DNA of 64,000 nucleotides from an uncultured Flavobacteriales bacterium (GTDB lineage: Bacteria; Bacteroidota; Bacteroidia; Flavobacteriales; BACL11), in assembly GCA_905478555.1 (NCBI GenBank), contig CAJQIZ010000015.1, forward strand, positions 1-64,000, read 5' to 3'. The translations under genes were made by a program, and so were the position numbers. The notes beneath the pieces are model-generated. The model had not been told where the DNA came from and made no database searches. It saw nothing but the letters and a program-made list of their open reading frames with translations. Shown piece after piece: positions 1-64,000 of this stretch (its first letter is position 1; each line of letters begins with the position of its first letter).

Positions 1-147
1 TAATGACCATCCAGGAGTTACAGATGAGCTATCAGAGAAATTTAAAGTTCCTGACCCTCCATTGTCAGAAATTGGATTTGAATTACACTGCGCTTGTACA
101 TTTATAAAAGCTATTGCAGTAAAGAGTGTTAGTATTAATTTTTTCAT
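1..147 (-). CDS. N-terminus of a secreted protein (signal peptide), truncated by window edge
   Basis: Minus-strand reading MKKLILTLFTAIAFINVQAQCNSNPISDNGGSGTLNFSDSSSVTPGWSL, open to the window edge; TATGTTTG -7-like element upstream (178-185). Confidence 0.6.
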   Translation of the reverse strand, partial: MKKLILTLFTAIAFINVQAQCNSNPISDNGGSGTLNFSDSSSVTPGWSL

Positions 148-307
148 TTTGTATAATTTTTTAGTTTAAAAGTTAGGCAAACATAGGGACTTTTATTTTG
201 TAATAAATTAAAATATGTTAAAAAAATTAACTTAACCTCAAAAAAACTTACACATCCAACAACTAATTATGAAAAAAAATCAGTAGATTATTTCAAATAA
301 CTGAAAC

Positions 308-555
308 TTAAAATCTGAATAATAATAAACTATCTCTGAGTTCTAATTCAGTTAAGACTCTGCCGAGTAATACCCAGCTAAGAGGCAATATAATATTTTT
401 TGCAACAGATTCCATTTTAGGGAAATCAAAGGTAAAGTAGTCATTCATTTAAAGAAGTAGACTAAAGAACTACCTTCTCCATACTCTGAGAATATAAGTG
501 TACTCTGAGAGAATGATGAAAAAGGAATAAGTAATATTAGTAGTAGTTTTTTCAT
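308..555 (-). pseudogene. Decayed small secreted-protein gene remnant(s)
   Basis: 445-555 encodes MKKLLLILLIPFSSFSQSTLIFSEYGEGSSLVYFFK*, a signal peptide plus an 'ISEYxEGSS'-like start typical of lamin-tail-type secreted proteins, then stops; an overlapping short ORF (308-448) follows. Confidence 0.35.
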
Positions 556-573
556 CTTAGCTTATTGTTTTAT

Positions 574-1125
574 TTACTGAATAGTTATACTATCAATTAT
601 AAGATTGAAACTTTCATTTTTTTTATTACCAATAAGAAAAGTAATTTGTTCGATATAATCATTATTAAAATTTTTAACATCTAATCTTCTGCCACGAAAA
701 GATGCATACATTTCTTTTAAAGGAATTATTATTTCTTCCCATTTACCTGAAGTTTTAAATGGAAATACATAAGAGTAATAATCATTTGTATTAGCTTTAA
801 TTCTCAATTGATATTCCTTTTCATCTCCTTTTATCTTTAATTTGATGCTCTTTTTGTCCTTAATATAGATTCTTTTGCAATTATACCTTAAAGAAGCAAA
901 ACCCCCATTATAAGCTGTAGATATTTTTCCGCCAAAAACTCCATTACTATCTTTGTTTATGGTTAAATTACTTTTAGAGACACCACCCATCACATCATCA
1001 TTAACAATTACCCATTCTTTTAAATCATCTTCATTATTAAAATGATAGATAATATTTTGAGAGAAAAGAGTCTTTAAATTAAAAAAAAATAATAAGAAAC
1101 TTAATATAAGAAGCAGTTTTTTCAT
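574..1125 (-). CDS. Secreted CIA30-family protein
   Basis: Signal peptide followed by CIA30-like motifs (WVIVNDDVMGGVSKS, FGGKISTAYNGGFASLRY). Confidence 0.75.
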   Translation of the reverse strand: MKKLLLILSFLLFFFNLKTLFSQNIIYHFNNEDDLKEWVIVNDDVMGGVSKSNLTINKDSNGVFGGKISTAYNGGFASLRYNCKRIYIKDKKSIKLKIKGDEKEYQLRIKANTNDYYSYVFPFKTSGKWEEIIIPLKEMYASFRGRRLDVKNFNNDYIEQITFLIGNKKNESFNLIIDSITIQ

Positions 1126-1431
1126 GATACAAAATTACAAAAAATTTGTGGGAAATATGAAGAGAAAAAAGTCGGGATAGCAGGATTACAACCTAACACC
1201 TATTTACATTATTACAGCAAGATTTTAAACTGAAAATTGCTACGCTTTTTGCACCTCTGCTCCATCTACTAAAACAAACTTAAAAAATTAATTGGAATTT
1301 CTGATTAGAAATTACTTTTAAAAATAATTATTTAAATGTGGATGGATTAAGACTACATCCAATAAATCTATAAGTACTATAATACAATTCTGAGGATCTG
1401 ACTCTCCACGATTCAACAGTTCTATTTATTA

Positions 1432-1584
1432 TTATTTTCCTTCTAAACAGCAAGGAGCAATACAACCTTGATGGGAATCATCTTCTTGAGATGGATTCTT
1501 ATTTATTTCCTCAAAGTTTAATCCCTGATTTAATTTAATATTTTCTTCTTCAGAATTACAGCAAACAAATACAATGATAATCAT
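1432..1584 (-). CDS. Small Cys-rich lipoprotein-like ORF, possibly frameshifted at its 5' end
   Basis: MIIIVFVCCNSEEENIKLNQGLNFEEINKNPSQEDDSHQGCIAPCCLEGK; an out-of-frame MKKLFLM start lies just upstream (ATG at 1609). Confidence 0.35.
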   Translation of the reverse strand: MIIIVFVCCNSEEENIKLNQGLNFEEINKNPSQEDDSHQGCIAPCCLEGK

Positions 1585-1754
1585 TATCCATTAAAAATAA
1601 CTTTTTCATATTTTAATTTATTTATAAATTAATTATTTAATACTTCTAGATACTCCTTATACGTATTTTTATCTACTTTATTTTCTTTCCATATTTCCAA
1701 TACAAGCAATTCGTTTATAGTGAAAGTGGCCTACATGCTGGCCCACTAAAAAAT

Positions 1755-1786
1755 AAACCCCTGCAATCACTAGATTACAAGGGTTT
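1755..1786 (-). terminator. Intrinsic terminator downstream of tRNA-Arg
   Basis: AAACCCTTGTAATC / GATTGCAGGGGTTT stem (with G-U pairs) followed by a T-rich tract on the minus strand. Confidence 0.7.
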
Positions 1787-1793
1787 TTAATAG

Positions 1794-1867
1794 TGACTCT
1801 GGAGGGAGTCGAACCCCCAACCTCCTGATCCGTAGTCAGGTGCTCTATCCAATTAAGCTACAGAGCC
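1794..1867 (-). tRNA. tRNA-Arg (ACG)
   Basis: GGCTCTGTAGCTTAATTGGATAGAGCACCTGACTACGGATCAGGAGGTTGGGGGTTCGACTCCCTCCAGAGTCA; cloverleaf arms pair, anticodon ACG. Confidence 0.95.
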
Positions 1868-1933
1868 AAAATTTGTACAAATATATTTAAAGCAATATAA
1901 TAGAGGGTATAAAAAAGTAGAAGAATTGAAGAT

Positions 1934-2203
1934 TTATTTTATCTCTAAATCTAATCCATATAAGGTTAAATCTTTCTTCAGATTTAACAACTCTAAGAAA
2001 GTTCCACTTTTAATATTACACTCCCCAATGTAATGTGTAATTACTGCAGATTGTTCGGCCTGTAAAGGAGTTTGATTACATACTAAAACTAAACAATCAA
2101 TAACATAGTCAAAATCGTTATAATCATCATTTAACAAAATTAAAGACTTACTTTTTACTTCCGTCTTGTTTTTTCGTGAAGAGAATTCAGGTGTATAGTC
2201 CAT
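1934..2203 (-). CDS. clpS: ATP-dependent Clp protease adaptor ClpS
   Basis: ClpS-like LLNDDYNDFDYVIDCLVLVCNQTPLQAEQSAVITHYIG. Confidence 0.85.
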   Translation of the reverse strand: MDYTPEFSSRKNKTEVKSKSLILLNDDYNDFDYVIDCLVLVCNQTPLQAEQSAVITHYIGECNIKSGTFLELLNLKKDLTLYGLDLEIK

Positions 2204-2205
2204 AG

Positions 2206-2853
2206 TTATTTATTTTTATCAAATGTAACTTTATTTTCCTCTCCCCTTATTAATCTTTCTATATTTTTCTGATGAGTTATTAACGTTAATATTGGTACAA
2301 ATACAGAAAATATTTTTAAGGAAGAATTTGGTTCGTTTAATAGAAAGAAAACTACAACAGGAAAAACAGAAGAAGCTAGAATAGAACCTAAAGAAACATA
2401 TTTACTAATAACAAAAACTAATACAAACACTATAATAGCTGCCAAAGCAGCAGGATAACTTAATCCTATTAGTAAACCTAAAAGAGTTGCAATTCCCTTA
2501 CCACCTCTAAATCCAGTATAAATTGGAAACAAATGACCAATAACAGCAGCAATACCAAAAGCTAATTGCACTTCAAACTGAGAGGAAGACACATCATCAG
2601 AAAAAGGATTACAACCATCAGATACAAAATAAATTAAATTTACGGAAAACCAACCTTTAAATATATCCATTAGCAAAACTGGAATACCCGCTTTTTTACC
2701 TAGAACTCTAAAGGTATTTGTAGCACCTGCATTTCCACTCCCAAATTCTCTTACATCTTTATTATAGAATGTTTTTCCCATCCAAACTGCAGAAGGAAAA
2801 GAACCTAATAAATAAGCTACAATTAAAAAAATTATGTGTTCTGTATTTAGCAT
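2206..2853 (-). CDS. plsY: Glycerol-3-phosphate acyltransferase PlsY
   Basis: YLLGSFPSAVWMGK, REFGSGNAGATNTFRVLGKKAG, GHLFPIYTGFRGGKGIAT motifs. Confidence 0.95.
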   Translation of the reverse strand: MLNTEHIIFLIVAYLLGSFPSAVWMGKTFYNKDVREFGSGNAGATNTFRVLGKKAGIPVLLMDIFKGWFSVNLIYFVSDGCNPFSDDVSSSQFEVQLAFGIAAVIGHLFPIYTGFRGGKGIATLLGLLIGLSYPAALAAIIVFVLVFVISKYVSLGSILASSVFPVVVFFLLNEPNSSLKIFSVFVPILTLITHQKNIERLIRGEENKVTFDKNK

Positions 2854-2876
2854 TTTAAAGTTTGCGAATATAGTAA

Positions 2877-5800
2877 TTAATCTCTCTTTCTCATCTCTCT
2901 TTCAAATTGTTCCATTTTATCTTCTCCAGAATATACAAACCTATAAGGAACCTTACCTTTTCCTTCAGATGCTCTCCTGTTTTTTGACTTCATCTCAATA
3001 AGTAAGTTATTAAAATCATCATCAGTTGAGTAAGAGAACATTACATTGTTTTTATACTCAAAGAAATACACATCTCCATACTCTGTTTTCAATAGAATAT
3101 CTAACACATCATTTCCATTTTTCTTACTTAACCTCACCCATCCATCCATTACAGAATTAAGTTGTCTACTATAAATATTACCAACCCCAATCTTACCTTT
3201 ATTTATATAAGCTTGATGCTTATCACTCCAAACTAAGGTAATATCAGTAAAACAAATGGTTTTATCTAACTCTTTTGGAAAGTCTTTAAACTCATCTAAA
3301 GCTTCCATATCAATCACTAATTCTTCTGACTTTGACTTACCCACTAAACGAGCTAATGTTCTACTATAAAATTCTCCATATACAAAATCCTGAACACCAT
3401 AAGCTTCAAAAATATTTTCTGCCATTTTAGATAAAGCATCTTTATTAAACATAAAATCTAACAACATAAACACTTGCAATTCCGTTTTATTGTTTTTAGC
3501 ATCTCTTGAAGCAAAACCAATTGTTTTCATTTTCAATTGACCAAAATCCATATTTAAATCTATTTTACCTTCTGCAGTAGATTTACAAGTATTTTCGTTT
3601 ATAGTAAAGAAATTAGATAGAGAATCTTCTCCTTGCATTACAAAAGAAGAAGTTCGTTTATCGTAACTCAAAAAAGTATTTGCAGATATGATTTCAACAT
3701 CAATAGGCCTCTCTTTTAAACTTAAAAAGGAGGTGTAAATATGAGTCGAGTCTAAATTCATTAGTAGTCCGGTTGCTAATCTATCTCCAACATCATTTCT
3801 GTGTACGGTATCTAATTTAAACTTAATCAATTTAGGATTTATTTCTGAAGTAAAAGATACCCACTCCTCTGTAATAATATCACATTTATTATCCATTTTA
3901 AAAAAACCATTAAAAGTAAGCAACCTATTAGAGGCAACTAAATTAACATTTCCTTTAAAAATAAACTTAGACCCAATTTTAAATGGTTCTTCATTATCAA
4001 CCTCAGCAGATGCAATGGTAGTATTCTCATTATTCACCAATATTTCATTAAAGAATAGGTGTTGTTCTGTTCCTAAAGCATCTTTATAAGTGTAATCTCC
4101 ATGAGCAGAATATTTCTTACCCCCATCAATATTTACACTTGCATTAGAAAACTCATGGTATTTAGTTCCTGTATTGGTTAAGATTCTAGCACTAATAATA
4201 GTAGGAATAAAAGCGTTTCTTTCTACCATAAACCCTTCTTCAGAAGGATAAATAGCTGCATCAGCAACTAAAATTTCGTTTACACCAAAAACACTAATTA
4301 TATTTTCTTTCAAATCATAAGTAGAAGTTTTTGCAACAAAAGAAAGAGAGTCTTGCTGTGGATGAACAGAAACAAATTTAGATCCCTTTGAACTTTCCTG
4401 CTGATCACCTAGAGTCAGTAGATCCGCATCCATATCCCAATGTAATTTGTCAATATAACAGATATATTGGTTTGCAGGAAGTTCTACATAAGAACCTTTA
4501 CCATTAGAAAAGAAATCTCCTGTTCTACTCTTTAAATCAATATGAGTTTTTAGATCGTTTGACTTAAAAGAAACTCCTCCCAAATCAGTAAAAACAGACA
4601 AGTCTGCAGTATCGGCAGCAAACCAATTTGCATTGTAAGAAAACAAATCAGATTCCATCTGAGAATTCTCTAAATTCATCACTCCAGAACCAATTAATCC
4701 TGTAGGTTTTAGAACAATATCCCCAATAAATTCTGCTTGATTTTCATAAAAATTAAAAGAGCTTTTAATCGTACTCACTTTATACCTTTCATTGTAAGGT
4801 TTATATAATCCAAATATTTCTCCATTTGAAACTTGAGGGTATTCAATTCCCTCTTCTACTTCATTTAAAACAAATTCTTGAGAGAATAAAGCAGTAGAAT
4901 CTGGGAAGAAATAAATTTCATTTGCTTTTGTTTTTGAAGTTAAATAATCAAAATCTCCATCTCCTTTTAAACCATCATTACTTAAATAAATTTTATTACT
5001 ATAGTTAGCTTTACCTCCATACAAAGGAAAACCTTCCACTGGAGTTTCAGTTTTAAAACCAAGAGAATAATCGTCCATCATTGTTAATGTATCTTGAAAA
5101 ACAGGGAAAATATTTGCTGACTCAAAGGTACCAGCAAATCTCAATCCTTTACCGTCAAAATTTTCTAAACTATCTATTTCAAATGTATCTAAATGAAAAG
5201 AAAAGTTCTCTCTACCATATACCCCACCGAAAGTAGAGGGTCTATCGTAATAAGCATAGGAATCATCAAAACTCTTAAATATTGGGTATTCCGGGAAACT
5301 ATCTTTTCTTAAACCAGATTTATTAGTTGGTTCATCAATCTGCAAATCTCCTGTTACCGCTTGTATCACAGTTTTAATTCTCACTAACTTCTCATTCCCA
5401 TACTGATCTCTTTGTATAGGTAAAATAGGAACTGCAAGTTGAACAGAATCAATTTGTTTTAAATCTATTTTAAAGTCATTATATTTAAAATTAAAATCTT
5501 GTCCGTACAGTACAAATCTCCCTCTACCTGCAGAAATTCTACCAGAGAAATCAAAATCTCTATTCTTTTTAACGCTAACATGTCCATTATAAGGTTGAAT
5601 ATATACTTTTTGAGAATCACTTAAAGAAACAGAACTTACCCCATTAATATTTAAATCTTTAGTAATTAGATTTAAAGCAGAATTCACTACCATCCCATTG
5701 CCTGTACCATTACTAACTTTAGACTGAAAACGAATCACATCATAATCCCCTATTTTCAGTCTGGCATTTATATAATTATGTAGTTTTTCCTGCACCATTA

Positions 5801-7325
5801 CTCGATTTGTAGCTATATTATAAAATAAGAATCCTTTATTGGCCAAGTTCATTAAATAAGGTTCAATCTGTTCTAATGGGTAACCAGAAAAATGAGCAAA
5901 TTCTGCAGAAGAAAACTCTGTTTTTTCCGATCTCTTTACAAACCTATTTACCAACATTAAAGGATTCACTTTATCTATTCCTCTTAAAGAATGATAATAG
6001 CCCTCATTATATGAAGCTACAGATTCAAAATCTACACTAGAGATTGAAGTAACTGGTAAGGATCCCATAAAGATATTCTCTTCATCAATATTCCATTCCA
6101 ATAGCTCTGCGTCTATAGTAAGTTGATGATAACTATTATAAATAGGAGCACCTGAAACACCCTTCATGTCTCTATACAACTTTAATTTTCTGTCTGACTG
6201 ATCGTAAGTGAATTCCAATGAAGGATGACAAATAGAATCCACATCAAAATAAATTTTAATAGATGCAGATTTAGAATAGATAACATTTTTATTAATACTA
6301 AATTTAGTTGAACTTGCTACTAAAACTTCTTTCCCATTTTTCTTTATTACCATTCTTGCAGAGGCATCTCCCCTACCATCAGCAATAAAATCTCTTCCTC
6401 TTAAAGTATACCCTCCTTTATAGTCAACATCTAGTAAAATATTATTAATCACAATATCTTTTTTATAGGATTTGAACACAGGGAAATGTTCTGATGCAGA
6501 ACCAGAAAGGGCTTTATTTGAAAAAACTCCAAGAATAGGATCTGGAAATAATAATTTATTATAAAAAATAACAGAATCTGCCTTAAATTGAGACTCCCTT
6601 ACATCAATATAATAATCTGAAAGAATTGCATAAACAGAGTCAGATGAAATGCCCCTAGATAACCAATTTACTAAGCCAGATTTACCCTCCCAACTATTAG
6701 TTGAAATCCAATATTTACCTGTTGTATTCAGTATTTGAAACCCTCCATTTCTATTACTACAACTTAAATCAACTGGAGTATTAAAAGAGATGAAAGGAAC
6801 ACCATCTTCATCTTTAAAGTCAAAGTTCGAGAAATCAGCAAACCATTTTACTGACTTACTATTTCGTAAGGTTTTAGTATTTAAAAACTCAGTGGTAAAT
6901 TCACAATATTTTAATAACTTTCTGGAAGATGAATTTAAAACAATATTCTCGCAAACTGAAACCCAATCTGAAATTTTTTGTTTATTCATTTCATCATCAG
7001 ACAATTGTAAAACTACTTGCAAAAAACTTTTAAAGTCAGGAGAAACCTTCATCTTACTCTCTAACATTAAGTTAGATACATTTCTAATTAATTTCTGATC
7101 TGAAATAGAGATTTCACCTTTTTTAAAACTCTTTTGAATTTGCTTAGAAATTTTTCTAACCTCATCATTTTGAGTTTTATTTAAATAAGAATCTAACTCT
7201 ACAAGAAACTGACCTGTATCTTCAGAAAAAGATTCTATCTTCTGAGAAAAACCATTAACAGAAAAAGTAAATAACAATAAAAATACAACTTGTTTTTTTA
7301 ATTTGTAAAATGTAATAAGTTCCAT
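2877..7325 (-). CDS. Large uncharacterised exported protein (1482 aa)
   Basis: Single long ORF with N-terminal signal peptide and many beta-rich segments; no catalytic motif recognised. Confidence 0.8.
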   Translation of the reverse strand: MELITFYKLKKQVVFLLLFTFSVNGFSQKIESFSEDTGQFLVELDSYLNKTQNDEVRKISKQIQKSFKKGEISISDQKLIRNVSNLMLESKMKVSPDFKSFLQVVLQLSDDEMNKQKISDWVSVCENIVLNSSSRKLLKYCEFTTEFLNTKTLRNSKSVKWFADFSNFDFKDEDGVPFISFNTPVDLSCSNRNGGFQILNTTGKYWISTNSWEGKSGLVNWLSRGISSDSVYAILSDYYIDVRESQFKADSVIFYNKLLFPDPILGVFSNKALSGSASEHFPVFKSYKKDIVINNILLDVDYKGGYTLRGRDFIADGRGDASARMVIKKNGKEVLVASSTKFSINKNVIYSKSASIKIYFDVDSICHPSLEFTYDQSDRKLKLYRDMKGVSGAPIYNSYHQLTIDAELLEWNIDEENIFMGSLPVTSISSVDFESVASYNEGYYHSLRGIDKVNPLMLVNRFVKRSEKTEFSSAEFAHFSGYPLEQIEPYLMNLANKGFLFYNIATNRVMVQEKLHNYINARLKIGDYDVIRFQSKVSNGTGNGMVVNSALNLITKDLNINGVSSVSLSDSQKVYIQPYNGHVSVKKNRDFDFSGRISAGRGRFVLYGQDFNFKYNDFKIDLKQIDSVQLAVPILPIQRDQYGNEKLVRIKTVIQAVTGDLQIDEPTNKSGLRKDSFPEYPIFKSFDDSYAYYDRPSTFGGVYGRENFSFHLDTFEIDSLENFDGKGLRFAGTFESANIFPVFQDTLTMMDDYSLGFKTETPVEGFPLYGGKANYSNKIYLSNDGLKGDGDFDYLTSKTKANEIYFFPDSTALFSQEFVLNEVEEGIEYPQVSNGEIFGLYKPYNERYKVSTIKSSFNFYENQAEFIGDIVLKPTGLIGSGVMNLENSQMESDLFSYNANWFAADTADLSVFTDLGGVSFKSNDLKTHIDLKSRTGDFFSNGKGSYVELPANQYICYIDKLHWDMDADLLTLGDQQESSKGSKFVSVHPQQDSLSFVAKTSTYDLKENIISVFGVNEILVADAAIYPSEEGFMVERNAFIPTIISARILTNTGTKYHEFSNASVNIDGGKKYSAHGDYTYKDALGTEQHLFFNEILVNNENTTIASAEVDNEEPFKIGSKFIFKGNVNLVASNRLLTFNGFFKMDNKCDIITEEWVSFTSEINPKLIKFKLDTVHRNDVGDRLATGLLMNLDSTHIYTSFLSLKERPIDVEIISANTFLSYDKRTSSFVMQGEDSLSNFFTINENTCKSTAEGKIDLNMDFGQLKMKTIGFASRDAKNNKTELQVFMLLDFMFNKDALSKMAENIFEAYGVQDFVYGEFYSRTLARLVGKSKSEELVIDMEALDEFKDFPKELDKTICFTDITLVWSDKHQAYINKGKIGVGNIYSRQLNSVMDGWVRLSKKNGNDVLDILLKTEYGDVYFFEYKNNVMFSYSTDDDFNNLLIEMKSKNRRASEGKGKVPYRFVYSGEDKMEQFEREMRKRD

Positions 7326-8122
7326 TTATTTTTATTTTTATGAGACACAAAAGAAAGCCCTAAACTTTCTACTTTATCTCTAATTATTATAACATCTTGA
7401 GATAGAAACCCACTTAGAAGTAAATCTGAATTCTCATTCAGGGAGTCAATATATTTAGAAATATCCTCAAGGATTATATTCCTATTAATATTAGCCAAAA
7501 CCACATCAAAGGCACCCTTAATAGCTGTTACATCTCCGAGAGAGAAATTAATATCCTCTGTATTATTTAATGTAGCGTTTTCAACAGAATTCTCATAACT
7601 CCACTCATCTATATCAATTGCTTGAGTAATAGAAGAACCTAACATTTTAGATAGAATTGCTAAAATTCCGGTACCACAGCCCATATCTAACACCTTTTTG
7701 TTATTAAAATCAATATGAAACATTTCATTCATCATCAAAAATGTTGTTTCATGATGACCTGTACCAAACGACATTTTTGGAGTGATTATTATTTCGTATT
7801 TACAATCTATTTTATCATGAAAATGAGCTCTAATAAAACAATCTTTATTTATTTCAACTGGATTAAAATTCTCTTCCCACTGTTGGTTCCAATTCTCTTG
7901 TTTTATTTCTTTTATTGTATATTCAAATTGAAATAACGATTGTAAATCTTCAATAACTTCATTTAATTTTTCTTGAATAAATAAAGATTCCTGAATATAA
8001 GCATCCACACCATCTTGGGTTTCTACATAACTTTCAAACTCAATTTCATTTAGTTTTGCAACAACAATATCTGCAAAGTCAGTATTATGAGAGAAACTAA
8101 AGGATAACTCAATATATTTCAT
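7298..8122 (-). CDS. prmA: Ribosomal protein L11 methyltransferase
   Basis: TPKMSFGTGHHETTFLMM and VLDMGCGTGILAILSKMLG (SAM-binding). Confidence 0.93.
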   Translation of the reverse strand: MKYIELSFSFSHNTDFADIVVAKLNEIEFESYVETQDGVDAYIQESLFIQEKLNEVIEDLQSLFQFEYTIKEIKQENWNQQWEENFNPVEINKDCFIRAHFHDKIDCKYEIIITPKMSFGTGHHETTFLMMNEMFHIDFNNKKVLDMGCGTGILAILSKMLGSSITQAIDIDEWSYENSVENATLNNTEDINFSLGDVTAIKGAFDVVLANINRNIILEDISKYIDSLNENSDLLLSGFLSQDVIIIRDKVESLGLSFVSHKNKNKWNLLHFTN

Positions 8123-8877
8123 TAAAATGATTTTATTATTCTTGTAAAATTCTCTGCATTTAAAGATGCACCTCCAATTAACCCACCATCAATATTCTTT
8201 TTTGAAAACAACTCTTTTGCATTAGTAGGATTACAACTTCCCCCATATAAAATAGAAGTATTTTCTGCAATATTTTCATTATATTTTTCAGTAATAACAT
8301 TGCGTACAAATTGATGAATCTCCTCTGCTTGATCAGAAGAAGCAGTAACTCCTGTACCAATAGCCCAAATAGGTTCGTAGGCAATTACAATTTTTTCAAA
8401 CTCTTTTTCTGTAAGGTGAAAAACACTTTCTGTAAGTTGTTGTTTTATCCAATCAAAATGAACTCCTGACTCTCTCTGATTTAAACTTTCCCCACAGCAA
8501 AAAATAATTTCCAAATTATTTTTCAGAGATAAATCTACTTTTTGTTTTAACTCTATATTTGTTTCATTAAAATATTCTCTTCTTTCAGAATGACCTAAAA
8601 TAGTATATTTTACATTTAAAGAATTCACCATTTGAGACGAAACTTCTCCCGTAAAAGCGCCTCTTTCATTATGGCTAATATTTTGAGATGCCGTTTGTAG
8701 TAAATTATAATTAGCACACATTTTATTTACTTTGTGTAAATACAAGAAGGAAGGAGAAAATACTACTTCTACATTGTTATCTGTAGAAACTAGAGAGATT
8801 ACCTCTTCTACTAATTTTATCCCCTCCTCTCTGTTTAGATTCATCTTCCAATTTCCAACTACTATATTTTTTCTCAT
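8122..8877 (-). CDS. tpiA: Triosephosphate isomerase
   Basis: VGNWKMN, ILGHSERREYF, AYEPIWAIGTGVTAS, LYGGSCNPTNA. Confidence 0.97.
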   Translation of the reverse strand: MRKNIVVGNWKMNLNREEGIKLVEEVISLVSTDNNVEVVFSPSFLYLHKVNKMCANYNLLQTASQNISHNERGAFTGEVSSQMVNSLNVKYTILGHSERREYFNETNIELKQKVDLSLKNNLEIIFCCGESLNQRESGVHFDWIKQQLTESVFHLTEKEFEKIVIAYEPIWAIGTGVTASSDQAEEIHQFVRNVITEKYNENIAENTSILYGGSCNPTNAKELFSKKNIDGGLIGGASLNAENFTRIIKSF

Positions 8878-8881
8878 ATTT

Positions 8882-9961
8882 CTAATTTAATCTTATTCGT
8901 GGGTCAATTAAAGCATAGGTAAAATCAACCACAATATTTATTACAACAAAAACAGAAGCAATAAGCATTACCGCACCCATTACAACTGGCATATCTAAAT
9001 TATTTAATGCATCTACAATTTCTTTTCCTATTCCATTCCAAGCAAAAATATATTCTACAAAAACTGCTCCTGCTAGTAAAGAAGCAAACCAACCTGAAAT
9101 AACAGTTACAACAGGGTTTAAAGCGTTTAGGAGTGCATGTTTAAATACAACAACAAATTTACTTAATCCTTTTGCCGTTGCGGTACGAACATAATCCATA
9201 CTCAACACTTCTAACATAGAATTTCTGCTGAGTTGAATAATTACTGATAACGGACGAATCCCTAAGGTAAGAGCTGGAAGTATCAAGTTTTTTAAATTCA
9301 AAAACTGACCTCTACCATAATCATCTACTTCATTCAAACTTCCAGTCATATTTAAATTTGTAAAATCGTGCAACACATAAGCAAATAACCAAGCTACAAT
9401 TATAGAAGAAAAAAAGGAAGGTAAAGACATACCTAAAACCGAGAAAAATAAGATAAATCTATCCCAGATAGTATCTTTATAGATTGCAGTGAGCACTCCT
9501 AAGATAATTCCGAATAATATTGCAAACATAATAGAGGTAATAGCTAGTACCATAGTAACAGGAAAGGTTTCTGATAAAATAGCAGTAACCGGTTTTCCAT
9601 TTTTAATAAAGGATTCTCTTAAGTAAGGACGTTTCAGAACAACAGTAGTTGATGAAACAGAAAACAATTGTTGCTCTTTATATTTACCAGGGGTTAAATA
9701 AGTGTAAGCATCTATATCCGAATTATTATGAAATGAAATAATAGAAACATCATTCAAATACAAAAAGTACTGCTCGCTTATAGATTTATCAAATCCATAT
9801 TTTTGTTTTATTAATTCTAATTGTTTAGAATCTTCTCTTTGAGACAACATCATTCTAGCAGGGTCGGCAGGCATTATCTGAAATAAAAAGAAGACAAGAG
9901 TAAGTACTCCCCAAAGAACTAAAAGTCCGTAAGCAATTTTTTTTATGAGGTATTTTATCAA
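8882..9961 (-). CDS. ABC transporter permease (DppB/OppB family)
   Basis: Multiple TM segments, FFLFQIMPADPARMM N-terminus, DYVRTATAKGLSKFVVVFKHALLNALNPV EAA-type motif. Confidence 0.88.
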   Translation of the reverse strand: MIKYLIKKIAYGLLVLWGVLTLVFFLFQIMPADPARMMLSQREDSKQLELIKQKYGFDKSISEQYFLYLNDVSIISFHNNSDIDAYTYLTPGKYKEQQLFSVSSTTVVLKRPYLRESFIKNGKPVTAILSETFPVTMVLAITSIMFAILFGIILGVLTAIYKDTIWDRFILFFSVLGMSLPSFFSSIIVAWLFAYVLHDFTNLNMTGSLNEVDDYGRGQFLNLKNLILPALTLGIRPLSVIIQLSRNSMLEVLSMDYVRTATAKGLSKFVVVFKHALLNALNPVVTVISGWFASLLAGAVFVEYIFAWNGIGKEIVDALNNLDMPVVMGAVMLIASVFVVINIVVDFTYALIDPRIRLN

Positions 9962-9969
9962 AAGAAAAT

Positions 9970-10962
9970 TTATTCGTTTTCTAAAATTCTGTTTAAATCC
10001 TCCACATTAAACTCATTTCCAGAAGTCCCTTCATACAGCCTAATTTGCAGGTTACTAATATAATCATATTGATTTTTAGCATCATAAAGAATTATAACGG
10101 GGTTATCATAATCTGGATTTGTAATTTCCATATAACTATCTATCTCTTCAGTATCATAATTATAAAAAGGAATAGATTGGAAAGGATATTCTTTACCTAC
10201 TATATTAAAGAAATTATCAACTCTTAACTTCATATCTTCTAACATTATAGTGTCATTATCACTGTTTGAAAAAATAATATGAATAGGAGGGAAATCTTCA
10301 GATAAATTAGAAAGAGAATCTAAACTTCTAGCAGCATGTTGACAATGGTCACAATCAGGATCAAAGAAACAAAGAATCTTTCTGGACTCAGTATTCAGAA
10401 ATTCTTCATCTTCTACATACGAAATAAAACTACTCCCCTCTGATTTACTTTGAGAAGAAATAGGTAAAGCAGCAAACATTAGAGTACTAATAGATAAAAA
10501 CAAAATAACTAAGTATGAAAAGTTAGATTTTTTATCTTCAGATTTTTTGTAAATAAAATACAAAATAACTAATGTGATTATATTTTTTATTAACGCTTCT
10601 AAAGGAGTCATAGGGATTAAATCTCCAAAACAACCGCAATTTTCAGAATCCCCAAGAAGTTGAGTAGATAAATGAACACTAAAAACAGCAACCATAATAA
10701 ATGAAAGAGGAACTACAATTCTTTTCAGATAATTATTAAACAAAATAGTAATAGCTAGAAATAATTCTGCACCAATAATAAACCTAGAAAAATATGGAGC
10801 AAGTGATTCAGAAAACCCCATTGGAATAAGTTGACCTTGTTCGAATACCTTTGTAATGCCGTAAATTGGATATGGGTATAATTTAGCAAATACAGAAAGT
10901 AAAAATAGTCCCGATATTAAAATCCTTAAAGTAAATATTATTTTATTTTTATTTTTTCTCAT
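9970..10962 (-). CDS. DoxX/MauE-like membrane protein with a C-terminal thioredoxin-like region
   Basis: TM N-terminal half with NCGCFGD; C-terminal half with CFFDPDCDHCQHAARSL CxxC motif. Confidence 0.75.
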   Translation of the reverse strand: MRKNKNKIIFTLRILISGLFLLSVFAKLYPYPIYGITKVFEQGQLIPMGFSESLAPYFSRFIIGAELFLAITILFNNYLKRIVVPLSFIMVAVFSVHLSTQLLGDSENCGCFGDLIPMTPLEALIKNIITLVILYFIYKKSEDKKSNFSYLVILFLSISTLMFAALPISSQSKSEGSSFISYVEDEEFLNTESRKILCFFDPDCDHCQHAARSLDSLSNLSEDFPPIHIIFSNSDNDTIMLEDMKLRVDNFFNIVGKEYPFQSIPFYNYDTEEIDSYMEITNPDYDNPVIILYDAKNQYDYISNLQIRLYEGTSGNEFNVEDLNRILENE

Positions 10963-10964
10963 AA

Positions 10965-11501
10965 TTATTTTAGTTTAATAAGTGCAAATACTGCATAGTT
11001 TAACATATCTAAATAGTTAGCATCAATTCCTTCTGAAATTAACACATTACCTTTATTGTCTTCAATCTGTTTTACTCGTAATAGTTTCTGTAAAATTAAA
11101 TCTGTAAGAGAACTTACTCTCATATCTCTCCAAGCCTCCCCATAATCATGGTTTTTATCTGACATTAAGTTTTTAGCTTGAAAAGAATATTTTTCAAACA
11201 GATTCATTACTTCATCATAATTTAATTCTTCCGACTGATTAGCAACCCCTAAATCTAACTGGATTAAACCAATAATAGAATAATTTACTATACCAACAAA
11301 TTCACTTACCACTCCCTCTTCTATCTTTTGAGAACCCTTTTCTTCAATACTTCTTATTCGTTGTGCTTTTATAAAAATTTGATCTGTTAAGGATGATATT
11401 CTTAAGATTCTCCAAGCGGAACCATAATCTTTCATTTTTTTACCAAAAATGTCCTTACATTTCTTTATTATTGAATCGAATTCGGATGTAGTTTTTTCCA
11501 T
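10965..11501 (-). CDS. DUF1599-family protein with two tandem copies of the domain
   Basis: Repeated KDYGSAWRILRISSLTDQI / HDYGEAWRDMRVSSLTDLI; start set at MEKTTSEF (11501) because the longer ORF overlaps divergent folP. Confidence 0.8.
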   Translation of the reverse strand: MEKTTSEFDSIIKKCKDIFGKKMKDYGSAWRILRISSLTDQIFIKAQRIRSIEEKGSQKIEEGVVSEFVGIVNYSIIGLIQLDLGVANQSEELNYDEVMNLFEKYSFQAKNLMSDKNHDYGEAWRDMRVSSLTDLILQKLLRVKQIEDNKGNVLISEGIDANYLDMLNYAVFALIKLK

Positions 11502-11554
11502 TGATATTATTAAATTATAAAGCTGAAATATACATCTTTTTATAAGCAATAAAA

Positions 11555-12376
11555 ATGAAGGTAAAACAGAATAAAATAGACTTATCAACAACAATTGTAA
11601 TGGGAATTTTAAACCTAACAGACAATTCGTTTTATGACGGAGGGAGATATAAAAATGAAGAGAAAGCCCTAATACAATGCCGAAAAATGACAAAAGAAGG
11701 AGCTCTAATAATAGACATAGGAGCTCAATCCTCTAAGCCAGGAAGTAACGAAATAACAGAAGAGGAAGAATGGAAGAGAATAAAACCATTATTAGTAGCA
11801 ATTAAAAAAGAGTTTCCAGAAATATTAATTTCAATTGATACCTATAAAGCTAATATTGCCGAAAAAAGTATTAACAATGGAGCAGATATTATAAACGATA
11901 TTTCGGCAGGAGATTTAGACAAAAATATGTTTTCGGTTATTGCAAAACATAAGGTACCTTATATTATAATGCATATGAAAGGAAAACCAAAAAACATGCA
12001 AGAAAAACCTATCTTCAAAAATGTAGTAAAAGAAATAAAAGATTATTTTGTAAAAAAAATAATTCAATTAAAAAAATTAGGAATAGAAGAAATTATTATT
12101 GATCCAGGTTTTGGTTTCGGTAAAACGATAGAACATAATTATGAAATATTAAATAATCTTCAGGAATTAAAAAAACTAAACCTTCCTATATTAGTTGGTG
12201 TTAGTAGAAAATCAATGATTTACAACTTACTAGAAAATACAGCAGAACAATCGTTAAACGGTACTACAGTAGTAAATAGCATTTCACTAACAAAAGGAGC
12301 TAACATATTAAGAGTTCATGATGTAAAAGAAGCTGTAGAATGCATAAAAATTATTAATTTCGCAAAAAACAAATAA
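11555..12376 (+). CDS. folP: Dihydropteroate synthase
   Basis: MGILNLTDNSFYDGG, IDIGAQSSKPG, IIDPGFGFGKT. Confidence 0.95.
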   Translation: MKVKQNKIDLSTTIVMGILNLTDNSFYDGGRYKNEEKALIQCRKMTKEGALIIDIGAQSSKPGSNEITEEEEWKRIKPLLVAIKKEFPEILISIDTYKANIAEKSINNGADIINDISAGDLDKNMFSVIAKHKVPYIIMHMKGKPKNMQEKPIFKNVVKEIKDYFVKKIIQLKKLGIEEIIIDPGFGFGKTIEHNYEILNNLQELKKLNLPILVGVSRKSMIYNLLENTAEQSLNGTTVVNSISLTKGANILRVHDVKEAVECIKIINFAKNK

Positions 12377-12379
12377 AGT

Positions 12380-13189
12380 ATGGATATCATCTGGCAAACA
12401 TTATTCGAATTAGGAAGTTTTAAAATTTCTTTTATGGACATCATTGATCTATCTTTAGTAAGTTATTTGTTATTCAAATTATATAAAATTGCTAGAGGTA
12501 CCGCTGCAATAAATATATTTTTTGGATTAATAGCAATTTACGCTACTTACCAATTGGCAGATGTAATGAGAATGAAGTTTATAACTCAAATACTTGGAGG
12601 ATTTATTAGTATTACTTTTATAATAATTGTTATTTTATTTCAGCAGGAAATACGAAAATACCTCAGCCAAATAGGAAAGGGGAAAATGGTAAAGAATAAA
12701 CACTTACTTAAATTTTTCAATTCTGAGAATGAAGAGAAATTAAATACAAATTCCATAATAAAAGCCTGTGTTGAGTTTCAGAAAACTAAAACAGGAGCAA
12801 TAATTGTACTCACACATTCGGATGATTTAAACTTTATTTGCGAAAATGCAGTTCAATTAAATTCTGAAATAAGCTACCCCTTACTAGATAGTATATTCTT
12901 CAAAAACTCTCCACTTCATGATGGAGCTATTGTAATACGAAACAATAGAATTGTTGCTGCAAGATGTATTTTACCAGTTAGTAATGATGATGATTTCCCT
13001 GGAGAATTAGGAATGAGACACAGAGCCGCAATGGGAATTAGCGAACATTCGGACGCACTAACTATAATAGTTTCCGAACAAAACGGAAAAATATCCTACA
13101 CACAAAATGGGAAAATAAAAATTGGTGTAAGCGAAAAACAACTAACAAACTACTTAAACAAACAGTTTAACAGCAAAAAGGAATCATAA
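12380..13189 (+). CDS. cdaA: Diadenylate cyclase (CdaA/DacA, DAC domain)
   Basis: N-terminal TM helices, then DGAIVIRNNRIVAARCILPVS and GMRHRAAMGISE. Confidence 0.93.
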   Translation: MDIIWQTLFELGSFKISFMDIIDLSLVSYLLFKLYKIARGTAAINIFFGLIAIYATYQLADVMRMKFITQILGGFISITFIIIVILFQQEIRKYLSQIGKGKMVKNKHLLKFFNSENEEKLNTNSIIKACVEFQKTKTGAIIVLTHSDDLNFICENAVQLNSEISYPLLDSIFFKNSPLHDGAIVIRNNRIVAARCILPVSNDDDFPGELGMRHRAAMGISEHSDALTIIVSEQNGKISYTQNGKIKIGVSEKQLTNYLNKQFNSKKES

Positions 13190-13217
13190 AAAAGAAAAAA
13201 CTGAATACTATAAAAGA

Positions 13218-13241
13218 AAATCCGAACTTTCGTTCGGATTT
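13218..13241. terminator. Bidirectional terminator between convergent cdaA and icd
   Basis: Perfect 10-bp stem AAATCCGAAC-TTTC-GTTCGGATTT. Confidence 0.8.
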
Positions 13242-13267
13242 AAATTATAACCACTATAAACTGCATA

Positions 13268-15490
<2,223 letters not shown>

Positions 15491-15558
15491 TTAGTATATA
15501 TTTGTATAAAATATTTTTCGTGTTTATCTGTTTAAAAATAAATAAATATATTAATTTA

Positions 15559-18489
15559 TTAGTATCCGAAAATATCTTCTAGAGTTAAAAATTTAATTTC
15601 TCCATATTCTTTTAACAACTCTAAATCTAAGTTATCTTTATCCCCTAACACCATGACTATTCTATTTGCTGGAGCGATATGTAAATTATGGAAATCTTTT
15701 AATGTAATCATATCCATTTCCTGAACTTCATTATAGATGTTTTCACGGATATCGTAATCAATACCCATCTTAACAGCTTTTTCGTATTCTGATAAAATTC
15801 TAGATTTAGTCAACCTTTCTGTTCTTATTTTTTGAATAATCCCTTCCTTAGAATTACTCATGTTTTCAGAAGATTCTGGCATGTTATTTAATAAATCAGA
15901 CATCCCTTCTAAAGCTTCTCCTAGCTTGTCAGATTGTGTACCAATATAAGAAAAAGAATAATGTGATTTATCCAATTCTTGAGGAATAGAATAAGTACTG
16001 TAAACAGAATATGCTAATGCTTTGGACTCTCTCATTTCCTGAAAAACAATAGAACTCATTCCTCCACCAAAGTACGAATTATGGAATTTAATTTGAGGAA
16101 TTTCTGAAATCTGTAATTGATCTCCCTTAGCCAATAATAAAACCTCTGCTTGTTGCATGTCATAATCAACAAAATATACAATAGGCACGTCTAAGGATAA
16201 TTCTGTATAAGAATTTCCTTCCTTAATATCTTTTAAGTTAGAAGTATTAGCATGTAATAAAGATATACTTTCTGAAATTACATTAATTTGTTCAGGACCG
16301 TAATATAAAATTCTATGCTTATAAGAAGTCAAATTATGTATTAAAGATATTAAATCAGAAGAAGTAACATTATTTAACTCTTCTTCAGAAATTTGATTTA
16401 TATAAGCAGAATTCTGACCAAATTTTGCATAGTTCATCATAGCTGACCACAAAATAACCTGTTTATTTAATTTATCATCATTTCTTGATTTCAATTGAGC
16501 TATCTTTAAGTTTACTAGAGCTTCTTCATCTGCAACTGCATTTGCTAAAATATTTTCAAATAATTTTACCGATTCTTCAAAATTAGACTGAAGTCCACTT
16601 AAAGTAACTTGTAACTTATCTGCACCACAATTAACAGAAATGTCACAACCTAACTTATAGAATTCTTGTTGTACATCAGAAGGAGAAAGTTCTGAAGTTC
16701 CTAAATAATTTAAATAGTTTACAGCAAGTTTCAATCTGTTGTCATGATTAGTACCCATGTCAACAATATAGTTTAACTTAAACCTTTCATTTTCTGTATT
16801 CTCTTTATACACTAATTTTAAATCTCCGACAGAAGATTGTTGCACATCCTCATTGAAGTTTAAAAATACTGGTTCTACCTCTTTTACCTCTTCAGAAGTT
16901 AAAGCAACTAAAAATGGAGATTGATCTTCTCTATTTACACTTACAGGAGTAATAGCAGGTTTATCTACTTTCGGAATGGAGTTATCTTCTCCCGTTCTTT
17001 TATAAACTACCACATAATTATTATCAGAATAATTTGCATTTGCAAAATCAATAATATCTTGTTTTGTAATTTTTTCTAATTGAGCCATTTCATTTTGATG
17101 ATCTTCCCAATCAATTCCTAAAATAAAGGCATCTACAAATTCATTTGCTCTTCCAGAATTAGATTCTAATTTTTTAATTTGATTTAATTTTAAATCAGAA
17201 ATAATAGCACCAACTAACCAGTCAGGGAAATTACCTACTTTCACCTCTTCAATTTGAGATAATAATAAATCTTTTACTTCTAATAATGTTTGTCCTGGTT
17301 TCGGGCTTCCGTAAAATCCGTGTATAGAATAATCTTTCATTACCATTGGGAAACATCCACCACCAATAATCTCTTGAGACTGATTTAAGTTTAAATCAAT
17401 TAAACCAGCAGCAGTATTTGACAATACCATATCCATCATAGTAAGCAGTTCTACATCTCTAGTATTTGCACCATCAAAACGGAACCCCATATATAATCTT
17501 TCTGCTTCAGGACCCCAAACTTCCGTTTCTATAACTTCTATTATCGGAGATTCTTGTCTCACTTCAAAGGAAGGAGTTTCTTTTGATTCAAATCCACCCC
17601 AGTACTTTTCCACTAATTCGATAGTTTCATCATAATCAAAATCTCCTGAAAGACAAATAGCCATATTATTAGGAATATAGTACTTATTAAAATATTTTCT
17701 AATTTCAATTAATGAAGGATTTTTCAAATGGTCGATAGAACCAATTGTTGTCTGCTGACCATATTGGTGAATAGGAAATAATCCATCTAATAAAGCTTCA
17801 AACATTTTTCTACCATCATTATCTAAACTTATATTTTTTTCTTCATAAACTGCTTCTAACTCTGTATGAAACAATCTGAAAACTGGGTAACGAAATCTTT
17901 CTGACTCTAACTTCAACCATTTTTCCATTTGATTAGAAGGAATATCATTTATATAAACCGTTTTTTCATTTGAAGTATAAGCATTAGTTCCTTTCGCTCC
18001 TAATGAAGTAACCATTTTATCATATTCATTTGCTATTGCAAACTCTGCAGCAACACCAGAAACAGAATCAATTTGAGACCAAACTCTATTTCTGTTTTCT
18101 GTATCGCTCATATCAATAGTTCTATATTCTTCATACAGAGCTTCAATTTTTTCTAATAATGGTTTTTCTTTTTCATAATCTAAACTACCATACACATCCG
18201 TTCCTTTAAATAGCATATGCTCTAAATAATGAGCTAAACCAGTAGCATCTTCTGGGTCATTTTTACTCCCTGCTCTTACCGCAATATTAGTTTGCACTCT
18301 TGGAGCATCTGCATAAGAAGTTAAATATACCTTAAGACCGTTATCTAAAGTATAAACCCTAGCGTTTAAAGGGTCGTTTTCTACAAATTCGTAATTTTCA
18401 TTCATGTTTTCTGATGTGTTTGCATTATACCAAAAATAGCCTAAAGCAGCCACAATTAGTGTAATGGTAAATATTTGTTTTGTTTTCAT
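15559..18489 (-). CDS. M16-family zinc metallopeptidase
   Basis: Signal/anchor N-terminus; HYLEHMLFKGT (HxxEH). Confidence 0.92.
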   Translation of the reverse strand: MKTKQIFTITLIVAALGYFWYNANTSENMNENYEFVENDPLNARVYTLDNGLKVYLTSYADAPRVQTNIAVRAGSKNDPEDATGLAHYLEHMLFKGTDVYGSLDYEKEKPLLEKIEALYEEYRTIDMSDTENRNRVWSQIDSVSGVAAEFAIANEYDKMVTSLGAKGTNAYTSNEKTVYINDIPSNQMEKWLKLESERFRYPVFRLFHTELEAVYEEKNISLDNDGRKMFEALLDGLFPIHQYGQQTTIGSIDHLKNPSLIEIRKYFNKYYIPNNMAICLSGDFDYDETIELVEKYWGGFESKETPSFEVRQESPIIEVIETEVWGPEAERLYMGFRFDGANTRDVELLTMMDMVLSNTAAGLIDLNLNQSQEIIGGGCFPMVMKDYSIHGFYGSPKPGQTLLEVKDLLLSQIEEVKVGNFPDWLVGAIISDLKLNQIKKLESNSGRANEFVDAFILGIDWEDHQNEMAQLEKITKQDIIDFANANYSDNNYVVVYKRTGEDNSIPKVDKPAITPVSVNREDQSPFLVALTSEEVKEVEPVFLNFNEDVQQSSVGDLKLVYKENTENERFKLNYIVDMGTNHDNRLKLAVNYLNYLGTSELSPSDVQQEFYKLGCDISVNCGADKLQVTLSGLQSNFEESVKLFENILANAVADEEALVNLKIAQLKSRNDDKLNKQVILWSAMMNYAKFGQNSAYINQISEEELNNVTSSDLISLIHNLTSYKHRILYYGPEQINVISESISLLHANTSNLKDIKEGNSYTELSLDVPIVYFVDYDMQQAEVLLLAKGDQLQISEIPQIKFHNSYFGGGMSSIVFQEMRESKALAYSVYSTYSIPQELDKSHYSFSYIGTQSDKLGEALEGMSDLLNNMPESSENMSNSKEGIIQKIRTERLTKSRILSEYEKAVKMGIDYDIRENIYNEVQEMDMITLKDFHNLHIAPANRIVMVLGDKDNLDLELLKEYGEIKFLTLEDIFGY

Positions 18490-18507
18490 AATTAATAATT
18501 GTTTAGT

Positions 18508-20256
18508 TTAATAGTCAGGATCTAATCCTAGCTTTTGTTGTAAAGTATTTAAATGAGGATTTTCCTCAGTCATTTTTATAAATTTATCTTTCGGAGTATA
18601 CGGAACATCACTTTTTTTATCTTCCGATAATTCTGTTTTTAAACTAATAAAATCATTGTTAAGAGAAGTTCTTAAATGATCCATTAATTCTATTTTATTT
18701 TCATCTAATATTTTTTCTTGTGCATCATTAGATATTTTTAAGTTTATTAAAGTCTCCTCTTCTAGAGTTGGATCAGATGAAGTAAGAGTAATAAATAAAT
18801 TCATTTTACCTTCCTTATTTATTTTCTCAGCAAACAACATCCACACTTCCCTCATTCTGGATTCAGTAAAGTTTTCTGATTTTTTAGGAGCATTTAACTC
18901 TGTTTCTACTTCTTTTTTATCATCCATTACATCAGAGAGAGAGAATCTACTTTTCCTTACTCTCCTTAAAGGTTCCTGCTTCACTACTGTTTTTACCTCC
19001 ACTTTTTCCTCTACAACAACTTCTACCTTTTCTACTTGATCAACTGTTTTATGTAGTACTTCTATCACAGGAACTTCCTCTACAATCTCCTGTTTTATTT
19101 TAACTTCTACTTGTTTTGCAGGAGCTATTATCTGGCTATTATTGTTTTTTTTTTCAGAAACAAACTGTCCGATAGTAGTCATTTTAAGTAAAGTTAATTC
19201 TACTAAAAGTCTCTGGTTTTTACTGGCCCTATATTCTACATCACATTTATTACACATTCTAAGTGCTTTTATCAGAAAACTCAATTCACAATTTTCCGAC
19301 TGACTAAGATATTTAGATTTTAACTCCTCTCCTTTATCTAACAATACTAAAGTTTGAGGGTCTTTACACACTAATAAGTCTCTTAAATGAGAAGCTAGTC
19401 CCATAATAAATTGATGAGCATCGAATCCGTTCTGTAAAATCTCATTAATAGTAAGCATCACGGAAGAAACATCATTAGAGATAATTTGATTTGTAATTTT
19501 AAGATAATAGTCGTGATCTAAAATATTTAAATTTTCGATCACACTTTTATAGGAAATACTTAAATCAGTAGAATCTACCAATCTATCAAACATAGAAAGA
19601 GAGTCTCTTAAGGAACCTCCTGCTTTTTGAGCTACAATATGCAAAGCATCTTTTTCAGCATTAATTCCTTCTGATTTGGAAACATATTCCAAATGAGAGA
19701 TAATATCATTCATACCAATACTTTTAAAATCAAATATTTGACACCTCGATAAAATAGTAGGAATAATTTTGTGTTTTTCAGTAGTAGCTAAAATAAATAT
19801 AGCGTGTTTAGGAGGTTCTTCTAAAGTTTTTAAGAAAGCATTAAATGCTGCAGAAGACAACATATGTACCTCATCAATAATATAAATACTATATTCACCA
19901 ACTTGAGGAGCAAACCTTACTTGATCTACTAAATTTCTGATATCATCTACTGAATTATTAGAAGCGGCATCTAATTCATGAATATTAAAAGAATGATGTT
20001 CGTTAAATGAAGTACAAGACTCACATTTATCACAGGCCTCTACATTTTCACTAATATTTTCGCAATTTATTGTTTTTGCTAATATACGAGCACACGTAGT
20101 TTTGCCTACTCCTCTCGGTCCACAAAATAAAAATGATTGTGCTAAATGATTATCCTTTATCGCCTTTGACAAAGTAGTTGTAATAGCCAATTGCCCTACT
20201 ACATCTGTAAATGTAGAAGGACGATACTTCCTAGCAGAAACTACAAAATCACTCAT
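18508..20256 (-). CDS. dnaX: DNA polymerase III subunit tau/gamma
   Basis: RKYRPSTFTDVVGQ, FCGPRGVGKTTCARILAKTINC, four-Cys zinc module, IIDEVHMLS, LEEPPKHAIFILATTE. Confidence 0.96.
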   Translation of the reverse strand: MSDFVVSARKYRPSTFTDVVGQLAITTTLSKAIKDNHLAQSFLFCGPRGVGKTTCARILAKTINCENISENVEACDKCESCTSFNEHHSFNIHELDAASNNSVDDIRNLVDQVRFAPQVGEYSIYIIDEVHMLSSAAFNAFLKTLEEPPKHAIFILATTEKHKIIPTILSRCQIFDFKSIGMNDIISHLEYVSKSEGINAEKDALHIVAQKAGGSLRDSLSMFDRLVDSTDLSISYKSVIENLNILDHDYYLKITNQIISNDVSSVMLTINEILQNGFDAHQFIMGLASHLRDLLVCKDPQTLVLLDKGEELKSKYLSQSENCELSFLIKALRMCNKCDVEYRASKNQRLLVELTLLKMTTIGQFVSEKKNNNSQIIAPAKQVEVKIKQEIVEEVPVIEVLHKTVDQVEKVEVVVEEKVEVKTVVKQEPLRRVRKSRFSLSDVMDDKKEVETELNAPKKSENFTESRMREVWMLFAEKINKEGKMNLFITLTSSDPTLEEETLINLKISNDAQEKILDENKIELMDHLRTSLNNDFISLKTELSEDKKSDVPYTPKDKFIKMTEENPHLNTLQQKLGLDPDY

Positions 20257-20368
20257 TTTATTAGTTTAAAATAATAGAATACAAATCTAATATTTATGAT
20301 GAGAAATGAGACTCTTTTTCCGAAAAAAATATTTTTACTTTTGAAAGCCCTGATTTAATTAGATTTAC

Positions 20369-20376
20369 TACATTTG
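20369..20376 (+). promoter_or_regulatory. Candidate Bacteroidota -7 element upstream of rpsF
   Basis: TACATTTG matches TAnnTTTG; a TTG lies about 25 bp upstream (20341). Confidence 0.55.
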
Positions 20377-20417
20377 CAGACCTTTTTAAAAATTAATATT
20401 AACTAAAAAAAAGAAAA

Positions 20418-20768
20418 ATGAATCATTACGAAACTGTTTTCATTATGACTCCCGTTTTATCTGAAGATCAGATAAAGGAAACAGTAAAAAGATACATATC
20501 TTATTTAAAAGCAAACAATGCAGAGATTGTATCGGAAGAGAATTGGGGACTTAAGAAACTTAAGTACACCATTCAAAAGAAAAAATCAGGATTTTATTAC
20601 CTGATTGAGTATAAAGCTAACGGTGCTATTTTATCAAACATGGATATAGAATTCAAAAGAGACGAAACAGTATTAAGATGGTTAACAGTAAAATTAGAGA
20701 AATTTGCTAATGAATATGCCGTTAGAAGAAGAAAGAGACTAAGTGAAACTAAAAAATCTGCAGAATAA
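20418..20768 (+). CDS. rpsF: 30S ribosomal protein S6
   Basis: [25 protein letters not shown]-type S6 sequence; followed by rpsR. Confidence 0.95.
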
Positions 20769-21040
20769 TGGCTAGAAATAAAACAGAAATCAGATATCTT
20801 TCTCCTGTAGATATCGATAAAAGAAGAAAAGAAAAATACTGTCGTTTCAAAAAGATGGGTATTAAGTATATTGATTATAAAGATCCTGAGTTTTTAATGA
20901 GATTTTTAAATGACCAAGGTAAAATTTTACCAAGGAGAATTACAGGAACTTCACTAAAATACCAAAGAAGATTAGCTACAGCTGTAAAAAGATGTAGACA
21001 ATTAGCTTTGTTGCCATATGTTGGAGACAACTTAAAATAA
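20768..21040 (+). CDS. rpsR: 30S ribosomal protein S18
   Basis: [50 protein letters not shown]. Confidence 0.97.
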
Positions 21041-21061
21041 TAAACCTTAAACACTATAAAA

Positions 21062-21496
21062 ATGAATATTATATTATTAGAAAATATTGAGAAAGTAGGT
21101 TTTAAGGACGAAATTGTAACTGTTAAGAACGGTTATGGTAGAAATTTTTTAATCCCTAAAGGAAAAGCTGTTTTGGCTACTACTTCTGCTGTAAAAGTAT
21201 TAGAAGAAAAATTAAGACAACAATCTCAAAAAGAAGAAAAAGTAATTACTGACGCAAAATCAAAAGTAGAAACTTTAAAAGGTTTAGACATTAAGATTAA
21301 AGCTAAAATTGCCGGAGGAACAAAATTATTCGGTAAAATTACTTTATCTCAATTTATGTCCGCTATTGATGGAATAGAACTAGACAAAAACTTTGTAAGT
21401 TTACCTTCTGCTAAAGAAACAGGAAAATATGAAGCTGTAATCAGACTTCACAGAACTGTGTCAGTTACTATTCCTTTTGAAGTAATTGGAGAATAA
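21062..21496 (+). CDS. rplI: 50S ribosomal protein L9
   Basis: MNIILLENIEKVGFKDEIVTVKNGYGRNFLIPKGKAVLAT. Confidence 0.97.
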   Translation: MNIILLENIEKVGFKDEIVTVKNGYGRNFLIPKGKAVLATTSAVKVLEEKLRQQSQKEEKVITDAKSKVETLKGLDIKIKAKIAGGTKLFGKITLSQFMSAIDGIELDKNFVSLPSAKETGKYEAVIRLHRTVSVTIPFEVIGE

Positions 21497-21520
21497 GTAC
21501 TAAACAATACACACATTTTA

Positions 21521-21546
21521 AAAGCCCGATTTATTCGGGCTTTTTT
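21521..21546 (+). terminator. Intrinsic terminator after rplI
   Basis: AAAGCCCGA-TTTAT-TCGGGCTTTTTT hairpin plus T tract. Confidence 0.85.
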
Positions 21547-21594
21547 ATTGCCTAATTTCTCAGTTTTTACACCTCAAAAATCACCTTATTTTTA

Positions 21595-21602
21595 TAAATT
21601 TG
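21595..21602 (+). promoter_or_regulatory. Candidate -7 element upstream of aconitase
   Basis: TAAATTTG; supports translation start at 21623 rather than 21548. Confidence 0.55.
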
Positions 21603-21622
21603 CAATACTTAATAAAAAACAT

Positions 21623-23890
21623 ATGGCATTCGATATTAATATGATTAAAAAGGTGTACGAAAAGTACCCTAAAGCAATAGAAGCTGCTAGAAAAGCAACT
21701 CAAAAACCACTAACTTTATCAGAAAAAATTTTATATACTCACCTTTGGGAAGGAAGTATAAGCAAGGAATTTGCAAGAGGGGAAGACTATGTAGATTTTG
21801 CCCCAGACAGAGTAGCCATGCAGGATGCAACTGCACAAATGGCATTATTACAGTTTATGCAAGCAGGAAAAAGTAAGGTTGCAGTACCTTCTACAGCACA
21901 TGCTGATCATTTAATATTAGCTAAATTAGGAGCAGATAAGGATTTACAAGAAAGTTTAAATACCAATAATGAAGTATTCAACTTCTTAAGTTCAGTATGT
22001 AATAAATACGGAATTGGTTTCTGGAAACCAGGAGCTGGAATTATACATCAAGTAGTATTGGAAAATTACGCTTTTCCTGGAGGAATGATGATTGGAACTG
22101 ACTCACACACAGTAAATGCTGGAGGACTAGGAATGGTTGCCATTGGTGTTGGTGGTGCAGATGCGGTAGATGTAATGGCAGGAATGCCTTGGGAATTAAA
22201 ATTTCCTAAATTAATTGGAATTAAACTAACTGGAACATTAAGTAGTTGGGCTTCCGCTAAGGATGTCATCTTAAAAGTTGCTGGAATACTTACCGTAAAA
22301 GGTGGAACTGGCGCTATTGTAGAATATTTTGGTGAAGGAGCTAAATCACTTTCTGCAACAGGAAAAGGAACTATTTGTAATATGGGAGCTGAAGTAGGTG
22401 CAACTACCTCCACTTTTGGTTATGATGAAAGTATTGAAAGATATTTAAGAGCGACTGACAGAGATGATGTTGCTGATGCTGCAAACGATATAAAAGAACA
22501 CTTAACAGGAGATGCGGAAGTTTACGAAAATCCTGAACAGTATTTTGATGAGGTAATTGAGGTTAATTTATCGGACTTAACACCACATTTAAACGGACCA
22601 TTTACACCAGATTTAGCAACTCCAGTTGCTGAAATGAAGGAAAAGGCAGTTAAAAACGATTGGCCTTTAGATGTAGAATGGGCACTGATTGGTTCTTGTA
22701 CCAATTCATCTTATGAAGATTTAACAAGAGCAGCTTCTATAGTAGAAGATGCAGTTAGTAAAAAACTTAAACCAAAAGCAACTTTGGGAATTAATCCAGG
22801 ATCGGAACAAGTACGATTTACAGCCGAAAGAGATGGATTGATGGATTCGTTTATGAAGTTTGAATCTACTAAAATATTTACAAATGCTTGCGGACCATGT
22901 ATCGGGCAATGGGACAGAGAGGGAGCTAGTAAACAAGAAAAAAATACCATTGTTCATTCTTTTAACAGAAACTTTGCTAAGAGAGCAGATGGAAACCCAA
23001 ATACACATGCATTTGTAGGTTCACCAGAAATGGTAGCGGCAATTGCCATTTCAGGAAGATTAGATTTTAACCCTATAACTGATACTCTTACCAACGAAAA
23101 TGGTCAGCAGGTAAAACTAGCAGAACCTCATGGTATGGAATTACCTTCTCAAGGATTTGCAGTAGAAGATAATGGATATCAATCACCAGCAAAAGATGGA
23201 AGTGGAATTGAAGTATTAGTGGCTCCTGATTCTAACAGATTACAATTATTAACTCCTTTTACTGCTTGGGATGGAGATAATATTATGGGAGCTAAATTAT
23301 TAATAAAAGCAGAAGGGAAATGTACTACTGACCACATATCAATGGCAGGACCATGGCTAAAATATAGAGGTCATTTGGATAATATATCGAACAACTGTTT
23401 AATTGGTGCAGTAAATGCTTTTGGAGGAAAGACAAATGCTGTAGTAAGTCAATTAGATGGGACTACTAATGAAGTGCCAAATGTAGCAAGAGGATATAAA
23501 GCGGCAGGAATTACTTCTGTTGTAGTCGGCGACCATAATTACGGAGAAGGTTCATCAAGAGAACATGCCGCTATGGAACCAAGACACCTTGGAGTAATGG
23601 CAGTTATAGTAAAGTCATTTGCTCGTATTCATGAAACAAACTTAAAGAAACAAGGGATGTTAGGACTTACTTTTACTAATGAAACTGATTATGATTTAAT
23701 AAAAGAAGACGACACTTTTAACTTCACGGATCTAAACTCCTTTACAGAGGGAGAGCAATTGACTTTAGAGATAGTTCATGAAGATGGAACAAATAATACT
23801 ATTATGCTAAATCATACTTATAATAAAGCACAAATTGACTGGTTCAAGGCAGGCTCGGCACTTAACTTTATGAAAGAGCAAAACGCTTAA
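21623..23890 (+). CDS. acn: Aconitate hydratase
   Basis: [77 protein letters not shown]; start set at [10 protein letters not shown]. Confidence 0.95.
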
Positions 23891-23919
23891 CACACATACC
23901 CTCTTAAATAAATGGAAAG

Positions 23920-24187
23920 TAATTTAGAAACTGCTAGCAGAAATATAGGAGTTTTTTTTTTGATGTAATACTGACAAAACAGAAGATGCAAGAGTCTGTA
24001 GCAAAAATGCGAGAGCTGTAAAAACAGATGATATAATTTATAACACCTCTATAACAGATGGTATAATAAGTGAGAATAAGGTTTTAATAAGAATAAAAAA
24101 TGTGCTAACTCAATCTATTCCACACAGAAAGAATACCCCCTATTGTATATTTATGATGATGGAATTGTAGAAAAGAAATTTTTATAG
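23920..24187 (+). pseudogene. Decayed coding remnant downstream of aconitase
   Basis: Coding-like stretches in shifting frames (NTDKTEDARVCSKNARAVKTDD..., SITDGIISENKVLIRIKNVLTQSIPHRK, LYIYDDGIVEKKFL*), with no intact ORF. Confidence 0.4.
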
Positions 24188-24195
24188 AGTAATAA

Positions 24196-25779
24196 TTATC
24201 TAACCAACTCCACTGCTTGATTATAGTTATCAATTGCAACAAAGTAATCTGGATCTTCCAATACATTTACATCACATATTTTTTCTGCTTTCTTAATTAA
24301 TTTCACACAATCAGGAGCAAGATGACGCAAATGGATCGTCTTTCCATTTTTCTGATATCGTTCCGCTAATTTATTTAACACCTCAATAGCAGACTGATCT
24401 ACTACTCTACTTTCTGCAAAATCAATTACCACTAATTCCGGATCATTCTTCACATCAAATTTCGAATTAAATAATTCAACAGAACCAAAGAATAAAGGTC
24501 CATAAATTTCATAATGTTTTATTCCATGTTTATCCGTATGTTTCCTAGCTCTAATCATTAATGAATTTTCCCATGCAAAAACTAATGCAGAAACAATGAC
24601 TCCAGAAATAACAGCTAAAGCCAAATCAAAAACAACTGTAAGTACTGTCACTAATATAATTACAAAAACATCAGAGACAGGAACCTTATTAATAATCCTG
24701 AAACTATTCCAAGCAAAAGTACCAATAACTACCATAAACATAACTCCTACCAATGCTGCAATAGGAACCATTTCAATATAATCGGAAGCAAATAATATAA
24801 AAACTAAGAGAGATAAAGCAGCTGTAATACCCGAAAGTCTTCCTCTACCACCCGATTTTATATTAATTATAGATTGTCCTATCATAGCACAACCACCCAT
24901 TCCACCAAAAAATCCGTTTAGAATATTTGCACTTCCCTGAGCGATACATTCTTGATTTCCGTTTCCGTGTGTTTCAGTAAGTTCATCAATTAAGTTAAGA
25001 GTCATTAAGGATTCTATTAAACCAATAGCCGCTAATATTAGAGCGTAAGGAGCAATAAATTTAAAAGTTTCAAAATTTAAATCTATCAAAGGAATATTAA
25101 AGATTGGGAGTCCTGCTTTAATTCCCTCCCCTCCATTTTCTTGAATAAAAGAAAGTACAGTAGAGGTTTCTACATTACCAAAAATAACGATTAAAGAAAC
25201 TACTACAATTGCAGTAAGTGCAGATGGGATTTTTCTAGTCAATTTTGGTAAAAAATACATAATTCCCATTGTAAGGAAAACTAATCCTAACATATTATAC
25301 ATTGCCGATCCTTCTATCCATTGTCCACCAACTTTAAACATTCCCAATTGAGAAGTAAAAATAACAATTGCTAATCCGTTTACAAAACCCATCATAACCG
25401 AATGAGGTATCATTCTCACAAATTTTCCCATTTTTAGCACTCCTGCAAAAACTTGAAACAAACCAGCAAGTATTAAAGTAGCAAACAGGAACTGCAAACC
25501 TAAACCATCTCCCATATCATTACCTTCTTTTATTAAATGCACCATAACTACTGCTAAAGCTCCAGTTGCACCAGATATCATTCCGGGTCTACCACCAAAA
25601 ATAGCGGTAACTAATCCCATCATAAAAGCACCATACAAACCTATAATAGGAGAAATTCCTGCTACAAAAGCAAAGGCAACCGCTTCCGGAACTAAAGCCA
25701 AAGCTACCGTTAATCCAGATAAAATATCATCTTTTACATTCCCTTGGCTAGATGTAATAAATTTAAATGTTGATTTCAT
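24196..25779 (-). CDS. SulP-family anion transporter with C-terminal STAS domain
   Basis: DILSGLTVALALVPEAVAFAFVAGISPIIGLYGAF; C-terminal VVIDFAESRVVDQSAIEVLNKL. Confidence 0.93.
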   Translation of the reverse strand: MKSTFKFITSSQGNVKDDILSGLTVALALVPEAVAFAFVAGISPIIGLYGAFMMGLVTAIFGGRPGMISGATGALAVVMVHLIKEGNDMGDGLGLQFLFATLILAGLFQVFAGVLKMGKFVRMIPHSVMMGFVNGLAIVIFTSQLGMFKVGGQWIEGSAMYNMLGLVFLTMGIMYFLPKLTRKIPSALTAIVVVSLIVIFGNVETSTVLSFIQENGGEGIKAGLPIFNIPLIDLNFETFKFIAPYALILAAIGLIESLMTLNLIDELTETHGNGNQECIAQGSANILNGFFGGMGGCAMIGQSIINIKSGGRGRLSGITAALSLLVFILFASDYIEMVPIAALVGVMFMVVIGTFAWNSFRIINKVPVSDVFVIILVTVLTVVFDLALAVISGVIVSALVFAWENSLMIRARKHTDKHGIKHYEIYGPLFFGSVELFNSKFDVKNDPELVVIDFAESRVVDQSAIEVLNKLAERYQKNGKTIHLRHLAPDCVKLIKKAEKICDVNVLEDPDYFVAIDNYNQAVELVR

Positions 25780-25935
25780 ATATTTTTTTATTTTTCAGTT
25801 CGCGAAAGTAAGGAATACTATCCATCTAATAATCCGAATTTTAAATAAAAAAATCCTGCTAAAAAAATGAAAAAATACATATCTTTTATTCAATGAAAAA
25901 ATAATCTGAATATTATATTAAAAATTAGATTATGC

Positions 25936-26037
25936 TTGCGTATAGCATTTGGAGTGGTTTTCGGCAATCTAGGTTTAGGAATATGTCTTGGTTTAGTGTT
26001 TGGTGTAGCCATGCAAATGCAACATACTAATAACTAG
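25936..26037 (+). pseudogene. Glycine-zipper-type small membrane protein remnant
   Basis: IAFGVVFGNLGLGICLGLVFGVAMQMQHTNN*; no ATG in frame (TTG possible at 25936). Confidence 0.3.
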
Positions 26038-26476
26038 GTATTTCTTCTAAAAAAGCAATCCTATTTCTTTCGTAATCCATTTTGCAACAATAGTGATTCA
26101 TTCCATTAGTAACCAGAAGGTATTTTACTTTTAATTGAGAATTATATTTTGCAATTTGATTAAAAGTATCTTGCGTTATTTTCACATCCGGAGCTTTACA
26201 CTCAACAATAATATGCGCTTTTCCTAATGTGTTATACATCACAATATCAGCCCTAGTTTTTAAGGAGTTGTATTTCACCATTTGTTCCACTCCCATTAAA
26301 CCCAAAGGATATTTTTTTTCCTTATTCAGATAATGAATGAAATTTTGCCTCACCCATTCTTCATTAGTTAGTAGTAAGTATTTTTTTCTTACCACATCAA
26401 AAATATATGTTTTTTCTCCATCACTTTTCATTTTGAGTTTGTAAATTGGCAGACTTAAAATCGGTAATTTTTTCAC
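26027..26476 (-). CDS. Stand-alone type I restriction HsdR N-terminal-like (nuclease-fold) protein
   Basis: RADIVMYNTLGKAHIIVECKAPDVKITQDTFNQIAKYN; D...ExK pattern of the HSDR_N family. Confidence 0.75.
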   Translation of the reverse strand: MKKLPILSLPIYKLKMKSDGEKTYIFDVVRKKYLLLTNEEWVRQNFIHYLNKEKKYPLGLMGVEQMVKYNSLKTRADIVMYNTLGKAHIIVECKAPDVKITQDTFNQIAKYNSQLKVKYLLVTNGMNHYCCKMDYERNRIAFLEEIPSY

Positions 26477-26488
26477 ACTTCAAATTAA

Positions 26489-27487
26489 ATGAAATATCAG
26501 GACATCATACAACAAATAGACAATAAAGTTTTTAGTCCAGTCTATTTTTTAATGGGAGAAGAAACATTTTACATTGATAAAATCTCTGAACACATTAGTG
26601 AAAATATTCTTTCTAAGGAAGAAAAAGAATTTAATCAAACTACACTTTATGGTAAAGATATTGATGTTTCAACAATCATTTCGGAGGCAAAACAATTTCC
26701 ATTCGGATCAGAATACAGAGTTGTAATTGTAAAAGAAGCACAAGACATCCGAACTATAGAGAAACTTGAGTCCTATTTAGATCTACCCTCACCTTCTACT
26801 ATTTTAGTTATTTGCTATAAATATAAAAAAATAGATAAAAGAAAATCATTTGGGAAAAACCTATCTAAAAAATCTGTTTTATTTGTTAGTAAAAAATTAT
26901 ACGACAATCAAGTTCCTAGTTGGATCAAAGTTCATATAAAAGATTTAGGATTTTCTATTGATGATAAATCTTGTAGAATACTAACTGAATATTTGGGTGC
27001 TGATCTATCTAAAATAAATAACGAACTAAGTAAGTTAATTCTTAATTTAGAAAAAGGAGAATCCATAACACCAAAAATTATTGAAGAAAATATTGGAATA
27101 AGTAAAGATTTTAATATTTTCGAATTACAAAACGCATTAGGAACAAAAGACATTTTAAAAGCAAACAGGATAATTAAACATTTTACTGAAAACCCAAAAA
27201 ACCACCCTTTTGTACTTACTATATCCTCTTTATTTTCTTATTTTCAGAAAATAATGATTTATCAGAATTTAAAAGATAAAAGTAATAAAAATGCAGCTTC
27301 CCAACTAGGAGTTAATCCTTTTTTCATAAGTCAGTATCAAACTGCATCCAAAAACTATTCTATGGGTAAATTATTTAAAATATTTACTTATTTAAAAGAG
27401 AATGACTTAAAAAGTAAAGGAATCGGAAATCCTTCTACCCCAGAAGGAGAATTATTGAAAGAGCTAACTTTTAAGATATTACACTAA
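26489..27487 (+). CDS. holA: DNA polymerase III subunit delta
   Basis: VYFLMGEETFYIDKI; ILVICYKYKKIDKRKSFGK; delta-type C-terminus. Confidence 0.88.
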   Translation: MKYQDIIQQIDNKVFSPVYFLMGEETFYIDKISEHISENILSKEEKEFNQTTLYGKDIDVSTIISEAKQFPFGSEYRVVIVKEAQDIRTIEKLESYLDLPSPSTILVICYKYKKIDKRKSFGKNLSKKSVLFVSKKLYDNQVPSWIKVHIKDLGFSIDDKSCRILTEYLGADLSKINNELSKLILNLEKGESITPKIIEENIGISKDFNIFELQNALGTKDILKANRIIKHFTENPKNHPFVLTISSLFSYFQKIMIYQNLKDKSNKNAASQLGVNPFFISQYQTASKNYSMGKLFKIFTYLKENDLKSKGIGNPSTPEGELLKELTFKILH

Positions 27488-27514
27488 ACACCCCCTTCAA
27501 CTATGCTAACTAAC

Positions 27515-27522
27515 TATATTTG
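27515..27522 (+). promoter_or_regulatory. Candidate -7 element for the TonB-dependent receptor gene
   Basis: TATATTTG located 17 bp upstream of ATG 27539, within the longer called ORF. Confidence 0.5.
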
Positions 27523-27538
27523 CGAACATTTATTTTAT

Positions 27539-29773
27539 ATGAGTAAAAAAATTATATTTCTATTTTTAGGACTTTCTTTAAGTCTAAATGTTTTTTCTCA
27601 AAAAGGAACTATCAGAGGTTTTGTATCTGACAAAGAAACTGAGGAACCTATTATGTTTTGCAATGTAAGTATTGAGGGGACTAGTTACGGAACTCAAACA
27701 GACCTAAATGGAATGTACACTTTATCAAAAATACAAAGTGGAGAACATACTTTAGTAGTAACTTATGTAGGTTATAAAAAACTTACTAAAAAAGTGAACC
27801 TAAAAACAGGACAACTACTTACTGTTAAATTAGAATTAGAAAAATCAACTGTCAATATAGATGAAGTAGAGATTTCTGCCGAAAGACAGGAAATGAAAAC
27901 AGATGTAAAAGTAGGATCTATAAAAATTACAAATGAAGATTTAAATTTAGTGCCAACTATTGGAGGAGAAGCGGATTTAGCTCAATACATGCAAATTGTA
28001 CCGGGAGTTATTTTTACTGGAGATCAAGGTGGACAACTTTATATTAGAGGTGGTTCGCCTGTACAAAACAAAGTATTACTAGATGGAATGACTATCTACA
28101 GCCCATTTCACTCTATTGGTTTGTTCTCTGTTTTTGATGCAGACATCATTAAAACTACAGATGTTTATACAGGAGGATTCTCTGCTGAATACGGAGGTAG
28201 AGTTTCTTCTATAATGGATATAAAAACGAAAGAAGGAAATAGAAAGAGAGTACAAGGTAAAATTTCTTCTAACACATTCGGTAGTAAACTTTTATTAGAA
28301 GGGCCGTTTAGCAAAAATAGAAACTCCTCTTTTCTATTCTCCGGGAAAACTTCTTACCTAGATAAAACTTCTAATTTAATTTACAATTTCCCAATGCCAT
28401 ATTCTTACACAGATTTATATGGTAAATTAACTTTTAGGGCAAATAACGGAAGTAAAGCAAATTTTTTCGGATTTAACTTTCAAGATCAAGTAAATTATCA
28501 AGGAGTATCTGACCTTCAATGGACATCTAACGGTATTGGTTCTGATTTTTTGTTGATTCCTGGAAATTCTCCAGTATTAATTGAAGGAAATTTTGCGTAT
28601 TCAGAATATTACATCTCTTTAAAAGAAGGAGACTCTCCTCTAAGAGAAAGTGAAATTTCTGGTGGAAATATGGGATTTGACCTTACCTCATTTCAAACAA
28701 ATGGTAAAACAAAATACGGTTTTGATGTTTACAGCTTCTCAACAAAATATAAAACATATAATTCTGTAAATTCTAAAATTGAACTTAACGAAAATACATC
28801 TGAATTTTCTGCTTATGTAAATTACCAGTACAATGCAGATAAAATAATTTTAGAACCAGGATTTAGAATACAGAAATATACGCTAGGATTTTCACCTGAA
28901 CCTAGATTAGGAATAAAATATTTAGCTACAGATGTATTAAGACTAAAACTATCTACAGGATTATATTCTCAAAATATTATGAGTACAGTTTCTGATAGAG
29001 ATGTTGTAAATTTATTTTATGGATTTTTATCAAGCCCTGCAAACTTACCATTAGATGAAAATGGAGAAGAATATAAAGGTCAGATTCAATTAGCTAGACA
29101 TTTTATTTTAGGAGGGGAGTACGACATCAACCTAAAAATGGATTTACAAATTGAAGGATATATTAAAGATTTTACTCAACTTACAAATATAAACAGATCA
29201 ATGACTTCTAACTACGATAATGAATATGTCGTAGAAAGAGGACTAGCAAAAGGAGTTGACTTTCTTTTGAAATACAAGGGTAAAAGACTTTACATTTGGA
29301 CCGTTTACTCATTAGGAATGGTAAAAAGAACGGAAAGAGAAAATGAATACTTCCCTCATTTTGACAGAAGACATAATGTAAATTTAGTAAGTAGTTATAA
29401 ATTTGGAAATAAAAATAGTTGGAAAGCAGATGCTCGTTGGAATTTAGGATCTGGATTTCCATTTACACAAACAGAAGGTTTTTATGAAAACTTAACTTTT
29501 TCAGATGGAATAAATTCAACATATACATCTACAAACGGAGATTTGGGAGTCGTATATGGAGATCTGAACGAGGGAAGATTACCCTATTATCACAGATTAG
29601 ATATATCTCTTTCTAAAACAATTGAATTTTCTAAAACAACTATTTTAGAAATGACTGTTTCGGTTACTAACGCCTACAACAGAGAAAATATATTCTACTT
29701 TGATAGGATTGAATATAAAAGAGTAAATCAACTTCCTCTACTACCTAGTGGAGGTATAAGTTTAAGATTCTAA
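27539..29773 (+). CDS. TonB-dependent receptor with N-terminal carboxypeptidase-like domain
   Basis: Signal peptide; TIRGFVSDKETEEPIMFCNVSIEGTSYGTQTDLNGMYTL; plug motif GGQLYIRGGSPVQNKVLLDGM. Confidence 0.93.
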   Translation: MSKKIIFLFLGLSLSLNVFSQKGTIRGFVSDKETEEPIMFCNVSIEGTSYGTQTDLNGMYTLSKIQSGEHTLVVTYVGYKKLTKKVNLKTGQLLTVKLELEKSTVNIDEVEISAERQEMKTDVKVGSIKITNEDLNLVPTIGGEADLAQYMQIVPGVIFTGDQGGQLYIRGGSPVQNKVLLDGMTIYSPFHSIGLFSVFDADIIKTTDVYTGGFSAEYGGRVSSIMDIKTKEGNRKRVQGKISSNTFGSKLLLEGPFSKNRNSSFLFSGKTSYLDKTSNLIYNFPMPYSYTDLYGKLTFRANNGSKANFFGFNFQDQVNYQGVSDLQWTSNGIGSDFLLIPGNSPVLIEGNFAYSEYYISLKEGDSPLRESEISGGNMGFDLTSFQTNGKTKYGFDVYSFSTKYKTYNSVNSKIELNENTSEFSAYVNYQYNADKIILEPGFRIQKYTLGFSPEPRLGIKYLATDVLRLKLSTGLYSQNIMSTVSDRDVVNLFYGFLSSPANLPLDENGEEYKGQIQLARHFILGGEYDINLKMDLQIEGYIKDFTQLTNINRSMTSNYDNEYVVERGLAKGVDFLLKYKGKRLYIWTVYSLGMVKRTERENEYFPHFDRRHNVNLVSSYKFGNKNSWKADARWNLGSGFPFTQTEGFYENLTFSDGINSTYTSTNGDLGVVYGDLNEGRLPYYHRLDISLSKTIEFSKTTILEMTVSVTNAYNRENIFYFDRIEYKRVNQLPLLPSGGISLRF

Positions 29774-29838
29774 AAACAACTTCTTAAAAAAAATATGGTT
29801 TAATAGCAAAATGATATAATAAGCAGAAGTATTTTGCT

Positions 29839-29846
29839 TAATTTTG
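29839..29846 (+). promoter_or_regulatory. Candidate -7 element upstream of pyrG
   Basis: TAATTTTG matches TAnnTTTG. Confidence 0.5.
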
Positions 29847-29856
29847 CACACCGTAA

Positions 29857-31485
<1,629 letters not shown>

Positions 31486-31491
31486 AAAACA

Positions 31492-33270
31492 ATGAAACAG
31501 AATGACAAAAGTTCATTTACGGGACTGATTTTAATGGCAGCTATTTTAATTATTTTTAATGTATTTGTGTTTAACAATGCGGAAGAAATATCTGAAAATG
31601 AAAACACAGAAACAATTCATAATTCTGAAAACAGTAATACTGTAACAGAAACTACTATCTCAAATAGCACTGAAGAATCTATTGAAACTACTGAAACTCT
31701 TGTAGAACAAGATTATATTTTAGAAAATGATAAGATAAAACTTATCTTCAGTAATAAAAAAGGAGAAATAAAATCCGCAATTGTAAAAGGATTTTACACT
31801 TATGATGAGTACAGAAAAAATTTAGATGACAACAGCTACCAAAGTAAAGATGTTGAAATATTTAACAATAAAAATTCTGACTTCACCATTACAGCAGATA
31901 GAGGAATATCCACTAATGAATTCTTTTCTGTATCTGAAAACAACAACTCAATTACCTTCAGAAAGGATTATGAAAATAATGCCTTTATAGAATATACATA
32001 CACCTTAGAAGATAATACAAACTTTGCAGATTTTACTATAAATTCAGAGGGTATAAATAACCCAGAATTAGTTTGGACTATAGCTACACCACAAACTGAA
32101 AAATCAAAAGACAATCAGAAAGAATACACTGGGTTTTACTACCAAGAAAGCTATTCTAAAGATGTAGACTATACTTGGGATAATGATAAATTTGAAGTAA
32201 ATGCTTTTAATACAGAATTAAGTTGGATTGCATTTAAACAACAATTCTTCAGTACTATAATTACATCAAAAAAAAATAATTTCAATAACAATACCGAATT
32301 TCAGATAAATGTTAATGAAGAGGATGAATACATAAAAACACTTTCTTTAAGAACAGAGTTAGAAGAAGGAGAGAACAACTACAGTATCTATTTTGGAGAC
32401 AATGACTATAATAAATTAAAAAGTTATAATACCGAATTAGAGAACATAATCCCACTTGGATGGGGAATATTTGGATGGGTAAATAGAGTAATAATAATTA
32501 ACATTTTTGACTTTCTTCAAAATACTTCTGGAATTTCTAGTTTCGGATTAATTATTCTATTATTAACATTAATCATTAAAATATCTCTTGCTCCATTTAC
32601 ATATAAATCTTATTTATCTCAAGCAAAAATGAAGGTATTGAAACCTGAAATTGATAAGATTACAGAAAAACATAAAGAGAAAGACCCAATGAAGTCTCAG
32701 AAGGAAACAATGGGATTATACCGAAAGGCAGGAGTAAACCCTATGGGGGGGTGCTTACCTATGCTATTTCAGTTTCCTATATTAATTGCAATGTTTAGAT
32801 TCTTCCCAGCATCAATGGACTTAAGGCAAAACGCTTTCCTTTGGGCGGATGATTTATCTGCTTTCGATTCTGTTTACGACCTAGGTTTTAATATTCCAAT
32901 GTATGGAGATCATATTAGTTTATTTACTTTACTGATGACGGTTTCTACACTTATTTACACGCATATGAATAGTCAAATGACTACAAACCAAATGCCTGGA
33001 ATGAAATGGATGATGTATTTAATGCCAATTATGTTCTTAGGGTTCTTCAATAATTATGCCTCTGCATTATCTTATTACTATTTCCTAGCCAATGTATTTA
33101 CATTTAGTCAGATGTACTTTATGAGAAAATTTGTAGATGACAATGCTTTACTTGCACAAATTGAAGCCAACAAAAAGAAACCGGCTAAGAAAAAATCTAA
33201 ATTCCAAAAGAAGTTAGAAGAAATGCAAAAAAATCAAGAGAAAAATATTAAGAACAAAAAGAAAAAATAA
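31492..33270 (+). CDS. yidC: Membrane protein insertase YidC
   Basis: Periplasmic domain, then KISLAPFTYKSYLSQAKMKVLKPE and GVNPMGGCLPMLFQFPILIAMF. Confidence 0.96.
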   Translation: MKQNDKSSFTGLILMAAILIIFNVFVFNNAEEISENENTETIHNSENSNTVTETTISNSTEESIETTETLVEQDYILENDKIKLIFSNKKGEIKSAIVKGFYTYDEYRKNLDDNSYQSKDVEIFNNKNSDFTITADRGISTNEFFSVSENNNSITFRKDYENNAFIEYTYTLEDNTNFADFTINSEGINNPELVWTIATPQTEKSKDNQKEYTGFYYQESYSKDVDYTWDNDKFEVNAFNTELSWIAFKQQFFSTIITSKKNNFNNNTEFQINVNEEDEYIKTLSLRTELEEGENNYSIYFGDNDYNKLKSYNTELENIIPLGWGIFGWVNRVIIINIFDFLQNTSGISSFGLIILLLTLIIKISLAPFTYKSYLSQAKMKVLKPEIDKITEKHKEKDPMKSQKETMGLYRKAGVNPMGGCLPMLFQFPILIAMFRFFPASMDLRQNAFLWADDLSAFDSVYDLGFNIPMYGDHISLFTLLMTVSTLIYTHMNSQMTTNQMPGMKWMMYLMPIMFLGFFNNYASALSYYYFLANVFTFSQMYFMRKFVDDNALLAQIEANKKKPAKKKSKFQKKLEEMQKNQEKNIKNKKKK

Positions 33271-33716
33271 TGAGACGATTACTATTTATAGTATTGCTGT
33301 TTTCTATTTCCTCTTGTGCAACATTTAAAAATAAATCAAATATTTTTTCATTTTCAGAATCAAAAGATCTAATTGTTTCTTTACAAAGAGGAGCTTGTTA
33401 TGGCACCTGTCCAATTTATAAAATTGAAGTTTATAGTGATGGTAGTGGTCTTTATACCGGAACACAATTTGTTGAAAATATAGGCATTAGAATATTTAAT
33501 CTATCTGAAACTCAGATAAACTTAATTTTAACACAAGCTGAATCAATTAAATTTGAGAAAATGAAAGAGGAATACAGTGAACCTATTAGTGACTTACCGA
33601 CAACATTTATACAAATTAAAGACAAAAGAATAAGAGATCATATTGGAGCTCCAGAAGCTCTAAAAAATTTAGAGAACCTAATTGATCAACTATATCAAAA
33701 AGCAATTAAGGAGTAA
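33270..33716 (+). CDS. DUF6438-type lipoprotein
   Basis: Lipobox ISSCA; SLQRGACYGTCPIYKIEVYSDGSGLYTG. Confidence 0.75.
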   Translation: MRRLLFIVLLFSISSCATFKNKSNIFSFSESKDLIVSLQRGACYGTCPIYKIEVYSDGSGLYTGTQFVENIGIRIFNLSETQINLILTQAESIKFEKMKEEYSEPISDLPTTFIQIKDKRIRDHIGAPEALKNLENLIDQLYQKAIKE

Positions 33717-33780
33717 GATACTTATAATATCAAAAAAATGTTGTATTCTTACAAAAAGTAAATAAATAAAAAATAATATT

Positions 33781-33879
33781 ATGGGAAAAGGACAAGATTC
33801 AAAAAAAAACGTAAAGAAAGTAGCTACTAAAACAGCAAAAGAAAAGAAAGCAGAAAAGAGACTAAAAAAAGCTAAATAA
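33781..33879 (+). CDS. Small highly basic protein (32 aa)
   Basis: MGKGQDSKKNVKKVATKTAKEKKAEKRLKKAK*; not in the supplied ORF track because of its size. Confidence 0.6.
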   Translation: MGKGQDSKKNVKKVATKTAKEKKAEKRLKKAK

Positions 33880-33885
33880 CGATTT

Positions 33886-34641
33886 TCACTGCTTATTTAG
33901 AGTTACCTCCCTCAAAAAAAGATCCATCCCTCTTCTTTTCTCGGAATCCAAATTATAAGAAATTTTATGGTTTAAATACTCTACTGGATTTAAACAGTGA
34001 GGATAATTTATTGATTCCTTTTCAATAGCTTTAACCCTATTTTTAACTCCTGTTTTTAAAGATGCATTAAACTCAGAAATAAAATCGTCTTCAATTTTTT
34101 TGTTCGAGACCCAACAAGCAAACACAAAAGGAAGTCCTGTCATTTCGTTCCAACTTTCAGATAAGTCGAACACAAATTTATAATTCCCATTTGCAGAAAA
34201 AGCCCTATCTCCTATTATCAGTGCGGCTGTTTTTCCTTCTACCTTATTTTCAAACCCTTCAGAAGAAGAAATAAATTTAGGAGAAACATTCCAATGTTCT
34301 CTGCATAATATTTTCAAAAGTTCTACTGAAGTTCGGGATTGGTAATCTAAATATATTTCTTCTATTTCCAATAAAGGAACATCAGAATACAAACAAACTG
34401 TATCTACTTTTCCTTTAGCACCTATGCAAAAACTGGATATAATAGTAAACTGAGGGTTCTCCTTTAAAACTACAATAGGAACTAATGCAATGTCTACTTT
34501 ATTTTCAATTAGTTTTTGAGCACAAACAGAAGGGTAATCTAAACTAAGTTCTATTTTATCTCCCAAATCGGACTGATTTATTCCATAGATAAATGGAATT
34601 GTATTTAAGTAAGAAACGGCAGATATTTTGTATTTTATCAT
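33886..34641 (-). CDS. mqnA: Menaquinone biosynthesis enzyme MqnA (chorismate dehydratase family)
   Basis: KISAVSYLNTIPFIYGI, VDIALVPIVVLKE, YLDYQSRTSVELLKIL, GDRAF. Confidence 0.85.
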   Translation of the reverse strand: MIKYKISAVSYLNTIPFIYGINQSDLGDKIELSLDYPSVCAQKLIENKVDIALVPIVVLKENPQFTIISSFCIGAKGKVDTVCLYSDVPLLEIEEIYLDYQSRTSVELLKILCREHWNVSPKFISSSEGFENKVEGKTAALIIGDRAFSANGNYKFVFDLSESWNEMTGLPFVFACWVSNKKIEDDFISEFNASLKTGVKNRVKAIEKESINYPHCLNPVEYLNHKISYNLDSEKRRGMDLFLREVTLNKQ

Positions 34642-35120
34642 AAAGAAGGAAATGTTTGAAAAATAATATATATAATATATAAACTAACAGATAATTTCAA
34701 CATTGTACCTACCAAAAAACCAGCAATCGTTCCTAAGGCAATTTTAATGGAGGTACCTACATCCATATTCTCCATTTTAGAACCAACAAAAGCACCAAAG
34801 AAAGGACCAATAATTATACCTATTATTGGTATGAAGATAATTCCTAAAATTAAACCAATAACAGACCCTCTCACCGCTAATTTTCCACCACCAAATTTTT
34901 TCACTCCATAAATCTGAACCCATAAATCTAACACAGTAACAGCAACTACTACAAAAGCCATTAACCATAAAAAGTTTTCATCTTCTACTTGATGAATATA
35001 AAAATTAGAAACTAATAAACCAAGAAATGAAATAGTAGGACCAGGAATTACAGGAGTAAAACTCCCAATTACACCTATAATTAGAAGAAATAAAACAATA
35101 CATATTAATAGTAATTCCAT
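34638..35120 (-). CDS. DUF456-family membrane protein
   Basis: GVIGSFTPVIPGPTISFLGLL; GPFFGAFVGSKME. Confidence 0.85.
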   Translation of the reverse strand: MELLLICIVLFLLIIGVIGSFTPVIPGPTISFLGLLVSNFYIHQVEDENFLWLMAFVVVAVTVLDLWVQIYGVKKFGGGKLAVRGSVIGLILGIIFIPIIGIIIGPFFGAFVGSKMENMDVGTSIKIALGTIAGFLVGTMLKLSVSLYIIYIIFQTFPSL

Positions 35121-35175
35121 AAATCAAAAGTAATAAATAACATTACAATACAACAATCTTCTTATTCTAATTTTG

Positions 35176-35183
35176 TAATTTTG
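35176..35183 (+). promoter_or_regulatory. Candidate -7 element upstream of purB
   Basis: TAATTTTG. Confidence 0.45.
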
Positions 35184-35208
35184 CACACTTATTTTTAAAC
35201 CAACTAAC

Positions 35209-36552
35209 ATGTCATTAAACGCACTAACAGCAATATCTCCAATTGACGGAAGATATACTTCTAAAACAGAAAAACTACAACAATACTTTTCTGAATCTGC
35301 ATTAATAAAATACAGAATTCAAGTAGAGGTAGAATACTTTATTAGTTTGTGCGAATTACCACTTGCTCAATTAAAAAATTTCCCAACAGATAAGTTTCAG
35401 GACTTAAGAAATCTATATCAAAACTTCTCTATTGATTCAGCAAAAAGAATTAAAGACATTGAAAGTGTAACAAATCATGATGTAAAGGCAGTAGAATACT
35501 TAATAAAAGAAGAATTTGATAAGTTGGGACTATCTAAATACAAAGAGTTTATTCATTTCGGACTTACATCTCAGGACATCAATAATACAGCAGTTCCCCT
35601 TTCTATAAAAGACGCATTTACAGATGTTTTCTTTCCTGAACTAACTTCCGTTTTAGATAAATTAAAACAACTTTCAACAGACTGGGAAGAAATACCAATG
35701 CTTGCAAGAACACACGGACAAGCAGCTTCACCTACAAAATTAGGAAAAGAATTTTTTGTATTTGTAGAAAGAATAGAAAATCAAATTAATTTAATGACTA
35801 ACATTCCTTTTTCTGCAAAATTTGGTGGAGCAACAGGTAATTTTAACGCACACCATGTTGCTTACCCAAATCAGGATTGGAAAAGATTTGCAAATAATTT
35901 TGTGGAACGAAATTTAGGATTAATTAGACAACAAACTACAACCCAAATAGAACACTACGATAATTTATCAGCACTTATGGATTGTATTAAAAGAATCAAT
36001 AATATCCTAATTGATTTATCTAGAGATATTTGGACTTATGTAAGCATGGATTATTTCAAACAATCTATAAAAAAAGGAGAAGTTGGATCTTCTGCCATGC
36101 CACATAAAGTAAACCCTATTGATTTTGAGAATGCAGAAGGTAATTTAGGAATGGGAAATGCTATTTATGAATTTTTATCAGGGAAATTACCAATTTCCAG
36201 ACTACAAAGAGACCTTACAGATTCAACAGTATTAAGAAATATTGGAGTTCCATTTTCTCATAATTTAATTGCATTTTCTTCTTTAAACAAAGGACTAGGG
36301 AAATTAGTGCTAAATGAAGAGAAACTAATTAAAGATTTGGATAATAATTGGGCCGTATGTGCAGAAGCAATTCAAACTATATTAAGAAGAGAATCCTATC
36401 CAAATCCGTATGAAGCACTAAAGGATTTAACTAGAACAAACTCTGTAATAAATAAAGAAAGTTTATCTGAGTTTATAAGTGGACTAGAGGTTAGTAATGA
36501 AATAAAAGAAGAGTTAAGACAAATTAGTCCTTTTAACTACACCGGTATTTAG
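35209..36552 (+). CDS. purB: Adenylosuccinate lyase
   Basis: LTAISPIDGRYTSKTEKLQQYFSE, GSSAMPHKVNPIDFENAEGN. Confidence 0.96.
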   Translation: MSLNALTAISPIDGRYTSKTEKLQQYFSESALIKYRIQVEVEYFISLCELPLAQLKNFPTDKFQDLRNLYQNFSIDSAKRIKDIESVTNHDVKAVEYLIKEEFDKLGLSKYKEFIHFGLTSQDINNTAVPLSIKDAFTDVFFPELTSVLDKLKQLSTDWEEIPMLARTHGQAASPTKLGKEFFVFVERIENQINLMTNIPFSAKFGGATGNFNAHHVAYPNQDWKRFANNFVERNLGLIRQQTTTQIEHYDNLSALMDCIKRINNILIDLSRDIWTYVSMDYFKQSIKKGEVGSSAMPHKVNPIDFENAEGNLGMGNAIYEFLSGKLPISRLQRDLTDSTVLRNIGVPFSHNLIAFSSLNKGLGKLVLNEEKLIKDLDNNWAVCAEAIQTILRRESYPNPYEALKDLTRTNSVINKESLSEFISGLEVSNEIKEELRQISPFNYTGI

Positions 36553-37100
36553 GAAGTTACTCTACAGTTTTCTAGAAACTCCTCCCAATTCCAAATAAAA
36601 TGACTAAGGTATTTTCTTAATTCATTAAACAAAACAGGATTGGGTTCATTTCTTCTTTTAAGTAACTCAGATTGGCATTCATTAATTTTATATTTATCGA
36701 AAACCGCAACCGCCATAGTCTCTATAGGATCTATTTGTTTTGCTAAAATATCATTAAAGTAAGTCTCATAATTTAAAAACAAATCCATTGATATTTCATT
36801 ATCATCATCTAAATAAGGGAGAAGATTATCAATAACATTACTTCTTAACTCTACGGACTGTTCCTCCTCAAATTTTGTAGAAAGTAAATGTAAATTAGCT
36901 GCAAAAACAATCAGACGAAACCATTTCACATCTTCATCTTTAATGTTAGGACTTTTATCTAAGTTATTATTCTTATTTAAAAAAGTTTGTATCTCAGGAA
37001 AACCGTCATTCACTACTTTATTTAAAGCAATAGAAAAAATATTCGCAGTATCTTTTACTGTGATTTTTTCTTTTTTTGATATTCCGAAAAACTTTAACAT
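36549..37100 (-). CDS. Hypothetical protein (183 aa)
   Basis: Intact ORF adjacent to lhgO; no motif recognised. Confidence 0.6.
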   Translation of the reverse strand: MLKFFGISKKEKITVKDTANIFSIALNKVVNDGFPEIQTFLNKNNNLDKSPNIKDEDVKWFRLIVFAANLHLLSTKFEEEQSVELRSNVIDNLLPYLDDDNEISMDLFLNYETYFNDILAKQIDPIETMAVAVFDKYKINECQSELLKRRNEPNPVLFNELRKYLSHFIWNWEEFLENCRVTS

Positions 37101-37102
37101 TT

Positions 37103-38314
37103 TTATTTTTTTAATTTAAAACTTCTTGAAGCATGTTTAACTATTTCATCCGCTATAGACAAACAAGCAGTAGCTGCAGGAGAAGGAGCATTTAAGACAT
37201 GTATATTTCTATCATTTTCAACAATTTTAAAGTCATCAATTACCTCTCCATCATTACCTAAAGCCATAGCTCTCACCCCAGATCTACCTACTTTAATATC
37301 GCTCATTTTTATAGAAGGAAGCATTTTATTTAATTCTTTCAAAAATAATCTTTTTGAGAACGCCCTCCTGTATTCATTAAGTCCGAATCTCCAATGATTT
37401 ATGAACAATTTCCAAGTACCCGAAAATGTAAGAGCATCTAAGGTGTCAATAAGGTTAAAATCAGTCTTACCATAACCCTCCCTTTTAAAGGTAAATACTG
37501 CATTCGGACCACACTCAATTCTACCATCAGTCATACGAGTAAAATGAACTCCTAGAAACGGAAATTCCGGATTAGGAACTGGGTATATCAGATTATTTAT
37601 CTTATTTTTAGCATGATCTTCTAAGTCATAATAGTCTCCTCTAAACCCAACAATTTTCATCTTCAATTTCATCTTATCCTTTTTTGCTAATCGGTCAGAG
37701 AATAAGCCTCCACAGAATACAGAATGAGAAGATTTAATATTTCCTTTTGAGGTTTTTAAAATCTCGTTTTCAACAGAAATAAGTTCACAATCTGTTAAAA
37801 TAGTACTATTAGGGTTAATTTGTTTTATTAATTCTGCTAATTTATTAGTAACTCCTTTATAGTCAATAATCCCTGCTTCCGGAACCCATAACGCCTCTAC
37901 TCCTTCAGCAAAAGGTTCTATCACCTTCACCTTTTTCATGTCAATTATCTCTAAACCCTTTAGCCGATTTTTTTCGCCATTCTCTTTTAAAAACGGAAGT
38001 CTATCTTGTTCTATTTTATTGGTAGCAAGTACTATTTTCCCACAAACATCATGGTCAATATTATACTTTACTGCAAAATCAACTAATTGTTTTCTTCCTT
38101 CTACACAATTATTTGCACGAAAAGATCCTGGTTTATAGTACAAGCCGGAATGGATTACACCTGAATTTCTACCTGTTTGATGAAAAGCTAATTCCTTTTC
38201 TTTCTCAATAACTATTATATTTAGTTTCGGATAGATTAATTGCAGTTTATAAGCAGAAGCAAGTCCTACAATACCACCACCAATTACCGAAATATCGTAT
38301 TTCATATTATTCAC
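37103..38314 (-). CDS. lhgO: L-2-hydroxyglutarate oxidase
   Basis: ISVIGGGIVGLASAYKLQ; HQTGRNSGVIHSGLYYKPGSFRANNCVEGRKQL. Confidence 0.92.
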   Translation of the reverse strand: MNNMKYDISVIGGGIVGLASAYKLQLIYPKLNIIVIEKEKELAFHQTGRNSGVIHSGLYYKPGSFRANNCVEGRKQLVDFAVKYNIDHDVCGKIVLATNKIEQDRLPFLKENGEKNRLKGLEIIDMKKVKVIEPFAEGVEALWVPEAGIIDYKGVTNKLAELIKQINPNSTILTDCELISVENEILKTSKGNIKSSHSVFCGGLFSDRLAKKDKMKLKMKIVGFRGDYYDLEDHAKNKINNLIYPVPNPEFPFLGVHFTRMTDGRIECGPNAVFTFKREGYGKTDFNLIDTLDALTFSGTWKLFINHWRFGLNEYRRAFSKRLFLKELNKMLPSIKMSDIKVGRSGVRAMALGNDGEVIDDFKIVENDRNIHVLNAPSPAATACLSIADEIVKHASRSFKLKK

Positions 38315-38365
38315 AATGCAAAATTAGAAATATACATCTATTTAGCAAGAAAAAACAAAGAATTA

Positions 38366-38743
38366 TTAATCTAAAATATTACAATCTGTAAAAGAGTACT
38401 CTTCAAATAAATCGTCAAAACCTACAAACCTAGATTTTACTTTTATCTTCTCTCCTAAAAAAAAGTTCTTTTCTGTTTTAGTCATTTCAAAAGAAAATAC
38501 AAAAGAAGAATCTAAGGTAATACTTACAAAAGGAGAAACAGGATCAATCTTTGTAACTACCCCTGTTATCACCACTATTTTTGAAAGATAATCTTCCTTA
38601 ACATCAACAAATTGAGAAGTACTATCAAAGGTTTCTTCTGATTTAAGTGTGAAATAATCGGTTGCTGGTTTTGTAACATATACATAAATCCCAATGCAGG
38701 AAAGTAGAATAAAAATACATACAATAATGATTTTTTTTATCAT
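38366..38743 (-). CDS. Small membrane-anchored OB-fold-like (tRNA_anti-like) protein
   Basis: MIKKIIIVCIFILLS..., YLSKIVVITGVVTKIDP...; start set at 38743, after the upstream CDS end. Confidence 0.6.
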   Translation of the reverse strand: MIKKIIIVCIFILLSCIGIYVYVTKPATDYFTLKSEETFDSTSQFVDVKEDYLSKIVVITGVVTKIDPVSPFVSITLDSSFVFSFEMTKTEKNFFLGEKIKVKSRFVGFDDLFEEYSFTDCNILD

Positions 38744-38744
38744 T

Positions 38745-39635
38745 TTAATTAAAGTTAAAGGGTCTACTAATATTAAAACCAAAGTGAACACCTCCAGACT
38801 TCCAGCTTCCTAAGGTTTCATTTAAAAAACCTCTTTCAAACATAGTTTCTGAATTTGTTAAAAATAACTGAAAAACATGACCTCCGGTTTCAATGTCGCA
38901 ACCTACTGAAAAAGAATTAATAAAATCTTTATTCTTAAAAGGATGAATCACATTAGAGTTCGTCATAAATATCGGAATCCATTCTGAATTTAAAGAAACA
39001 GATCTACTTACCTTATATCTCCCTCCAATTCCTAAGGAATACATTTTTTCATTTACTAAAAGTGACCATGGGTATGGGGAAAGAAAATTATAAGATGTCA
39101 GTGAAGGCGATATTTGCAACGATAAATTGGAATTAACCTTTCTAGCAATCATAAGTTGATGAGTAAAACTAAAATCATTTTTCAACATATCTTCAGTTGC
39201 CAATAAGGAAGAAAGTGTATCGTAAAAAACAGCAGAATACATTGCAATGGTAAATGGGAAATTATTTTTACCCTGAGTTATTAATCTTCCTTTTACGGAA
39301 GCGTCAATCACTTTATAGGATGAACTTCTAGCAAGACCCACTGTAATATCATCTGTAATCCCATAATCAAAACTCATTCTGATACTTCCATAATCTAAAC
39401 CATATAAGTTTTCTATGCCTGAATTTAGAGCTCCAAATCTATGAGAAATAACAAAATTAAGTTCGTTTTTATTAGTCTGCTCTACAGACTGAAGATTAAT
39501 AATTTTAGTAGATTTAAATATAGAAAAAGTCAGTACATTTTCATTATCATCATTCAAAAAAGAGAGTAAATCCTCTTGAGAAAAAGAAGAAAAAGAGAAA
39601 CAGATACAACTCAAAAACACAATAATTCTGTTCAT
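38745..39635 (-). CDS. DUF5777-family outer-membrane beta-barrel protein
   Basis: Signal peptide; NELNFVISHRFGALNSGIENLYGLDYGSIRMSFDYGITDDITVGLARSS. Confidence 0.8.
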   Translation of the reverse strand: MNRIIVFLSCICFSFSSFSQEDLLSFLNDDNENVLTFSIFKSTKIINLQSVEQTNKNELNFVISHRFGALNSGIENLYGLDYGSIRMSFDYGITDDITVGLARSSSYKVIDASVKGRLITQGKNNFPFTIAMYSAVFYDTLSSLLATEDMLKNDFSFTHQLMIARKVNSNLSLQISPSLTSYNFLSPYPWSLLVNEKMYSLGIGGRYKVSRSVSLNSEWIPIFMTNSNVIHPFKNKDFINSFSVGCDIETGGHVFQLFLTNSETMFERGFLNETLGSWKSGGVHFGFNISRPFNFN

Positions 39636-39636
39636 T

Positions 39637-40179
39637 TTACTTTTGTATTAAGGTTACATTTACCTCTACTTTTACAGTTTCTGATATTTTATCTCTTACT
39701 AATCTAGGAATTTTAATTCCAAAATCTAAGATAATTATATCAAATGAGGAACTTAGAGAAATAGTAGACTTACTAGTTTCAATCACCCCTTTTACTATTA
39801 TTTCTTTTTCAATTCCATGCATAGTTATTTTTCCTTTTACAACAACATCTTGTTCTATTCCATTCCAAGTAAAATCATCCCAATTTTGAATTTGACCTAC
39901 AAAAGTAGACTTAGGAAATTTATCTGATTCTACATATTTTTCATTAAAATGTTCCTCCATTAAAGCTTTTTCAAACTTAAAAGAAATCATTTTCAGTTGA
40001 AAAACAAGGTTTCCATTTTCAGTATCTAAAATACAAGAAACATAATTATTAACAGGAGCAATAACTTCTAACGGAGTAGAGGCATTAAAAGTAACTTTCC
40101 CATTTCTTGTAATAAATTTTTCTTGAGAAAAAGACAAAACAGAAAGAAACATAATAAATATTAAAAAATAATTTTTCAT
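39637..40179 (-). CDS. YceI-family protein
   Basis: Signal peptide; VYSKFPKSTF-like YVESDKFPKSTFVGQI and ITMHGIEKEIIVKG. Confidence 0.85.
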   Translation of the reverse strand: MKNYFLIFIMFLSVLSFSQEKFITRNGKVTFNASTPLEVIAPVNNYVSCILDTENGNLVFQLKMISFKFEKALMEEHFNEKYVESDKFPKSTFVGQIQNWDDFTWNGIEQDVVVKGKITMHGIEKEIIVKGVIETSKSTISLSSSFDIIILDFGIKIPRLVRDKISETVKVEVNVTLIQK

Positions 40180-40195
40180 TGTTCAAAAATAAGAA

Positions 40196-41434
40196 TTATT
40201 CTTGTTTAAAATTGATTCTGTTGAATAAAAATAAACCAATAATAAAAAACAATATTACTACCCAAAGTGCCAATTGCTGACTATAAAACTTTGCAATAAT
40301 ACCAAAAAGTAAAGGACCTAAAAAAGAAGTTGCTTTTCCTGTAAGAGCAAAAAATCCGAAAAATTCATTTTGTTTTTTGCTAGGAATTAGTTGTGCCATT
40401 AAAGACCTACTACAAGACTGATTAGGCCCCACCATCAATCCAATAAAAACTCCTGCCACCCAAAACATTTGTTTAGGATTTGATGTTTCTGGAGCAAAAT
40501 AAGCTAAAAGAGTAGAAAAAATTAAGACCAAAAGTGAAATGTTAATTACATTTTTTACTCCTATTTCATCTTCTAAATAACCAAATACAAAGGATCCAAT
40601 TCCTGCTGCAACATTCAGAACAATACCTAAAATCAGAACCTCGTCAAAAGAGAAATTTAATGTACCCATAGCATAAATACCTCCTAAAGAAAATATAGTA
40701 ACTAATCCATCATTAAAGAACAATCTGGCAACTAAAAAATTTAATATTGTTTTATACTTTACAACTTCATTAAATGTGTTTTTTAAAGATTTGAAAGAAT
40801 TAATAATATGCCTTTTCTGTAACTTTTCACTTTTTCTATCCTTGACAAACAAAAAAGTAGGAATACTAAAAATTAAGAACCAAACTCCAACTAAAATATT
40901 TATTCTCCTAATCCCCTCAGAATCCAAAGTTGGAAACAAATGTAAAGACAGAAACAAAGCAGATAAACCACCCACAAAACCTAATCCCCATCCGAAACCA
41001 GAAATTTTACCAATATTATCTTCTTTAGAAATATCTGGTAGGTAAGAATTACAAAATACGCTACCCATTTCGAATGCAACATTTGCAACAACAAATAATG
41101 ATAAAGCAAAATAAACATCTCCTGCTACAGGAAAATAAAGGAGAATAGAAAAAATAGCACAAACCCAAGTAAAAAACATTAAAAACAACTTTCTATACCC
41201 ACCTTTATCAGCTAAGGCTCCTAATATAGGAGATAGTACAGAAACAACAACTGCTGTAATAGCAATAGCAGATGACCAAAGTAAAGTGCCTGTTTGCTTA
41301 TCATTAGCAATGTACTCTGTAAAAAAAGCTCCATACACAAAGGTAACTATAATAGTAGTAAATGGCTGGTTTGCAAAATCGTATAACGACCATGAAATAA
41401 CCTCTTTTTTATTTTTTAATTTGGATAAAAACAT
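40196..41434 (-). CDS. MFS transporter (UMF1/Atg22-like)
   Basis: SWSLYDFANQPFTTIIVTFVYGAFFTEYIA; about 12 TM segments. Confidence 0.88.
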   Translation of the reverse strand: MFLSKLKNKKEVISWSLYDFANQPFTTIIVTFVYGAFFTEYIANDKQTGTLLWSSAIAITAVVVSVLSPILGALADKGGYRKLFLMFFTWVCAIFSILLYFPVAGDVYFALSLFVVANVAFEMGSVFCNSYLPDISKEDNIGKISGFGWGLGFVGGLSALFLSLHLFPTLDSEGIRRINILVGVWFLIFSIPTFLFVKDRKSEKLQKRHIINSFKSLKNTFNEVVKYKTILNFLVARLFFNDGLVTIFSLGGIYAMGTLNFSFDEVLILGIVLNVAAGIGSFVFGYLEDEIGVKNVINISLLVLIFSTLLAYFAPETSNPKQMFWVAGVFIGLMVGPNQSCSRSLMAQLIPSKKQNEFFGFFALTGKATSFLGPLLFGIIAKFYSQQLALWVVILFFIIGLFLFNRINFKQE

Positions 41435-41504
41435 AATTTTTCTGATTTCAAAAATACAATAATTATTTCAGTTATATATCTAAGTTTCTTTCTATTAAAA
41501 AATG

Positions 41505-41512
41505 TAAATTTG
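41505..41512 (+). promoter_or_regulatory. Candidate -7 element upstream of the DUF5606 gene
   Basis: TAAATTTG. Confidence 0.5.
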
Positions 41513-41527
41513 CGGACCTAAAAAAAA

Positions 41528-41571
41528 TAAAAGGAATATAAAAGGAATATAAAATGAATATAAAAGGAATC
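41528..41571 (+). repeat. Four tandem 11-bp repeats across the DUF5606 leader and start codon
   Basis: TAAAAGGAATA, TAAAAGGAATA, TAAAATGAATA, TAAAAGGAATC. Confidence 0.9.
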
Positions 41572-41994
41572 ATAAATGTATCAGGAAAAGCAGGATTACA
41601 TAGAATTATTAGTCAAGCAAAAAACTCCGTTATTGTAGAATCTTTAACCGATAAAAAAAGAACACCTGTTTATAGTCATTCACAAGCAAATTCTCTAGAA
41701 GAAATTGGTATTTACACTTATGAAGACACACTTGCATTAATAGACATCTTTACAAACATTGCAAAAAAAGAAGATTGTAAAGCATGTCTTTCCCACAAAT
41801 CATCAAAGGAAGAACTTGAAAACTATTTTAGAGAAATATTACCAGAATATGATGAAGATAGAGTTTATATTTCAGATATAAAAAAGGTAATACAATGGTA
41901 TAATGCATTACAAAAGGCTGGACTTGTGGAACTTCCTAAAGAAGAAAAACCAAAGAAAAAGAAAAAAACAAAAGCAAAAAAAGAGAATGAATAA
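41554..41994 (+). CDS. DUF5606 domain protein
   Basis: NIKGIINVSGKAGLHRIISQAKNSVIVESLTDKKRTPVYSHSQANSLEEIGIYT; Lys-rich C-terminus. Confidence 0.85.
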   Translation: MNIKGIINVSGKAGLHRIISQAKNSVIVESLTDKKRTPVYSHSQANSLEEIGIYTYEDTLALIDIFTNIAKKEDCKACLSHKSSKEELENYFREILPEYDEDRVYISDIKKVIQWYNALQKAGLVELPKEEKPKKKKKTKAKKENE

Positions 41995-43714
41995 CTCAAT
42001 AAACATACCAACAAGACCAACAAGAAAATTTGTTCCTGAAGATTTAATAATTGATTCGTGGATTAAAATTGAACCATTATTTGAAAGTTTATTAAATAGA
42101 GAAATACTATCCGCAAAAAATCTAGAAATATGGATGTTAGACAGATCGGAACTAGAAGCTGTTTTAGAAGAAGATATGGCATGGAGATACATCAAAATGA
42201 ACATTGACACTACAGATAAAAAATTAGGAGATAGGTTTACATTTTGGATTAAAGAAATATCTCCTAAAATGGCACCTTATTCTCATCAACTAAATGTAAA
42301 ATTAGTTGAAAATACTTTTCTAAATGAATTAGATTCCGACAAGTACAAAATCTACTTAAGAGGAGTGAAAAAATCAATCGAAATATTCAGAGAAGACAAC
42401 ATCCCTCTATACACAGAGATGGAAACAAAACAACAAGAATACGGAGCAATTTCTGCAAAAATGAGCATTGAGGTAGATGGAGAAACAGTAACAATGCAAA
42501 AAGCAGCACAATTCTTAAAAGATACAAACAGAGAAAAAAGAGAAGAAGTTTATCATAAAATATCTCAAAGAAGATTAGAAGATAAAGAAAAATTAGATGT
42601 TCTTTTTGATGAATTAATTACACTAAGACAAGAAATAGCGAAAAATGCAGGATACAGAAACTACAGAGATTACATGTTTGCTGCTTTAGGAAGATTTGAC
42701 TACACCGCTACAGATTGTTACAGTTTTCACACTGCAATTGAACAAGAGATAGTTCCTATTATCACTTCTTTTGAAGAAAAGAGAAAAGAAAAATTAGGGT
42801 TAGAAAACTACAAAGCATGGGATACTTTAGTAGATGCAAATGGAAAAGAATCTTTAAAACCATTTGAAGGAGGAGATATTTTAACTGATAAATCTATAGA
42901 ATGTTTTAACAGACTAAGGCCTTATTTTGGGGAATGTTTATCTACAATGAAAGAGATGAAACACCTGGACTTAGAATCTAAAAACGGGAAAGCTCCTGGA
43001 GGATTCATGTATCCACTTTACGAAATTGGAGTCCCATTTATTTACATGAATGCAGTAGGATCTCAAAGAGATGTAGTAACAATGGTTCATGAAGGAGGAC
43101 ATGCAGTACATTCTTTTTTAAGTAGAGATTTATCCATGACCGAATTTAAAAGCACCCCATCAGAAGTTGCAGAACTTGCATCTATGAGTATGGAACTTTT
43201 AAGTATGAAACATTGGGATGTTTTTTACGATAATAAAGAAGATTTAAAAAGAGCTAAAAGAGAACAACTAGAAAAAGCACTTGAAGGATTACCCTGGATT
43301 GCAGCAATTGATAAATTTCAACATTGGATTTATACAACAGATCATACAGCAGAACAAAGAAGAGAACAATGGATGGAGATATCTTCTGAATTAGGAAACC
43401 CAGTTGTTAACTGGCAAGGACAGGAAGATTCATTAGCAAATCAATGGCAAAAACAACTTCATTTATATGAAGTACCTTTTTACTACATTGAATACGGAAT
43501 GGCTCAACTTGGTGCTATCGCAATGTGGAGAGAATATATCCTAAAGGGAGAGGTAGCTTTAGACAACTACACGAAAGCTCTGAAACTAGGTTATACCAAA
43601 TCAATTGGGGAGATTTATGAAACTGCAGGAATACAATTTGATTTTTCTGTAAACTATGTTAAGGAATTATCAGAGTTTATTAAAACTCAATTATCTGAGA
43701 TAGATAATAATTAA
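41987..43714 (+). CDS. M3-family oligoendopeptidase
   Basis: MVHEGGHAVHSFLS (HExGH); start set at MNNSINIPTRPTRKF. Confidence 0.93.
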   Translation: MNNSINIPTRPTRKFVPEDLIIDSWIKIEPLFESLLNREILSAKNLEIWMLDRSELEAVLEEDMAWRYIKMNIDTTDKKLGDRFTFWIKEISPKMAPYSHQLNVKLVENTFLNELDSDKYKIYLRGVKKSIEIFREDNIPLYTEMETKQQEYGAISAKMSIEVDGETVTMQKAAQFLKDTNREKREEVYHKISQRRLEDKEKLDVLFDELITLRQEIAKNAGYRNYRDYMFAALGRFDYTATDCYSFHTAIEQEIVPIITSFEEKRKEKLGLENYKAWDTLVDANGKESLKPFEGGDILTDKSIECFNRLRPYFGECLSTMKEMKHLDLESKNGKAPGGFMYPLYEIGVPFIYMNAVGSQRDVVTMVHEGGHAVHSFLSRDLSMTEFKSTPSEVAELASMSMELLSMKHWDVFYDNKEDLKRAKREQLEKALEGLPWIAAIDKFQHWIYTTDHTAEQRREQWMEISSELGNPVVNWQGQEDSLANQWQKQLHLYEVPFYYIEYGMAQLGAIAMWREYILKGEVALDNYTKALKLGYTKSIGEIYETAGIQFDFSVNYVKELSEFIKTQLSEIDNN

Positions 43715-44529
43715 CTATTTAAATCTTTTCCACATTTATTGCAAAAATCAGAATCAATTCTATGACCTTCATGTAAACAATTAGAACATGTAATGGTTGT
43801 TATGTTATCATTATTTTTAACCATAGATACTGAAACTATACCAGTAGGAACTGCAATAATACCGTATCCAAGAATCATAATAATTGAAGCAAGGATTTTT
43901 CCTAAAACAGTAAACGGAACAACACCTCCATAACCAACAGTAGTCAAAGTAATAATTGCCCAATACATTGAATTGGGAATATCGTCAAAACCATTAGTAT
44001 TAGCTCCAGAGGGACCTTCAATTATATACATTACTGTTCCTAAAACAATAACTAACAAAACAACAGACATAAGAAATACTACTATTTTTGGTAAAGATTT
44101 ACGCAAAGCAATTAACATAGTTTGACCTCCTCTTACATAAGGTGATAAATGAAAAACACGAAACAATCTAATTAATCTAATTGAACGAATTACAGTTAAA
44201 TGATGAAGATCAGCAATAAACATTAAATAAGTTGGGATAATAGCTAATAAATCTATTAATCCCATAAAAGAAAATATATATTTAATTGGTTTCCTAACAA
44301 TCCAAATTCTTATTAAATATTCAATAGTAAATATAATAGTAAAAATCCATTCTAATGTTTGTAGTAGAAAAAGATATTCTAATTTAATAATCTGAACACT
44401 CTCTAAGATAATACATAAGACTGATGAAGAAATAATGATTAATAGAAGAATATCAAATAACTTACCAGATTGAGTTTCTGCTTCAAAAATTATATGATAT
44501 AATTTATTTTTAATTGATTTTTCTTTCAT
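43711..44529 (-). CDS. Ion transporter (voltage-gated-like K+ channel) with C-terminal zinc ribbon
   Basis: RSIRLIRLFRVFHLS S4-like segment; TLTTVGYGG selectivity filter; CSNCLHEGHRIDSDFCNKCG. Confidence 0.9.
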   Translation of the reverse strand: MKEKSIKNKLYHIIFEAETQSGKLFDILLLIIISSSVLCIILESVQIIKLEYLFLLQTLEWIFTIIFTIEYLIRIWIVRKPIKYIFSFMGLIDLLAIIPTYLMFIADLHHLTVIRSIRLIRLFRVFHLSPYVRGGQTMLIALRKSLPKIVVFLMSVVLLVIVLGTVMYIIEGPSGANTNGFDDIPNSMYWAIITLTTVGYGGVVPFTVLGKILASIIMILGYGIIAVPTGIVSVSMVKNNDNITTITCSNCLHEGHRIDSDFCNKCGKDLNS

Positions 44530-44579
44530 AATTCAATTTAGTTTACAAAACTAAATAATTTTTTAATAATAGATTTGAT

Positions 44580-46214
44580 TTATGCAAAAACTATCGAACT
44601 TTCTGAGTTGTACCAATGATCATAATTTACCTTATATAATTTTTCTATTGAGTTACGCTTTATTTTCATAGTTGGAGTAAGTAACTTATTTTCAACACTC
44701 CATTCTCCTTTTACAATAATTATATTGTGTAATTTTTCATGAATGTCTAGTTTTGGATTTACTACTTCCAATGAAGTTTGCAAACTTCTAATAAGATCTT
44801 CATTTGATTTTTTTTGTCCTCTATCTGAAAGAACAATTAAAGCAATAGGTTGAGGAAGTCCAACTCCCACCACACAAACTTGTTCTATATTTTTATTAGA
44901 AGAAAGTTTCATTTCAATAGGAGAAGGAGCAACATATTTCCCTTTAGAGGTTTTGAAAATATCTTTCACTCTACCTGTAATAGTCAGAAAACCATTTTCA
45001 TCAATCTCTCCTTCATCTCCTGTATATAACCAACCCTCCTTTATCGTTTCAGAAGTCTGTTTCTCTTCCTTATAATAACCATCCATCAAAGCAACATGTT
45101 TTATAAGTATCTCTTTTTGTTCCGATAGTTTTACATCACAAAAAGGTAAAGCCTGACCTACTGAACCAATTTTAATATTATTCCTAAAACTAACATGCGA
45201 ATAACAAGTATTTTCCGTCATAGCATAAGCCTCTTGTATAGTAATTCCCAAACGAGCAAACCACCTAATAAGCGGAGCGGGAGTTGGAGCGGCACCAGTA
45301 AATATATTTCTAGCTTTACTCAAGCCTAATCCTTTTTGTATTTTCTTTTTTATTAAAGAAGAAACAAAAGGAATAGAAAGTAAAATATTCAATTTTTTCT
45401 GAGGTAATTTTAATAAAATTCCTTGCTGGAATTTAGTCCAAATCCTAGGAACACCTAGAAATACAGATGGTGAAGCAGTGGACAAGTTATCAGCAAAAGT
45501 AGATAAACTTTCTGCAAAGGAAATTTTCCCACCTGTATAAATAGATCCCATTTGAACTAGAAGTCGTTCTGCTATATGACATAAAGGTAAATACGAAAAG
45601 AAGGACTCATCTTTTAAAGGTAAGGAGTTTACTGCATTTGTAGTTGCAAAACTGAAATTATAAAATTTGTGCATCACTCCTTTCGGATCTCCAGTAGTTC
45701 CGGAAGTGTATATAATAGTAGCCATCTCCATTTCATCTCTTACTACATTCTCTAAAAGAGGATCTTTATCTTTTATTAAATCATTCCATTCTGGATAATT
45801 TTCTGAGTAAAACGGATAAGTAATGCAATTCATATCTGCAGGAATTCCACTTTTCATTTTCCCAAAATCATCTAACTTTCCTACGAAAACTATTTTAGTT
45901 TCACTGTGTATTAATATCTTATTTAAAGTATCTGCACTTAAATTTGGGTATAAAGGTACCGAAACATGGCCACTCATCATAATAGCCAAATCACTCATTA
46001 TCCAATGTGCACAATTTTTAGATAGTATTGCGATCTTACTTTTTTCTTCTAAATTTAAACTCTTTATATAAGAAACCATTTTCCTCACTTCACTCATAGT
46101 TTCCTTATAAGTCCAATTGTGCCATATCCCATCAATTGGTTGACTCAAAAAAACTTCATTCTTTTTTTCCACTTCCCACTTGTACATCATTTCTAAAGGG
46201 GATAAATACTTCAT
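44580..46214 (-). CDS. AMP-binding long-chain fatty acid-CoA ligase
   Basis: TIIYTSGTTGDPKGVMHKF; GWLYTGDEGEIDENGFLTITGRVKDIFKTSKGKYVAP. Confidence 0.92.
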   Translation of the reverse strand: MKYLSPLEMMYKWEVEKKNEVFLSQPIDGIWHNWTYKETMSEVRKMVSYIKSLNLEEKSKIAILSKNCAHWIMSDLAIMMSGHVSVPLYPNLSADTLNKILIHSETKIVFVGKLDDFGKMKSGIPADMNCITYPFYSENYPEWNDLIKDKDPLLENVVRDEMEMATIIYTSGTTGDPKGVMHKFYNFSFATTNAVNSLPLKDESFFSYLPLCHIAERLLVQMGSIYTGGKISFAESLSTFADNLSTASPSVFLGVPRIWTKFQQGILLKLPQKKLNILLSIPFVSSLIKKKIQKGLGLSKARNIFTGAAPTPAPLIRWFARLGITIQEAYAMTENTCYSHVSFRNNIKIGSVGQALPFCDVKLSEQKEILIKHVALMDGYYKEEKQTSETIKEGWLYTGDEGEIDENGFLTITGRVKDIFKTSKGKYVAPSPIEMKLSSNKNIEQVCVVGVGLPQPIALIVLSDRGQKKSNEDLIRSLQTSLEVVNPKLDIHEKLHNIIIVKGEWSVENKLLTPTMKIKRNSIEKLYKVNYDHWYNSESSIVFA

Positions 46215-46263
46215 AATTTTAATTTTTTAATATTTGATAAAAATAAACAAATTTTTGTGATTT

Positions 46264-46281
46264 TACTATGCAAGCATAATA
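46264..46281. promoter_or_regulatory. Candidate MarR operator site 1
   Basis: TACTATGC-AA-GCATAATA (7/8 arm match). Confidence 0.65.
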
Positions 46282-46291
46282 TTTTTAATTT

Positions 46292-46309
46292 TACTATGCA
46301 CGCATAGTA
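46292..46309. promoter_or_regulatory. Candidate MarR operator site 2
   Basis: TACTATGC-AC-GCATAGTA (perfect 8-bp arms), 28 bp from site 1. Confidence 0.75.
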
Positions 46310-46317
46310 TTTTTCAT

Positions 46318-46325
46318 TACTTTCG
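46318..46325 (+). promoter_or_regulatory. Candidate -7 element of the marR operon
   Basis: TACTTTCG, one mismatch to TAnnTTTG; site 2 falls in the spacer/-33 area. Confidence 0.4.
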
Positions 46326-46347
46326 TGCTCTCAAATTAAAGAATACT

Positions 46348-46776
46348 ATGGAACCAGAAGATACTATTGACTATAACATACGAAAAACTTGGTACAACAT
46401 TACTAAGCTTTACAACCGAACAGCAAACGAATATATGGCAAGTATGGCCTTGGGAATGATTATATTAAACATTGACATAACAGAAGGAACACCTTCCACT
46501 CAACTTGGCCCAAACATGGGAATGGAAGCAACCTCACTATCTAGGTCCCTTAACAAATTAGAAGAAAGTGCTGTAATAATCAGAAAACCAGACCCGAAAG
46601 ACAAAAGAAAAACAGTAATACATTTAACTCCACTTGGCATGGAATGGAGAATAGTAGCAAAAGAAGTTGTTGTAAATTTTAACAATACAATATTCGAACA
46701 TTTTGAAAAAGAAGAAATGGATACCTTCTTTGCTATCCTGAAAAAAATAAATAAAATTATAGATGAAACTAAATAG
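46348..46776 (+). CDS. MarR-family transcriptional regulator
   Basis: GPNMGMEATSLSRSLNKLEESAVIIRKPDPKDKRKTVIHLTPLG winged helix. Confidence 0.92.
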   Translation: MEPEDTIDYNIRKTWYNITKLYNRTANEYMASMALGMIILNIDITEGTPSTQLGPNMGMEATSLSRSLNKLEESAVIIRKPDPKDKRKTVIHLTPLGMEWRIVAKEVVVNFNNTIFEHFEKEEMDTFFAILKKINKIIDETK

Positions 46777-49153
46777 ACACATTAATAAGGTAACGGTAGT
46801 TGGGTCCGGAATAATGGGATCGCGTATTGCTTGCCATTTTGCAAATATTGGAGTAGAGGTTTTACTTTTGGATATTGTTCCTTTTGATTTAACAGATGAA
46901 CAAAAACAAGATAAAACAATAAGAAACTCCATTGTAAATGACGCTTTAACAAGCACCTTAAAAAGCAAACCCTCTCCTATATATAGTAAAGAGTTTGTGA
47001 GCAGGATTATGACAGGAAACTTGGATGATGATTTGCATAAAATTGCAGATGCGGATTGGATTATTGAGGTAGTTGTAGAAAAACTCGATATTAAAAAACA
47101 AGTTTTTGAAAAAATAGAAAAATTTAGAAAAGAGGGAACTCTAATTTCTTCTAACACTTCAGGGATTCCTATTGAAAGTATGATTGACGGAAGGTCAGAT
47201 GATTTTCAGAAACACTTTTGTGGAACACACTTTTTTAATCCTCCAAGATATTTAAAATTATTGGAGATTATTCCTAGTACTAAAACTGATCCAGAAGTTA
47301 CTGATTTCTTAATGAACTATGGAGATAAGTTTTTAGGTAAAGACATGGTACTTTGTAAGGATACTCCTGCATTTATTGCCAACAGAATTGGAGTAGCTAG
47401 TATCTTATCGCTTTTCCATTTGGTAAAAGAGTTAGATTTAACAGTGGAAGAAGTAGATTCATTGAGTGGACCAATTATTGGTCGTCCGAAATCTGCCACT
47501 TTCCGTACTTGCGATTTAGTAGGATTAGATACCTTGATTCATGTTGCCAATGGCGTATATGAAAACTGCCCGGATGATGAAATCAGAAGTAATTTTGAAT
47601 TACCTGATTTTATTACCAAGATGAGTAAGAATAATTGGTTAGGAGATAAAACTAAACAAGGTTTTTATAAAAAATCGAAAGATGCAAATGGAAAAAGAGT
47701 AATTGAAGCGCTTAACTTAAAGACTTTAGAATACGCACCAAAACAAAGAGTTAAATTCGCAACTATTGGAGCAGCAAAACAAGAAGATGACCTTTTAAAG
47801 AGGTTGAAAATATTGGTAAATGGGAAAGATAAAGCCGGAGAATTTTACCGTAAATATTTTTATTCCTCCTTTGCATATGTATCACACAGAATTCCTGAAA
47901 TAACTGATGACCTTTACAAAATTGACAGAGCACTTTCTGCAGGTTTTGGATGGGAAGTTGGTCCTTTTCGAATGTGGGATGCTTTAGAAGTTGAAAAAAC
48001 ACTATCCAAAATGGAGGAAGCAGGATACAAAGCTGCACCTTGGGTTTATGAGATGGTAAAATCAGGAAAAAAATCTTTTTACACAACAGAAAATGGCAGC
48101 TTGAATTACTATAATATTCCATCAAAAGCACAAGAGAAAGTTGCAGGAATGGAGAATTTTATTGTTTTAGATCATATCCGTGAGAACAATACAGTCTGGA
48201 GTAATTCAGGATGTAACCTTACTGATATTGGAGATGGAATTGTAAACCTAGAATGGAGAACAAAAATGAATTCTATCGGAGGAGAAGTTTTAGAAGGGAT
48301 TCAGAAATCCATAGAAATTGCAGAGAAAAATCATAAAGGGTTGGTAATTGCAAACCAAGGAACTAATTTTTCAGTTGGAGCAAATATCGCTATGATATTT
48401 ATGATGGCGATTGAACAAGAATATGAAGAAATTGATTTTGCTGTTCGTGCTTTCCAAAATACAACTGGAAGAATCAGAAACTCTTCTATTCCTGTAGTAG
48501 TTGCAACACACGGAATGACTTTAGGAGGAGGTTGTGAAATTGCATTGCATGCCGATCATGTACAAGCCTCAGCAGAAACTTATATTGGTTTAGTTGAAAT
48601 GGGAGTTGGTGTTATCCCTGGTGGTGGTGGAACAAAAGAAATGGCAAGAAGAGCATCACAAGCTTACTTTTCCGGAGATATAGAATTACCTACTTTAAAA
48701 GAAAGATACTTAAATATTGGAATGGCAAAAGTTGCCACCTCAGCACAAGAAGCAATAGAGTTGGATTTATTGTTAAATAATAGAGATAAAGTAACCGTAG
48801 GATTCAACAACCTAATTACAGATGCAAAAGCAGTAGCACTTAATTTAGCAAACCAAGGGTACACACAAGATGTTCCTGAAAAGATTAAAGCATTAGGAAA
48901 AGCAGGTTTAGGAATGTTTATGGTTGGCGCTCACTCTATGCATGCCGCAGGATACATTACTGAACATGAAAAACTAATGTCCGAAAAATTAGCTTATGCA
49001 ATTTGTGGTGGTGATTTATCAGCACCAACACTAGTTTCTGAACAATATTTATTAGACCTAGAAAGAGAAGCTTTTTTATCCCTTTGTGGAGAAAGAAAAA
49101 CTTTAGAGAGAATTGAGCACATGTTAAAGAAAGGAAAACCATTAAGAAATTAA
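46763..49153 (+). CDS. 3-hydroxyacyl-CoA dehydrogenase / enoyl-CoA hydratase
   Basis: VTVVGSGIMGSRIACHFANIG; GTHFFNPPRYLKLLEIIP; GMTLGGGCEIALHADHVQA. Confidence 0.93.
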   Translation: MKLNRHINKVTVVGSGIMGSRIACHFANIGVEVLLLDIVPFDLTDEQKQDKTIRNSIVNDALTSTLKSKPSPIYSKEFVSRIMTGNLDDDLHKIADADWIIEVVVEKLDIKKQVFEKIEKFRKEGTLISSNTSGIPIESMIDGRSDDFQKHFCGTHFFNPPRYLKLLEIIPSTKTDPEVTDFLMNYGDKFLGKDMVLCKDTPAFIANRIGVASILSLFHLVKELDLTVEEVDSLSGPIIGRPKSATFRTCDLVGLDTLIHVANGVYENCPDDEIRSNFELPDFITKMSKNNWLGDKTKQGFYKKSKDANGKRVIEALNLKTLEYAPKQRVKFATIGAAKQEDDLLKRLKILVNGKDKAGEFYRKYFYSSFAYVSHRIPEITDDLYKIDRALSAGFGWEVGPFRMWDALEVEKTLSKMEEAGYKAAPWVYEMVKSGKKSFYTTENGSLNYYNIPSKAQEKVAGMENFIVLDHIRENNTVWSNSGCNLTDIGDGIVNLEWRTKMNSIGGEVLEGIQKSIEIAEKNHKGLVIANQGTNFSVGANIAMIFMMAIEQEYEEIDFAVRAFQNTTGRIRNSSIPVVVATHGMTLGGGCEIALHADHVQASAETYIGLVEMGVGVIPGGGGTKEMARRASQAYFSGDIELPTLKERYLNIGMAKVATSAQEAIELDLLLNNRDKVTVGFNNLITDAKAVALNLANQGYTQDVPEKIKALGKAGLGMFMVGAHSMHAAGYITEHEKLMSEKLAYAICGGDLSAPTLVSEQYLLDLEREAFLSLCGERKTLERIEHMLKKGKPLRN

Positions 49154-49157
49154 AATT

Positions 49158-50336
49158 ATGAATACAGCATATATAGTAGCAGGATACCGATCAGCAGTAG
49201 GGAAATCAGGAAAAGGAGTTTTTAAATTCACTCGCCCTGATGATTTGGCAGCAGATGTAATTAAACATTTAGTAGCATCAGTTCCTGAATTAGATAAGGA
49301 TAAAATTGATGATGTAATTTGTGGAAACGCAACTCCTGAGGCAGAGCAAGGTTTAAACATTGGGCGTATGATTTCCTTAATGGGATTAGATACCATAAAA
49401 GTTCCCGGAATGACCGTAAACAGATATTGTTCTTCAGGCCTAGAAACAATTGCCATTGCAAATGCAAAAATACAAAGTGGAATGGCCGATTGCATCATTG
49501 CTGGTGGAGTGGAATGCATGTCCCCTATCCCATTTGGGGGATGGAGAATTATACCAAATTATGATATCGCAAAAAATAATTCGGATTGGTATTGGAACAT
49601 GGGACTTACAGCAGAAGCAGTTGCTAATAAATGGAATATTAGCAGAAAAGACCAAGATGAATTCGCTTTTAACTCTCACCGAAAAGCATTAAACGCTATT
49701 GAAAAGGGATATTTTAAAAGTGGGATTGTTCCTATTACTGTAAAAGAAACTTACCTTGACAAAAACGAAAAGAGACAAGAAAGAGAATACATTGTGGATA
49801 CAGATGAAGGACCAAGAAAAGGAGGTTCTGCTGAAGCATTAGGAAAGTTAAGAACTGTATTTGCACAAGAAGGAACAGTAACGGCAGCAAATGCATCACA
49901 AACTTCTGATGGTGCAGCATTTGTTATTTTGATGTCAGAAAAAATGGTGAACGAATTAGGTGTAAAACCAATTGCAAAACTATTGAGTTATTCGGTAGCA
50001 GGGGTGGAACCAAAACACATGGGAATCGGCCCTGTAAAAGCAATACCAATGGCACTTAAAAAAGCAGGATTAAAACTAGAAGATATTGAGCAATTTGAAT
50101 TAAATGAAGCCTTTGCTTCACAATCCTTAGCGGTTATTCGTGAGTTAAGATTAAACCCAGAAATTGTAAATGTAAATGGAGGAGCGATTGCTTTAGGACA
50201 TCCATTAGGGTGCACGGGAGGAAAACTAACAGTTCAATTAATTAACGAAATGAAAAGAAGAAATCAGAAATACGGAATGGTTACCATGTGTGTAGGAGCA
50301 GGACAAGGTTCAGCCGGAGTATTTCAAATTCTTTAA
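49158..50336 (+). CDS. Acetyl-CoA acyltransferase (thiolase)
   Basis: VNRYCSSGLETIAIA; NVNGGAIALGHPLGCTGGKL; CVGAGQGSAGVF. Confidence 0.95.
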   Translation: MNTAYIVAGYRSAVGKSGKGVFKFTRPDDLAADVIKHLVASVPELDKDKIDDVICGNATPEAEQGLNIGRMISLMGLDTIKVPGMTVNRYCSSGLETIAIANAKIQSGMADCIIAGGVECMSPIPFGGWRIIPNYDIAKNNSDWYWNMGLTAEAVANKWNISRKDQDEFAFNSHRKALNAIEKGYFKSGIVPITVKETYLDKNEKRQEREYIVDTDEGPRKGGSAEALGKLRTVFAQEGTVTAANASQTSDGAAFVILMSEKMVNELGVKPIAKLLSYSVAGVEPKHMGIGPVKAIPMALKKAGLKLEDIEQFELNEAFASQSLAVIRELRLNPEIVNVNGGAIALGHPLGCTGGKLTVQLINEMKRRNQKYGMVTMCVGAGQGSAGVFQIL

Positions 50337-50378
50337 AAAAACCTAACAACTAGAAACAGAAAACGAATAACTAAAATT

Positions 50379-52154
50379 ATGATAAAAGGAGGAGAGTTTT
50401 TAATAAAAGACCAAGAAGCAAAAGATATTTTTATTCCAGAAGAGTTTAGAGAGGATCAATTGATGATGGCATCAGCAACCAAAGAATTCGTTGAAAAAGA
50501 ACTGGACCCTCACAGGCAAAGATTTGAAAAGAAAGATTACAAACTAACAGAGGAATGCATGAAAAATGCAGGAGAACTAGGACTATTAGGAATTAGCGTA
50601 CCTGCAGAATACGGAGGAATGGGTATGCCATTCAATACTTCCGTACTTATTTGTGATAAAATATCAGGTGCAAATGGATCATTTTCAACTGCATTTGGGG
50701 CACATACAGGAATTGGCACTTTACCAATTTTACTTTATGGTGATGATGCGCAAAGAGAAAAATACTTACCAAAATTAGCCTCTGGTGAGTGGATGGGATG
50801 TTATTGTTTAACAGAACCAGGAGCAGGTTCGGATGCAAATTCAGGAAAAACAAAAGCGGTACTTACTGAAGATGGAAAACACTACCTTATTACAGGACAA
50901 AAAATGTGGATTTCGAATGCAGGATTTGCAGATGTATTCATAGTATTTGCCAGAATTGAAGACGATAAAAATATTACTAGTTTCATTCTAGAAAAAGGAA
51001 TGGACGGAATTACTTTAGGTGAGGAAGAAAATAAATTAGGATTGAACTCTTCCTCTACTCGTCAAGTATTTTTTAATGATGTAAAAGTTCCTATTGAAAG
51101 TCTTTTAGGAGGTAGAGAAAATGGATTTAAAATTGCAATGAATGCACTTAATGTGGGGAGAATTAAACTTTCGGCAGCAGTATTGGATGCTTGTAGAAGA
51201 GTAATTAGCCTTTCTACTAACTATTCTAATGAACGTATACAGTTCGGAATTCCTATCTCTAAATTTGGAGCGATAAAGCATAAACTAGCTGATATGGCAG
51301 TAAAAACTTTTGCAGTTGAATCGGCAACTTACCGTGCAGGTGCAGAAATTGAAAAAAATATCCAAAGATTAGAATCAGAAGGAGTAGATCTTCAGAAAGC
51401 ACACCTTAAAGGAATTGAAGAATATGCAATTGAATGTTCTATCGTAAAAGTATTAGGTTCGGACACCATACAATTCTGTTCGGATGAAGGAATTCAGATT
51501 TATGGAGGAATGGGATATTCGGCAGATGCACCTATGGAGGCAGCATATCGTGATGCAAGAATTTCAAGAATATATGAAGGAACAAACGAAATCAATAAAA
51601 TGTTATTAGTAGGCATGATACTTAAAAAAGCCATGAAAGGCGAATTGGATATTATGACTCCAGCAATGAAAGTTGCTGAGGACTTAATGAGTATCCCCTC
51701 TATTAACAAACCTGATGATAGTATCCTTTTTGAAGTTGAGAAAGAATATATTAAAAAACTGAAAAGAGCAATTTTGATGTGTGCAGGAAAAGCAGCACAA
51801 CATTTCGCTATGACAATTGAAAGAGAACAAGAAGTTATGATGAACTTGGCAGATATGGTAATAGAGGTTTATACTGCAGAATCTACAATTTTAAGAGCAG
51901 AAAAACTAGCTATTAAAAATAGAGAAGAAACTACAGAACATCAAATTACAATGAGCAAATTATTTTTATATCAAGCCATTAGAAACTGTAACCAATCAGG
52001 TGAAGAAGTAATATTATCTTTTGCTGAAGGAGACGAACAAAAAATGTTATTAATGGGATTAAAACGATTCACAAAAGGATATACAATTAACCCAAAAGAA
52101 ATGAGAAGAAATATTGCAGCAAAACTAATTGAAGAGAATAAGTATTGTTTTTAA
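50379..52154 (+). CDS. Acyl-CoA dehydrogenase
   Basis: CYCLTEPGAGSDANSGKTKA; IQIYGGMGYSADAPMEAAYRDARISRIYEGTNEINK. Confidence 0.95.
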   Translation: MIKGGEFLIKDQEAKDIFIPEEFREDQLMMASATKEFVEKELDPHRQRFEKKDYKLTEECMKNAGELGLLGISVPAEYGGMGMPFNTSVLICDKISGANGSFSTAFGAHTGIGTLPILLYGDDAQREKYLPKLASGEWMGCYCLTEPGAGSDANSGKTKAVLTEDGKHYLITGQKMWISNAGFADVFIVFARIEDDKNITSFILEKGMDGITLGEEENKLGLNSSSTRQVFFNDVKVPIESLLGGRENGFKIAMNALNVGRIKLSAAVLDACRRVISLSTNYSNERIQFGIPISKFGAIKHKLADMAVKTFAVESATYRAGAEIEKNIQRLESEGVDLQKAHLKGIEEYAIECSIVKVLGSDTIQFCSDEGIQIYGGMGYSADAPMEAAYRDARISRIYEGTNEINKMLLVGMILKKAMKGELDIMTPAMKVAEDLMSIPSINKPDDSILFEVEKEYIKKLKRAILMCAGKAAQHFAMTIEREQEVMMNLADMVIEVYTAESTILRAEKLAIKNREETTEHQITMSKLFLYQAIRNCNQSGEEVILSFAEGDEQKMLLMGLKRFTKGYTINPKEMRRNIAAKLIEENKYCF

Positions 52155-52164
52155 GATTTATGAA

Positions 52165-52968
52165 ATGACAAAAATCAAAAACAAAACCATACTAATTACT
52201 GGGGGTGCTTCTGGAATTGGAAAGATTATGAGTCGTTTATCCTTAGCCCGTAAGGCAAAAGTTATTATTTGGGATATTAATACTGAAAACATAGAAAGCA
52301 CCTTAAAAGAGTTAAATCCTTTAGGAAATATTTCTGCTGATGAAGTGGATGTTTCTAAGCATGAACTAATAGAAGAAGCGGCACAACAACTCATAAAAGA
52401 ACATGGGAATATTGACATCATCATCAACAATGCAGGAATAGTTGTAGGAAAATATTTTCATGAACATACTGCATCAGAAATTGATAAAACACTAAACATT
52501 AACAGTTCCGCTCCTATGCATATTTGCAATCAGTTTTTAGGAATTATGATTAAAAATAATTCTGGTCATATCTGTAATATAGCCTCATCAGCTAGTTTAG
52601 TTTCTAATCCTAAAATGTCAGTTTATGCAGCAAGTAAATGGGCAATTTTCGCATGGTCCGATAGTTTACGTTTGGAAATGAAACAACTAAAAAAAGACAT
52701 TAAAATCACTACTATCCTCCCCTACTTCATCAATACAGGAATGTTTGAAGGGGTGAAATCCCGCATACCTATTTTGGAGGCAGAAACAGCTGCACTTACT
52801 ATTATTAAAGCAATAGAAAAAAACAAAAAAATTATTAGTATTCCTGGTTGGATTTATCGTTTTACTCGTTTCGGACAAACCCTAATGTCGGTAGATATAT
52901 TTGATTGGTTTGCAGGAAGCGTTATGGGAATCTATAAAACTATGAATGATTTTAAAGGTAGAAAATAA
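52165..52968 (+). CDS. SDR-family oxidoreductase
   Basis: ILITGGASGIGKIMSR; IIINNAGIV; YAASKWAI; start set at MTKIKNKT. Confidence 0.9.
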   Translation: MTKIKNKTILITGGASGIGKIMSRLSLARKAKVIIWDINTENIESTLKELNPLGNISADEVDVSKHELIEEAAQQLIKEHGNIDIIINNAGIVVGKYFHEHTASEIDKTLNINSSAPMHICNQFLGIMIKNNSGHICNIASSASLVSNPKMSVYAASKWAIFAWSDSLRLEMKQLKKDIKITTILPYFINTGMFEGVKSRIPILEAETAALTIIKAIEKNKKIISIPGWIYRFTRFGQTLMSVDIFDWFAGSVMGIYKTMNDFKGRK

Positions 52969-52986
52969 TTAACTTATATTTGAAAA

Positions 52987-54357
52987 ATGGATATACCAAA
53001 AATTGTAAATCAGCAAAAATGTTTCTTTAATTCTAACTGCACAAAAGAGGTCACTCTCAGAATTAACACCTTAAAAAAACTAAAAAATGTAATAAAAGAA
53101 AATGAAAAAGAGTTGTATAAAGCAATTTACACAGATTTTAAAAAATCGGAATTTGAAACTTATATAACAGAAATTGCTCTTATTTACAATGAGTTAAATG
53201 ATGCCATTAAAAACCTTAAAAGATGGAGTAAGCAAAAAAGAGTAAGAACCAACCTTGCAAATTTCCCTGCTAAAAGTTATATCATCCCAGAACCATTGGG
53301 AACTATTTTAGTGATTTCCGCTTGGAATTACCCTTATCAAATTGCACTTATTCCTGTTATTTCGGCAATAGCAGCAGGAAATACTGTAGTGATAAAACCT
53401 TCTGAAATTCCGAATAATACAAGTAGGATATTAGCAAAAATAATCAACACTAATTTTGATGCGAATCATTTTACTGTAGTGGAAGGATCAGTAGAAACTA
53501 CAACAGAATTATTAAAACAAAAATGGGATAAGATATTCTTTACAGGAAGTACTAGTGTAGGAAGAATCGTTTATAAAGCAGCAGCAGAAAATTTAACTCC
53601 AGTCACTTTGGAATTAGGAGGAAAAAGCCCTACTTTTATTTTTAAGGATTGCGATATAAAACTCACTGCAAAACGAATTGTTTGGGCTAAGTTTTTAAAT
53701 GCAGGACAAACTTGCATTGCCCCCGATTATTTGTTAGTAGAAAAAGAAATAGAACAACAATTGTTATCATCTCTAAAATCAGAAATAGAAATTGCTTATC
53801 CTGTTAATAATACAATCAATGAAAATTATGTGCAAATTATTAATGATGCACATTTCGATAGGTTAAGCAATCTTATTCCAAAAGATAAAATCTATTTTGG
53901 AGGAGAACAAAACGCATCTGAAAGAATAATACGACCTACCCTTTTGCAAAATATTAGTTTTGAGGACCCTATAATGAAAGATGAAATTTTCGGACCATTA
54001 CTCCCTATCATTTCCTTTGAAAACCTAGATAAAGTAATTACAAAAGTAAAGGCAAAAGAAAAACCACTTTCCTTATATATTTATAGTAAAAATAAAAAAA
54101 TAATCCGGAAAACATTGCACGAAATCTCTTTTGGAGGAGGTGCTATTAACGAATCCTTAGTTCACCTTTCTAACCCTAATTTACCTTTTGGTGGTGTAGG
54201 TACAAGCGGAATAGGAAACTATCATTCCAAAGCAGGTTTTGACACTTTTACGCATTATAAAAGTATTTTACATAAATCATTTTTGTTTGAACCCAATTTG
54301 AAATACACTCCTTTCACAAAATGGAAAAGACAAATTGTTAAGTTTATTTTAGAGTAA
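52987..54357 (+). CDS. Aldehyde dehydrogenase family protein
   Basis: ISAWNYPYQIALIPVISAIAAGNTVVIKPSE; TLELGGKSPTFI; NAGQTCIAPDY. Confidence 0.94.
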   Translation: MDIPKIVNQQKCFFNSNCTKEVTLRINTLKKLKNVIKENEKELYKAIYTDFKKSEFETYITEIALIYNELNDAIKNLKRWSKQKRVRTNLANFPAKSYIIPEPLGTILVISAWNYPYQIALIPVISAIAAGNTVVIKPSEIPNNTSRILAKIINTNFDANHFTVVEGSVETTTELLKQKWDKIFFTGSTSVGRIVYKAAAENLTPVTLELGGKSPTFIFKDCDIKLTAKRIVWAKFLNAGQTCIAPDYLLVEKEIEQQLLSSLKSEIEIAYPVNNTINENYVQIINDAHFDRLSNLIPKDKIYFGGEQNASERIIRPTLLQNISFEDPIMKDEIFGPLLPIISFENLDKVITKVKAKEKPLSLYIYSKNKKIIRKTLHEISFGGGAINESLVHLSNPNLPFGGVGTSGIGNYHSKAGFDTFTHYKSILHKSFLFEPNLKYTPFTKWKRQIVKFILE

Positions 54358-54670
54358 TACAGATACCAGAATTATTATTTTGGGGTATGTTTGGTATTTG
54401 ATCAGAAGTGACTTTACTGCTATTTTTGACCTAATCAAAAAAATAAAATTCCCTTGATGAGACATACTTCCTTCTAGATGTTCCCTATTTAAACTTTTGG
54501 TTTATCCTAAGGAATTGATAAAACAGAAAGCATTATCAAAAAAGATATAGTTCGTTTTTTATCTTATCCTATTTAAGTTTGGGTAATATTAGACATTGTA
54601 GTAGAACAACTGAAACAAATACTAGTTTAATAAATCTAAATATCAATTTAGCTTTTACTATCTTTACAAA

Positions 54671-55876
54671 ATGAAATTTACAGAATTTAAGTTTGGAAAC
54701 GAACTACAAGAAGGGTTAGATATGATGGGATTTGAAAAAGCTACCCAAATACAAGAACAAGCAATACCTATAATACAAGAAGGAACAGATTTAATAGCAT
54801 GTGCGCAAACAGGAACAGGAAAAACAGCTGCATTTGTTTTACCTATTTTGGATAAGTTAACCAAAACAAACACCAACAAAGTAAACACTATAATTGTGGC
54901 TCCTACTAGAGAACTTGCAAAACAAATTGACAGACAAATTGAAGGATTTTCATACTTCACTAATTCGTCATCTTACCCAATTTACGGTGGTGGAACTGGA
55001 GTAGAATTCGACAACCAAAAACAAGCTTTAAAAAAAGGATCTGATATTATTATATGTACTCCTGGTAGATTACTAGCTCATTTAGACTTTAACTATTTTG
55101 ACACTTCTGGAGTAAAACATTTTATTTTAGATGAAGCAGACAGAATGTTAGATATGGGCTTTTATGATGATATAATGAAAATTGCTAATGCTTTACCTAA
55201 AGACAGACAAAATCTTTTGTTCTCGGCAACCATGCCACCAAAAATAAGAACACTTGCTACTAGTTTACTTAAAAATCCTAAAAGTATATCTTTAGCAATT
55301 TCAAAACCAGCGGAAGGACTTACACAAAATGCTTATATGATTCACGACAATCAGAAAGTAAGATTAGTACGAGAACTTTTAAAGGCAAAAAGAAAGGATT
55401 TAAGTCATGTGTTAATTTTTGCATCCAGCATAAAAAGTGTTAAGGAGATAAAAACTACTTTAAATAAAGCTGGAATGAGAGCATCTGAAATGCACTCAGG
55501 ATTAGATCAAGATCAAAGAGAAGAAACTATAAGAGATTTTAAAAATAAAAAAATACGAATTTTAGTAGCTACCGATATTTTATCTAGAGGAATAGATATT
55601 AAAGGAATTGAACTAGTGATAAACTATGAAGTACCTCATGATGCTGAGGATTATGTACACAGAATTGGAAGAACAGCAAGGGCAGACAGAACTGGAGAAG
55701 CCATTACTTTCATAAACCCAAGACAAGTGAAAAACTTTATGGATATTGAAAAGCTAATTGAAAAAGCGGTACCTAAATTAGATTTACCAAATGGTTTTGA
55801 AAAAGGACCTGAATATACAATTCAACAAAGAAACAATAAAAAGAAGTGGGGAAATTTTAAAAAGAAACACAATTAG
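54671..55876 (+). CDS. DEAD-box RNA helicase
   Basis: ACAQTGTGKTAAFVLP; LDEADRMLDMGF; SAT; HRIGRTARA. Confidence 0.95.
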   Translation: MKFTEFKFGNELQEGLDMMGFEKATQIQEQAIPIIQEGTDLIACAQTGTGKTAAFVLPILDKLTKTNTNKVNTIIVAPTRELAKQIDRQIEGFSYFTNSSSYPIYGGGTGVEFDNQKQALKKGSDIIICTPGRLLAHLDFNYFDTSGVKHFILDEADRMLDMGFYDDIMKIANALPKDRQNLLFSATMPPKIRTLATSLLKNPKSISLAISKPAEGLTQNAYMIHDNQKVRLVRELLKAKRKDLSHVLIFASSIKSVKEIKTTLNKAGMRASEMHSGLDQDQREETIRDFKNKKIRILVATDILSRGIDIKGIELVINYEVPHDAEDYVHRIGRTARADRTGEAITFINPRQVKNFMDIEKLIEKAVPKLDLPNGFEKGPEYTIQQRNNKKKWGNFKKKHN

Positions 55877-55906
55877 TATTATAGCACATAACAAATTATT
55901 TTAAAA

Positions 55907-56356
55907 ATGGCTAGAAAAAGAAATTTAAATAATTTAAAAACTGACAAAGAAGGTATTAAGATCCTAAAAAAAATAATTCCAAATTTTCTTGTACCAAGCA
56001 AGGAAGAAAGAATCTTTATTTATAAAAAACTTGATATTGATTACAAAAAATACTCAAGAAGTGTTGATGGAATATTATTAAATGTAAAATCTATTTCAGA
56101 TATTAATTCCAAAAATGATGTTGATCTAATTGAAATTAAAAATACTAAAGCAAAAAATATAAAAAAATTACCTTATGGTGCATTTTTCGAAATAACTGAA
56201 AATGAAGAAAATCTCTTTAAATAAATGAAAAATTATAAGTTATGTATAGTTCACACATTAACTAAAGATTATATATTATTAACATTTAATGAATATGAAT
56301 CCTTAATCCATAATAAAAGAATACAATATCAAGTAAATTTTAAATCGAAGAAATAG
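55907..56356 (+). pseudogene. PD-(D/E)XK-like small protein interrupted by an in-frame TAA
   Basis: ORF 55907-56224 (105 aa, SVDGILL...DVDLIEIKNTK) continues in the same frame after TAA (56222-56224) as MKNYKLCIVHTLTKDYILLTFNEYESLIHNKRIQYQVNFKSKK* (56225-56356). Confidence 0.55.
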
Positions 56357-56374
56357 GAATAATGACAACTATTT

Positions 56375-58099
56375 CTACCTCTCCAAAACAGGAGCATGAT
56401 ACACTTTTATTCTAGCATCAATAATTGGAACAGTACAAGAAAAATGTTTGTTCTTATTTTCTGCATTTAAACCATATATATCATTCGCAGGATTGGAACG
56501 TGTAAAAGTAACCCACAACCAATTGGAGAAATTTTCAGAAGTAAAAGTAGCATCATCAACTAAAGTAATCAGTGCTATTCCTTCTAAATTCTGCTTTTCT
56601 AAACTAAAAATCAACTCTTTTATCTCTCCTTTTCCTTCCAACACTAAGTTTCCATTACTCACTAATAGAGGATTAGAAAATCCATTAGATAATTCTAAAT
56701 TAGGTAATGATTCTGACAACTTTCTTTTCACTTCTCCTGCAGCAGCTACAACAACTTTTGAACCTTCATTCAGTCCATCTCCACTATAGTCCAAAGTATC
56801 CATAGTAGTTTTAGTTTGAAAATGTAAATCTCTTTTCCAATTTACCCTTTCAAAAAAATGAATAAAATATTCCTTTTCATTATTTACATTTGGTCCATTT
56901 TCATCATCACAAATAAACACATATTTAGCTAAGGACATTTGTCCTGTTCCTAAAATATGATTGGCAATAGTCAATAATTCTTGAGGTTGTTTGGTAGGAT
57001 TGTAAGGAGTATACCTTTCACTTCCCACAGCTAATAATAAAGGATGTACTCCCGCATCATCTACTGCATTTACTGCTTTCAATCCTGGAATTTCTTGTTC
57101 AATTGCTTTTCCAGTAATTTCATGTATTAAAGCACCAAACTGAGAATCCTCTTGAGGAGGGCGACCCACAACCGTAAACGGCCAAATGGCATTTTCTTTA
57201 GCATACACTTTATGAATTTTCAAAACTGGAAAATCATGTTTCAAACTATAGTAACCCAAATGATCTCCAAATGGTCCTTCAGCCTTTATATCATTAGGAT
57301 GTAATTCTCCACAAATTACAAAATCAGCATCTACTGAAATAGTATACCCATCTTTCTTTGCATAACGAAAATTCCTTCCTCCCAAAATACCTGCAAAAGA
57401 AAGTTCACTCATTCCTTCAGGCAAAGGCATTACAGCAGAAAAAGTATGAGCAGGAGGTCCTCCCACAAAGATGGAAACTTTTAAAGGTTCTCCTTTTTGA
57501 TTTACTTTTTTTTGGTGCACCCCAATTCCTCTATGAAGTTGATAATGCATTCCCACTTCCTTATTTTTAGTGTATTCATTACCAGAAAGTTGAACACGAT
57601 ACATCCCTAAATTAGAATTCATTATTCCAGGATTCTCTATATCTTCCGAATATACTTGAGGTAAAGTAATAAAAGCACCCCCATCTTCTTTCCAACATTT
57701 TACTTGAGGTAAATCATCAATTTGTATTTCCTTAAATTTTCTTGGAAACCTAACCTTTACAGGAATAGCATAAATAGCATGCAGTGCAGTAAAAATAGCC
57801 TTTATAGGATTTTTTAAAGCAGAAGGAGGGTTTGTTTTTAGTTCAATTAGATTTTTAACCGATTGCAAACTATCCCGGAACATAAACTTACTTCTTTCTA
57901 AAGTTCCAAACAGATTAGATGATGCCCTAAATTTACTTCCCTTAATATTTTCAAATAAAATTGCTTTCCCACTCTTTGCAAATTCATCCAAATGAATAGA
58001 TGCCATTTCCAAATTTGGATTTACTTCTTCAGAAATTCTTTTAAGTTCTCCTCGTTTATCAAGATCTGAAATACACTGTTGTAAAGTTCTGTATGACAT
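56375..58099 (-). CDS. UbiD-family decarboxylase
   Basis: Full-length UbiD-type sequence: MHYQLHRGIGVHQKK, VGGPPAHTFSAVMPLPEG, EGPFGDHLGYYS. Confidence 0.92.
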   Translation of the reverse strand: MSYRTLQQCISDLDKRGELKRISEEVNPNLEMASIHLDEFAKSGKAILFENIKGSKFRASSNLFGTLERSKFMFRDSLQSVKNLIELKTNPPSALKNPIKAIFTALHAIYAIPVKVRFPRKFKEIQIDDLPQVKCWKEDGGAFITLPQVYSEDIENPGIMNSNLGMYRVQLSGNEYTKNKEVGMHYQLHRGIGVHQKKVNQKGEPLKVSIFVGGPPAHTFSAVMPLPEGMSELSFAGILGGRNFRYAKKDGYTISVDADFVICGELHPNDIKAEGPFGDHLGYYSLKHDFPVLKIHKVYAKENAIWPFTVVGRPPQEDSQFGALIHEITGKAIEQEIPGLKAVNAVDDAGVHPLLLAVGSERYTPYNPTKQPQELLTIANHILGTGQMSLAKYVFICDDENGPNVNNEKEYFIHFFERVNWKRDLHFQTKTTMDTLDYSGDGLNEGSKVVVAAAGEVKRKLSESLPNLELSNGFSNPLLVSNGNLVLEGKGEIKELIFSLEKQNLEGIALITLVDDATFTSENFSNWLWVTFTRSNPANDIYGLNAENKNKHFSCTVPIIDARIKVYHAPVLER

Positions 58100-58111
58100 A
58101 GTTCAAAAATA

Positions 58112-58141
58112 AAAAAAGGGAGCCAATTGACTCCCTTTTTT
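58112..58141 (-). terminator. Terminator downstream of citrate synthase
   Basis: AAAAAAGGGAG-CCAATTGA-CTCCCTTTTTT. Confidence 0.85.
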
Positions 58142-58160
58142 GTATAAAATTTTATTTTAA

Positions 58161-59447
58161 TTATCTACTCTTAATAGAAATATATTTTCTTTCGGTAGCA
58201 CCTGTGTATACCTGTCTAGGTCTTCCAATTGGTTCTCCGTTTTCTCTCATCTCTTTCCATTGTGCAATCCAACCTGGTAATCTACCAATAGCAAACATCA
58301 CTGTGAACATATCAGTTGGAATTCCTAAAGCTCTGTAAATAATTCCTGAATAAAAATCTACATTAGGATATAAACCTCTTGATTTAAAATACTCATCATT
58401 TAATGCAACCTGCTCTAACTCAATAGCAATATCCAATACAGGATCTTCAATTCCTAATTCATTCAACACATCATCAGCTGCTTTCTTAATAATAGTTGCT
58501 CGTGGGTCAAAGTTTTTATATACTCTGTGTCCGAATCCCATTAATCTAAAAGGATCCGATTTATCTTTCGCTTTAGCTATGTACTTACTTACATCACCAC
58601 CATCTGCTTTAATTTCTTCCAACATTTCAATTACGGCTTGATTAGCACCACCATGTAAAGGACCCCAAAGTGCCGCAATTCCGGCAGATACAGATGCATA
58701 TAAACTCGCATGAGAGGAACCTACAATTCTTACTGTAGAAGCAGAGCAATTCTGTTCATGATCGGCATGTAAGATTAATAATTTATCTAATGCCTTTGAA
58801 ACTATTGGATTTACTACAGTATCTTGAGTTGGTAAACCAAACATCATGTGTAAGAAGTTAGCGGTATAAGTCAATCCGTTTTTAGGATACATAATTGGCT
58901 GACGCATTCTATTTTTAAAACTCCATGCTGCCAAAGTTGGTAACTTAGCAATGAAACGAATAATTGTACCATCAATTTGTTCTTTTGATCTGTTAGGATC
59001 TAATGATTTAGGGTAAAATGCAGTTAATGCAGAAACTAAAGAAGATAATACTCCCATAGGATGTGCTTTAGATGGGTAACCATCTAAAATAGACTTTACA
59101 TCTTCATGTACTAATGTATGTGTAGAAATATCATTTTGAAATTTATCTAATTCTTCAGTAGTTGGTAACTCACCATATATTAATAAAAATGAAACTTCTA
59201 AGAAAGTTGATTTTTCAGCTAATTCTTCAATAGAATAACCTCTATATCTTAAAACACCTTCTTCCCCATTTAAAAAAGTAATAGCACTTTCTGTAGAACC
59301 TGTATTTTTAAAACCTCTATCTAAAGTAATCAAACCAGACTGACCTCTAAGTTTACTAATATCTAATGCATCTTCATTTTCAGTACCTGTTACAACCGGA
59401 ATATCATAAACTTTTCCATCATAATGTAATTCTGCTTTCTTTTCCAT
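58161..59447 (-). CDS. gltA: Citrate synthase
   Basis: GLITLDRGFKNTGSTESAITFLNGEEGVLRYRGYSIEELA; ALWGPLHGGANQAVIEML; MGFGHRVYKNFDPRA. Confidence 0.97.
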   Translation of the reverse strand: MEKKAELHYDGKVYDIPVVTGTENEDALDISKLRGQSGLITLDRGFKNTGSTESAITFLNGEEGVLRYRGYSIEELAEKSTFLEVSFLLIYGELPTTEELDKFQNDISTHTLVHEDVKSILDGYPSKAHPMGVLSSLVSALTAFYPKSLDPNRSKEQIDGTIIRFIAKLPTLAAWSFKNRMRQPIMYPKNGLTYTANFLHMMFGLPTQDTVVNPIVSKALDKLLILHADHEQNCSASTVRIVGSSHASLYASVSAGIAALWGPLHGGANQAVIEMLEEIKADGGDVSKYIAKAKDKSDPFRLMGFGHRVYKNFDPRATIIKKAADDVLNELGIEDPVLDIAIELEQVALNDEYFKSRGLYPNVDFYSGIIYRALGIPTDMFTVMFAIGRLPGWIAQWKEMRENGEPIGRPRQVYTGATERKYISIKSR

Positions 59448-59459
59448 ATCTTTTCTTTT

Positions 59460-61858
<2,399 letters not shown>

Positions 61859-61871
61859 AAAGTTATAAAAA

Positions 61872-61900
61872 AAGGATAAAACACAATATGTTTTATCCTT
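61872..61900 (-). terminator. Terminator downstream of rplQ
   Basis: 12-bp perfect stem AAGGATAAAACA-CAATA-TGTTTTATCCTT plus minus-strand T tract. Confidence 0.85.
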
Positions 61901-61925
61901 AAATTTATTGTCTCATAAAAGTAAA

Positions 61926-62480
61926 TTAGTCTTCTTTCTTTTCTTCAGATGAATCGTTTGACTCTTCTTCTTTAGTTTCTTCTGTTGTTTCCACAACAGT
62001 TTCCTCTACTAACTGTTCATCAACAAACGCTTCTTCAGTAACTAAAGCAGTTTCATTAGTTTTTGCACTACCACCTCTTCTTGCTTTTTTCTTCTTTGGT
62101 TTGTCGTCTGAAATGTAAGAGTCATTAAAATCTACTAGTTCAATAAATGCCATTTGAGCATTATCTCCTAATCTATTACTTAACTTCAAAATTCTAGTAT
62201 ACCCTCCTTCTCTATCTGATACTTTAGTAGCGATATCTCCAAAAAGTTCTGTAATAGCTTCTTTTTGTTTTAAGTAACTAAATACAGTTCTACGAGAATG
62301 CGTAGTATCTTTTTTAGATTTTGTAATTAACGGCTCTACATACAATCTTAAAGCTTTAGCTTTAGCTAAGGTTGTAGTTATTTTCTTATGTTCTATTAAA
62401 GAACATGCCATATTTGCAAGCATAGCTTTTCTGTGAGCTGCTTTTCTTCCTAAGTGATTAAATTTCTTTCCGTGTCTCAT
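61926..62480 (-). CDS. rplQ: 50S ribosomal protein L17 with acidic C-terminal extension
   Basis: [34 protein letters not shown]. Confidence 0.97.
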
Positions 62481-62484
62481 TTTA

Positions 62485-63471
62485 CTAATCGTTATTATTT
62501 AGATTATATTTGGAAACATCAAACCCAAAATGTAATTTTTTATCTTCTACTAATTCTTCTAACTCTGTTAATGACTTCTTACCAAAGTTTCTGAACTTTA
62601 ATAAATCATTTTTAGAGAAAGATACTAACTCACCTAAAGTAAATACTTCAGCATGTTTTAAACAATTTAATGATCTAACAGATAAACCAAGATCTACTAA
62701 AGTTGTTTTCAATAACTGACTCATGTGTAAAGAATCTTCATCAAATTCATTATCATCTTCAGCATCAAAACTAATTAATTCATCAGAGAATAACATAAAG
62801 TGTTGAATTAATATTTTAGCAGCTTCTGTTAAAGCATCTTTAGGTTGAATAGAACCATCAGTAACAATGTTAATGTTTAATTTTTCAAAGTCAGTTTTTT
62901 GACCAACTCTATAATTTTCAACATTATACTTTACATTCTTTATAGGTGTGTAAATAGAATCTATAGCAATAGTACCAACAGACATCTCATCATTTTGATT
63001 GTCTTCAGCAGGAACATATCCTCTACCTTTCTCAATTGTAAATTCCATTTCAAATTGCATCTTTTTATCTGTAGTACAGATAACTTGTTCTGGATTTAAA
63101 ACTTGAAAATAAGAAAGACTTGAACCTAAATCAGCAGCAGTGACAATTTCTGTTTTAGAAATTTTCATAGTTGCTTTTTCAGTTGTTTCGTCTTCAATTT
63201 GTTGTTTAAACCTAACTTGTTTTAAATTAAGTATAATTTCTGTAACATCCTCTACTACACCATCAATAGTTGTAAACTCATGATCTACACCTGTAATTTT
63301 AATTGATGTAATAGCAAAACCTTCTAGAGAAGAAAGTAAAACTCTTCTTAAAGCGTTTCCTACAGTTAATCCGTATCCAGACTCTAAAGGACGAAACTCA
63401 AATTGTCCCTCATTTTGAACTGAATCTAACATGATTACTTCTTCCGGTTTTTGAAAATTCAAAATTGGCAT
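62485..63471 (-). CDS. rpoA: DNA-directed RNA polymerase subunit alpha
   Basis: [26 protein letters not shown]; alpha-CTD; start set at [11 protein letters not shown]. Confidence 0.96.
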
Positions 63472-63496
63472 ATTCTTATTCTTTTTATTTAAATTC

Positions 63497-64000
63497 TTAT
63501 TTTGAGTAAAGTTCAACAATTAGTTGTTCTTGAATGTTTTCTGAAATCTGAGCTCTTTCTGGGACTGCTTTTACAGTACCTTTCATTAAATCAGAGTTCC
63601 ATTCTAACCAATCGTTAGATTGTATATTGTTAGTTAATGAGGAAGAAATAGCTTCTAAAGACTTAGACCTTTCTCTTACACTAATTTCATCACCAACTTT
63701 TAATGCTGCAGAAGGAATATTACAAATCTCACCATTAAGTAAAATATGTTTATGTCCTACCAACTGTCTCGCACCTCTTCTAGTAGTAGAAATTCCTAAT
63801 CTGTAAACAACATTATCTAATCTTGTTTCACAAAGTTGTAAAAGAATTTCACCAGTAATACCTTTTCTTCTTAACGCTTCTTTAAAAAGATTAGAAAATT
63901 GCTTTTCTAAAATACCGTAAGTAAATTTCGCTTTTTGCTTTGCTTGTAATTGAACACCATATTCAGATTGTTTACCTCTTCTTCTGTTGTTACCATGTTG
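63497..64000 (-). CDS. rpsD: 30S ribosomal protein S4 (N-terminus beyond window)
   Basis: Open to window edge: [41 protein letters not shown]...[12 protein letters not shown]...[14 protein letters not shown]. Confidence 0.95.

Follow-up and report, generated by a model that had tools for sequence, protein, structure and literature searches.

Which protein reads the two palindromes that lie between a fatty-acid activation gene and a divergent beta-oxidation operon in an uncultured Flavobacteriales bacterium, and what would it control from there? The locus belongs to a stretch of 64,000 nucleotides, the whole of which we call the window. Judged from sequence comparison, the palindromes are very probably docking sites for the product of the marR gene that lies next to them.

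The locus and its two palindromes

Gene calls and Pfam domains agree on the arrangement described in an earlier note on this DNA, namely a ligase on the minus strand divergent from a plus-strand series marR-HADH/ECH-thiolase-ACAD-SDR-ALDH. The ligase is a FadD-like fatty-acyl-CoA ligase (44580..46214, minus strand; AMP-binding, 1.5e-59). The presumed operon on the plus strand opens with the gene for a MarR-family regulator of 142 aa (46348..46776; HTH_27 and MarR above the Pfam cut-offs), followed by a FadB-like fused 3-hydroxyacyl-CoA dehydrogenase / enoyl-CoA hydratase (HADH; 46763..49153; 3HCDH_N, 3HCDH, ECH_1), a FadA-like acetyl-CoA C-acyltransferase (thiolase; 49158..50336; Thiolase_N/C, with TIGR01930 above its cut-off), a FadE-like acyl-CoA dehydrogenase (ACAD; 50379..52154; Acyl-CoA_dh domains, with NF058590 FadE above its cut-off), a short-chain dehydrogenase (SDR; 52162..52968; adh_short, 1.4e-46) and, as its last gene, an aldehyde dehydrogenase (ALDH; 52987..54357; Aldedh, 1.3e-83).

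Re-reading of the sequence and a pattern scan placed a palindrome pair between the ligase and the marR operon, as the earlier note had claimed. Operator 1, on the ligase side, is TACTATGCAAGCATAATA (46264..46281), that is TACTATGC-AA-GCATAATA with one mismatch. Operator 2, on the marR side, is TACTATGCACGCATAGTA (46292..46309), that is TACTATGC-AC-GCATAGTA, a perfect 8+2+8 palindrome with the core TATGCACGCATA at 46295-46306. Their described distance of 28 bp is correct from start to start, but not as a gap, which measures 10 bp.

Palindromes may also arise by chance within AT-rich intergenic DNA, and the window by itself shows a modest excess: a scan allowing up to three mismatches gave 2 matches, which are operators 1 and 2, against 0.18 expected, and 2 of 100 shuffled windows reached 2 matches as well. 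Over the whole genome (1.79 Mb assembly, 99 % complete), the pattern WNTATGCNNGCATANW was matched at the two window sites only, and its reversed control had 0 matches in the same 1.79 Mb.

Conservation of the core upstream of marR in Bacteroidia

MarR relatives came from a genome collection and from whole-genome sequences within the order and the class, and the upstream DNA was read at every locus taken. After identical proteins had been merged, 136 distinct marR orthologues remained, and in 108 of them the exact core TATGCNNGCATA is found at most 200 bp upstream, or in 116 if one mismatch is allowed; these are related sequences, so the counts are not independent. Shuffled upstream DNA gave an expectation of 0.02 core matches, and the exact core was absent from all control segments of the same loci, whether inside marR (0/136), 500-700 bp downstream (0/135) or 400-600 bp upstream (0/132). 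Because the core is kept upstream of marR orthologues while the controls yield nothing, the sites are not due to chance, an explanation that we count as refuted. The earlier note had staked its reading on the motif being present at orthologous loci, which is what phylogenetic footprinting found.

Besides the window's own family, Myroides and Flavobacterium have the core before marR, and so do many other families of Bacteroidia. In most loci marR is linked to the start of HADH, and the upstream gene varies by family. Operator 1 is kept in the closest relatives only, being degenerate or missing elsewhere. Some families have layouts of their own. At L206 (G106) the place of the usual core, 52 bp before marR, is taken by a symmetric variant, TATGTTTACATA, suggesting that the family has a shifted operator, and at L239, L240, L242-L244 and L246, all of one family, two operators lie 83 bp apart upstream of marR, as against 28 bp for the window's pair.

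Operator loss and the MarR protein

We took advantage of the 37 marR-bearing genomes of the window's family to relate the operator to HADH. The operator is kept in 18/18 genomes with HADH and missing in 10/19 without detected HADH (Fisher p=4e-4, uncorrected for kinship), some of these 19 assemblies being incomplete, such as G047, whose contig ends in marR. Every operator-less marR-bearing genome of the family (10/10) is thus without HADH. In eight HADH-less loci (L021, L023, L024, L029, L253, L254, L256 and L258) marR is followed by a DEAD-box helicase gene with no HADH between them; in the window the DEAD-box helicase gene (54671-55876) is the next one after ALDH. A short scar remains at L258 (G036) between the end of marR (4091) and the helicase gene, in which the start of HADH runs directly into the C-terminal ~45 residues of ACAD. 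As the marR-HADH linkage is widespread in Bacteroidia, loss of HADH is the simpler reading, and the loss of the operator in HADH-less genomes amounts to a natural deletion test of operator function.

The regulator itself belongs to the MarR family by Pfam (MarR, 27.4 bits for a cut-off of 24.6; HTH_27, 29.8 bits for a cut-off of 22.2). Its AlphaFold monomer model (mean pLDDT 88.8) has a MarR fold, and its best Foldseek matches belong to the MarR family (TM up to 0.86), with MarR, MepR, CouR and FabT structures among them; the predicted structure confirms the fold and says nothing of the ligand. In the protein alignment, S63 and R66 of the recognition helix are invariant. No recognition-helix change follows operator loss across the whole set of 136 proteins. 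A link between loss of N56 and loss of the operator, suggested by the first 27 sequences, was dropped, as this position varies (K, N, L, R) with the operator present too among the 136 proteins.

Co-occurrence of motif and marR, and the candidate regulon

We then counted motifs against their reversed control in 149 genomes: 203 versus 36 in the 93 genomes with marR, and 20 versus 11 in the 56 without. At least one site was present in 72/93 genomes with marR and in 15/56 without it (Fisher p=2e-9, uncorrected for kinship or genome size). That motif abundance tracks the presence of marR argues against binding by some other transcription factor, to which one might turn on seeing that in two genomes, G015 and G049, sites are present although no marR was detected. 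The best-kept position also argues against it, as this lies before marR itself, across many families whose neighbouring genes are otherwise different. We therefore hold another binder to be very unlikely, and retain the adjacent MarR.

Seven larger genomes, picked for their many sites, were read site by site. In 7/7 a site lies upstream of marR and another upstream of a 248-aa protein (246-aa in one), which is EtfB by sequence in 5/7 (the Pfam ETF domain was tested on one) and by like length and layout in 2/7. Besides etfB(A), the genes preceded by a site in larger Flavobacteriales encode an ACAD 65-67 % identical to that of the window, a FadL-like porin, a dienoyl-CoA-reductase-like SDR, lipases/esterases, KAS III proteins, nitronate-monooxygenase-like (NMO-like) proteins and SusC-type receptors. 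Within the window's family the extra targets comprise BD-FAE esterases, one secretory-lipase-like protein and one NMO-like protein. Matches inside genes occur too, presumably by chance; like those at SusC-type receptor genes, they weigh against the proposed reading. At L138, L156 and L147 the motif lies before genes for KAS III (FabH-like), and twice a hairpin-like stretch comes immediately after it; these sites may lie near the terminator of the preceding gene and not in a promoter. In G015 and G049, the sites are found before lipase/esterase and NMO-like genes (L097, L131, L134, L136), and neither marR nor HADH was detected in either assembly, perhaps through assembly gaps or recent loss.

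The enrichment upstream of lipid genes that the earlier note proposed to look for by a genome scan is seen in relatives only and finds no support in the window's own genome. There, the core with at most one mismatch occurs 35 times against 24 for the control, which is little excess, the two other exact cores are intragenic, and no other lipid gene was found with a site, etfB having none. Two candidates were rejected: (i) a BD-FAE esterase relative of this genome, whose upstream region is without a site, and (ii) a site with 2 mismatches near etfB, on contig 31, which falls within a pyrophosphatase-like gene and not close to a promoter. The regulon in the window's own genome appears limited to the locus of the local pair.

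Promoter geometry and proposed mechanism

A candidate Bacteroidetes -7 box for the marR operon, TACTTTCG (46318..46325, plus strand), lies 11 bp past the core of operator 2 and 8 bp past the end of the whole site. This core-to--7 spacing puts operator 2 between -33 and -7 of the putative promoter, a classic blocking position. The spacing is largely fixed in relatives: 93/116 loci have a TAnnTT[TCA]G box after the site, with a core-to-box gap of 10-12 bp in 66/93. On the other strand, a candidate ligase -7 box, TATTTTTA (46238..46245, minus strand), is a weak match to TAnnTTTG, and TAYTTTTA is kept at this position in close relatives. Operator 1 lies ~19 bp upstream of this box, with its centre (46272.5) ~27 bp upstream, over the would-be -33 region. 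Control of both directions, as the earlier note had it, is partly supported: site 1 has its position at the would-be ligase -33, but in many relatives that site is missing or degenerate.

Described members of the MarR family bind palindromic sites lying over -35 boxes, and CoA thioesters free several of them (PMC4737184, PMC5487221). We consider it likely that the MarR of the window is an autoregulated repressor of fatty-acid activation and beta-oxidation. We infer that this protein is the binder, that its effect is repression (from the geometry) and that its inducer is an acyl-CoA (from pathway logic). A dimer of MarR (46348-46776) would sit on the TATGCNNGCATA palindromes; with operator 2 occupied between -33 and -7 its own operon would be repressed, and with operator 1 occupied over the -33 region so would the divergent acyl-CoA ligase. 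When fatty acids enter, the ligase would make acyl-CoA, and acyl-CoA or a beta-oxidation intermediate would free the repressor, its release turning on activation and beta-oxidation together. The claim that the palindromes are operators of the adjacent MarR is supported by footprinting, by the co-occurrence of motif and gene, by the fixed spacing to the -7 box and by lipid genes as the other targets.

The spacing to the -7 box falls into two classes, the 16-mer ending 6-10 bp before it where the gene is marR or a lipase/esterase, but 17-25 bp before it in most etfB promoters, as seen in the larger genomes, and ~19 bp before it at the ligase. One might speculate that the regulator has a dual function, as a repressor at proximal sites (marR and lipases, ~-28) and as an activator at distal ones (ligase and etfB, ~-38 to -45), since the distal position is where class II activators sit. 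However, this position covers -33 as well, so that plain repression accounts for the spacing, the ligase -7 box is weakly defined, and most MarR proteins are repressors (PMC5487221). A dual function is thus unlikely, and we favour repression at both operators.

MarR ligands are diverse, HcaR possibly binding an unesterified ligand and CouR binding p-coumaroyl-CoA (PMC5487221), and the operon includes an SDR and an ALDH as well, so the part of inducer given to long-chain acyl-CoA could fall instead to a free fatty acid or to a non-fatty acyl-CoA, for example a branched or an aromatic thioester. The lipases, FadL-like porin, Etf and FadE-like ACAD of the regulon favour ordinary fatty acids, and the ligase is itself a likely target, fitting a product-sensing loop; we judge another type of inducer possible but rather improbable, and prefer long-chain acyl-CoA.

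More broadly, an ancient MarR with one operator code (TATGCNNGCATA) over many families could be the general fatty-acid utilisation switch of the class Bacteroidia. It would bring uptake at the outer membrane into step with secreted lipases, with activation and beta-oxidation, and with electron transfer, acting as a repressor from proximal sites and possibly as an activator from distal ones. We offer this extension tentatively, the chances being close to balanced and slightly against it.

Comparison with known systems

Good descriptions exist of how Proteobacteria and some Gram-positives control fatty-acid degradation. FadR in E. coli, and PsrA and FadP in Proteobacteria, keep fatty-acid degradation genes repressed until acyl-CoA builds up. 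The role proposed here for the MarR of the window is the same, but those regulators belong to the GntR and TetR families, with other operators and in other phyla; Pfam finds only MarR-type domains in the window's protein, with neither the GntR DNA-binding and FadR acyl-CoA domains nor TetR_N. The description of the locus as a FadR-like switch of a different family is apt as a functional analogy. In the open literature searched, subscription papers being outside its reach, we found no description of a MarR regulator of beta-oxidation in Bacteroidia, nor any account of how this class regulates fatty-acid degradation, and the candidate master switch of fatty-acid use would apparently be undescribed so far. 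Bacteroidia are major degraders of marine particulate matter. The operator code and the candidate regulon allow prediction of lipid-use genes in genomes of uncultured organisms and, together with the orthologue group, bring the control within reach of direct tests in cultured strains of Flavobacterium or Myroides.

Among MarR-type regulators, the nearest named NCBIfam model is BilQ (NF045593), the bilirubin utilisation regulator, of which the window's protein is not a member (E=1.3e-12, 47.6 bits for a cut-off of 125). FabT of Streptococcus and Enterococcus shares the MarR fold (6jbx), is encoded within the lipid operon that it regulates and senses an acyl thioester (PMC5487221, PMC13046290); however, this Firmicutes protein acts as a repressor of fatty-acid synthesis, its co-repressor being long-chain acyl-ACP, which is the opposite logic. 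CouR of Rhodococcus jostii and Rhodopseudomonas palustris resembles the proposed system in its MarR fold, its palindromic operator over promoter elements, its divergent control and its catabolic regulon (PMC4737184), but it governs hydroxycinnamate catabolism from the operator cATTGA-N5-TCAATg, and the Foldseek matches are 17-20 % identical to the window's MarR model. The inducer of CouR is a CoA thioester (PMC4737184), and release by a CoA thioester would be expected for the MarR of the window from the content of its regulon.
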